From: a virus
Strand: one strand, 5' to 3'
IMG/VR virus record: IMGVR_UViG_3300037963_000192
Location: 1 to 39,068 of that record
DNA: 39,068 nucleotides
Part shown: in pieces, positions 1-39,068 of the stretch
Layout: each line of letters starts with the position of its first letter
Position numbering within the stretch: position 1 is the first letter of the stretch
Position numbers and translations under genes: made by a program
Notes under the pieces: model-generated
Databases searched by the model: none
What the model was told of the DNA's origin: nothing
Seen by the model: the letters and a program-made list of their open reading frames with translations, nothing else

Positions 1-2
1 CA

Positions 3-566
3 TGCGATTATGGTTATGGGTCTTATAGTGCTGTGTTGTGGTTTGCTGTTTCTCCAGATGAGCAACTTATACTATATAGAGAGTTATACGTTTCTAAAGT
101 CCTTGCCACAGATTTGGCAGAAATGGTACTAGACTTAGAGCAAGAAGATGGTAATATAAAATATGGTGTACTTGACAGTTCTCTTTGGCATAAACGTGGC
201 GATACTGGTCCTTCGCTTGCTGAACAAATGATTATGAGAGGATGTCGTTGGAGACCATCAGACAGAAGTAAAGGTAGTCGTGTGGCTGGTAAAAACGAAA
301 TACATAGAAGACTACAAATAGATGAGTTCACAGAGAAACCTAGAATGGTATTTTTTAATAATTGCACTGAGACTATAGCTCAGATACCTGCAATACCTCT
401 TGATAAAAAGAATCCTGAAGATGTGGATACAAGAGCAGAAGATCATATCTATGACGCATTAAGATATGGTGTAATGACTAGACCTAGATTTAGTATATTT
501 GATTATGATCCTATGGGTGTACCAAAACAAAATATGCCCATAGCTGACGCAACGTTTGGATATTAA
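3..566 (+). CDS. terL: Terminase large subunit, C-terminal nuclease part (5' end outside window)
   Basis: The frame is open from the window edge, so this is the last 187 residues of a longer protein; the GTG at 33 is internal. The large terminase is the DNA-packaging motor: an N-terminal ATPase (missing here) and a C-terminal RNase H-like nuclease that cuts the concatemer. The visible part opens with DYGYGSYSAVLW, which fits the first nuclease acid (Asp at 6-8). GVLDSSLW supplies a second acid (Asp at 174-176), and AEDHIYDALRYG near the end carries the last acids (441-443 and 453-455), a pattern typical of terminase C-termini. The stop codon ends one base before the portal ATG, so the two are translationally close. 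In T7 terL is near the right genome end; here it directly precedes the portal. The family call is from motifs and context. Confidence 0.85.
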   Translation, partial: CDYGYGSYSAVLWFAVSPDEQLILYRELYVSKVLATDLAEMVLDLEQEDGNIKYGVLDSSLWHKRGDTGPSLAEQMIMRGCRWRPSDRSKGSRVAGKNEIHRRLQIDEFTEKPRMVFFNNCTETIAQIPAIPLDKKNPEDVDTRAEDHIYDALRYGVMTRPRFSIFDYDPMGVPKQNMPIADATFGY

Positions 567-567
567 T

Positions 568-2703
568 ATGGCAGAAGAAGACATTCCTATGGAGGTAGAA
601 TCAGTATCTTTAGAAGATAGTGAGGATACAGCAAAAACTGATGAGGGAACAAATAATATGATTCCATTCATCATGGGTAAGTATTATAAAGCTGATGACT
701 ACCGAGATCAAGATGAACAGAGATGGTTGAAAGCGTACCGAAACTATAGAGGTCTCTATGGTTCAGATATACAATTTACTGAGGCAGAAAAATCTAGAGT
801 TTTTATAAAAGTAACAAAGACAAAAACATTAGCAGCCTACGGTCAGATTGTTGATGTTTTATTTGCAAACAACAAATTTCCGTTGAGTATAGAGCCAACG
901 GAGTTACCAGAAGGAGTAGCAAAAGATGTTTCATTCGATCCTAAAGAACCTGAAGGAATGGGTAGTAATCTCATGGAATCACCTTATGGATTTCGTGGCG
1001 ATGGCATGGATTTACCTAAGGGAGCAACTGAGAAGAGTTTACAAGAAAGGCTTGGTCCTTTGCAAGAAAAGTTGTCAGAAGTTGACAATCTTAAAGAAGA
1101 AGTTGGTAAAACGCCTACAGCGATAACATTTAGTCCTGCCATGATAGCAGCTAAATCTATGGAAAAGAAGATCATGGATCAGCTTGAAGAATCAGGAGCT
1201 AACAAACATTTAAGAAGCACAGCATTTGAGATGTCTTTATTTGGAACTGGGGTCATGAAAGGACCTTTTGCAACAGACAAAGAATATCCTAATTGGGGTG
1301 AAGATGGTGAATACGATCCAGTATTTAAAACTATACCTCAAGTATCTCATGTATCTGTATGGAACTTTTATCCTGATCCTGACGCAACAAACATGGATGA
1401 CGCTCAGTATGTAATTGAAAGACATAAGATGTCTAGATCACAATTAAGAGCGTTAAAAAAGAGACCTCATTTTAGAGAGCAAGTTATAGAAGAGGCTATA
1501 GCTGCTGGAGAGAACTACGTAAAGAAATCTTGGGAAGACGATCTCTCTGATTACGTATCTGAACATGACATTGAAAGATACGAAGTGCTAGAGTATTGGG
1601 GTAATTGTGATGTTGATATGTTAATAGAACAAGACATCGAAATACCAAAAGAATTTGAAGCTCTAGACGAAATACAAATAAATGCATGGGTATGTAACGG
1701 TAAACTTTTAAGAATGGTTATTAATCCATTTAAACCAGCAAGAATACCTTATGTAGCTGCACCATATGAACTAAATCCGTATTCATTCTTTGGTGTAGGT
1801 ATAGCAGAAAACATGGATGATACACAGACATTGATGAATGGCTTCATGAGAATGGCTGTTGATAATGCTGTATTATCAGGTAATCTTCTTATAGAAGTTG
1901 ATGAAACAAACTTAGTGCCGGGTCAAGACTTATCTGTCTATCCGGGAAAGGTATTCAGAAGACAAGGAGGTGCTCCGGGACAAGCTATCTTTGGAACAAA
2001 GTTTCCTAATGTAGCTGGAGAGAACTTACAGTTGTTTGATAAGGCTAGACAATTAGCAGATGAAAGTACGGGTTTACCTTCTTTTGCTCATGGTCAAACA
2101 GGTATATCAGGGGTAGGCAGAACTGCTTCAGGTATATCTATGTTGATGAATGCTGCAAGTGGAAGTATAAAAACTGTTATTAAAAATGTAGATGACTATC
2201 TACTAAAACCTTTAGGTGAAGGCTTATTTAAATTTAATATGCAGTTTGATTATGATCCTCAAATAAAAGGTGACTTAGAAGTAAAAGCTAGAGGCACAGA
2301 AAGTCTTATGGCTAACGAAGTTAGATCACAGAGACTTATGCAATTCTTACAAGTATCTTCTAATCAAGCACTTGCACCATTTGCAAAATTCCAATATGTT
2401 ATCCGTGAGATAGCTAAAGCTATGGATTTAGACCCTGACAAAGTTACAAACAATATGGATGAAGCTGCTTTACAAGCAGAGTTAATGAAAGGATTTCAAG
2501 GACCCCAACAAGCTCAAGGTGCTCCAGCAGGAACAGACCCTAGCGATCCGACAGGAGCAGGTGGAGGAACAATAGGTACGGGAGTAGCACCAACACCACA
2601 AGAGCAAGGATTTACAGGAAGAGATCAAAGTGGAGAACAAGCAAATACTCAGCCAACTCAAGGCGTTGGTCAACAACCCCAAGGTAATCCAACCGTTCAA
2701 TGA
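568..2703 (+). CDS. Portal protein (head-tail connector)
   Basis: 711 residues. Portal proteins form the dodecameric ring at one capsid vertex through which DNA is packaged and ejected. I chose the ATG at 568, one base after the terminase stop; an in-frame TTG at 556 lies inside terL and is less likely. The N-terminal 35 residues are acidic. Next comes an Arg/Tyr-rich segment (about 45-75, RWLKAYRNYRGLYG), as in T7-type portals, and a long mixed alpha/beta body with PDPDATNMDDAQYV near residues 270-285. The last 70 residues are low complexity, rich in Gln, Gly, Pro and Thr, and probably disordered. The length is larger than T7 gp8 (about 536 aa), mostly from the N-terminal insert and the disordered tail. 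Position between terminase and scaffold/capsid genes supports the call. Confidence 0.8.
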   Translation: MAEEDIPMEVESVSLEDSEDTAKTDEGTNNMIPFIMGKYYKADDYRDQDEQRWLKAYRNYRGLYGSDIQFTEAEKSRVFIKVTKTKTLAAYGQIVDVLFANNKFPLSIEPTELPEGVAKDVSFDPKEPEGMGSNLMESPYGFRGDGMDLPKGATEKSLQERLGPLQEKLSEVDNLKEEVGKTPTAITFSPAMIAAKSMEKKIMDQLEESGANKHLRSTAFEMSLFGTGVMKGPFATDKEYPNWGEDGEYDPVFKTIPQVSHVSVWNFYPDPDATNMDDAQYVIERHKMSRSQLRALKKRPHFREQVIEEAIAAGENYVKKSWEDDLSDYVSEHDIERYEVLEYWGNCDVDMLIEQDIEIPKEFEALDEIQINAWVCNGKLLRMVINPFKPARIPYVAAPYELNPYSFFGVGIAENMDDTQTLMNGFMRMAVDNAVLSGNLLIEVDETNLVPGQDLSVYPGKVFRRQGGAPGQAIFGTKFPNVAGENLQLFDKARQLADESTGLPSFAHGQTGISGVGRTASGISMLMNAASGSIKTVIKNVDDYLLKPLGEGLFKFNMQFDYDPQIKGDLEVKARGTESLMANEVRSQRLMQFLQVSSNQALAPFAKFQYVIREIAKAMDLDPDKVTNNMDEAALQAELMKGFQGPQQAQGAPAGTDPSDPTGAGGGTIGTGVAPTPQEQGFTGRDQSGEQANTQPTQGVGQQPQGNPTVQ

Positions 2704-2842
2704 TTACTTGGATTATAAGATTAGTGAACAGCATAAAATTATGGAACAATCTGAAGATTTAATTACATTACATAGAGCACAAGGATATATAATGGCATTA
2801 AAAAGATTAAAGATGTTACGAGATGAGGTAAATGCAAAATAG
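2630..2842 (+). CDS. Small helical protein overlapping the portal 3' end
   Basis: 70 residues with a GTG start preceded by the purine-rich AGGAAGAG. It overlaps the portal gene by 74 bases in another frame, and its own 3' end overlaps the next gene by 11 bases. The protein is charged and helical: an N-terminal KQILSQLKALVNNPKVIQ segment, then FNDYLDYKISEQ and HRAQGYIMALKRLKMLRDE. The pattern 'Arg-x-Gln-Gly-x-x-x-Ala-Leu-x-x-Leu' recurs in small proteins encoded just after portal genes in marine podoviruses, as far as I recall; its function is unknown. The frame change relative to the portal and the two-sided overlap point to translational coupling. The start is uncertain because no ATG is available upstream of residue 38. 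Confidence 0.65.
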   Translation: MENKQILSQLKALVNNPKVIQPFNDYLDYKISEQHKIMEQSEDLITLHRAQGYIMALKRLKMLRDEVNAK

Positions 2843-5336
2843 TTTAAATGATCAGATGAATACTTTGTTTAAGCCTAGTAATGTTCAAACGTTAGATGAA
2901 ACAGTAGACGATTTTAAAGAAATAGGTACAGGTGTTCTAACAGGAACAATAGCTATTCCTTCTGATATTGTAACAGGTGCAGAGATGGCTAATACTTTTT
3001 TAGCTGACTACACTAACAATCCTATGGCTATGTTATTAAAAGATAACTTACAGACATTAGAAAAACAATATGGCAGAGGAGCATTTGATAAAGGATTTGA
3101 AGAGATAACAGGAATAAAATCAGATGTAACAAATCCAAATCAACTTGTAGGAGAAATACTTTCGCCAACAGGAGCTTTTTTAACTCCTTTAAAATTAACA
3201 AAAAAGTTATCTGATGCTGCATCGGGTATATACGATACAATAAAAAATACACTATCTAAGAGTGATTTCGTAAAAAGTGATTTAGTTACTGAGGGAGCAT
3301 ATACCGATCCTATCATGACTATGCCTAAAAAAGAAATAGATATAAATAGACCTAAAATAGATTTAAGCACAGTTTCTCCTGATTTAACATCATCTAAAAA
3401 ATACATTGAAGCTGAATCAAATGCTATACAATCAACTGAAAAGTTTAGCAAAACACAAAAAATAGGAAAAGATGGTGCTTCATATGAAGATTTATCTTTT
3501 GAACAAAAACAAAAATTATATGATGACACAGGAATATATAGAGGAGAAGACGGTAAGTTAAAAACAAATATAAGTATGAAAGAAGTGTCTTTAAAAGATG
3601 AGGCATTTGAAGAGTTCTCTGAAGCAGCAGATTTTGGGAAAATAAAGTTAGTACAAGAAACTACATTAAAAAATATAATTAATCATGCTGACTTATTTAA
3701 AATGTTTGATAAAAGAATAGCTATAGATAAAACAAACGCAGGAGTATACGAAGACTATTTGCCTAGCACATACGGTCCTATAGGGGATGTAAGAATTAAA
3801 GTAATAGAGGAAGATTCTTTACGAAAAGAAATAGGAAAAGGTGGAGCTTTTGCAAGTTATGATCCTGTATCTGATATTATTTATGTTCCTAAAAGAGCTA
3901 CTCCAAGAGAAATGCTAAGTTCAATTATTCATGAAGTACAACATGCTATACAACATAGACAAGGATTTCAAGGGGGAGACAGCACATTAAGGCATCTTCC
4001 GAAAGGATATTTTACAAAATATAAAGACGTGCAAAATCAGATTAAAAATTCTGAGGAATATAATCTTTTAAGTAGCAATTTTAATAGGTCAGAAGGAAAA
4101 GTAATAAATCCGAATATGGAATGGTTAAAACCATCTGTTGATGCTACATTTGAAGATGCCATGACAGTGTTTTGGAAAGCTAATAATGATCCTAAATATT
4201 ACGCAAACGCAGCAGAGTATGAATCTGGATTAAAAGAATATTTAGCAACTCATAGAGAAGAATTTGCAGATGATATGAGAAATACACTTATACAATTAGC
4301 AAAAAGAGAAGCTCCTACTTATAATAAATATAATAAAATTAACTTGAAAGTTGATAAAGGAGATGTGTCCTATGGTTATTTAGATAGTGGAGAAATGGTA
4401 AAAGAGTATGAATTTACTGCCGGAGATATAGCGTTAATTAATCATCTTAGAGAAGGTGGGGGTAAGTCAAAAGGTAATATTATGTATACAAACGATCTTG
4501 CAAAACAAGAGCGTATAGAGTACGGAGCAGATAGAGCACCTACTCCAGCAAGTTTAAATACCGTTATTAGTACTAGAAAAGTCAATTTTGAAAATCATAT
4601 GAAAATGTTAGCTAGACTTAATAAACAACAAACTCAATTGGATAATATATATAACATGGCACGAAAAAGATATATTAATTCTTTTGGAGAAAAAGAAGCT
4701 AGATATGCTCAAATGAGATTAAACAGTCCTGATTTAAGACCTGCAGATGATATGTTTTTTAGATTAAGAGGAAAAAGACAAGGTAGAGAATCAGTAGACG
4801 TAGTAGCGAGTGAACGAGGAAACACAAGTATGCAGAACCTTTCTCCCATAACTCAAGAAATAATATTTATAGATAATCCAAATACAGTAAAAAATTTATT
4901 CTTAAAAGACACGAATATGGCACAAGAATTAGGAGGGCAGATTAGAAATCAAGATTTTAGAGCACCTCGACTAAGAGAAGGAAATGCATCTAATATACCT
5001 GATCCAATATCAATTGATGAGTTAAATTCTGTAAGAAAAGAAATATATAATCTAACTCAAATGAGATATAAAGATTTGCCTGAAGAAATAACTGTATATA
5101 GAGTAGGTAAGTTAAATCAAGAGGATGGTATTTCCTCTTTTAGTTTAGACCCTAGTTATAATGTAGAGACAAATTTACCTTGGCAAAAAGGGCAAGATCA
5201 ACCATTAATTTCATACAAAGTAAAAAAATCAGACATATTAGCCTCTCCTGATTTTGCAGAGGGCATAGGTAAAGGAAGAAAGTTTGACGAAGAAGAAGTA
5301 ATCATAGATAATGATAAAGTTAAAATAAAGGAATAA
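2832..5336 (+). CDS. Polyvalent-like protein: HExxH putative metallopeptidase plus C-terminal ART-like domain
   Basis: 834 residues starting at an ATG that overlaps the upstream gene. Residues 20-130 are Gly/Ala-rich and helical, like the N-termini of phage proteins packaged in capsids. Residues 320-385 hold a module with IIHEVQHAIQHRQGF: H367-E368-x-x-H371 is a zinc-metallopeptidase signature, preceded by a strand-rich segment (ASYDPVSDIIYVPK), as in LPD23-type domains of phage polyvalent proteins. The C-terminal 80 residues match the R-S-E layout of ADP-ribosyltransferases: TVYRVG (R757), ISSFSLDP (S769/S771) and DEEEVII (E820/E822). The middle (about 390-740) is basic and helical with no recognised domain. 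It lies between portal and scaffold genes, so it may be packaged and injected. Catalytic activity is an inference from motifs. Confidence 0.6.
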   Translation: MQNSLNDQMNTLFKPSNVQTLDETVDDFKEIGTGVLTGTIAIPSDIVTGAEMANTFLADYTNNPMAMLLKDNLQTLEKQYGRGAFDKGFEEITGIKSDVTNPNQLVGEILSPTGAFLTPLKLTKKLSDAASGIYDTIKNTLSKSDFVKSDLVTEGAYTDPIMTMPKKEIDINRPKIDLSTVSPDLTSSKKYIEAESNAIQSTEKFSKTQKIGKDGASYEDLSFEQKQKLYDDTGIYRGEDGKLKTNISMKEVSLKDEAFEEFSEAADFGKIKLVQETTLKNIINHADLFKMFDKRIAIDKTNAGVYEDYLPSTYGPIGDVRIKVIEEDSLRKEIGKGGAFASYDPVSDIIYVPKRATPREMLSSIIHEVQHAIQHRQGFQGGDSTLRHLPKGYFTKYKDVQNQIKNSEEYNLLSSNFNRSEGKVINPNMEWLKPSVDATFEDAMTVFWKANNDPKYYANAAEYESGLKEYLATHREEFADDMRNTLIQLAKREAPTYNKYNKINLKVDKGDVSYGYLDSGEMVKEYEFTAGDIALINHLREGGGKSKGNIMYTNDLAKQERIEYGADRAPTPASLNTVISTRKVNFENHMKMLARLNKQQTQLDNIYNMARKRYINSFGEKEARYAQMRLNSPDLRPADDMFFRLRGKRQGRESVDVVASERGNTSMQNLSPITQEIIFIDNPNTVKNLFLKDTNMAQELGGQIRNQDFRAPRLREGNASNIPDPISIDELNSVRKEIYNLTQMRYKDLPEEITVYRVGKLNQEDGISSFSLDPSYNVETNLPWQKGQDQPLISYKVKKSDILASPDFAEGIGKGRKFDEEEVIIDNDKVKIKE

Positions 5337-5338
5337 AC

Positions 5339-6907
5339 ATGACTGAAATTAGAGATATGTCAAAGCTGATAGAGGCAGCTAAAAAAATGGGAATAACTGA
5401 AGAAGAGTTAAGAGCTTTTTTACCTTTGATGCTTGAAGTACAAGATGAAAAAAATAAAAGTAAAGGTAAAGCTAAAGGTGGAGACATAGGAAAACAAATG
5501 GAAATGTTTCAAGATGGTGGTCTTAAAGATGAGGGTGGAACAAAAGACCCTGTATCAGGCAATGATGTACCTCCGGGAGCTACGCAAGAAGAAGTAAGAG
5601 ACGATATACCAGCACAATTAAGTGAAGGGGAGTTTGTATTTCCAGCAGATGTAGTAAGGTATATTGGTCTAGAAAAGTTAATGACTATGAGACAAGAAGC
5701 AAAGATGGGTCTCAAGATGATGGAAAAGATGGGTCAGATGGGTAATTCAGAAGAAGCAACCATGCCTGATGATATGCCATTTAGTATAATAGACATTGAA
5801 ATAGCTGAAGATGATGACGAAGAAGAAGATAAAGATAAAACAATAAAAGCTAATACTGGAACTTATGTATCACCTCCAATAGAAGAGGCTACTCAATCAT
5901 TTAGATATACGCCTACATCAAATCAACCAAAAGAGGAAGGAAGAGCAACCTTTGCTAGTTTAATGGGAAATGTAGGAGGTCCTGACGAGTATAAAACATT
6001 TATAAATGATGAAGGAGTAGAGATACAAGTTCCTTTTAAAAACGGTGAAATATTTACTGGATTTACTGTGCCTGAGGGATTTTATCTCAAAAAAGAAGAA
6101 GAAGTGGAAACTAAAAAAGTTTCAAGTGCAAAAGTAAAGTCTACATTAGATGACAGTGACGGTGGAGAAGATCGTAGTTTAACAGAGCAAGGCTACAGAG
6201 AAGGAGCTAATGTTACTTTCATGGGTGGAAGAAACGTTAATGGTAAACGAGTAGGCTCTAGAGATATTGGGGTTGTTATAGATATTCCGGGAGGCATCAC
6301 AAAAATGGGTGGTGTAGCAGGAGCTATGATGGCGGGTGTAACAGGCAATTATCCTAAAGGAACTATGATGGGTATTAGCCTTAAAGGAGACCCTGAAACA
6401 ATTAGATATGTAACACCTGAAAAATATAAAGAGTTAATAAATGACCCTCGAAAAGGAGATGACTTTTTAAATAATATGATTAAGTCTAAGTCAATAGAAG
6501 ACGATGTAAAGTCTATATCTAAAGATACAAGAATAGACGAGAAGTTGACTAAAGACCAAGACTTTATGAAAGGATTAGATGCTATTCCAACAGGTATAAG
6601 AGAAGAGGCTTTCAAAACACCTACAGTAGAAAGTGGACCTGCTGTTCCATCCTTAGATGCACCTGACTTAACTACAAAGGCAGGAAGAGACAGTACTTAT
6701 GCATCTAAAGAGCAACAAGACGAGGCAGAAGATCAAGGTTTTACAGAAACAACTTCGTCTGGAGAATCTTTTGGTGAAAGTGGTTATGGACAGGGTGCAG
6801 GCTCTTTTGGTGGCATAGGAGATTTTAAACAAGGTGGACTTGCAAAGAAAAAGAAAAAGACTAAAGTTAAGAAAAAGAAGCGAAGTGGATTAGCTTCTAA
6901 AAAATAA
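5339..6907 (+). CDS. Conserved marine-phage protein with Lys-rich C-terminus, unknown function
   Basis: 522 residues; AAGGA lies upstream of the ATG, and the gene starts two bases after the previous stop. Three parts are visible: an N-terminal region (1-75) with Gly/Lys-rich GKAKGGD and MFQDGGLKDEGG; a well-ordered block at about 76-120 with PVSGNDVPPGATQEEVRDD, IPAQLSEGEFVFPADVVRYI and GLEKLMTMRQEAK; and a long acidic, low-complexity region ending in KKKKKTKVKKKKRSGL. The middle block, with 'pppGat-EEVRDDIpA-LSEGEFVfPADVVRyiG', is one I recognise as frequent in marine podovirus structural regions, without a known role. The Gly-Gly and Lys-rich ends resemble other proteins here (GGYVRMQEGG in the 24156 gene), so it may be packaged in the capsid. 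It is not the scaffold, for which the next gene is the better candidate. Confidence 0.5.
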   Translation: MTEIRDMSKLIEAAKKMGITEEELRAFLPLMLEVQDEKNKSKGKAKGGDIGKQMEMFQDGGLKDEGGTKDPVSGNDVPPGATQEEVRDDIPAQLSEGEFVFPADVVRYIGLEKLMTMRQEAKMGLKMMEKMGQMGNSEEATMPDDMPFSIIDIEIAEDDDEEEDKDKTIKANTGTYVSPPIEEATQSFRYTPTSNQPKEEGRATFASLMGNVGGPDEYKTFINDEGVEIQVPFKNGEIFTGFTVPEGFYLKKEEEVETKKVSSAKVKSTLDDSDGGEDRSLTEQGYREGANVTFMGGRNVNGKRVGSRDIGVVIDIPGGITKMGGVAGAMMAGVTGNYPKGTMMGISLKGDPETIRYVTPEKYKELINDPRKGDDFLNNMIKSKSIEDDVKSISKDTRIDEKLTKDQDFMKGLDAIPTGIREEAFKTPTVESGPAVPSLDAPDLTTKAGRDSTYASKEQQDEAEDQGFTETTSSGESFGESGYGQGAGSFGGIGDFKQGGLAKKKKKTKVKKKKRSGLASKK

Positions 6908-6910
6908 TCC

Positions 6911-6918
6911 AAATATGT
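6911..6918 (+). promoter_or_regulatory. AATATGTA motif, intergenic copy 1
   Basis: The sequence aaatatgtac sits at the start of the 62-base gap before the scaffold-like gene. The same 8-mer core appears in the other three sizeable intergenic gaps of the plus arm. It may be a promoter or another transcription signal; this is a positional inference only. Confidence 0.3.
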
Positions 6919-6920
6919 AC

Positions 6921-6965
6921 TAGCTACTTATCCCCCGAGTGATGGCTACGATAACCCTAGGAGTA
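6921..6965 (+). promoter_or_regulatory. Leader of the scaffold-like gene, possible RNA structure
   Basis: A 45-base stretch richer in G and C than its surroundings lies just before the scaffold-like gene and ends in CCTAGGAG, the likely ribosome binding site. TAGC (6921-6924) can pair with GCTA (6945-6948), and TTATC (6928-6932) with GATAA (6950-6954). The two pairings cross, as in an H-type pseudoknot. Both stems are short and could be chance. Confidence 0.25.
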
Positions 6966-6969
6966 AAAA

Positions 6970-7845
6970 ATGGCTGAACAAGCTAAAGTAATGGTGGAAG
7001 ATGCGACACCAAAGAAAAAAGCATTTATGAGTAGACCGTATTCTCAAGACGAGAGAATAAAAAAAGATGAAGCAGAATTAGAACAGCTTCTCAAAGATCA
7101 AAAAGGTGAACAAGAAGCACCTACTGAAGAGGTCAAGGAAGAAGAGCCCACAAGTGCCGAAGAGAAAACGTTTAAAAAACGTTATGGCGATTTAAGAAGG
7201 CACACTCAAGAAAAAGAAAAAGACTTTCAAAAGCAAATAGACGAACTGAAAAGTCAGTTGTCTCAAGCTACCACGAAGGAAATGAAGTTGCCTAAGTCTG
7301 ATGAAGATATAGATGCATGGGCAAAAGAGTATCCTGATGTAGCCAAGATTGTTGAAACAATAGCTATGAAGAAAGCTAGAGAACAATCAGAAGATTTAGA
7401 AAAGAAACTTAAAGAGATAAATGAGTTCAACCAAACTACTAAAAAAGAAAAGGCAGAGGTTGAACTAATGAAAATACATCCTGACTTTGATCAAATCAGA
7501 GAAAGTGATGATTTCCATAATTGGGCAGAAGAACAGCCGAAATGGGTGCAAAACGCTTTGTATGAAAATCAAGAAGATGCAAAGTCAGCGGCAAGAGCAA
7601 TAGACCTTTATAAAGTAGACAGAGGTATAACTGCTAATAAAGCGTCTAGTAGTGATAAAGAGGCTGCAACTCAAGTAAAGACAAAAGCATCAAAGACTAA
7701 TCCTACAGTTGATGGTACAAAGAAAATAAAAGAATCTGATGTACAAAAAATGTCAGCTAATGAGTATGAAAAAAAATCTGATGTAATTATGGAAGCAATA
7801 CGGTCTGGCAACTTTATATATGACGTATCAGGCTCAGCTAGATAG
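6970..7845 (+). CDS. Scaffold-like capsid assembly protein
   Basis: 291 residues, ATG start with TAGGAG upstream. The protein is strongly charged and almost all helical: acidic low-complexity residues 40-70 (EAPTEEVKEEEPTSAEEK), a long coiled-coil segment at about 75-160 (RHTQEKEKDFQKQIDELKSQ; REQSEDLEKKLKEI), and a conserved-looking PDFDQIRESDDFHNWAEEQP block near 172-192. This composition and place just upstream of the major capsid gene, separated only by the oxygenase-like gene, match podovirus scaffolding proteins (T7 gp9 type). They guide procapsid assembly and are then released. No protease gene is visible nearby, so release would be without cleavage as in T7. The C-terminal 70 residues are Lys/Ser/Thr-rich and end in a short hydrophobic NFIYDVSGS. 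Call rests on composition and context. Confidence 0.65.
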   Translation: MAEQAKVMVEDATPKKKAFMSRPYSQDERIKKDEAELEQLLKDQKGEQEAPTEEVKEEEPTSAEEKTFKKRYGDLRRHTQEKEKDFQKQIDELKSQLSQATTKEMKLPKSDEDIDAWAKEYPDVAKIVETIAMKKAREQSEDLEKKLKEINEFNQTTKKEKAEVELMKIHPDFDQIRESDDFHNWAEEQPKWVQNALYENQEDAKSAARAIDLYKVDRGITANKASSSDKEAATQVKTKASKTNPTVDGTKKIKESDVQKMSANEYEKKSDVIMEAIRSGNFIYDVSGSAR

Positions 7846-7854
7846 GAATATAAT

Positions 7855-8520
7855 ATGTCAAAATTTTATGTTCCTAAAGAAAAGGAAGAATACTTAGCAC
7901 CTTTTGGTCCTATAATGGGATATAAGGCAATGTCGGATTCATTTATTAAAAATATGAATGAAGCAATGAGTCCTGATTTGGAAGATTGGTCTGACAAATT
8001 AGTAGGTAAAGTTAAACAAGAATTAAAGTTTGATAAAAAAATTGAACAACTATTCTTAAATGAATTTTCTCAGTTTATTGGTAAGTTAAATAACTTTGCA
8101 GAATACAGACATTCTTTTGGTGCTAAAAAATTAGATACTAAAAATAATAATTATGGTGTTCAAATTGCCTCAGGGTGGTTTGTAAGACAATTTGAAAATG
8201 AATATAACCCAATCCATATACACACAGGTGCAAGAATGTCTTGTGTTGGATACTTATCTTTACCCGACGGTATTGAAAAAGAATGGGAACAAGACTATAA
8301 AGACCATCATCCTGCAAATGGACATATACAATTTGTACACGGTACTCCATCAGGATATAGTCAAACTAATTTTATGGTTAAACCACGAGTAGGAGATTTT
8401 TATGTTTTTCCTGCAAAATTATTTCACTGTGTTTATCCATTTAAAACTAAAGGAGAAAGACGTTCCTTTAGTGTTAACTTTAACTTTATTGAAGTTCCTA
8501 AAGAAAAAGTTGACAAGTAG
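7855..8520 (+). CDS. 2-oxoglutarate/Fe(II)-dependent oxygenase-like protein
   Basis: 221 residues; GGA before the ATG, nine bases after the scaffold-like gene. The C-terminal half shows the double-stranded beta-helix pattern of 2OG/Fe(II) dioxygenases of the phage/T4-like group: WFVRQFENEYNPIHIHTGA with H121 and H123 as metal ligands, GYLSLPDG, a turn with GHIQFVHG, then PRVGDFYVFPAKLFHCVYPF with H191 as the distal ligand and ERRSFSVNFNF with R202/R203 for 2-oxoglutarate binding. H-x-H replaces the commoner H-x-D. Such enzymes hydroxylate proteins, nucleic acids or small molecules with O2 and 2-oxoglutarate; the substrate here is unknown. Lying between scaffold and capsid genes, it may modify a virion protein or simply be a co-expressed host-takeover gene. 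N-terminal 85 residues are helical and unassigned. Confidence 0.7.
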   Translation: MSKFYVPKEKEEYLAPFGPIMGYKAMSDSFIKNMNEAMSPDLEDWSDKLVGKVKQELKFDKKIEQLFLNEFSQFIGKLNNFAEYRHSFGAKKLDTKNNNYGVQIASGWFVRQFENEYNPIHIHTGARMSCVGYLSLPDGIEKEWEQDYKDHHPANGHIQFVHGTPSGYSQTNFMVKPRVGDFYVFPAKLFHCVYPFKTKGERRSFSVNFNFIEVPKEKVDK

Positions 8521-8549
8521 TTATTTATAGGTATAACTATATGTAACTA

Positions 8550-8557
8550 AATATGTA
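8550..8557 (+). promoter_or_regulatory. AATATGTA motif, intergenic copy 2
   Basis: Copy of the recurring intergenic motif within aaatatgtaa, overlapping the left arm of the inverted repeat at 8553-8590, upstream of the major capsid gene. Function inferred only from recurrence. Confidence 0.3.
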
Positions 8558-8590
8558 ATATAACCCCATGTTTGGACACTTATATTACAT
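8553..8590 (+). repeat. Inverted repeat / stem-loop, 11-bp perfect stem
   Basis: ATGTAATATAA (8553-8563) and TTATATTACAT (8580-8590) are perfect reverse complements around a 16-base loop. The loop can itself form a 3-bp inner pairing (CCA 8566-8568 with TGG 8573-8575). The stem is nearly all A-T and no long T-run follows, so it is not a textbook terminator. It could be an RNA-processing site, a weak attenuator or a protein-binding palindrome. Confidence 0.55.
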
Positions 8591-8745
8591 TTTACATGAC
8601 TTTAAAGATTACCCAATTATGTGAGCCTACTGAAGACTAGCTATCTAACGTACAACCTCAATGCATGAATGGTCCTTATAAAGTAAAATGACTAAAAATA
8701 GCATACCTTTGTATGTGTGTGATAAATGTTATAAAGGAGATTATA

Positions 8746-9822
8746 ATGGCATTTACAGCAGCATCAGGTTATGGTAATCTACCTAACGGTAATTTTAGTC
8801 CTATTATTTACAGCAAACAGGTGCAACTTGCATTTCGCAAAGCATCTATTGTTGACGCAATCACTAATAACGACTACTTTGGTGAAATTGCTAATATGGG
8901 CGATTCTGTTAAGGTTATCAAAGAACCTGAAATTACCGTCAAGTCTTATGCTAGAGGTACAACTATTACACCTCAAGACCTTGACGATGAAGAGTTCTCA
9001 TTAACTATTGATAAAGCTAATTACTTTGCTTTCAAGGTTGATGATATTGAAGAAGCTCACTCTCACGTAAACTTTTCTGCACTAGCAAGTGACAGAGCAG
9101 CTTACAGACTAGCCGACCAATTTGACCAAGATGTGCTTGGTTATTTGTCAGGATTTAAGCAATCGGCAATACACGGTACACCAGACACTGCAAATACTAC
9201 AGTGAATGGAGTTAAAGCAGTATCTACTGCAGGTTCAGACGAACTATTGTCATCTATGAAATTAGATGCAAGTGACTTTACTGATGGTTCAGGAACTGCA
9301 GGTAGTGCGAGTAATAGTATTATTGTTCAGCCTAGAACAGGTGGAGCAACTGATGCTACTCCTGCTGCAGGAAGTACCTATCCATTGACTGTGATTGCTA
9401 GAATGGCAAGAAAGCTAGACCAACAGAATGTAGATACTAATGGTCGTTGGCTTGTACTTGACCCTGTATTTATTGAACTATTAAAGGATGAAGATTCAAG
9501 ACTATTCCAAGCTGATTGGGGTGGAACAGGACTTCAGAATGGTTTAGTTCTAAATAACTTACATGGGTTTAAGGTTTATCAATCCAATAACCTACCTGCA
9601 GTCGGAACTGGTCCTGCAACTGCCGCTGCTTCAAATACCTCTAACTATGGTATTATCGTAGCAGGGCATAGCTCATCTGTAGCTACTGCAGAGCAAATCA
9701 ACAAGACAGAGACTTATAGAGACCCTGATTCTTTTGCTGATATTGTTCGTGGTATGCATTTGTATGGCAGAAAGATTCTCAGACCTGAAGCAATCTGTAC
9801 TGCAATCTATAACATAGCGTAA
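8746..9822 (+). CDS. Major capsid protein
   Basis: 358 residues. I chose the ATG at 8746 because AAGGAG lies seven bases upstream and the protein then begins MAFTAASGYGNLPNGNFSP, the usual start of marine podovirus capsid proteins; the frame extends 11 codons further up without a good start. The sequence has the HK97-type layout: an N-terminal segment, IYSKQVQLAFRKASIVDAIT (about residues 24-43), GDSVKVIKEPEITVKSYARG, and the helix region VDDIEEAHSHVNFSALASDR near 102-121. The middle (about 145-210) is Gly/Thr/Ser-rich with alternating beta strands. It would form the icosahedral shell, with scaffold and portal encoded upstream and a likely decoration protein 14 bases downstream. No frameshift extension (T7 10A/10B type) is evident. 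Confidence 0.88.
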   Translation: MAFTAASGYGNLPNGNFSPIIYSKQVQLAFRKASIVDAITNNDYFGEIANMGDSVKVIKEPEITVKSYARGTTITPQDLDDEEFSLTIDKANYFAFKVDDIEEAHSHVNFSALASDRAAYRLADQFDQDVLGYLSGFKQSAIHGTPDTANTTVNGVKAVSTAGSDELLSSMKLDASDFTDGSGTAGSASNSIIVQPRTGGATDATPAAGSTYPLTVIARMARKLDQQNVDTNGRWLVLDPVFIELLKDEDSRLFQADWGGTGLQNGLVLNNLHGFKVYQSNNLPAVGTGPATAAASNTSNYGIIVAGHSSSVATAEQINKTETYRDPDSFADIVRGMHLYGRKILRPEAICTAIYNIA

Positions 9823-9836
9823 GAGGAGATTTAATT

Positions 9837-10331
9837 ATGGCTTTAGGTGATAATACTACTTCTCCAGCAAGAGGTGTAGGTGCTAGAGGTAGGCAGCCGT
9901 ACATGATTCAACATGAGTTGGATTTTGCTCAAGCTGCAACTGATAAAGGTACTGCTCTAGCAGCCGATGACGTTATTCCGGGTTTAACTATTCCTGCAAA
10001 TACATTAATATTATCTGCAGGTTTTGAAGTTACTGAAGCTCACGCTGGTACTTCTACAAACACGGACTTTGACATGGGAATCACTGGTGGAGACTTTGAT
10101 AACTTTGTTGATGCTTTTGATCTTGATGGTGCATCAGTGGGTGACTACGGATTTAAGGTAGGACAAACTCCTATTCTTATTGGTGGCACTTCTGATACTA
10201 TTGACATTGAAATCCAAGCAATGACAGGTACTACTACTGGTGGTAAAATTAGAATGTTTGCTGTTTGTATGAATGTTGATGATCAAGGTGACTTGACAGC
10301 CAACGAAGTAGACAGAGATACATTAGCATAA
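9837..10331 (+). CDS. Probable capsid decoration or minor head protein
   Basis: 164 residues; GAGGAG precedes the ATG, and the gene starts 14 bases after the capsid stop, so both are likely on one strongly translated message. The protein is acidic, rich in Gly, Thr, Asp and Ala, and predicted all-beta (IPGLTIPANTLILSAGFEVT; TNTDFDMGITGGDFDNFVDA; ILIGGTSDTIDIEIQAMTG). It contains no catalytic motif and no signal peptide. Position directly after the major capsid gene and before the terminator is where decoration or head-fibre proteins are often encoded. The similar beta-rich composition to the fibre genes downstream makes a small tail or head fibre possible. I do not recognise a named family; the role is inferred from place and composition. 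Confidence 0.5.
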   Translation: MALGDNTTSPARGVGARGRQPYMIQHELDFAQAATDKGTALAADDVIPGLTIPANTLILSAGFEVTEAHAGTSTNTDFDMGITGGDFDNFVDAFDLDGASVGDYGFKVGQTPILIGGTSDTIDIEIQAMTGTTTGGKIRMFAVCMNVDDQGDLTANEVDRDTLA

Positions 10332-10349
10332 CTTATTGTATAAATAAGT
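10331..10349 (+). repeat. Small stem-loop after the decoration gene
   Basis: ACTTATT (10331-10337) and AATAAGT (10343-10349) are perfect reverse complements around the 5-base loop GTATA, starting at the last base of the upstream stop codon. An AATATGTA motif and a G+C-rich terminator-like hairpin follow it. Confidence 0.4.
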
Positions 10350-10357
10350 AATATGTA
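10350..10357 (+). promoter_or_regulatory. AATATGTA motif, intergenic copy 3
   Basis: Third intergenic copy (taatatgtat), between a 7-bp stem-loop and a terminator-like hairpin, upstream of the 10412 gene. If it is a promoter, transcripts starting here would meet the hairpin at 10374-10394 at once, which argues for another role at this site. Confidence 0.25.
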
Positions 10358-10373
10358 TACTTTTAGAGGGGGT

Positions 10374-10394
10374 GGGGTGACTCATCCCCTTTTT
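10374..10394 (+). terminator. Probable intrinsic terminator after the capsid genes
   Basis: GGGGTG, loop ACT, CA-(T)-CCCC, followed directly by five T: a four G-C pair stem with two more pairs and one bulged T, then a T-run. A second G-run upstream (10368-10372) offers an alternative stem. It lies 43 bases after the decoration gene and 18 bases before the next ATG. T7 has its main terminator in the same place, just after the capsid gene, where it lowers expression of the tail genes. Confidence 0.6.
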
Positions 10395-10411
10395 ACTATA
10401 AGGATAACAAT

Positions 10412-10870
10412 ATGGCAGTAACAACAGCTTTATGCACAAGTTTTAAAGGTGAGCTTTTAGGTGCTGTTCATGATTTAGATACTCATACTATTAAACTAGC
10501 ATTAATAAAAAGTTCTTCTTCAGGTACGTATAATAAAACTACAACAAATTATTCAGACGTTACAGGAAACTCAGATGAGGCTACTGGAACAAACTATTCT
10601 GCAGGTGGACAACAGTTAGATAGCATATCAATATCCACAGATGCTTCTTCAGGCAGAGCTTTTGTTGATATAGCAGACGAAGTATTTTCTAATGTAACAA
10701 CAAGTGCAGAAGGATGTATTATATATAATGCAAGTGCTTCTAACAAAGCTATTGCAGTCATAAGTTTTGGTGGCACAATATCTGCAACAGCAGGTGACTT
10801 AACAGTTCAATTCCCTGCAGTAGGTACGGGTGGAGCAACTGCAATCATAAGGCTAGACCCCCCATCTTAA
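10412..10870 (+). CDS. Beta-rich virion-associated protein, unknown
   Basis: 152 residues; ATG preceded by AAGGA, first gene after the terminator-like hairpin. It begins MAVTTALCTSFKGELLGAVH, then DLDTHTIKLALIKSSSSGTYN, a Thr/Gly/Asn-rich region, a Cys-containing EGCIIYNASAS, and ends in TAGDLTVQFPAVGTGGATAI. The alternating hydrophobic pattern and high Gly/Ser/Thr indicate a compact beta structure. The start resembles small phage proteins that begin with a 'tsfK-ellxGxHdf' motif and occur in tail-fibre or neck regions; I do not know a defined function. It is 11 bases upstream of a long fibre gene, with which it is probably co-transcribed, so an attachment or fibre-base role is plausible. Confidence 0.5.
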   Translation: MAVTTALCTSFKGELLGAVHDLDTHTIKLALIKSSSSGTYNKTTTNYSDVTGNSDEATGTNYSAGGQQLDSISISTDASSGRAFVDIADEVFSNVTTSAEGCIIYNASASNKAIAVISFGGTISATAGDLTVQFPAVGTGGATAIIRLDPPS

Positions 10871-10881
10871 TAGGCATATAA

Positions 10882-13800
10882 ATGGCATTAATATTATCGG
10901 ATAGAGTAAAAGAAACCACTACTACTACTGGCACAGGCACGTATACGCTTGGTGGTGCAGTTGTAGGTTTTGAGTCTTTTGCTTCTATAGGTAATTCAAA
11001 TACTACTTATTATTGTTGTACAGATGGCACAGACTTTGAAGTAGGTATAGGTACTTACACATCAAGTGGTACAACTCTAGCTCGTACAACTATACTACAA
11101 TCAAGTAACAGTGACAGTGCAGTAAATTGGTCTGCAGGTACAAAAGAAATATTCTGTACTCTTCCTGCAGAAAAAGCAGTAGTTGAAGATGCAAGTAATA
11201 ATATCAACGGAACTTTTGTTGGTGATATCACAGGTAACGTAACAGGTAACGCAAGTGGAACTGCTGCTACAGTTACAGGTGCAGCACAAACAAACATTAC
11301 ATCTGTAGGCACATTAACAGGATTAACAACATCAGGAACAATAAATTTATCTCAAACAAGTGGTGTTGCAATAAAAACTACAGGTAATTTAAGCACGGCA
11401 GATTTAACACTTTTAAGAGCAAGTGCAAGTACTGATGGAGAGTTTGGTTTTGACATAAAATACGTGGGTTCAAGAACTGGTAACGATAATTCTTATTCCT
11501 TGTTTATGCACAATCAAACTGGAACTGATGTAGAAGCCATGACAGTCCTTCAAGATGGTAAGGTCGGTATAAATAATACATCACCTTCTGCTCCTCTTGA
11601 TGTAAGTGGAGATGCAGAGATTACTGGAACATTAACTGCTGGTGAAGTTTCTGCGACTACACTTGATATCGGTGGCACAAACATAACAGCCACTGCAACA
11701 GAAATAAACAAACTAGATGGTGTTAATACACTTGTATCATCATCTGGAGCTATTAATACAGACGCATCTGCTGAAATTGGAAGAGTACATGTTGGACACG
11801 TGGGTTGGGATGACTTCGCAGGATTTAGTCATGTTGACCAAAATACTCAAACTACTTATTCTTTATTACAAGCCTCTAGTGGTAAAACATATTTAAATTC
11901 TGCAAGTGGACAGACAACAGCTTTAAGAATAAATAATAGTACTGTTGTTGATATAGCTTCTGATGGTGCAACTGTTACTGGTAAACTAGATGCAGGTATT
12001 CTTGAAGGCAAAGGTGGTGTAACTTATGACCCTCCCGGTTCAAGTGGCACTGACACTGCAACAGATGTTGCTGTTGCTGTTCATAGTGGAGATAGAATTG
12101 TATTAGGTGAGAATGGTTTTATTAGAACGATTGTAGATGCTACTTGGGGTTCTGCGTTACAGATTGGACAATCAGGCACAGGTGCTTTTACAGGAACAGA
12201 AATATATGGTGGTAATGATGGTGTTACCCTTAAACATTCTACAAATACAAAATTAGAAACTACTGCAACTGGTGCAACAGTTACTGGAGAGTTAAAAACA
12301 ACTACACTAGAAATTGGTGGAACAGATGTAACAGCTACTGCAACAGAACTTAACTATGTTGATGTAACAACATTAGGAACAGTAGAAGCAAGTAAAGCAG
12401 TAACAGCAGATTCAGGTGCAGATGTTACTTTTCCAAGTGGTTCTCAAATAATTACAACTTCTGATGGTAGTAACGCAGTTATAAGTGTTAGAGGTGGTGG
12501 TCCAAATTTTATTGAATTTTTAGATAACACATCTACAACAGATGGTGTTAAATTAGCATATAGAACAACACCACATGATTTAAGAATTGAAAGAACAGTA
12601 AACTCAAATATTATAGCAGAATTTGGTGGTGATGATGGTCATGCTGCATTATATCATGATAACTCTATAAAGTTAGAAACTACTGCCAACGGTGCAACTG
12701 TTACTGGTACATTAGTGGCTGATGGTGTTACTTTAGGCGATAGTGAAGAGGTGCAATTTGGAGCAGGTACTGATTTAAGAATATATCATAATGGTTCTCA
12801 TTCTTTTATTAGAGAACAAGGTACTGGTGATTTAAAAATACAGTCTACAAATCTTTCAATAGAACTAGGCAATGGTACTTTACTTTTAGATACTAATGAC
12901 AGCACTAATGCAGTTCAGTTATATGATAATGGAGAATTAAGATTAAGAACGACAGATACTGGTATAGATGTTTTATGTGAGGATTCTGATGGTAGTTCAG
13001 ATAATACTGCAAATATAAGAATTGTATCTGAAGGCACAAATGAAATACTTACTCTTAGAAGTAATGATGGTGTTGGTTCTTATATAATTAGAAATGGCTC
13101 ATCTCATGGAGATCATTTATTTCAATCATTTGATGGATCAAGTACAACTAACCTTTTTAGATTAACAACTACTGGTCATACTTTTGAACAAGATGTGACA
13201 GTTAATGGTGATTTAACCACAGATGAAGTTTTTGTTGGAGATACTACAGATCACAAAATAGGAAAAGTAAATCATACTTACGGAGACGGCATCGGTTTAA
13301 CAACAGATGATGGAACAGTTACAATAGGTCAAGCCAATAGCAGTTATACACATTATTTTAATTCAAATAATGTTCCTCATTGGTTTAATAAACAAGTAAT
13401 AGCTGATGGTGGATTTAGTGTTTGGGGTACAAATGATAATTTAACATTAAAAGCAGGTGGTGTAATTTTTGAAGGAGCTACAGCAGATTCACATGAAACT
13501 ACGTTAAATGTTGTAGACCCAACAGCAGATAGGGCAATAAACTTACCTGATGCAGCAGGCACTGTTGCTTTAAAATCTGAGTACTTTCAAGCATATAGAA
13601 GTAGTGATAGTGCAGCTCTTACAAGTTCATTTGTTATAATAGATTTTGATACAATTACATTAAACTCAAATGGTTCAGTGTTTTCAGAAAGTGGTGGAGA
13701 AGTTACTATTAATAAAACAGGTATATTTAGATTTCACACAGATGTAACTGTTAGAACAGATAGTGGTAGCAGTCGTTCTGATGCTGAAATAGAAATACAG

Positions 13801-14019
13801 AAAAAACCAAGTGGGGGTTCATACAGTTCTGTTACAGGAACTACTGCAGTTACGTATAATAGAACTAATAACTTAGGAGATCAAACTTCAAGTATTGATT
13901 TTTTAATTAGTGTAACAAGTGGTGATACATATAAGGTTATGGTTAAACGACAAGGTGGCTCTGGGGATTTAGAAGTACAGGGGAACGGAACAAGATTTAA
14001 TATTCAGGAAGTTAATTAA
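10882..14019 (+). CDS. Tail fibre protein 1 with C-terminal jelly-roll-like domain
   Basis: 1045 residues. The N-terminal 100 residues (ILSDRVKETTTTTGTGTYTL; VGFESFASIGNSNTTYYCCT) form a domain I recognise at the start of many phage fibre proteins, probably for attachment to the virion. A long beta-repeat shaft follows, with VTGNASGTAATVTGAAQTNI, and repeated ATVTG-x-L blocks (near 12265, 12690) combined with TLEIGGTDVTATATELN-type segments. The last 140 residues, after a DPTADRAINLPDAAGTVALK linker, have the strand pattern of a C1q/TNF-like trimeric head. It would recognise or bind the host surface. No chaperone (S74-type) cleavage domain is seen. Unusually, it sits between the capsid and tail-tube genes rather than after the tail-tube genes as in T7. 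Confidence 0.75.
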   Translation: MALILSDRVKETTTTTGTGTYTLGGAVVGFESFASIGNSNTTYYCCTDGTDFEVGIGTYTSSGTTLARTTILQSSNSDSAVNWSAGTKEIFCTLPAEKAVVEDASNNINGTFVGDITGNVTGNASGTAATVTGAAQTNITSVGTLTGLTTSGTINLSQTSGVAIKTTGNLSTADLTLLRASASTDGEFGFDIKYVGSRTGNDNSYSLFMHNQTGTDVEAMTVLQDGKVGINNTSPSAPLDVSGDAEITGTLTAGEVSATTLDIGGTNITATATEINKLDGVNTLVSSSGAINTDASAEIGRVHVGHVGWDDFAGFSHVDQNTQTTYSLLQASSGKTYLNSASGQTTALRINNSTVVDIASDGATVTGKLDAGILEGKGGVTYDPPGSSGTDTATDVAVAVHSGDRIVLGENGFIRTIVDATWGSALQIGQSGTGAFTGTEIYGGNDGVTLKHSTNTKLETTATGATVTGELKTTTLEIGGTDVTATATELNYVDVTTLGTVEASKAVTADSGADVTFPSGSQIITTSDGSNAVISVRGGGPNFIEFLDNTSTTDGVKLAYRTTPHDLRIERTVNSNIIAEFGGDDGHAALYHDNSIKLETTANGATVTGTLVADGVTLGDSEEVQFGAGTDLRIYHNGSHSFIREQGTGDLKIQSTNLSIELGNGTLLLDTNDSTNAVQLYDNGELRLRTTDTGIDVLCEDSDGSSDNTANIRIVSEGTNEILTLRSNDGVGSYIIRNGSSHGDHLFQSFDGSSTTNLFRLTTTGHTFEQDVTVNGDLTTDEVFVGDTTDHKIGKVNHTYGDGIGLTTDDGTVTIGQANSSYTHYFNSNNVPHWFNKQVIADGGFSVWGTNDNLTLKAGGVIFEGATADSHETTLNVVDPTADRAINLPDAAGTVALKSEYFQAYRSSDSAALTSSFVIIDFDTITLNSNGSVFSESGGEVTINKTGIFRFHTDVTVRTDSGSSRSDAEIEIQKKPSGGSYSSVTGTTAVTYNRTNNLGDQTSSIDFLISVTSGDTYKVMVKRQGGSGDLEVQGNGTRFNIQEVN

Positions 14020-14021
14020 CT

Positions 14022-14819
14022 ATGGCATTTTCAACTTTACCATTTAGCCACGTACCTTTTTCTACTGATAAGAACGTATTAATAGTATTAGAAGGATTCA
14101 GTGCAAAGTCTAGTATAAGTACAGATACAATAGGTAAAAACGATAGTTTAATTGTATCAGAATCTGTTTCATCAAAGATTGCTTTAAATACTGATGATAC
14201 AGAAATTCTAGTTACAGAAAATATACCAGAAGAAGAGACTGCTAGTACCGAAGTAAATATAGGGTTAAGCACTGTTAAAAATGACTCTATTATAGTAGCA
14301 GAGGCTATAAGCACTAAAACTAATACACCTTCAGTTTTTGACCCTACTGTTTTTGGTTCAGTAGGTTTACAAGCATCAGGTGTAACTTTTGACTTTAATG
14401 CAGTACGAGATGCATTCTCACAGACTAGAACAGTATATGTAGAAAGACAAACTACATCACTAGATAGAACAGTTAATGTTTCTGATGTAGCACGAACTAC
14501 ATTTGTCAGTAGACAAACTACAACAAAAGATAGAACTGTTTCTATACCTTTTGAAGACAGAACAGTAAAGGTAGCAAGACAAACTACATCATCAGATAGA
14601 ACTATATTAGTTTCAGATGTAAATAGAGTGGTATATATAGAGCCACAAACAACATCATCAGAAAGAACTGTATTAGTTTCAAAAGTGGCTAGAATAGCTT
14701 TTGTTGATAGGCAGACTTCTTCTTCAGATAGAAAGGTGCTTGTACCTTTTGAAGATCGAAGAGTATATGTAGAAAGACAAACAACGAGTGCCGAAAGAAC
14801 GGTAAGAGTAGCAGCATAG
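14022..14819 (+). CDS. Virion-arm protein with six 22-residue repeats, unknown
   Basis: 265 residues. The gene follows fibre 1 by two bases, with GGAAG upstream. The N-terminal 110 residues contain weak beta repeats (DSLIVSESVSSK; DSIIVAEAISTK). A short linker (about 111-136) is followed by six copies of a 22-residue unit, the last one truncated to 19 (14430-14816), with consensus 'x-V-x-V-x-R-Q-T-T-S-S-D-R-T-V-x-V-x-x-x-x-R'. This alternating V-x-V pattern suggests a solenoid or stacked strands, with Arg and Thr on the outer face. No known family was recognised. The place between a fibre and a small Ig-like protein suggests a part of the fibre or neck. A long minus-strand reading frame covers the same region but is judged a shadow. 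Confidence 0.6.
   Translation: MAFSTLPFSHVPFSTDKNVLIVLEGFSAKSSISTDTIGKNDSLIVSESVSSKIALNTDDTEILVTENIPEEETASTEVNIGLSTVKNDSIIVAEAISTKTNTPSVFDPTVFGSVGLQASGVTFDFNAVRDAFSQTRTVYVERQTTSLDRTVNVSDVARTTFVSRQTTTKDRTVSIPFEDRTVKVARQTTSSDRTILVSDVNRVVYIEPQTTSSERTVLVSKVARIAFVDRQTSSSDRKVLVPFEDRRVYVERQTTSAERTVRVAA
14430..14816 (+). repeat. Six tandem 66-base (22-codon) repeats
   Basis: Units start at 14430, 14496, 14562, 14628, 14694 and 14760; the last has 19 codons before the stop. Each contains RQTT or a near variant (PQTT, RQTS), followed by an Asp/Glu-Arg pair, and ends in Arg. The units alternate between SDVAR-type and PFEDR-type endings: copies 1, 3 and 4 end in SDVAR, SDVNR and SKVAR, copies 2 and 5 in PFEDR. 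DNA identity between units is only partial, so the repeats are old or under protein-level constraint. Confidence 0.85.
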
Positions 14820-14828
14820 GAGATAGCA

Positions 14829-15152
14829 ATGTCATTTAGATGGCCCAATAAAGACCCTGACGAACAATTAGACTATAGTATTGATTGGTCAAGATTCCTT
14901 GGAACTGCCACAATAAGTAGCGTGGTATGGTCAGTCAATAATTCAAGTGGAGTAAAGACCACCATAAGTGGTGGTGCTACAGTAAATGGTATACAAAATG
15001 TATCCCAAACACAAAGTAGTGATAATCAAACTGCAACAATAAATTTAGGTTCGGGAACAAACAACACAGAATATACTTTTTTTTGTAGGATTACAGATAA
15101 TTCAGGAAGTCAAGCAGAACGAAGTGTTAAACTTAAAGTGAGGGAAAAATAA
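14829..15152 (+). CDS. Small Ig-like protein of the phage gp77/fibre-tail adaptor type
   Basis: 107 residues, ATG with GGAG upstream; its TAATG stop overlaps the next gene by one base. It starts SFRWPNKDPDEQLDYSIDWS, followed by RFLGTATISSVVWSV, a Thr/Gly-rich middle, and ends TFFCRITDNSGSQAERSVKL. The pattern 'W-x-x-K-D-P-D-x-x-L-D-Y-x-x-D-W-x-x-x-L-G-x-x-x-I' with a final 'R-I-T-x-x-x-G-x-x-x-x-R-S-x-x-L' is shared by a family in many tailed phages that is sometimes called gp77 or fibre-tail adaptor and has an Ig-like beta sandwich. Direct coupling to the tail-tube gene is consistent with a head-tail or fibre-attachment role. The family assignment is from memory of the motif. Confidence 0.6.
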   Translation: MSFRWPNKDPDEQLDYSIDWSRFLGTATISSVVWSVNNSSGVKTTISGGATVNGIQNVSQTQSSDNQTATINLGSGTNNTEYTFFCRITDNSGSQAERSVKLKVREK

Positions 15153-15868
15153 TGGCTTATAATTTTTTAGGATTAGTTAATCAAATAAATAGAAGATTAA
15201 ATGAAGTAGAATTAACTTCTAGTAATTTTGCATCATCTACAGGATTTTATGCACAAGCAAAAGATTCTGTAAATTCATCTATTCGTTACATAAATCAAAA
15301 TGAATATAATTGGCCCTATAATCATGTTACGCAAGAAGATGTGTTAACTGCACATACATTGCGTTATGGTGTGCCTGATGATTCTAAAATACTAGATGTT
15401 AATACATTTAGAATAAAAGAAAGCTCTACTTTAGGTGTAGCAACAAAGAAACTTAGAATACTAAGCTATGAAGAATATTTAGAAAAATATATACATCATG
15501 AATATGATGAGGACAATGGAGGTTCGGGTGTTCCTGATTTTGTTTTTAGAACACCTAATCAAGAATATGGTTTAGTGCCTCCACCCGATAAAGCATATAC
15601 ATTAGTATACGAATATTATAGAATACCTGTAGACTTAGAAAATGCTACAGATGTTCCCATAGTTCCAGAAAGATTTGCTCATGTTATAGTAGATGGTGCA
15701 ATGCACTACGCTTACTTATTCAGAGGAAACTCTCAAGATGCTATGATAGCAAAAGACAAGTTTGAAGAAGGTATAAAGAATATGAGGTCTTTACTAATCA
15801 ATAGATATGATTATGTAAGATCAACTATGATAGCTAGAACTTCCGTGAGTTCTACCTTAAATCCTTGA
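15152..15868 (+). CDS. Tail tubular protein A (T7 gp11-like, upper tail/adaptor)
   Basis: 238 residues; ATG overlaps the upstream stop (TAATG), GAGGGA upstream. It begins MAYNFLGLVNQINRRLNEVE, then SSIRYINQNEYNWPYNHVTQ, a strand-rich centre (LRYGVPDDSKILDVNTFRIK; LVYEYYRIPVDLENATDVPI), and ends with a helix LRSLLINRYDYVR-type segment preceded by PERFAHVIVDGAMHYAYLFR. This matches the adaptor/gatekeeper proteins of T7-like phages (gp11, about 196 aa), which form a ring below the portal and link it to the nozzle. The gene for a gp12-like nozzle follows after 42 bases. The call is from sequence pattern and order; the alternative would be a general head-tail connector of another fold. Confidence 0.72.
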   Translation: MAYNFLGLVNQINRRLNEVELTSSNFASSTGFYAQAKDSVNSSIRYINQNEYNWPYNHVTQEDVLTAHTLRYGVPDDSKILDVNTFRIKESSTLGVATKKLRILSYEEYLEKYIHHEYDEDNGGSGVPDFVFRTPNQEYGLVPPPDKAYTLVYEYYRIPVDLENATDVPIVPERFAHVIVDGAMHYAYLFRGNSQDAMIAKDKFEEGIKNMRSLLINRYDYVRSTMIARTSVSSTLNP

Positions 15869-15877
15869 CTTTTTCAA
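15863..15877 (+). repeat. Small stem-loop between the tail-tube genes
   Basis: CTTGA (15863-15867) and TCAAG (15873-15877) pair around CTTTT, partly within the end of the upstream gene, three bases before an AATATGTA motif. It is short and may be chance. Confidence 0.25.
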
Positions 15878-15880
15878 GTA

Positions 15881-15888
15881 AATATGTA
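15881..15888 (+). promoter_or_regulatory. AATATGTA motif, intergenic copy 4
   Basis: Fourth intergenic copy (aaatatgtac), in the 42-base gap between the two tail-tube genes. The gap also contains TTGACT (15865-15870, partly in the stop region) and ACTATATATA downstream. A sigma70 pair would need unusual spacing, so the shared motif is the stronger signal. Confidence 0.3.
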
Positions 15889-15910
15889 CAACTATATATA
15901 TGGAAATTGA

Positions 15911-17923
15911 ATGGCAGATTCTTGGCAAACATTCCCCCTAGAGTTTAAAGGTGGCTTACTAAAAAACATCAGTCCTTTACAACAAGGTATTAATGCTCCG
16001 GGCAGTGCTACTGTTCTACAAAATTTTGAGCCTTCAATAGAAGGTGGCTATAGAAAGATAGAAGGTTTTTCTAAAGCAGACTCTAATGCATTATCAGGAA
16101 GTGGTAATATAAGAGGCATTGTAAGATTTGGTGGAGCTATAATAGCTGCTAGAGGAACGCATTTATATCGTTCTTCAGGAAGTGGTTGGACACAATTAAC
16201 TGACTCTACTTCTTTTCCTGCATCAACTGCAACTGCTAAAGTTAATGGTGCAACTTCTAGCACTACAACACTTGTTGTTGATAACAATACTGGTACTATT
16301 TTAGTAGGAATGGTTGTTACAGGCACAGGAATAAGTGGTACAGTAACAGTACAAACAGTTACTGATCAAAATAATTTAGTATTATCAAGTAGCCAAAGTT
16401 TAAGTAACAATGTAGATTTAACCTTTACAGAAAAAAGTCCTACTATAGGAGGTTCAGGTAAAGTAAGATTTGCAGAATACAATTTTACAGGCACAGATAA
16501 ACTTTTTATAGTAGATGGAAATGGTAAACCTTATATTTTTACGGGTACATCATTAGCACAACAAACTAGTTTAGCTAGTGATTTTGCGGGAGCAGATTTT
16601 GTTACCGTTCATCTAGAAAGATTATTTGTTGCCATAGGCACTACTATTATATGTTCAGGTGCTGCCAGTGCCTCTAGTGACAATTTTAGTGGTAGTACGT
16701 CTTTTGAATTTGATGGCACAATAACTGATATTATTACTTTCCGAGAACAATTAATTATATTTTCTCAAAATGGTATTAAGAAATTAACAGGAAAGACCAA
16801 TAGTGATTTTGCGATATTGCCAATAACAGATGATGTGGGAGCAATAGCTCCTGATACAGTTCAAGAAGTTGGTGGTGATGTCATGTTTTTGGCAGCAGAT
16901 GGATTAAGACTACTTGGTGCAACTGAAAGAATAGGTGACTTTAGTTTAGCAGTCGTGTCAAAAAGTATTCAACCAGAATTTAGTAAGTTTACTGCAAACT
17001 CTACTTCTTTTTCTAGTGTAACAATAAGAGAAAAAAGTCAGTATAGAATTTTTGGATACAATGCAGGCTTTACAGATGACTCTGCACTAGGTATAATAGG
17101 AACACAGTTTGCTTCTCAAGGTGGAGAAGGCATGGCTTGGGCAGAAACAAGAGGGATAAACTCTTTCTCTGCTACAAGTTCATACGATAGTGAAACCGAA
17201 TTTATTTATTTTGCTAATGATGATGGGTACGTATATAGATTAGAATCAGGAAACTCTTTTGATGGAGGTGATATATCTGCTACATATCAATCTCCTTTCT
17301 TTCCTGTAAACGACCCACGAATAAGAAAGACATTTTATAAGTTAATATTATATACAGAGCCTTCAGGAAGTGTAGATGCTGAAGTTAGTTTAAAATTAGA
17401 CTTTGAAAAAGATTTAGATTTTCAACCTTCAAGTATAACATTTTCAAGTTCAGCAGAAGGTACATTTTTTTATAATGATAGCTCCTCTTTATTTGCACAA
17501 ACAGGTTTAGTTAATAATGGAAGTGGTTATTCTGCATCAGCTACAAGTATAGCAGTTGATAATTTAACAATAACAAGTGCTTCAGGGCTTACTATAGGAG
17601 ATACATTTATAATAGGAACAACCACACATACATTAACTAATGCACCTACTATATCAGGTTCAGCAGGAAGTGCATCATCAAGTGACTTTTCTTTTACTCC
17701 GGGTTTAGCCGCAACAACTGCAGATAATACACAATTATTTTTTACTAAAATTAATGGGGTAGGAGCTACAAGTTATGGTTCAGCTAATACGCAAAGCCAA
17801 TTTGAATCGCAGTTAATAGGTTCAGGTTTTACTGCAGCATTAAGAATAACGAGTGAAGATAAGAATCCTGCTTTTTCACTTGACTCTGCAACATTAGAAT
17901 ATACAACAAACGAGAGAAGATAA
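15911..17923 (+). CDS. Tail tubular protein B (T7 gp12-like nozzle)
   Basis: 670 residues, ATG with only a weak GGAAA upstream. It begins WQTFPLEFKGGLLKNISPLQ then QGINAPGSATVLQNFEPSIE, a pattern typical of T7-like nozzle proteins. The central part is beta-rich and looks like a propeller (VRFAEYNFTGTDKLFIVDGN; DFVTVHLERLFVAIG; ITDIITFREQLIIFSQNGIK; DVMFLAADGLRLLGATERIG). Near residues 98-175 there is an inserted Thr/Val/Gly-rich region (SSTTTLVVDNNTGTILVGMV) of the sort found in fibres, and a related Ala/Thr/Ser-rich block at about 535-620. T7 gp12 is about 794 residues. It would form the tail tip that carries the fibres and opens for DNA release. The next gene begins two bases after the stop. 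Confidence 0.75.
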   Translation: MADSWQTFPLEFKGGLLKNISPLQQGINAPGSATVLQNFEPSIEGGYRKIEGFSKADSNALSGSGNIRGIVRFGGAIIAARGTHLYRSSGSGWTQLTDSTSFPASTATAKVNGATSSTTTLVVDNNTGTILVGMVVTGTGISGTVTVQTVTDQNNLVLSSSQSLSNNVDLTFTEKSPTIGGSGKVRFAEYNFTGTDKLFIVDGNGKPYIFTGTSLAQQTSLASDFAGADFVTVHLERLFVAIGTTIICSGAASASSDNFSGSTSFEFDGTITDIITFREQLIIFSQNGIKKLTGKTNSDFAILPITDDVGAIAPDTVQEVGGDVMFLAADGLRLLGATERIGDFSLAVVSKSIQPEFSKFTANSTSFSSVTIREKSQYRIFGYNAGFTDDSALGIIGTQFASQGGEGMAWAETRGINSFSATSSYDSETEFIYFANDDGYVYRLESGNSFDGGDISATYQSPFFPVNDPRIRKTFYKLILYTEPSGSVDAEVSLKLDFEKDLDFQPSSITFSSSAEGTFFYNDSSSLFAQTGLVNNGSGYSASATSIAVDNLTITSASGLTIGDTFIIGTTTHTLTNAPTISGSAGSASSSDFSFTPGLAATTADNTQLFFTKINGVGATSYGSANTQSQFESQLIGSGFTAALRITSEDKNPAFSLDSATLEYTTNERR

Positions 17924-17924
17924 A

Positions 17925-20627
17925 ATGGGAAATCAATACACATTTACAACAGGTGGTAATATACAATCAGGTAGTATTGTTAGAGCCGAAGATTTTACTA
18001 CAGAATACACTGCCTTACAATCGGCTTTTGATGGCTCTAGTGGACATACACATGATGGCACGACAGGAGAGGGAGGTCGCATTGAAGTTGTAGGACCTGC
18101 AGGACAATTAGTTGTAACAGCTAGTGCTTTAACAGGTTCAAGTAGTAAACTTTTAAATTTAGGAACTAGCTCTAATTTACTATTAGATGTTTTTATAGCT
18201 GATGATAAAAAAATACAATTTGGAGATGCTCAAGATGCTACCATAGAATATGATGAAGATGGCACAGATACGTTAGCATTCGCAGGTGCAAACATTCGTA
18301 TTAATAATACTAATAAAATAATAGAGTTTCGTGATGCTGATTTAAAAATACATTCATCAGCAGATGGTAAATTAGATATTGATGCAGATACTGAATTAGA
18401 AATAGTAGCTCCTACTGTGGATATTCAGGCAGAGACTGCTATAACATTAGTATCTGATGCAATTACTTTTGGAGAAAATGGAGACACAGACATTGTGTTG
18501 TCATTTAATGCAAATACCAGTGATGGTACTTTAACTTGGATGGAAGATGAAGCTCATTTTAAATTTTCTGATGATATAGTAGTAGATGGCACTAAAAAGA
18601 TATATTTTAATGATGAAGGTGGAGAGCATATAAGTGGTGATGCTACTGATTTAACTATAACATCAGGTAATGATTTAAACCTTACAGCCACTACAGATAT
18701 TAATATACCTGCAGATGTTGGTTTAACTTTTGGTAACGATGCAGAGAAAATAGAAGGTGACGGAACTGACTTAACTATCTCAGGCAATAACATCAATCTT
18801 ACAGCAGTCGCAGATGTAAACATACCTGCGGATGTTGGATTAACATTTGCTACAGCAGAAAAAATAGAATCAGATGGCACGGACTTAACTATAACTGTGG
18901 GTTCAGGTGGTGATGTTAATTTGTCTGCAGATAATGTTAAGTTAACTACGGATGGTGCTATCTTGGGTTTTGGTGCAGACAATGAAGTAACCTTAACTCA
19001 TGTACATAATACAGGACTTATACTAGGTGGTACAACACCAACACTAACTATAGGAGATGCAGGAGCAGAAGATGCTAAAATAGTATTTGATGGTAATGCC
19101 CAAGATTTTTATATAGGTTTAGATGACAGTGCAGATGATCTAGTAATAGGAAAAGGTTCTGCTTTAGGAACAACACCTGCAATATCAATAGATGAAAATG
19201 TATTGGTAACTGTTGCAGATAATTTAACCTTAAAGTCTGATAGTGCAGTACTAGGTTTTGGTGCAGATACTGATACAACATTGACCCATACTGATGGAAC
19301 AGGACTAACACTTAATAGCACTAATAAACTAACATTTGGTGATGCAGCAACGTTTATTCATCAAAGCTCTGATGGAGTTATGACAATAGACGGTGAAGAT
19401 ACAATAGACCTTAATGCTTCTACAGCAGTTCTTGTTAGCAACGATTTAAAATTAAATAGTGATGCAGCAGTATTAGGCTTTGGTGTACACAATGATATAA
19501 CAATTACTCACGTAGCAGATACAGGTCTAACAGTAACAAGTGTTAATACGGATGCTAATGCAGGTCCTGTGCTTGTACTTGATAGAAATAATGATAATGC
19601 CTCTAACAATGATATTATAGGAAGTGTACAGTTTAAAGGTGATAACGCTTCTAATGCTTCAGTTATAATGGGTGAGATTAAAACTAAGATAACAGATACA
19701 ACTGCAGGAAATGAAGACAGTGATGTTATTATTAGCAACATGGTTGCAGGTAGTGCAACACCTCAACTTACTTTATCGGCAACAGGTGTAACTGCAAACG
19801 TAGCATTTACTAATACAGGTGATTTAACAGTAGGAGATGATTTACTTTTAAATTCAGATAGTGCAGTTATTAGTTTAGGTGCAGGTGCTGATGCAACTAT
19901 TACACATGACGGAACAACTGGTGTGACTATTGCAGCTAATCCAATAACTATTGATTCAGGTGGTGATATAGTTCTTGATGCAGACGATGCTGATATTATA
20001 TTTAAAGATGGTGGCACAACGATTGCAAAGTTTACAAATTCTTCAAGCGATTTTGTAATTACTACAGATGTTGATGACAAAGACTTTATTATAAAAGGAC
20101 AAGACGCAACAAGTGAAATAACAGCTTTAACCCTAGATATGTCAGAAGCAGGTAAGGCTATCTTTAATCAAGATATAAATGTTCCGGGAGAAGTGCAGAC
20201 AACCAAGGTTGCTTTTACAGATGGTGATGATGCCATGACTGTTGCAGATGGTGGTAGTGTAACCTTTGCTGATGATGTAACAGTAACAGGTAGAGCAGTT
20301 CCGGGAACAGTACCTTCTGCAGGAAGTGCTACATCAGGTACAGTTACTTTTGATTTATCTTCAAATAATAATTTTCATCTTACAACAAGTGGTAATGTTG
20401 ATACCAATGGATTAACTTTTAGTAATCATAATGTTGCAGGGCAAACAGGAACAATTAAAGTTGTTAATTCAGGACATAGTATTGCTGTTAATGACATGGT
20501 GGCTATAAATGCAGACTCTCTAACTGCTTTACAAGCAGCAGGAACATATATGCTAACGTACTTGGTGACTGCTACAGGTGGTGGTAACGATACCATATTT
20601 GTTAGTGCAACAGGAGCTTTATCGTAA
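17925..20627 (+). CDS. Tail fibre protein 2 with interspersed beta repeats
   Basis: 900 residues, starting two bases after the nozzle gene. The N-terminal 70 residues include GNIQSGSIVRAEDFTTEYTA and SSGHTHDGTTGEGGRIEVVG, an anchor domain common in marine phage fibres. Then comes a very long shaft of short strands with Asp/Gly turns, including two repeat families: three units with DGTDLTI and NIPADVGLTF (about 18616-18890) and four 32-residue units with 'L-x-S-D-x-A-V-L-G-F-G-A' (18930-19931). The C-terminal 120 residues (TVTFDLSSNNNFHLTTSGNV; GTYMLTYLVTATGGGNDTIF) form a different, compact beta domain. It is expected to be a trimeric shaft fibre. The composition is very low in Cys and Trp. 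It lies right after the nozzle gene, so it may be the main tail fibre. Confidence 0.75.
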   Translation: MGNQYTFTTGGNIQSGSIVRAEDFTTEYTALQSAFDGSSGHTHDGTTGEGGRIEVVGPAGQLVVTASALTGSSSKLLNLGTSSNLLLDVFIADDKKIQFGDAQDATIEYDEDGTDTLAFAGANIRINNTNKIIEFRDADLKIHSSADGKLDIDADTELEIVAPTVDIQAETAITLVSDAITFGENGDTDIVLSFNANTSDGTLTWMEDEAHFKFSDDIVVDGTKKIYFNDEGGEHISGDATDLTITSGNDLNLTATTDINIPADVGLTFGNDAEKIEGDGTDLTISGNNINLTAVADVNIPADVGLTFATAEKIESDGTDLTITVGSGGDVNLSADNVKLTTDGAILGFGADNEVTLTHVHNTGLILGGTTPTLTIGDAGAEDAKIVFDGNAQDFYIGLDDSADDLVIGKGSALGTTPAISIDENVLVTVADNLTLKSDSAVLGFGADTDTTLTHTDGTGLTLNSTNKLTFGDAATFIHQSSDGVMTIDGEDTIDLNASTAVLVSNDLKLNSDAAVLGFGVHNDITITHVADTGLTVTSVNTDANAGPVLVLDRNNDNASNNDIIGSVQFKGDNASNASVIMGEIKTKITDTTAGNEDSDVIISNMVAGSATPQLTLSATGVTANVAFTNTGDLTVGDDLLLNSDSAVISLGAGADATITHDGTTGVTIAANPITIDSGGDIVLDADDADIIFKDGGTTIAKFTNSSSDFVITTDVDDKDFIIKGQDATSEITALTLDMSEAGKAIFNQDINVPGEVQTTKVAFTDGDDAMTVADGGSVTFADDVTVTGRAVPGTVPSAGSATSGTVTFDLSSNNNFHLTTSGNVDTNGLTFSNHNVAGQTGTIKVVNSGHSIAVNDMVAINADSLTALQAAGTYMLTYLVTATGGGNDTIFVSATGALS
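18616..18890 (+). repeat. Three adjacent beta-shaft units in fibre 2
   Basis: Three consecutive blocks of about 37 to 40 residues share (E/K)(H/K)I-x-x-D-(A/G)-T-D-L-T-I followed by asparagine-rich turns; the first two also share INIPADVGLTF or VNIPADVGLTF. DNA is similar but not identical. They indicate recent internal duplication in the shaft. The boundaries are approximate. Confidence 0.6.
18930..19931 (+). repeat. Four dispersed 32-residue repeats in fibre 2
   Basis: Copies at 18930-19025, 19218-19313, 19440-19535 and 19836-19931, each 96 bases. Each reads 'x-L-x-L-x-S/T-D-x-A-x-L-G-F-G-x-x-x-x-x-T-x-T-H-x-x-x-T-G-x-x'. Copy 4 is the most diverged (VISLGAG). Intervals between starts are 288, 222 and 396 bases. 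The conserved His in TH may mark a turn or a metal-binding point. Confidence 0.75.
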
Positions 20628-20628
20628 T

Positions 20629-23355
20629 ATGTCTTTATTTCCAATAATAGGTGCAGGTGACGCTTCACTAGGAGTATATAATGGTGCAGTAACAAGGTCA
20701 TTAAGATTTAATGGTAAGCACAATGCAGAAAACCCAGTATTAGCAAGAAACTTTCTTACTCCTGAAGGCACTGGTAAAAGATGGATATTTGCATTTTGGA
20801 TTAAACCTTGTATTTTTGGTAATGATACTGCTATAATTACTGCAGGTGCAAATGCTACCAATTATTCTGCTATAACATTCGCAGCTAATGGAGATTTAAA
20901 TGCTACAGATGCACTTCACATAGTAGCTGTTGCTAGTAATACTAACCAATATGCCTTGCAAACAAAAGCCTTATTCAGAGATCCTACAAATTGGCAACAC
21001 ATTTGTATTGCTTTTGATAGCCTTCAACCAACTGAACGAAACAGAATGGCAATTTTTATAAACGGTAAACTTTTTAATGACACAAACACTGCTTCAAATC
21101 ATTTTGAAGTGTTTACAGATTACCCCGCTGAAGACACCGTTCCCACTTATTTTAATGCCAATGGTGTAACTCATAGAATAGGTGTGTTTAATACTGTAGG
21201 AGATGCAGGAAACTTAGAAGGTTATCTTGCCGATATGTATTTTTTAGATAATGAATCTATATTTAGTAGTACAGATGCCACCCCAACAGCAAATACTACA
21301 TTTGTAAATAGTGATAAAGATACATTAGTAACATTTTGTGAACAAAAAAATGGAATAGCAATACCAAAAGCCTACACTGGTGCAACAAATACTTATGGCA
21401 ATAATGGATTTCATTTAGATTTTAAAGCCAGTGGAGTAGCTACTACTGCTGAAGCAACAGATGCAAATACAAATATAGGGGATGACAAGTCTGGAAATGG
21501 ACATAATTTTTCAGTCACGGATATTGATGCAACAGATGTTTCGCTTGATAACCCTGAAAATAACTTTTGTACGCTTAATTCAATAAATAAACAAAGTTCT
21601 TCAGCATTAGATGAAGGTAATCTAAGAGCAGTTTTAACATCAGGTGGAAATAGTGCAAGAACAGGGTCTACTTTTGCTGTATCAAGTGGCAAGTGGTATT
21701 GGGAAATAAGACAAAATAATTCAAGCAGATTTGCTACTGGTGTATTTGATGCTGATACATATGCAATGCCTGATGATTCAACAAATGAAGATGGTGGTAA
21801 TACTGATAGTGAATGGGTTTACATTACAAGTGATAACTCAGGTAATGGAGCAAGAAAACATAATAATACTATAACAAATAGTTATGGTAATGAAACGGGT
21901 AATGGTGAAATTGTAATGGTTGCTCTTGATGCTGATAACGATGCAATATGGTTTGGAAGTGAAGGAACTTGGTTTAACAATGGAACAAGCGATAATTCTG
22001 CTACAGTTAAATCACAAATAGAAGCAGGAACAACGACTAACGCAGCGTATACCAGTGTTACTGGAACATTGACACCTTGTTGTGTAAGACAAACAGGCAG
22101 TAATAATTTGACTTTTAATTTTGGGCAAGACAGTCGTTTTGCAGATACTGATAATTCTGCAGGAAGTTATAGTGATGGTAATGGACAAGGCTTGTTTCAA
22201 CACCCAGTTCCGTCAGGGTTTTTAGCATTATGTTCTAGTAACTTGCCCGATGTAACTTTTTCTGCTGAAACAAGTGAACAACCTTCTGATTATTTCAACA
22301 CATTTTTATACACTGGAACAAATACTGTAAATAAAAATTACGCATTAAATACTTTTACACCAGATTGGGTATGGCTGAAATCAAGAGGTTCAGACAATCA
22401 TGTTGTTATTGATAGTTCAAGAGTTACGACTGCTGCTCATTTAAACGCAAGTGCTGTTTACCCTAACTTACACCCAAATATTTTAGATGCTGAAGCAAGT
22501 GATGCTCACCCAAAAATAATTGCAAATGGAATACAAGTATCTCAAGGTTTATATGATAACAGTGGAGTAGATTTTGTGGTGTGGAATTGGAAGGCTAATG
22601 GGGGTACTTTAACTACAAATGATGCAAGTGCAACTGGTGTGGGCGATATAGATTCTGTATTTCAAGTATCTAGTGATGCTAAGTTTAGTATTGTTACATA
22701 TACTGGAGAAGGTTCAAATAGTACAGATATAGAAATCGCACATGGATTAGGAGTACAACCAAGAGTAGTAATTGTAAAAAACAGAACTGATAGTAATACA
22801 AGATGGCAATTTTATCATGAAGATTTAAGTGCAGATGGTACTTTTACAAAGAAAAATTTAGTATTTGATGATGCTAGTGCAGAAGCGGGTTATGCAAGTC
22901 AAATAAAAGCAGTATCATCAACAACTTTTACAGTAAGAGATACAGATGCTGCGGGAAATGCAACTGTTAATAAAAGTGGTTCAAATTATGTAGCGTATTG
23001 TTTTGCTGAAGTTGAGGGATTCTCAAAGCTAGGCTCGTACACTGGAAGAGGATCTGGACTTCTTCCCTATATTCACACAGGTTTCCGACCCGCTTGGATT
23101 ATTTTTAAAAGAGCTACAGGAGGTACTGGAGATTGGGATATTTATGATACAAAGAGAGATACTCATAACGTAGCTTTTAAAGAATTATTAGGTAATGTAA
23201 GTAATGGTGAAAGTGATTCAACAACTTTGTCAATTGACATATTAAGTAATGGTTTTAAATTGCGAACAACTAATGCTAACGGTAATGGCAGTGGTAACAA
23301 ATACATTTACATGGCTTTTGCCGAACAACCTTTTAAGTTTAGTAACGGAAGATAG
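20629..23355 (+). CDS. Tail fibre/adhesin 3 with LamG-like and SPRY-like domains
   Basis: 908 residues. I chose the ATG at 20629, one base after the fibre 2 stop; the frame extends upstream into fibre 2 without a better start. N-terminal residues 25-225 resemble a concanavalin/LamG-type sandwich (RWIFAFWIKPCIFG; NWQHICIAFDSL; YLADMYFLDNES). Residues about 325-480 look like SPRY: SGKWYWEIRQNNSSRFATGV and EIVMVALDADNDAIWFGSEG with WFNNGTS. The C-terminal part has three related beta modules (near residues 578, 686 and 797) of the type 'hGLG-x-x-P-r-v-v-i-v-K-x-R'. Such domains bind glycans or proteins, so this is a likely receptor-binding protein. It is one of the most modular proteins in the window, and its domains are common in marine phages. 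Confidence 0.68.
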   Translation: MSLFPIIGAGDASLGVYNGAVTRSLRFNGKHNAENPVLARNFLTPEGTGKRWIFAFWIKPCIFGNDTAIITAGANATNYSAITFAANGDLNATDALHIVAVASNTNQYALQTKALFRDPTNWQHICIAFDSLQPTERNRMAIFINGKLFNDTNTASNHFEVFTDYPAEDTVPTYFNANGVTHRIGVFNTVGDAGNLEGYLADMYFLDNESIFSSTDATPTANTTFVNSDKDTLVTFCEQKNGIAIPKAYTGATNTYGNNGFHLDFKASGVATTAEATDANTNIGDDKSGNGHNFSVTDIDATDVSLDNPENNFCTLNSINKQSSSALDEGNLRAVLTSGGNSARTGSTFAVSSGKWYWEIRQNNSSRFATGVFDADTYAMPDDSTNEDGGNTDSEWVYITSDNSGNGARKHNNTITNSYGNETGNGEIVMVALDADNDAIWFGSEGTWFNNGTSDNSATVKSQIEAGTTTNAAYTSVTGTLTPCCVRQTGSNNLTFNFGQDSRFADTDNSAGSYSDGNGQGLFQHPVPSGFLALCSSNLPDVTFSAETSEQPSDYFNTFLYTGTNTVNKNYALNTFTPDWVWLKSRGSDNHVVIDSSRVTTAAHLNASAVYPNLHPNILDAEASDAHPKIIANGIQVSQGLYDNSGVDFVVWNWKANGGTLTTNDASATGVGDIDSVFQVSSDAKFSIVTYTGEGSNSTDIEIAHGLGVQPRVVIVKNRTDSNTRWQFYHEDLSADGTFTKKNLVFDDASAEAGYASQIKAVSSTTFTVRDTDAAGNATVNKSGSNYVAYCFAEVEGFSKLGSYTGRGSGLLPYIHTGFRPAWIIFKRATGGTGDWDIYDTKRDTHNVAFKELLGNVSNGESDSTTLSIDILSNGFKLRTTNANGNGSGNKYIYMAFAEQPFKFSNGR

Positions 23356-23364
23356 GAGATAACA

Positions 23365-23922
23365 ATGGTTTGGAAAATAACAGATGGTGATGCAGTTGCT
23401 CCCATAGGTAAAATGTTTACTACAAAAGGAATAAAGATACCCCCTACATGGAACTCATGGACTGATGATAATAAGAAAAAACACGGTTTATATTGGGAAG
23501 ATGACCCTGTTGTAGAATCTTTTGACAGAAGATTTTATTGGTCTAAAGATAACCCCAAGAATTTAGATGATGTAGATGCAAAAGACTCAGATGGTAATCA
23601 GCTTTATAAATCAGATGGGAAAACAAAAGTTATTACTACAGGTTTAAAGTCTCAATGGATTGTACAAACTAAGCGGACAGCAAATGATATGTTGGCAAAA
23701 ACAGATTGGATGGTCACACGTAAAATGGAAAAGGGAGATGCAATACCCACTGCTACAGCTACATTTAGAGACAGTGTGAGAACTGCCTGTGACACTATAG
23801 AAACTAAGATAAATAATTGTTCTAATTTATCTGAGTTTATAGCTTTGTTTGATGTGCCAAAAGATAGTGATGATAAAGTGTCGGGCAATGCTCCTATATA
23901 TGATTTTCCTAAAGAGACGTAA
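23365..23922 (+). CDS. Probable tail-fibre assembly protein
   Basis: 185 residues; AGGAGA upstream, nine bases after the adhesin gene. The middle and C-terminal part (ANDMLAKTDWMVTRKMEKGD then PTATATFRDSVRTACDTIET) has the 'L-x-x-T-D-W-x-x-x-R-x-x-E-x-G-x-x-x-P-x-x-x-x-x-x-R-x-x-x-R' pattern found in tail-fibre assembly chaperones and at the C-termini of short fibre proteins. N-terminal residues are Trp-rich and Lys/Asp-rich (WNSWTDDNKKKHGLYWEDDP). Its place directly after the adhesin gene is where fibre-specific assembly factors normally are; they help the fibre fold or trimerise. Two Cys residues occur near residues 139 and 152. Whether it stays in the virion cannot be told. Confidence 0.55.
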   Translation: MVWKITDGDAVAPIGKMFTTKGIKIPPTWNSWTDDNKKKHGLYWEDDPVVESFDRRFYWSKDNPKNLDDVDAKDSDGNQLYKSDGKTKVITTGLKSQWIVQTKRTANDMLAKTDWMVTRKMEKGDAIPTATATFRDSVRTACDTIETKINNCSNLSEFIALFDVPKDSDDKVSGNAPIYDFPKET

Positions 23923-24156
23923 ATGGAAATAGACGCAATGTTATTTTGGAATATTATATTGACAATGGTAGTTGTACCATTTGGGTGGGCATTTAACAAG
24001 ATGTTCCAAGAAGTAAAGCGTATACAAATACTTTTAAATAAAACACGTGAAGAGTATGCACGTAAGGATGATGTCAAAGAAGATATGCATGACCTTATGG
24101 ATGCAATAAAGAGACTAGAAGATAAATTAGATAAAATATTAATGGGAAGTAGATAA
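23923..24156 (+). CDS. Single-span membrane protein with coiled coil (possible holin/spanin-like)
   Basis: 77 residues; its ATG follows the upstream stop directly, and its TAATG overlaps the next gene by one base. Residues 6-24 (MLFWNIILTMVVVPFGWAF) form one hydrophobic segment. The rest is a charged coiled coil (LLNKTREEYARKDDVKEDMH; AIKRLEDKLDKILMG). This layout, 'membrane anchor plus KTREEYARKDDVKxDM', recurs in small proteins of marine podoviruses. Phage holins of class II and Rz-type spanins have similar sizes, but no lipobox, no catalytic gene and no second transmembrane helix is seen. It could also anchor ejection proteins to the inner membrane, as it lies in front of the internal virion genes. 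Confidence 0.5.
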   Translation: MEIDAMLFWNIILTMVVVPFGWAFNKMFQEVKRIQILLNKTREEYARKDDVKEDMHDLMDAIKRLEDKLDKILMGSR

Positions 24157-26069
24157 TGGCTAGATTTGTTAAATTTAAACCTGAAGGTATGCGAAAGATA
24201 GCTGCTAAAATGGGATATACAGGTTCTATGAATAACTTTAACTCTTATTTAGATAAAAATCCTAATAAGAGACAAGAGATGAATATGTATGAATCTGTAG
24301 CACAACGAATGGCTAAAGGTGGTTATGTAAGAATGCAAGAGGGTGGTACTACAGATACGCAGTATAGTAAGCTACCACAAACTGAAGTTCCAACAGGAGG
24401 AAATGTAGGCTCTGATAAAACTATTGCAGATGCTACAGCAGATAGAATGCAAGACCCAAGATTACCTGAAGGTGGAGTAACAGTTCCTATAGGTACAGGA
24501 ACAAACGAAAAGCAAATTGTTGATGAAGATGCAGGTCAAGTGTCAGGAGATGTAAATGTTGATGCTAAGACTGCAGATACTACGTTTGCCGATACTCCAA
24601 ACCAAACAGGTGCTAACACAATAACTGCAGAAACATCTTCAGATAAAGTTAATTCAGCAATGGACACAGTAAATGCGGCTCAAACTAATCCTGACGATCC
24701 AAGAAGTAAAGTCCTAGCTGCAGAAACAACAGAATCTAGTGTTAGTGATTTAGATGCCGCTCAAGGCAAACATATTAAATTAGAAAACCCTACGCAAAGA
24801 CAGATACAAGACGGTGAGCTTATTGACGGTGTAGCAAATGCAGAAAAAGCAGCTAAGTTTGCAGAACAAATTCAAGCAGCCGAAGCAACTCCATCAGCAA
24901 AAGCTACAGTACAAGGACAACTTTCAGAGTTAATGAAACAATTTGAAGGTGGCAACACTCCTCCTTGGGCATCAGGTGCTATGAGAGCAGTTGCTGAAAA
25001 GATGTCAGCAAGAGGATTGTCATCTAGTTCTATTGCTGGACAAGCTCTTATTCAAGCGGCTATGGAATCAGCTTTGCCTGTAGCTATGGCAGACGCTAGA
25101 ACCTTCACAGCATTTGAAAGACAAAACTTATCTAATAGACAACAAAGAGCACTACAAGCGGCACAGCAAAGAGCTAAGTTTATTGGACAGGAATTTGATC
25201 AAGCATTTAAAGCAAGAGTTATAAATGCATCTAAGATATCAGATGTAGCTAACAGAAATTTTACTGCAGAGCAACAGATTGCATTAGAAAACAGTAGAGC
25301 TGCTAATACTATGAACTTAGCTAATTTAAACAATAGACAAGCATTAGTAATGGCTGAAGCATCAGCATTGTCTCAGTTAGATATGGCTAACTTAAATAAC
25401 AGACAAAAAGCCGCAGTGCAAAATGCACAGAACTTTTTACAATTAGAGATGGCTAATTTATCTAATCTACAACAAACAGAATTGTTTAAGGCACAGCAAA
25501 GAACACAAGCTTTGTTTACAGATCAAGCTGCTATCAATGCTGCTAATCAATTTAATGCAACATCGCAGAATCAAACAGATCAATTCTTTGCTAATTTAGC
25601 ACAGACAGCATCACAGTTTAATGCAACACAAGCTAATGCTCAGGCACAGTTTAATGCAGGACAGATTAATACTGTAGAAAGATTTAATGCTGAGATAGAT
25701 AACCAACGTGATCAGTTTAATGCTACTAATCAATTAGCAATAGCACAAAGCAATGCAGTATGGAGAAGAGAGATTGCTACAGCCGATACAGCGGCAATCA
25801 ATAGAGCAAACGAATTAAATGCTAGTGCCGTTCTTGACATGTCTAAAACTGCATATGACAACCTTTGGTCTTATTTTAGTGACTCAATGGAATGGGCATG
25901 GACTAGTGCTGACAATCAATTGGATAGAATAAACGCATTAGCTATAGCAAATATTAGTGCAGATGCTAAGTCAGAAGCAGCTAAATTGCAATCATCTTCA
26001 GCGGCAGGCACAGCATTAGGCAAACTAATTGGAACATTAGGAGCCGCTTACATTACGCAAGTTTTTTAA
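24156..26069 (+). CDS. Internal virion protein with 22- and 11-residue helical repeats
   Basis: 637 residues; ATG overlaps the previous stop. N-terminal 70 residues are basic and contain AQRMAKGGYVRMQEGGTTDT. The region 75-235 is Thr/Ala/Asp-rich and probably flexible. At 265-320 is WASGAMRAVAEKMSARGLSS then AGQALIQAAMESALPVAMAD, a block typical of podovirus internal proteins. From residue 388 the protein is a repeat: three 22-residue units (MANLNNRQ-type), then from 465 nine 11-residue units (QFNATxxxxxx). The C-terminus is hydrophobic (GTALGKLIGTLGAAYI). The composition is rich in Ala, Gln and Asn with no Cys. Length and place in the post-fibre block fit ejection proteins (T7 gp14-gp16 region), which leave the capsid with DNA and form a channel through the host envelope. 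Confidence 0.65.
   Translation: MARFVKFKPEGMRKIAAKMGYTGSMNNFNSYLDKNPNKRQEMNMYESVAQRMAKGGYVRMQEGGTTDTQYSKLPQTEVPTGGNVGSDKTIADATADRMQDPRLPEGGVTVPIGTGTNEKQIVDEDAGQVSGDVNVDAKTADTTFADTPNQTGANTITAETSSDKVNSAMDTVNAAQTNPDDPRSKVLAAETTESSVSDLDAAQGKHIKLENPTQRQIQDGELIDGVANAEKAAKFAEQIQAAEATPSAKATVQGQLSELMKQFEGGNTPPWASGAMRAVAEKMSARGLSSSSIAGQALIQAAMESALPVAMADARTFTAFERQNLSNRQQRALQAAQQRAKFIGQEFDQAFKARVINASKISDVANRNFTAEQQIALENSRAANTMNLANLNNRQALVMAEASALSQLDMANLNNRQKAAVQNAQNFLQLEMANLSNLQQTELFKAQQRTQALFTDQAAINAANQFNATSQNQTDQFFANLAQTASQFNATQANAQAQFNAGQINTVERFNAEIDNQRDQFNATNQLAIAQSNAVWRREIATADTAAINRANELNASAVLDMSKTAYDNLWSYFSDSMEWAWTSADNQLDRINALAIANISADAKSEAAKLQSSSAAGTALGKLIGTLGAAYITQVF
25317..25514 (+). repeat. Three tandem 22-residue helical units
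   Basis: Residues 388-409, 410-431 and 432-453 each start with (L/M)ANL(N/S)N(R/L)Q. The third unit has Leu for Arg in the shared block. Twenty-two is two hendecads, the repeat length of a right-handed or straight coiled coil, and the unit is followed by eleven-residue repeats. Confidence 0.8.
25548..25844 (+). repeat. Nine tandem 11-residue (33-base) repeats
   Basis: Residues 465-563 divide without gaps into nine 11-mers. Seven carry 'Q/R-F/S-N/F-A' at positions 1-4 (QFNATSQNQTD, QFFANLAQTAS, QFNATQANAQA, QFNAGQINTVE, RFNAEIDNQRD, QFNATNQLAIA, QSNAVWRREIA); the eighth is diverged and the ninth returns with ELNASAVLDMS. Strict 11-residue spacing with a Phe at position 2 is a hendecad coiled coil. 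Confidence 0.85.
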
Positions 26070-26082
26070 TTTAGGAGTAAAA

Positions 26083-26316
26083 ATGATAACAAATCACGCA
26101 CAGGCAGTTATAAATTCTTTTGAAAGAATGAAACTTCCTAAACAACAAATTGAAAATAAAAAAGTAGGAATGATGGCAAGATCAAGACCCCCTATGCAAA
26201 GTATGGATAATGATGTTAAAAAGCAACCTGCAATAATAGCTAAAGAAATATATGATCATATAAAGAGTGCTAACATGAGATATAAAAATGGTGGAGATGA
26301 TGGAACAATCGTTTGA
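26083..26316 (+). CDS. Small basic protein, unknown
   Basis: 77 residues, ATG preceded by TAGGAG. It is Lys/Arg- and Met-rich: MITNHAQAVINSFERMKLPK, KVGMMARSRPPMQSMDNDVK, EIYDHIKSANMRYKNGGDDG. There is no hydrophobic segment and no known motif. Its 3' end overlaps the next gene by up to 29 bases. It lies in the block of internal virion proteins, so it may be packaged or help package them. Confidence 0.5.
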   Translation: MITNHAQAVINSFERMKLPKQQIENKKVGMMARSRPPMQSMDNDVKKQPAIIAKEIYDHIKSANMRYKNGGDDGTIV

Positions 26317-26788
26317 TAGACCTATTCCCGGAATGGGAATGACACATGAGGTAGGTGCTAGACCTTGGCAGAACCCTCCTACATATACAACAGTAGAAGA
26401 AGCTGTAAATTATTATGTAGAAAGAATGTCAACTGATCAATTTAGAGATCAGTTAATTGATGTCATGGAAATGGGTATACCATTAACAACTATGGCTAAT
26501 ACAATTCAACTAGCAAGCGTAATGGAAGGGGTGCATACTGTCGATGTGGGAATGATGTTATTGCCTATATTAGTAGAGTTGCTAAAGTCAATGGGAGATG
26601 CCTCTAATGTTCAATACGTAACTGGAATGGAAAAAACAGAGGGTGCAAGTAGTCCAACAGCACCTAGTTCAATTATTAATAATATGATGAGACAACCCAC
26701 GGAAGAACAAGAAATGCAACCTCAAGAACTTTCAGTGGAAGAAGAAACAGATGATCAACCAATGGGATTAATGGCAAGGAGAACATAA
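26288..26788 (+). CDS. Conserved podovirus protein of the ejection block, unknown
   Basis: 166 residues if it starts at the ATG at 26288. A start at 26300 (MEQSFDRPIPG) is also good because GGAG lies just upstream; it would give 162 residues. The N-terminus (FDRPIPGMGMTHEVGARPWQ, then NPPTYTTVEEAVNYYVERM) is a recognisable motif of marine podovirus structural regions. Residues 60-110 alternate hydrophobic and Met-rich stretches (LIDVMEMGIPLTTMANTIQL; VDVGMMLLPILVELLKSMG), the latter perhaps membrane-associated. The C-terminus is Glu/Gln-rich. The end overlaps the next gene by one base (TAATG). The function is not known; the neighbourhood suggests an internal virion protein or a factor loading it. 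Confidence 0.55.
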   Translation: MVEMMEQSFDRPIPGMGMTHEVGARPWQNPPTYTTVEEAVNYYVERMSTDQFRDQLIDVMEMGIPLTTMANTIQLASVMEGVHTVDVGMMLLPILVELLKSMGDASNVQYVTGMEKTEGASSPTAPSSIINNMMRQPTEEQEMQPQELSVEEETDDQPMGLMARRT

Positions 26789-28230
26789 TGGCATTTTTAG
26801 GTAGTTTAGGAAAAGCATTAGGATTAGATTCTGAATTTGGTAAAGGCTTAATAGCAGGAACAGCAACAGGCTTTGCTGAAGGTTTTGAAGATGATATCAA
26901 AAGGTCAAAAGATAATGTTGATAATTTATTAGCTATATCTTACAAAGGTGCTGTAGCTGATAAGAAAAGAAGAGACCAAGAATTAAAAGCTAATAAAGAG
27001 ATCATTGATGAGATTGTGGGAAATTTAAGTGTTAGTCAATCTAAAGACAAACAATCAGTTTTAGAGGCAACAAGAGGTTTAATAGATAAATACAACTTAA
27101 AAGGTGCTTTACAGTATTCTCAAAATTTAAAAACACAGTGGGCTAAAACAAATAGAGACCCTTTCGATGCTATAGAAATTGGAGAAAGAACTAATCATTC
27201 TACTCCCTTGAGTGCAGAGTTATTATCTGAATCCGTTACTGATCCAATAACTATTCCTGACATACAACAGATGGCTAAAAATGCTAATGTGGGTATAATG
27301 AAATTCTTTGGAAGCTCAGATGAAAAAGTAGAACGAATAGGTAATAGGGCAAAAGATATGATAAAAGCCTATGGCATAGACATAAACGCTAATAATTTAG
27401 ATTTGCCTCCTGCCGCAAAAGTAAATATAAGTCCTCTTATAATGGGTACTTTAGATAATCCAGTGCATGAAATAATACGTATTCAAAATTATTTAGAGGT
27501 CAATAAAGATACAATAACTCCAAAAGAAGAAAAATTAGCACTTAGTATGCTTGATGCTCAAAGAGCTATTATAAATACGGATAGGAAAATAAGAGAAGCT
27601 AGAATCCCAAAGCCTTTGGACAGAGCAGAATATAGGGCATTTAGACTTGGTGTGTTAGAGCTATTTGGGCAAGAATTAAATTTTAAAGCTTCATATGATG
27701 AAAAGAAAGAAAAGTACGTAACACTTGGGTTACAAAAAGAAAAAGAAGAAGTAGTTTTTAAGTATGTAAATGACCTAATGGATAAAATAGATGATGCCGC
27801 TAAAGCAGGAGCAGTAGGTGCTAAACAAAATACTATGAGGATAATACAAGAAAGTATTTTTGGAAATAAAGCATTAACTTTAGTTGATGGTATATTAACC
27901 ACAGATTCTACAACGAAACTTTTTAGTGATGAAGATGCTAGAATATTAGGAATGTCCACTAGACCATTAGTAGTTAATAATACAAGAACAGGGAATAATA
28001 ATAATAACATTGTAGCTAATTTAGACTCTCAAAAGCTAGACCTTATACGAATAGTTAAAGAAAAAGGTTTTAATAGTCCAGAAGGAACAGAGGCTGTTGA
28101 TGCTCTTACAGAGATATTGATTCAACAAAAAGAACTTACCCCTAACCCATACACTGATCAAAATCAAGCTAGAAGAGACGCTATAGAAGCAATAAAAAAC
28201 ACTGAAGTAGGAAACACACCTAGAGGTTAA
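26788..28230 (+). CDS. Internal virion protein, coiled coil with Gly-zipper N-terminus
   Basis: 480 residues, ATG overlapping the upstream stop. It begins MAFLGSLGKALGLDSEFGKG and LIAGTATGFAEGF, a Gly/Ala small-residue segment that could pack against a membrane. Long charged helices follow (DIKRSKDNVDNLLAISYKGA; DKKRRDQELKANKEIIDEIV). The middle is alpha with LSMLDAQRAIINTDRKIREA. Near 290-330 is a Lys/Glu-rich helix (KASYDEKKEKYVTLGLQKEK), and near 405-415 an Asn-rich stretch (NNTRTGNNNNNIVANL). No catalytic motif is visible. T7 gp15 and similar ejection proteins are larger, but order (between small proteins and the 1146-aa protein) matches an ejection protein. Confidence 0.55.
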   Translation: MAFLGSLGKALGLDSEFGKGLIAGTATGFAEGFEDDIKRSKDNVDNLLAISYKGAVADKKRRDQELKANKEIIDEIVGNLSVSQSKDKQSVLEATRGLIDKYNLKGALQYSQNLKTQWAKTNRDPFDAIEIGERTNHSTPLSAELLSESVTDPITIPDIQQMAKNANVGIMKFFGSSDEKVERIGNRAKDMIKAYGIDINANNLDLPPAAKVNISPLIMGTLDNPVHEIIRIQNYLEVNKDTITPKEEKLALSMLDAQRAIINTDRKIREARIPKPLDRAEYRAFRLGVLELFGQELNFKASYDEKKEKYVTLGLQKEKEEVVFKYVNDLMDKIDDAAKAGAVGAKQNTMRIIQESIFGNKALTLVDGILTTDSTTKLFSDEDARILGMSTRPLVVNNTRTGNNNNNIVANLDSQKLDLIRIVKEKGFNSPEGTEAVDALTEILIQQKELTPNPYTDQNQARRDAIEAIKNTEVGNTPRG

Positions 28231-28231
28231 A

Positions 28232-31200
28232 ATGTTAGAAGATTATACAACTTTTCCAAAAGAAAAATTAACTAGAGAAAACTTAGTTAAAAATTTTAAA
28301 TTTATTTCTGATGCTAGAGCATTTTTAGCTGACAGAGAAGATTATTATTCTGATGATCCTAACGAAGTATACGATAGATACTTAGAACACTTTAGATATC
28401 AAAATGTAAATGAAGTCACTGCAGTTAGAGACATGTATCAAGCACAAGATTATCAAAGAAAAGGAAATATTAAAGGTTTAGATCGAATGGGAAGGCTTAT
28501 GGATACATTCGACAAACAAGATAGTGAATTTACATCAGAAACCTTAACCGATTACTTAGGTGGTATTTTCACTGCACCTTCTACATACGCTGGTATGTTT
28601 TCCTTTGGTGCTGGAAAAGGAGGTGCTTTAGCTGCTCAACAAGGAATTAAATTTGGTATAAAAGAAATAATAAAAAATGGTGCAAAAGTTGAAGGTAAAA
28701 ATTTAACGACAGGAGCATTAAAAAAAGCAGGAAATTACTCTAGGTTAAAAGCTTTAAGAGAAGGATTTGCTAATGGTGGATATAAAGCTGCCATAGGTGC
28801 TGGAGTAGTAGACGCATTAGGTGCGGCTGGAACTGTTGCTGCTCAAGAAGAGACTAGAGTTACTTATGACCCTACTCGTGAGTTTGACAATTCAAATGTA
28901 GCATTTGCAGGAGCTATAGGTTTTCTTCCGGGATCACTAATAGGTGGTTTTACAGGATCACAAAAGGCTATTACATCTAATGCAGCAGAAGCATATTTAC
29001 AAAATGCAATGAAAGAAAATAGAAAATTAATTCAATCTTCTTATAAGAATCACACATATAAGAATTTAAATGATACAGGTTCTGTAGGCAAATTAACTAG
29101 AGACCTAAATTCTAAATTAAAAAAAGTAGCATTGTCAGAATCAGCAGAAGAATCTTTAAAGTTAGGTAAAAAATTAAAAATTGATTTAGCTCCTGAACGT
29201 GGAACATTACTAAGTTTTGATAGCAAGTTAATAGCAAACATATCATCTGCGGGAGCAGAATTGTTGAACAAAATAGGACCTGCTCCTAACGTAACTAAAG
29301 GTAGTAGAGAAGATTTAGAAGAAAGAATAACTGCTAAAATAGCAAGAGGATTTAACTCACCTAATGAAGCAGATAGAAATGCAATGGTTGAATCATTTCA
29401 AGGTATTTTAAAAAAATATAATTTAACAGCACAAGAATTTGGAGCGTTATATTTAGCTGAAATATCAGAGGCAGGTAGAACATTGGGTGTGCAAGGAAGA
29501 ATAGCTAAAAAAGAGGTAAAGGAGCTTTTTGGAAACTTAACTGAAATTGATAAGGGTCTGTACACATTAGGTAGAACAACAGAGATAGCTAGAGAAGGCA
29601 TAAGAAAAAATGCAGACAGAGGTAATTTTCTTAATTCTATTGATGATTTTTTTACTTCTTTAAATAAAACTCGTATAGGTTTAATGACTATACAATTAGC
29701 AACAACAGTGCGAAACACAACTAATGGTTATTTAAGAAATTATGTATATGGTCTTAACAATTTTAATGCTGGTGTTTTAAGACAAGTAAAAGCTGGAGCA
29801 TTGTTAACTGCAGGATTTTTAAGAAAGCCTACATTTAATTTAAGTGATGATTCTTTAAAAAGAGCAGGAACATTTGCCTCTAAAGAAGGAGTTGCTGATT
29901 TAAAAAATGCATGGAGTTCTGCATACTTAAAAGACATGGTTTTGGGAATGCAAAGTGAAGACACTGCAGTGTTAGTAAAAATGTTTAGAGACCCTAGATT
30001 AGGAAACTCAGAAAAAGCAGTAGAGCTTTTTAGATCATTAGGAGATATAGGAAACGCTACTAGTTCTAGGATAGGAACACAGAATAGTAGAATGATGAGA
30101 ACAGCTTCTTTTCTAAATGGATTTAATACGTTTAGTGATAATATGTTTAAAGCCGCTATATTTTCTAGAGAGTTAAATAAACTAATAAGCCTAGACGCAG
30201 GTGATGTATTTAAAAAAAATGGAATAAACAATTTAAGTGATTTAGTTTCTCAAGGTAAACTAAAAATGATGGATGATAAAGCTATAGCAAGTGCCATGCA
30301 ACAAGCTATGGATTTCACATACCAAACAGGAAGATTTAAAGGAAGAAAGGGTGGATTTAATACATTTGCTGACGGATTTATAAATATATTTAGCAGTAAA
30401 TTAGGCTCTGCTTTTGTTCCTTTTCCTAGATATATGATTAATGCCTTCAGATTTGCTTACGAACATGCTCCTATAGTTGGACTATATGACGCAGGAGGTA
30501 TACTAAATAAAGCAGGTGGAATAGATAGACTTTCAAAACAAATAACAGGTCTTACTACTCTTACTGCATTCTATGGAATGAGAGAGCAGTTAGGAGATGA
30601 GACCACAGGTGCTTATCAATACAAAAATCCATTTGGTCATGGAACATTTGATGCGAGAGCAGCTTTAGGTCCTTTCACTCCGTTTGCGGCATTAGCAGAT
30701 TATCTTTATAGATTGGGAAAACCAAAAGGTTATTTTGAAAGAGAGTATGGATTTAGGTTGCATGACAACGATAAAGTGTCAGAGAAAATGAGTATAAGAG
30801 AATTGTCTACATCATTAACAGGTGGAGCATTTGGTAGAGCAGGTGTGAGTTTAGATATGATTGATGGATTAGCTAAAGTTTTAGCACAAGAAGGCAACTT
30901 ATCTGATCAAACTAAATTTTCTGAGGCGGGTGCAAGATTTGCTGGAAATTATCTCAGCACTTTTGTTGTAGGTGCAGGAATGATTAAAGATGTATATGCT
31001 ATGACTAATCCAGAGTATAGATTGTTAACAGACAATACAGATGTAGAGTTTGTACCTTACATGTTAAAACAAGCTACTAGATCATTCCCTATGGAAGCAC
31101 ACGCAGATGGTGATGGATTCTTTGAGAGACCAGTGCAAACATCTCCTTACAAATCTAGTGGTATAATGAATCATATGCCTCTTTTTAGACAAATATCAGG

Positions 31201-31672
31201 ATTAACTCCACAAGAGCCAAGAAATACTGCACAAAAAGAATTAGATAGATTGAGATTAGATTATGTAGAAGTAGCACCTAGAAAGTTAGGAGACCCTGAG
31301 GCTAATAGAGATGCTAGACTATTTACTGGATATGCCCTTGAAGGCTACTTAGCAGACTATATAAATAGTCCTGAGTATCGTGCTTTAAAAAATGATTATC
31401 AAAAAAAGAAAGCATTAAAAATAGAAATGGCTAACATAAAAAATGAGGCATTGGCTTATGCTTTAAAAGAACAAGATTGGGATACATCAGAAGATATAGA
31501 AAGAAAAAATAAAGCTCGTTATCTTAAACTTAGATCATTAGATAGAAAAATAATAGAAAGAGAATGGAAAGACAGAAATCCTAATGACGAATTAGGACAA
31601 GATGATTATGGGGAATTATTAGACATAGGATTAGATTTAAGACTTATTAAAAGCAAACCTATATTGAAGTAA
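28232..31672 (+). CDS. Large internal virion (ejection) protein
   Basis: 1146 residues; GAGG upstream, one base after the previous stop; it is the last gene of the plus arm. The N-terminal 90 residues are charged. Residues about 108-240 have several Gly/Ala-rich amphipathic or hydrophobic stretches (APSTYAGMFSFGAGKGGALA; AAIGAGVVDALGAAGTVAAQ; VAFAGAIGFLPGSLIGGFTG) that could insert into a membrane. The middle has long helices and DFTYQTGRFKGRKGGFNTFA; the region near 715-740 (FINIFSSKLGSAFVPFPRYM) recalls a domain of phage polyvalent proteins, though I cannot name it safely. The C-terminus is strongly charged. No lytic transglycosylase motif is recognised, unlike T7 gp16. It is likely packaged in the capsid core and ejected with DNA. 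The 3' end overlaps the opposite-strand gene by 14 bases. Confidence 0.65.
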   Translation: MLEDYTTFPKEKLTRENLVKNFKFISDARAFLADREDYYSDDPNEVYDRYLEHFRYQNVNEVTAVRDMYQAQDYQRKGNIKGLDRMGRLMDTFDKQDSEFTSETLTDYLGGIFTAPSTYAGMFSFGAGKGGALAAQQGIKFGIKEIIKNGAKVEGKNLTTGALKKAGNYSRLKALREGFANGGYKAAIGAGVVDALGAAGTVAAQEETRVTYDPTREFDNSNVAFAGAIGFLPGSLIGGFTGSQKAITSNAAEAYLQNAMKENRKLIQSSYKNHTYKNLNDTGSVGKLTRDLNSKLKKVALSESAEESLKLGKKLKIDLAPERGTLLSFDSKLIANISSAGAELLNKIGPAPNVTKGSREDLEERITAKIARGFNSPNEADRNAMVESFQGILKKYNLTAQEFGALYLAEISEAGRTLGVQGRIAKKEVKELFGNLTEIDKGLYTLGRTTEIAREGIRKNADRGNFLNSIDDFFTSLNKTRIGLMTIQLATTVRNTTNGYLRNYVYGLNNFNAGVLRQVKAGALLTAGFLRKPTFNLSDDSLKRAGTFASKEGVADLKNAWSSAYLKDMVLGMQSEDTAVLVKMFRDPRLGNSEKAVELFRSLGDIGNATSSRIGTQNSRMMRTASFLNGFNTFSDNMFKAAIFSRELNKLISLDAGDVFKKNGINNLSDLVSQGKLKMMDDKAIASAMQQAMDFTYQTGRFKGRKGGFNTFADGFINIFSSKLGSAFVPFPRYMINAFRFAYEHAPIVGLYDAGGILNKAGGIDRLSKQITGLTTLTAFYGMREQLGDETTGAYQYKNPFGHGTFDARAALGPFTPFAALADYLYRLGKPKGYFEREYGFRLHDNDKVSEKMSIRELSTSLTGGAFGRAGVSLDMIDGLAKVLAQEGNLSDQTKFSEAGARFAGNYLSTFVVGAGMIKDVYAMTNPEYRLLTDNTDVEFVPYMLKQATRSFPMEAHADGDGFFERPVQTSPYKSSGIMNHMPLFRQISGLTPQEPRNTAQKELDRLRLDYVEVAPRKLGDPEANRDARLFTGYALEGYLADYINSPEYRALKNDYQKKKALKIEMANIKNEALAYALKEQDWDTSEDIERKNKARYLKLRSLDRKIIEREWKDRNPNDELGQDDYGELLDIGLDLRLIKSKPILK

Positions 31673-31910
31673 TATATCTAAGTATACCCATTAACAAAGC
31701 AGTACACGCTACTCCGTTAACAAAAAGTAATGCTCTATCGTGCCAAAGATAAGCCATACCTGCAAGGCATGCAGTGCCTACGCAAGAGGATATTAGATCG
31801 TAGAAGGGAAACACACCTACTGCCCTGCATATTATCCCTGACACGATGAACATTGAACCTACCCATTTTAAATACCAAGATAGGTCATGAGTTGGAGTTA
31901 TTTTTTGCAT
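31659..31910 (-). CDS. Small membrane protein with three hydrophobic segments (possible holin)
   Basis: 83 residues, the last gene of the minus arm. It begins MQKITPTHDLSWYLKWVGSM and has three hydrophobic segments: about 12-33, 38-54 and 61-82 (WVGSMFIVSGIICRAVGV; LISSCVGTACLAGMAYLW; LLFVNGVACTALLMGILRY). WHDRALLFVNGVA between segments two and three is a pattern I recognise from small membrane proteins of marine podoviruses. Size and layout match a class I holin, but the sequence alone cannot prove this, and no endolysin is seen nearby. Its start lies within the 3' end of the upstream gene (26-base overlap), and its stop overlaps the opposing gene by 14 bases. The ATG has AAGGAG upstream. 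Confidence 0.55.
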   Translation of the reverse strand: MQKITPTHDLSWYLKWVGSMFIVSGIICRAVGVFPFYDLISSCVGTACLAGMAYLWHDRALLFVNGVACTALLMGILRYITSI

Positions 31911-32049
31911 TGAACTCCTTTAACTTTTTAAAGGTTATTTCAGCTAAACTATTTATAAGCCTCAAGTTTTCTATGATTTCTTCTAGCTTTTTAGACGCTG
32001 TATTATTTTTTTGTTGCATAAATTTTTTAGCTTCTTCTTCTAGCTTCAT
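31885..32049 (-). CDS. Small coiled-coil protein
   Basis: 54 residues from the ATG at 32049; a TTG at 32076 would add nine residues. It is mostly helical and charged: MKLEEEAKKFMQQKN, then KKLEEIIENLRLINSLAEIT and FKKLKEFNAKNN. There is no known domain. It overlaps the RMF-like gene at its 5' end by about 23 bases and the membrane-protein gene at its 3' end by 26 bases, so it is probably translated by coupling. A role as a partner of the membrane protein, like a holin regulator, is possible but unsupported. Confidence 0.5.
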   Translation of the reverse strand: MKLEEEAKKFMQQKNNTASKKLEEIIENLRLINSLAEITFKKLKEFNAKNNSNS

Positions 32050-32254
32050 TTTTTTCTGCCTGTCTATAATAGGCAAAGTTATAACCTCTCTGCCATTCCC
32101 TATGTTGCATGGTACTTTCGGGAAAGGGGTTCTTTTTATTTAATCGGAATCCAGTCAATCCTTGGTTGTACTGCAACTTTAATGGTGCATCATACTTACC
32201 CAAGCCTCGTTCCTTTCTACTTAGATTCTTTTGGTTTTTCTTTTGTTTTTGCAT
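32027..32254 (-). CDS. Ribosome modulation factor (RMF/CrpP)-like protein
   Basis: 75 residues; purine-rich AGAAGAAG before the ATG, within the 3' end of the upstream gene (38-base overlap). The first 20 residues are very basic. Residues 28-65 match the RMF pattern: QYNQGLTGF (compare 'GYQAGIAG' of E. coli RMF), NPFPES, then QHREWQRGYNFAYYR (compare 'QRSQWLGGWREA'). Key residues are Y29, G32, G35, W54, G57 and Y58. RMF binds the small ribosomal subunit and makes inactive 100S dimers in stationary phase. The same fold occurs in CrpP-type proteins. In a phage it could slow or redirect host translation. The match is short, but spacing and residue types agree along the whole domain. The extra basic N-terminus is not in the host protein. 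Confidence 0.6.
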   Translation of the reverse strand: MQKQKKNQKNLSRKERGLGKYDAPLKLQYNQGLTGFRLNKKNPFPESTMQHREWQRGYNFAYYRQAEKNEARRRS

Positions 32255-32468
32255 CTTCTTCTTTTCTAGGCTCTAAGTATTTTATAACCATCATTAGTTT
32301 ATCGTCATACATAGAAACCTTTTCTAATTCTTTATCAATAGTTTCTATAACATCTGAGTGTTCTCCAACACCTACTGGCTGACGTAAATATACCTCTACA
32401 TTAGACAAATGTTTATTTATGTTACCTACATAATAAGACTTTAAAGCCGCTACTAACATATCTCTCAT
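32217..32468 (-). CDS. Conserved small phage protein, VEVYLxxPVGVGEH family
   Basis: 83 residues, ATG with AAGGAG upstream, ten bases after the ribonucleotide reductase stop. It begins MRDMLVAALKSYYVGNINKH, then NVEVYLRQPVGVGEHSDVIE, TIDKELEKVSMYDDKLMMVI, and a Lys/Glu-rich tail. The 'N-V-E-V-Y/F-L-x-x-P-V-G-V-G-E-H-x-D-V-I-E-T-I-x-x-E-L' motif occurs in small proteins of many marine phages; the function is not known. It is helical apart from the Pro-Val-Gly turn. The start is good, so this is a real gene. It overlaps the RMF-like gene by 38 bases at the 3' end. Confidence 0.65.
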   Translation of the reverse strand: MRDMLVAALKSYYVGNINKHLSNVEVYLRQPVGVGEHSDVIETIDKELEKVSMYDDKLMMVIKYLEPRKEEDAKTKEKPKESK

Positions 32469-32478
32469 TTATAACTCC

Positions 32479-34437
32479 TTAACTAGCTTCAATATCAACA
32501 ATCTCGCATACACCCGCAGTGCAAGCAAGTTCTTTACTGCCACTTGTGCTGTCTTCTTTTTCAAAGTCTCTTAACTTTTTCCAATCAATAGAAGGTGGCA
32601 TTTTATCCATAAGTTTTTTGTATTCTTTTTCATCTATGTCCTGATAAGGTGCTTGTTTGTATGTATGTTCACTAAAAGGCAGAAAGGAAATACCCGATAC
32701 TGAATCAAAATTTTCATACACCCAAGCACCCACTTCCATCCATTCATGCTCTTTAACAGAAACAGTTATTGATGGTTTATGTTCGCACCAATACTTCTGA
32801 TATTTCAACCAAAAGTTTAACTGTTCTATAGCAGTCATGGCTGTCCGTGTCACTGCACCTGATGGTGCTTTCATTGGGAAACTAAAAACTACCACACTAT
32901 CAGGTTTCATAACATCAGGTTCATTAGGAATTTTAGACTCTTTCATAAACTGTGTCAAGGGATCTTTATTATCTCCTCTAACAGTTCTGACATAATATGG
33001 ATTATGTCTTGCATGAATGCCACTAGCACTATCAACTAACTGTGAAACAGTTCCTGAAGGCTTAACACAAGTTATAGCAGTTGATTGTGGTATTCCTAAA
33101 TCTTTGGCTATCTTTTTATTTGTCTCAACAGCTACGTTTTTTAACTCTGTTAAAGTAGTTTCTAAGTTTGGATTATCTTTTAATACTTCACAATCTAATA
33201 TGCCTGTAAGTGAAACACCTAATAGTCTTTCTTCTTCAGTGTTGTCCTTCCATACTTTGCGTAAATATTTAAATTCCGTAAGAGTAGATTGAAATGTGCC
33301 TAAAATTGTAGCTAATCTAACTTTCTCTTTTAATGAATTAATATCATCTTGTTCACGTGCAACAACTTCAGTTAAATTACAAAATTGATATGGTCTTAGT
33401 ATTATCTCACTGCAAGGATTACAACCAAATTGTATGTAATCTAAAGGTAACACAGGCTTTTCTACCAAAGCATATTTTCTTCTTTTATTTTTAGCTGCTT
33501 GTTTGATAGCTGATTCTCTATTAAAAATGCCACGCTCTCCTGATTTAGATTCATATAAAGCTGTCCACTCTCTCATAAATGTACCCATCTCAGGTTTACC
33601 TTTAAATGCTACAGAGTTATTAGCTAATGCTCTTTGCCCTTCATTCTCCCACCATTGTCCTGACTTTGCATGTCTCATTTGATCATCACCTAAATTAGAT
33701 AAAGATATAAGTGCAGAACGTCTAACACCACCAACAACTACAACTTCACCTATCTTGCACATGATGTCATGACATTCAATAGGATATAATCTTCTGCCTG
33801 CAGCTTTTTTAAATATAGCAACACAAAAATTATATAAATCGACTAAAGGTTGAGGGCCGCTTGCTCTACCTCCAAATGTTTTTAATCTTGCACCTGCGGG
33901 TCTTACTTGTGACACATCAAGTGATGGGATTTGACCTACATATAACATAGCAATAAGCTCACGAGTTGCCCTTGCCCATCCGGGTCTACTGTCAGCAACA
34001 GTTATTACAGTTGTACTATTTTCAAAATGCTCATTGACTACAGGTAGTTTATCTACATTCTCTCTTTCAACAGAGAATCCTACACCTGTACCACACATAA
34101 GGATATACATACACTCATCAAATGAACGAGGACTATCAACAGGTATGTAACTGCAATTATAACCTGCAACATGACATCTGTCTAAAGCAACACCTGCTGT
34201 CATTAATGCTCTCATACTAGGCATGACACCTAAAGACATAATACTGTCAGACAATTTCTGACGCAAAGCTTTTGTTAAAACATAATTATGTTTACTAAAT
34301 AAATGATTATCCATGTAATCAAAATATCTTCCTACGGTTTCAGCCCATGTTTCTCTTCTTTGCTCATCATCTTTCCATCTTGCATATCTAGATAGTGCAA
34401 TAAAGTTTTGATAATCTGTTGGTAAATAATTGTTCAC
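32479..34437 (-). CDS. Class II (adenosylcobalamin-dependent) ribonucleotide reductase, single chain
   Basis: 652 residues with a GTG start, AAGGAG upstream; the GTG follows the stop of the 55-aa gene directly. It reduces ribonucleoside triphosphates to deoxy forms with a B12-derived radical. Motifs fit the monomeric RTPR of Lactobacillus leichmannii (739 aa): NPCSE at 340-344 with the thiyl-radical Cys C342 and its partners N340 and E344; C353 exactly 11 residues on (PYQFCNL) and C95 (AGYNCSYIPVD), the redox pair; and a C-terminal shuttle pair C639/C644 (CTAGVC). GVGFSVERENVDKLP and SGTVSQLVDSASGIHARHNP are further conserved blocks. No R2 radical subunit (class I) or glycyl-radical activase (class III) gene is nearby. 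The phage would rely on host B12. The gene joins the replication arm, feeding dNTPs to the polymerase. Confidence 0.9.
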   Translation of the reverse strand: MNNYLPTDYQNFIALSRYARWKDDEQRRETWAETVGRYFDYMDNHLFSKHNYVLTKALRQKLSDSIMSLGVMPSMRALMTAGVALDRCHVAGYNCSYIPVDSPRSFDECMYILMCGTGVGFSVERENVDKLPVVNEHFENSTTVITVADSRPGWARATRELIAMLYVGQIPSLDVSQVRPAGARLKTFGGRASGPQPLVDLYNFCVAIFKKAAGRRLYPIECHDIMCKIGEVVVVGGVRRSALISLSNLGDDQMRHAKSGQWWENEGQRALANNSVAFKGKPEMGTFMREWTALYESKSGERGIFNRESAIKQAAKNKRRKYALVEKPVLPLDYIQFGCNPCSEIILRPYQFCNLTEVVAREQDDINSLKEKVRLATILGTFQSTLTEFKYLRKVWKDNTEEERLLGVSLTGILDCEVLKDNPNLETTLTELKNVAVETNKKIAKDLGIPQSTAITCVKPSGTVSQLVDSASGIHARHNPYYVRTVRGDNKDPLTQFMKESKIPNEPDVMKPDSVVVFSFPMKAPSGAVTRTAMTAIEQLNFWLKYQKYWCEHKPSITVSVKEHEWMEVGAWVYENFDSVSGISFLPFSEHTYKQAPYQDIDEKEYKKLMDKMPPSIDWKKLRDFEKEDSTSGSKELACTAGVCEIVDIEAS

Positions 34438-34605
34438 TTATTTCTCCTTAGTGTCTATTTTTATGCTTATTAACTTAAATCCCCCAACTTCATGTATTAT
34501 ATCCTTTAGATAGTCGTAAATCTCTGCACCTATATCTCCGTCTGAGGGTACGGGATATTCTTTTGAATCAACAGAGATGGTCATCGTAATTTTAACTTGT
34601 ATCAT
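34438..34605 (-). CDS. 55-residue conserved small protein
   Basis: A short gene between the DUF3310 gene and the reductase, which fills an otherwise empty 154-base gap. ATG at 34605 with AAGGA upstream; the stop is directly before the reductase GTG. The product begins MIQVKITMTISVDSKEYPVP and continues SDGDIGAEIYDYLKDIIHEV, with a final strand KLISIKID. The beta-beta-alpha-beta pattern with 'Y-P-V-P-S-D-G-D' and a final 'I-x-I-K' is consistent with a small structured protein. I have seen similar short phage proteins but cannot name a family. The 14-base overlap with the upstream gene, the tight junction to the next gene and both Shine-Dalgarno sites support it. Confidence 0.7.
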   Translation of the reverse strand: MIQVKITMTISVDSKEYPVPSDGDIGAEIYDYLKDIIHEVGGFKLISIKIDTKEK

Positions 34606-34897
34606 TTTCCTTGAGTTCTTTTATTAGCTCATTGAGATACCACTGTGCTTTTTCTAAATCTTGCACACCGTCTTTATACTGATATCTCCAAATATATTTC
34701 ATTATATTGCCTTGAAGATAATATTTAAAACCTTCTCCTAGCATTGCCTTTATAGCTTGAATGGTTTCTATACCAGCTTTATTATAATGTGGTGGACTAT
34801 TAACCATATCCGTTTGTTCTTGCGACTGTTTCATTTTTCTATACTCATTACCTACTTGACTATATATTCTTTTTATATCTTCTCTGTACATTCCCAT
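34592..34897 (-). CDS. DUF3310 protein (phage nucleotide-metabolism associated)
   Basis: 101 residues, ATG overlapping the upstream stop (TAATG). Residues 31-90 carry the DUF3310 signature: MVNSPPHYNKAGIETIQAIK, GEGFKYYLQGNIMKYIWRYQ, YKDGVQDLEKAQWYLNELIK. DUF3310 proteins are common in tailed phages and are often annotated as nucleotide-kinase-like, without proven activity. The helical, Trp/Tyr-rich motif recalls the helical MazG-like nucleotide pyrophosphohydrolase group, but no metal-binding EExxE cluster is visible. It lies between the resolvase side and the reductase, which fits a link to dNTP metabolism. The first 30 residues are charged and family-variable. Confidence 0.8.
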   Translation of the reverse strand: MGMYREDIKRIYSQVGNEYRKMKQSQEQTDMVNSPPHYNKAGIETIQAIKAMLGEGFKYYLQGNIMKYIWRYQYKDGVQDLEKAQWYLNELIKELKENDTS

Positions 34898-35211
34898 TAT
34901 TTCATACCTTTATTTTTAAAATCTACAGCTATAACATTATCATAGTTTTTATGTTTTTTGTAAATAGTTTTATTGTAATCAATTAAATAGTTTTCCATAA
35001 TTGTAGCAACATGTGGATGATCATCCATAACTGGAATAGCACATGAAACTAGTTGAGCGAGATGAAGTAATGCAATCCTACTGTCTTCATCTAATTTAGA
35101 TTCAGGATTACATATTATATTAAGCTCTACGTCACCACCCCAATAGTTTTTATCTACTCTTGGTTTTAACTCTATATAAATAGCGTCTTTGTTTCTTTTA
35201 AATATACTCAT
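34897..35211 (-). CDS. Conserved hypothetical protein in the replication arm
   Basis: 104 residues; ATGA overlap with the resolvase gene upstream and TAATG with the DUF3310 gene downstream, so it is within a tightly coupled operon. It starts MSIFKRNKDAIYIELKPRVD, then KNYWGGDVELNIICNPESKL, a central helix RIALLHLAQLVSCAIPVMDD, and a C-terminal part with NYLIDYNKTIYKKHKNYDNV. No known motif; beta strands, then a helix, then a basic tail. I do not recognise the family, but location among nuclease and nucleotide genes suggests a role in DNA metabolism. Confidence 0.5.
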   Translation of the reverse strand: MSIFKRNKDAIYIELKPRVDKNYWGGDVELNIICNPESKLDEDSRIALLHLAQLVSCAIPVMDDHPHVATIMENYLIDYNKTIYKKHKNYDNVIAVDFKNKGMK

Positions 35212-35669
35212 TTTTTTCCTCTCTTTATTTTTCTACCTGAAAATTTAATAAACTTCAAGTGGTTATTTTTCCCTTTTTCTTTAAGCCAATCTTCTGGTAT
35301 TATTCTGTCGTAATATCTAAAACCATGTTTAGTACACCACATACCATAAGTTGACCTTGAACCTTTATATAATTTTGAATTACTGTTTGTAAATACAAAA
35401 CGAATATCTAAGTTAGGATGTTGTTTTTTTATAGCTAAATGTTTTCTTCTATCTGTAGCTATAAACCTTCCTTTTGTTTCAATGATTATACCATTGCCTA
35501 ATATAAAATCAGGGGTATAGGTGCGATAACACAAGTCTTCCCATTCTATCTTGATACTTTCGTATTCAAAATTGGATTTGCACTTTAGGAGGAGTTGTGC
35601 AATCTTGTGCTCTAAACCACTCCTATACCCATTCTTTATAGCTACTCTTAAAGCACTATGTCTAGTCAA
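35208..35669 (-). CDS. Holliday-junction resolvase, T7 endonuclease I (gp3) family
   Basis: 153 residues with a TTG start at 35669; GGAAG is upstream and no in-frame ATG exists, and this start puts the catalytic Glu at residue 20 as in T7. Motifs match T7 gp3 (149 aa): YRSGLEHKIAQLL with E20; YTPDFILGNGIIIETKGRFI with D54, E64 and K66 (T7: D55, E65, K67); then DRRKHLAIKKQHPNLDIRFV, SKLYKGSRSTYGMWCTKHGF and IIPEDWLKEKGK. It cuts branched DNA such as Holliday junctions, resolving replication and recombination intermediates before packaging, and in T7 also degrades host DNA. The C-terminus is Lys/Arg-rich. It lies directly downstream of the RecB-like exonuclease, as in other T7-like replication arms. 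Confidence 0.92.
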   Translation of the reverse strand: MTRHSALRVAIKNGYRSGLEHKIAQLLLKCKSNFEYESIKIEWEDLCYRTYTPDFILGNGIIIETKGRFIATDRRKHLAIKKQHPNLDIRFVFTNSNSKLYKGSRSTYGMWCTKHGFRYYDRIIPEDWLKEKGKNNHLKFIKFSGRKIKRGKK

Positions 35670-35670
35670 C

Positions 35671-36417
35671 TTACTTCCATATTTTAGTTGCTTCTTTTTT
35701 CATCCTATCAGACCACATCCACGAATCTGTATTAGGATACTCTAAGTTAGCTAATTCTTCTTTATCATCACTTAACGATAAAAATCTTTGTATTGTTAAA
35801 GCTGCTTTCTTCAGTTGATTCTTGTATTTATCTAATGATTTTAAAATAAACTTTTTATGATCTTTAGGACTAACAAAAAACAAATGCATCTTCTTGTCTG
35901 GATAAGCCATTGAATATAAAGCCATTTGTCTAAGTTGTGCTTCTGTAGGTTGACTTGGCAACCTAGTTGTTGTTTTTAAATCGACTACAGTGTCATCAAA
36001 CAAAAAATCAACGTAGCCAATAATAGGAATCGGAAAGTCATCTAACATCACCTCTACTCTTTCTTGATATCCTTTTACCTTAGGATATTTGAAGTTTTCA
36101 TCTATAACTTCGCCAAACTTTACTAATGACTTTCTTTCTTTTTCACACTTAGGTTCTGCAAGATCAATGCCAACTTCAGCACATAAAGAGATAAACTTTT
36201 TATCTAAGCCATCAAAATCAAATGTTCCTTTTTCTTGTTTCTCAGATAAAGTGTGCTCTAAGGCTATACCTCTTAAAGCACTTGCTCCACCTGATGATTT
36301 CATGCCAAACAAATATCGCATAACCCATAAAGGTTTGTCATTGATATATGTATTTATACTACTTGGAGATAAATAATTTATGTTATGGACACTAAAGGGA
36401 TTATTAGATTTAGCCAC
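35671..36417 (-). CDS. PD-(D/E)XK (RecB/Cas4-like) exonuclease
   Basis: 248 residues with a GTG start; the start overlaps the upstream stop by one base (TAGTG). Catalytic motifs of the RecB/Cas4-like family are visible: ALRGIALEHTL with E54, IPIIGYVDFLFDDTVVDLKT with D137 and D146-x-K148, and the QMALY motif (Q164, Y168) that follows in these nucleases. There are only two Cys, far apart, so no iron-sulphur cluster of the Cas4 type is expected. The N-terminus begins VHNINYLSPSSINTYINDKP. It would be a single-strand or end-processing exonuclease for recombination or host-DNA degradation, the counterpart of T7 gp6, which belongs to another fold. It lies between the SSB-like gene and the resolvase. 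Confidence 0.82.
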   Translation of the reverse strand: MAKSNNPFSVHNINYLSPSSINTYINDKPLWVMRYLFGMKSSGGASALRGIALEHTLSEKQEKGTFDFDGLDKKFISLCAEVGIDLAEPKCEKERKSLVKFGEVIDENFKYPKVKGYQERVEVMLDDFPIPIIGYVDFLFDDTVVDLKTTTRLPSQPTEAQLRQMALYSMAYPDKKMHLFFVSPKDHKKFILKSLDKYKNQLKKAALTIQRFLSLSDDKEELANLEYPNTDSWMWSDRMKKEATKIWK

Positions 36418-37346
36418 TACTTATCAACATCAATGTCTATAAAATCCTCTACAGTTTCTACATCAGCGGCAGAAGGATTCTTTTGTTCAGTTTGAACTTT
36501 TTCTTCCCATTGCTTACAGATGTAATCATTAAAGTTCTTTATAAAATCATTGAAGTCGTGAAATAGTTTTTCGTCTTCTTCTGTTATCTCAAACTCCTCA
36601 CTAAAATCTACTTTAGCAGTTGGAGTATAAAACTTACTTCCATTAGGTAATGGATTCTCTATAGTGTTATCAAAATGCAAAACATACTGTAGTGGTAGTT
36701 TTGATTTAGCTGAATATTCAGCAAACCTATCACCTAAAGTTTTAAATGCATCCTTGTTATCAATCTCCCAAATAAAAGGATAAGCTGCAGTTACTTTATC
36801 GCCTACAGGCTGACCATTTTGATCTACTGCATCTTCCAAAGATACTGTTCCAAATATAACTCTAACTCTTTTAATTTGCCTAATTAAGTCTTGCATGTCT
36901 GGAGAAAGAGCTTTGAAATCTTCTACATAACCTGAAGGCTTGCCACAATTAAACTTTCCTGTGTTATCTTTTAAATCCATATTTAAACTATCTGCCATAA
37001 TAGTTCTATGAAAAGAACCTTTAGGTTGCCCTTCTTTAGCACCCATGTTAGCAACGTATCTTCTTAACATAAACCTTTGCATAAAAGGTCTGAGCGTCAT
37101 AGTCTTTGCATATATAAACTCTGATCCATCTTCGCCAACTAATTCAAGACGATAGCTACCACCTTCTATTATCTCAACATTGGATAGCTTGCCATTGACT
37201 TCTACTTGACCCATAACAGGTGAATGCCAAATTCTTAATCTATTTAAATTGCTTGTTTTCTTAGGAACTTTCCTATCTGTAGCTATACCCATTGCTCTTG
37301 CAAGGTTTTCGTAGCTATCAGTTCTTATGTTTGCTAATTCATTCAT
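36417..37346 (-). CDS. Probable single-stranded-DNA-binding protein
   Basis: 309 residues; AAGGAG upstream of the ATG, the gene overlaps the next by one base. It starts MNELANIRTDSYENLARAMG and includes LNRLRIWHSPVMGQVEVNGK, EGGSYRLELVGEDGSEFIYA and PYMQR-like FMQRFMLRRYVANMGAKEGQ. The centre is strand-rich (VRVIFGTVSLEDAVDQNGQP; TAAYPFIWEIDNKDAFKTLG). The C-terminal 60 residues are strongly acidic, ending in ADVETVEDFIDIDVDK, as in T7 gp2.5 and other SSBs whose acidic tails bind partner proteins. There is no clear OB-fold signature by eye. The place between polymerase and exonuclease supports an SSB; an alternative is a replication-accessory protein. Confidence 0.6.
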   Translation of the reverse strand: MNELANIRTDSYENLARAMGIATDRKVPKKTSNLNRLRIWHSPVMGQVEVNGKLSNVEIIEGGSYRLELVGEDGSEFIYAKTMTLRPFMQRFMLRRYVANMGAKEGQPKGSFHRTIMADSLNMDLKDNTGKFNCGKPSGYVEDFKALSPDMQDLIRQIKRVRVIFGTVSLEDAVDQNGQPVGDKVTAAYPFIWEIDNKDAFKTLGDRFAEYSAKSKLPLQYVLHFDNTIENPLPNGSKFYTPTAKVDFSEEFEITEEDEKLFHDFNDFIKNFNDYICKQWEEKVQTEQKNPSAADVETVEDFIDIDVDK

Positions 37347-37379
37347 GAATTTCTCCTTATATAAAGTAACATAGTTTTA

Positions 37380-39068
37380 TCACGAGACATCTTTTGTGTC
37401 AAGCCAGTTGTTGCCCATCTTAGCCTCCAACAACAAAGGTATATTAAAATCAATATTATACTCTCTATCAATAATTGATTTCATATCTGTGTTTACAGAT
37501 TTAATGATGTACAATACCTGTTTCTCTTCTTCGGGGTGTACATCAATTACAATTGAATCATGAACTGTGTTCACAATACAAGACTTACAAGTTGATAACC
37601 TTTTATCTATTTCCATTAATATCAATGGCACAATGTCTGCAGTTGCGAAACTTTGTACTGGATAATTTTTTATCTGTGTAAAATTACTAACTGAACCATT
37701 TCTTCTTCTTTGTATATTTGGAAAAGAAAACTCTCTGCCTGATGGTATCTTAATTTTATTTGTTGTTACAGCCTCTTTAGCCAATCGGGAATGCCAAACT
37801 GCGATCCCTTTGTACTTTTTCGTGAACTGTTCGTAGTACGAAGCCTCAGCTTCCGTTCTTCCAAATCCTGTCGCACCATACAACGGAGCAAAGGTATGTG
37901 CTTTAGCTTCTTGCCTAGTCGTGAACTGACCTGATTTCGTAATAACGTCAGCAGTGTACGAATGTACATCAAACCCTGTTTTAACTTCATTTATTGCTAC
38001 CTCATCTTGTGATAAATATGCGGCTGTTCTAAACTCTAACTGTGCAAAGTCAGCCTCTAAAATCTTGCCGCCTTCCCAACGTGAAACAAAAACCTTCTTA
38101 ACTGGAAACGTGCCACCTCTAGGCATGTTCTGCATGTTAGGATCTGCTCCACTAAATCTTCCTGTCGCTGTTCTATGTTGTAATAGTCTTACATGTAACA
38201 TTCCATCTTCCTTTGTGTGTACTTTTATTCCCTCTACAAAAGATGATAAGTATGTATCTAATGCTGACAATCTCTGTATATCAGTTAAAAAGTTAAAAGC
38301 CATTGTTGAGTTTGTCCTCTTTGTGACATGTTGTAAAACTTCTAACATTTTTTTATTAACACTAAATCCGTTTGCACTTGCCCATTTTACATTTGGTGGA
38401 TTAAATTTAAACCCTGCAATCCTATCTTGCTTGACAAAGATGTAGCCATTGCCTGAGCACTCAGCACATTTAGGAAGTCTTGCATAGGGTGTTCCATCCT
38501 TTTTAACTTTATGTATTAATCCTGATCCACCACAAGTATGGCACTTTTCAGCTTTAGTTTTGTATATGATATCTGTATTCATTTTTACCAAGTTGGTAAA
38601 TTTTGCTTTATCCATGTGTGGTTCAAAGTTATTCATCCAAGTTGTTTTATCTTTTGGTTTTCTACTGTAAAGAATCCAAGACATTTGTTCTGGACTATTG
38701 AGATTGATAGGAGTGTCGCCCATTAAATCTTTTACTTGTATCTTTAATCTTTGTTCTATCTCTAACTTTTCTTTTTGAAACTCTGTCTCTACAGATTTAA
38801 GTGTATCTGTATCAACCTTAAACCCCCTACGGTATATCTTTGCTAATGCTACAGATACTTTGTTGGTAAAAACAACTGTGCTCATAAGTCCTGCGTCTTG
38901 TTCAGAGTTTAATCTTTTATTTTGTAAATTGCAAAGCTCTTGAGTTGCATGCAGATCAGCAGATAAATATTCTTTTAATTCATCTCTTGGTATGCCGTCT
39001 ACACCTACACCTTGATCGAAGTAATGTTTTAGTGTTCCTTCTTTCTTTGTCGGTAGATCATGTCTTAT
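37380..39068 (-). CDS. polA: DNA polymerase family A (5' part outside window)
   Basis: The frame is open past the window edge; 562 codons plus stop are visible, and the apparent ATG start at 38885 is internal. Upstream of it lies EYLSADLHATQEL, which fits the Exo III motif of the 3'-5' proofreading domain. Residues below are counted from the ATG at 38885. The palm motifs are present: TATGRFSGADPNMQNMP (239-255); motif A ILEADFAQLEFR with D279; motif B RQEAKAHTFAPLYG with R324, K328, F332 and Y336; QSFATAD; and motif C NTVHDS with H442-D443, where Ser444 replaces the usual Glu. Phe332 is at the E. coli 762 site. A zinc-binding-like insert with C115, C118, C140 and C143 lies in the thumb region. 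The helicase-primase was not seen and probably lies outside the window. Confidence 0.92.
   Translation of the reverse strand: MRHDLPTKKEGTLKHYFDQGVGVDGIPRDELKEYLSADLHATQELCNLQNKRLNSEQDAGLMSTVVFTNKVSVALAKIYRRGFKVDTDTLKSVETEFQKEKLEIEQRLKIQVKDLMGDTPINLNSPEQMSWILYSRKPKDKTTWMNNFEPHMDKAKFTNLVKMNTDIIYKTKAEKCHTCGGSGLIHKVKKDGTPYARLPKCAECSGNGYIFVKQDRIAGFKFNPPNVKWASANGFSVNKKMLEVLQHVTKRTNSTMAFNFLTDIQRLSALDTYLSSFVEGIKVHTKEDGMLHVRLLQHRTATGRFSGADPNMQNMPRGGTFPVKKVFVSRWEGGKILEADFAQLEFRTAAYLSQDEVAINEVKTGFDVHSYTADVITKSGQFTTRQEAKAHTFAPLYGATGFGRTEAEASYYEQFTKKYKGIAVWHSRLAKEAVTTNKIKIPSGREFSFPNIQRRRNGSVSNFTQIKNYPVQSFATADIVPLILMEIDKRLSTCKSCIVNTVHDSIVIDVHPEEEKQVLYIIKSVNTDMKSIIDREYNIDFNIPLLLEAKMGNNWLDTKDVS
38445..38543 (-). 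other. Zinc-ribbon-like CxxC...CxxC insert in the polymerase
   Basis: Residues 115-147 (from the internal ATG at 38885) read CHTCGGSG, a 17-residue basic spacer, and CAECSGNG. The CxxCxGxG form is that of the DnaJ-type zinc module. It lies between NLNSPEQMSWIL (the conserved thumb start) and FSVNKKMLEVL, where cellular family A polymerases have no zinc site. Zinc binding is inferred. Confidence 0.75.

Follow-up and report, generated by a model that had tools for sequence, protein, structure and literature searches.

A conserved putative zinc knuckle at the predicted thumb tip of the family A DNA polymerase of HMO-2011-type marine phages

The DNA polymerases of HMO-2011-type phages (HMO-2011, CRP-1, CRP-2, CRP-3, HTVC033P and others) have been described as holding two CXXCXGXG motifs in a 'partial DnaJ central domain', a feature used as a criterion for recognising the group (PMC9038755, PMC6918029). 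An alignment of the motif for CRP-1 to CRP-3 has been given (PMC6918029), the role of DnaJ in lambda replication has been mentioned as context (PMC9038755), and the GenBank record of HMO-2011 (GU557055) annotates PF00684 on the polymerase ADW08435.1. The knuckle is, in other words, already known as a defining trait of these phages, while in the literature searched no report was found of a functional test of it, be it for metal, DNA binding or processivity. To this knowledge we add the conservation of the ligands together with the variants at the third cysteine, the placement of the module in the H1-H2 loop that forms the thumb tip, a Lys-rich segment at the same site in the sister clade, and a knuckle in the polymerase of phage ctsHD2.

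Thumb inserts are also on record for eukaryotic family A polymerases of repair and organelles, namely human Pol theta and the plant organellar AtPolI, whose Lys-rich insertion 1 a homology model sets against dsDNA (PMC7699545). These inserts involve no zinc and no sequence similarity to them is shown; they constitute a parallel and not a relative of the phage module.

The window analysed here is the whole stretch of 39,068 nucleotides of the IMG/VR record IMGVR_UViG_3300037963_000192. On sequence grounds it is part of an HMO-2011-type marine phage genome, because the full-length identity of its polymerase, its gene order and a well-supported polymerase clade all assign it to this group. Specifically, the best full-length relatives of the polymerase are those of Roseobacter phage CRP-1 (62%), Puniceispirillum phage HMO-2011 (61%) and CRP-345 (61%), and further HMO-2011-group polymerases match it down to about 37% identity. 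The replication module runs in the HMO-2011 order, with the polymerase followed by gp13, endonuclease I (65% identity to that of HMO-2011), a DUF3310 protein (53%) and the ribonucleotide reductase (Table 1). A phylogeny of 44 polymerases recovers the HMO-2011 type as a single clade (support 98/99), in which the nearest sequence to the window polymerase is L003, and the sister of this clade (99/98) consists of autographivirus-like and Zobellviridae phage polymerases. The window ORF is 5'-truncated at the end of the record, and the N-terminal part with exonuclease motifs I and II is missing. Nothing essential distinguishes the protein from the described HMO-2011-type polymerases, with which it shares the family, the two CXXCXGXG motifs and their place before the polymerase domain; the published accounts locate the motifs between the exonuclease and polymerase domains, and our alignments specify this position further as the tip of the thumb.

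Table 1. Features of the polymerase locus and of neighbouring replication genes in the window
Feature	Position	Strand	Evidence
Family A DNA polymerase, HMO-2011 type, 562 aa	37380..39068	-	PF00476 1.3e-51; 61% full-length identity to HMO-2011 DNA polymerase
Predicted thumb-tip extension, residues 135-238, between H1 and H2, containing the knuckle	38355..38666	-	Klenow profile gap; AF2 of L003; T7/Pol I alignment
Putative zinc knuckle CHTCGGSG-x17-CAECSGNG, residues 176-208	38445..38543	-	PF00684 2.8e-4; Cys conservation
Putative basic hairpin tip HKVKK, residues 186-190	38499..38513	-	Family consensus RKxKK then DG
Remaining thumb, palm and fingers, residues 231-556	37401..38378	-	PF00476 match
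gp13 homologue (HMO-2011)	36417..37346	-	tblastn 47%, 8e-80; follows the polymerase directly here and in HMO-2011, with the same order and strand
B12-dependent ribonucleotide reductase	32479..34437	-	72% identity, syntenic with HMO-2011 gp18; PF21995 and PF02867

The first-pass annotation had described a DnaJ-type zinc module inserted in a family A polymerase and composed of two CxxCxGxG units. The module is indeed there: residues 176-208 (CHTCGGSGLIHKVKKDGTPYARLPKCAECSGNG), encoded exactly at 38445-38543 on the minus strand, read CHTCGGSG-LIHKVKKDGTPYARLPK-CAECSGNG, with the first unit starting at C176 and the second at C201. Both units are present and both are strict, but they do not represent two modules; they make one four-Cys knuckle, probably with one zinc. 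Shuffling the window protein 200,000 times produced two motifs in 0/200,000 cases and one motif in 48/200,000. The match to the DnaJ central domain PF00684 covers residues 171-211, precedes that to PF00476 in the chain and reaches 21.5 bits against a gathering score of 32.7.

The resemblance to DnaJ (Hsp40) and to Anti-TRAP (PF15777) lies in the CxxCxGxG pairs, in the DnaJ inner-pair spacing and in weak profile and sequence matches. However, the HMO polymerase has two of the four DnaJ motifs and stays below the gathering score for both families. For L003, Anti-TRAP scores above DnaJ, which indicates that 'DnaJ' stands for a likeness and not for an identity. In addition, no match to a J domain with its HPD motif appeared in the window protein or in the full-length relatives scanned. 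A true DnaJ domain was rejected on these grounds: no J domain, two motifs instead of four, and a score short of the threshold.

The proposal depended on the cysteines being conserved in close homologues, and this is what was observed. Among the 92 close relatives (the window, 80 IMG/VR sequences and 11 isolates), Cys1, Cys2 and Cys4 are kept in 92/92 and Cys3 in 87/92. A wider survey covered 200 polymerases, 198 complete and two partial. All four cysteines are found in 193 of the 198 complete sequences (126 as strict double motifs, 63 as relaxed ones and 4 recognised by eye), and in the remaining five Asp or His stands in place of Cys3. Departures from the second CXXCXGXG are frequent, both units being strict in 126/198. 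CRP-235-type loci also retain the motif. TGT and TGC are mixed at each of the four positions, indicating that it is the residue and not the codon that is kept. Regarding the five exceptions, Cys3 is replaced by Asp in L027, L040, L044 and L071 and by His in L068. All four Asp variants, which may be kin, show a His at position 212, 11 residues beyond the Cys3 site, compared with 0/87 of the sequences with Cys3. A natural swap of zinc ligands, in which the change to Asp is accompanied by the new His, is possible in these four proteins. The Asp or His at Cys3 and the shared His 212 fit metal binding, supporting it without deciding the matter. The four conserved positions are likely metal ligands, and the metal would be zinc.

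Conservation between the two Cys pairs is highest at basic residues: K/R at 187 and at 189 in 92/92 close relatives each, and K190 in 91/92. They are followed by G192, present in 92/92, and the tip has the nearly invariant motif [RK]K-x-[KR]K-[DN]G. The hairpin is 12 residues longer in one subclade, CRP-738 included.

The position of the module was established by profile comparison, alignment and a structure model. The match of the HMO profile to Klenow runs through NLNSPEQ/FNLSSTKQLQTILFEKQ (E. coli residues 578-594) and breaks off at Klenow residue 594, which is chain position 271; it is taken up again at chain position 328, with 149 profile positions standing against 56 in Klenow. The predicted insert site thus falls at the thumb tip, flanked by helices H1 and H2, and corresponds to about E. 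coli Pol I residues 595-616. In the AF2 model of full-length L003, 80% identical to the window protein and with a mean pLDDT of 82, helices were found at residues 198-227 (H), 237-245 (H1), 350-362 (H2) and 366-395 (I), named by alignment to Pol I and T7 rather than by superposition, and two strands (280-286 and 320-328) flank the zinc motif; pLDDT falls below 50 at residues 405-431, and the overall placement of domains in the model is inexact. By alignment and in the model, the H1-H2 loop is lengthened by about 90 residues. The 'thumb region' of the first-pass annotation was therefore the right part of the enzyme, and the H1-H2 tip is the exact place.

The same annotation had suggested that the insert could be a clamp or partner-binding device replacing thioredoxin, with reference to the thumb loop of T7 DNA polymerase, likewise a family A phage replicase with a thumb insert, plausibly for processivity. 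In T7 the thioredoxin-binding loop lies between H and H1, before FNPSSRDHI (334-342), and shows no sequence similarity to the HMO knuckle. In contrast, the knuckle follows NLNSPEQM, between H1 and H2, at a position equivalent by alignment to about T7 353-368, and HMO enzymes have at H-H1 a short MGDTPI link only, with no T7-type thioredoxin loop. An insertion at the T7 loop site was rejected on this alignment, and the idea of a thioredoxin replacement fails as stated, because the two sites differ.

The sister clade of autographivirus-like and Zobellviridae polymerases (L130-L209, Alteromonas H4/4, RHEph08, Vibrio Saratov-12) also has an extra, often Lys-rich segment between H1 and H2, commonly SGKxxGExKxK followed by a P..W....YST stretch. 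Unlike the HMO-2011-type insert, it is without knuckle or CxxC pairs, and its middle is without clear homology to the knuckle. When zinc and non-zinc thumb inserts were compared by local HH alignment, the C-terminal flank alone matched, and the inserts aligned across the whole thumb only in forced global mode. Our comparison points to an insert site common to the two clades, and we make no claim for homology of the insert cores. The Lys-rich segment of the sister clade suggests that phage polymerases commonly use the thumb tip as a site for additional positive charge.

Bacterial Pol I grips the primer-template duplex with its thumb tip, the H1-H2 loop lying against the duplex, and deletion of the Klenow thumb-tip residues ~590-613 reportedly lowers DNA affinity, processivity and frameshift fidelity. 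Judged from its position, a role of the knuckle in DNA grip or processivity is plausible. We propose, with about an even chance of being right, that the knuckle is a zinc-stapled basic hairpin, which lengthens the thumb tip and raises processivity without thioredoxin. Specifically, two beta-strands in the lengthened tip would carry the DnaJ/Anti-TRAP-like four-Cys knuckle, and the turn of the knuckle would present the near-invariant basic motif. Zinc would staple a rigid hairpin reaching over the new duplex and gripping the backbone, and this contact would hold the enzyme on DNA, providing processivity, and possibly strand displacement, without thioredoxin or any other clamp.

Alternatively, the knuckle could bind the phage helicase, primase, SSB or a host protein and so tether the polymerase in the replisome, comparable to the T7 loop with thioredoxin or the DnaJ zinc centre with its clients; we consider this less likely. 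The zinc knuckles of DnaJ and Anti-TRAP act in protein-protein contacts, and the profile similarity of the phage module to both families is in favour of docking, but its most conserved non-Cys residues are basic, at a site which faces DNA in Pol I. The core genes of these phages include those for helicase, primase and polymerase (PMC9038755), which would also suit a replisome tether, yet the knuckle is not at the thioredoxin-loop site and no partner protein is indicated. The window record yielded no thioredoxin gene and glutaredoxin occurs in just 2/6 records searched, so that neither is tied to the knuckle trait, although a host factor could still take this part.

It also appears rather improbable that zinc merely stabilises a thumb extension derived by drift, with no direct role towards DNA or a partner. 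The Cys-free segment of the sister clade at the same site and the frequent degeneration of the second CXXCXGXG would agree with such a purely structural staple; nevertheless, a mere staple would not require so nearly invariant a basic tip and G192, and the module persists in relatives down to ~37% identity. Finally, although CxxC pairs can in general serve redox or other-metal roles and some group members encode glutaredoxin, a redox switch or another metal (e.g. iron-sulphur) at the four cysteines is very improbable, since zinc agrees with the CxxCxGxG spacing and with the replacements C-to-H and C-to-D(+H), and Asp or His would be incompatible with a disulphide.

Outside the published group, where we did not meet the knuckle in the literature searched, the very divergent polymerase of phage ctsHD2 from a freshwater spring (MW202816, L095:3212-5401) carries CPECDGGG...CKPCQGTG at the colinear thumb site. 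This polymerase falls outside the HMO clade in the tree, on a very long branch, and, with this long branch, the AU test does not reject (p = 0.199) that ctsHD2 and the HMO clade owe the zinc trait to one origin. No relatives of the ctsHD2 polymerase were found in phages or viral_contigs. Several candidates for the same type of insert were rejected: pelagiphage Autographiviridae polymerases, which match the ctsHD2 insert weakly, have no CxxC at all; MT838406 has a single CxxCxGxG in another protein; the LM 4-11-1 contig encodes a real DnaJ; and in PaBG the double motif is absent.

Extending the zinc-stapled DNA-gripping hairpin to these lineages, we tentatively put forward, as a possible but doubtful generalisation, that the knuckle is an intrinsic processivity clamp and belongs to a set of interchangeable devices at the tip (zinc knuckle or Lys-rich segment) through which family A phage replicases dispense with thioredoxin, the zinc form having been gained more than once or having moved between lineages, as in the HMO-2011 clade and ctsHD2. 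HMO-2011-type phages are reportedly among the dominant marine viral groups, and their replicase would accordingly copy much marine DNA. Should the knuckle act as an intrinsic processivity device, this would account for the replication of ~55 kb genomes by an enzyme that lacks a thioredoxin-type loop, and the knuckle might yield a portable part for engineered polymerases.

In addition, some observations were made on the sequences compared. In Vibrio phage Saratov-12 (L087:1569-3662), the family A polymerase is split in two adjacent ORFs just before palm motif A, the first ending with NLQNISN and the next starting with MSDIKRC, which may reflect either a split gene or the sequencing; a two-feature polymerase match of the same kind is also found in Saratov-15 and Rostov-5342. 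HMO-2011-type contigs L290, L291 and L293-L296 lie within MAGs named Flavobacteriales, Neomarinimicrobiota, Euryarchaeota and Rhodobiaceae. These are probably misbinned phage DNA, because an identical contig occurs in two MAGs, and does so twice (L290/L291 and L294/L295).

Elsewhere in the window, positions 14022-14819 (+) encode a repetitive protein with a recurring xRQTTSSDRTVxV unit, for which no Pfam match was obtained and where no DNA tandem repeat was called; a 278-aa frame lies opposite, at 14012-14848 (-). A small protein matching DUF6552 (8e-12), encoded at 31659-31910 (-), is located near the junction of two oppositely transcribed gene blocks, and a putative 2OG-Fe(II) oxygenase (PF13759, 2.6e-17) is encoded at 7855-8520 (+), just upstream of the gene at 8713-9822.
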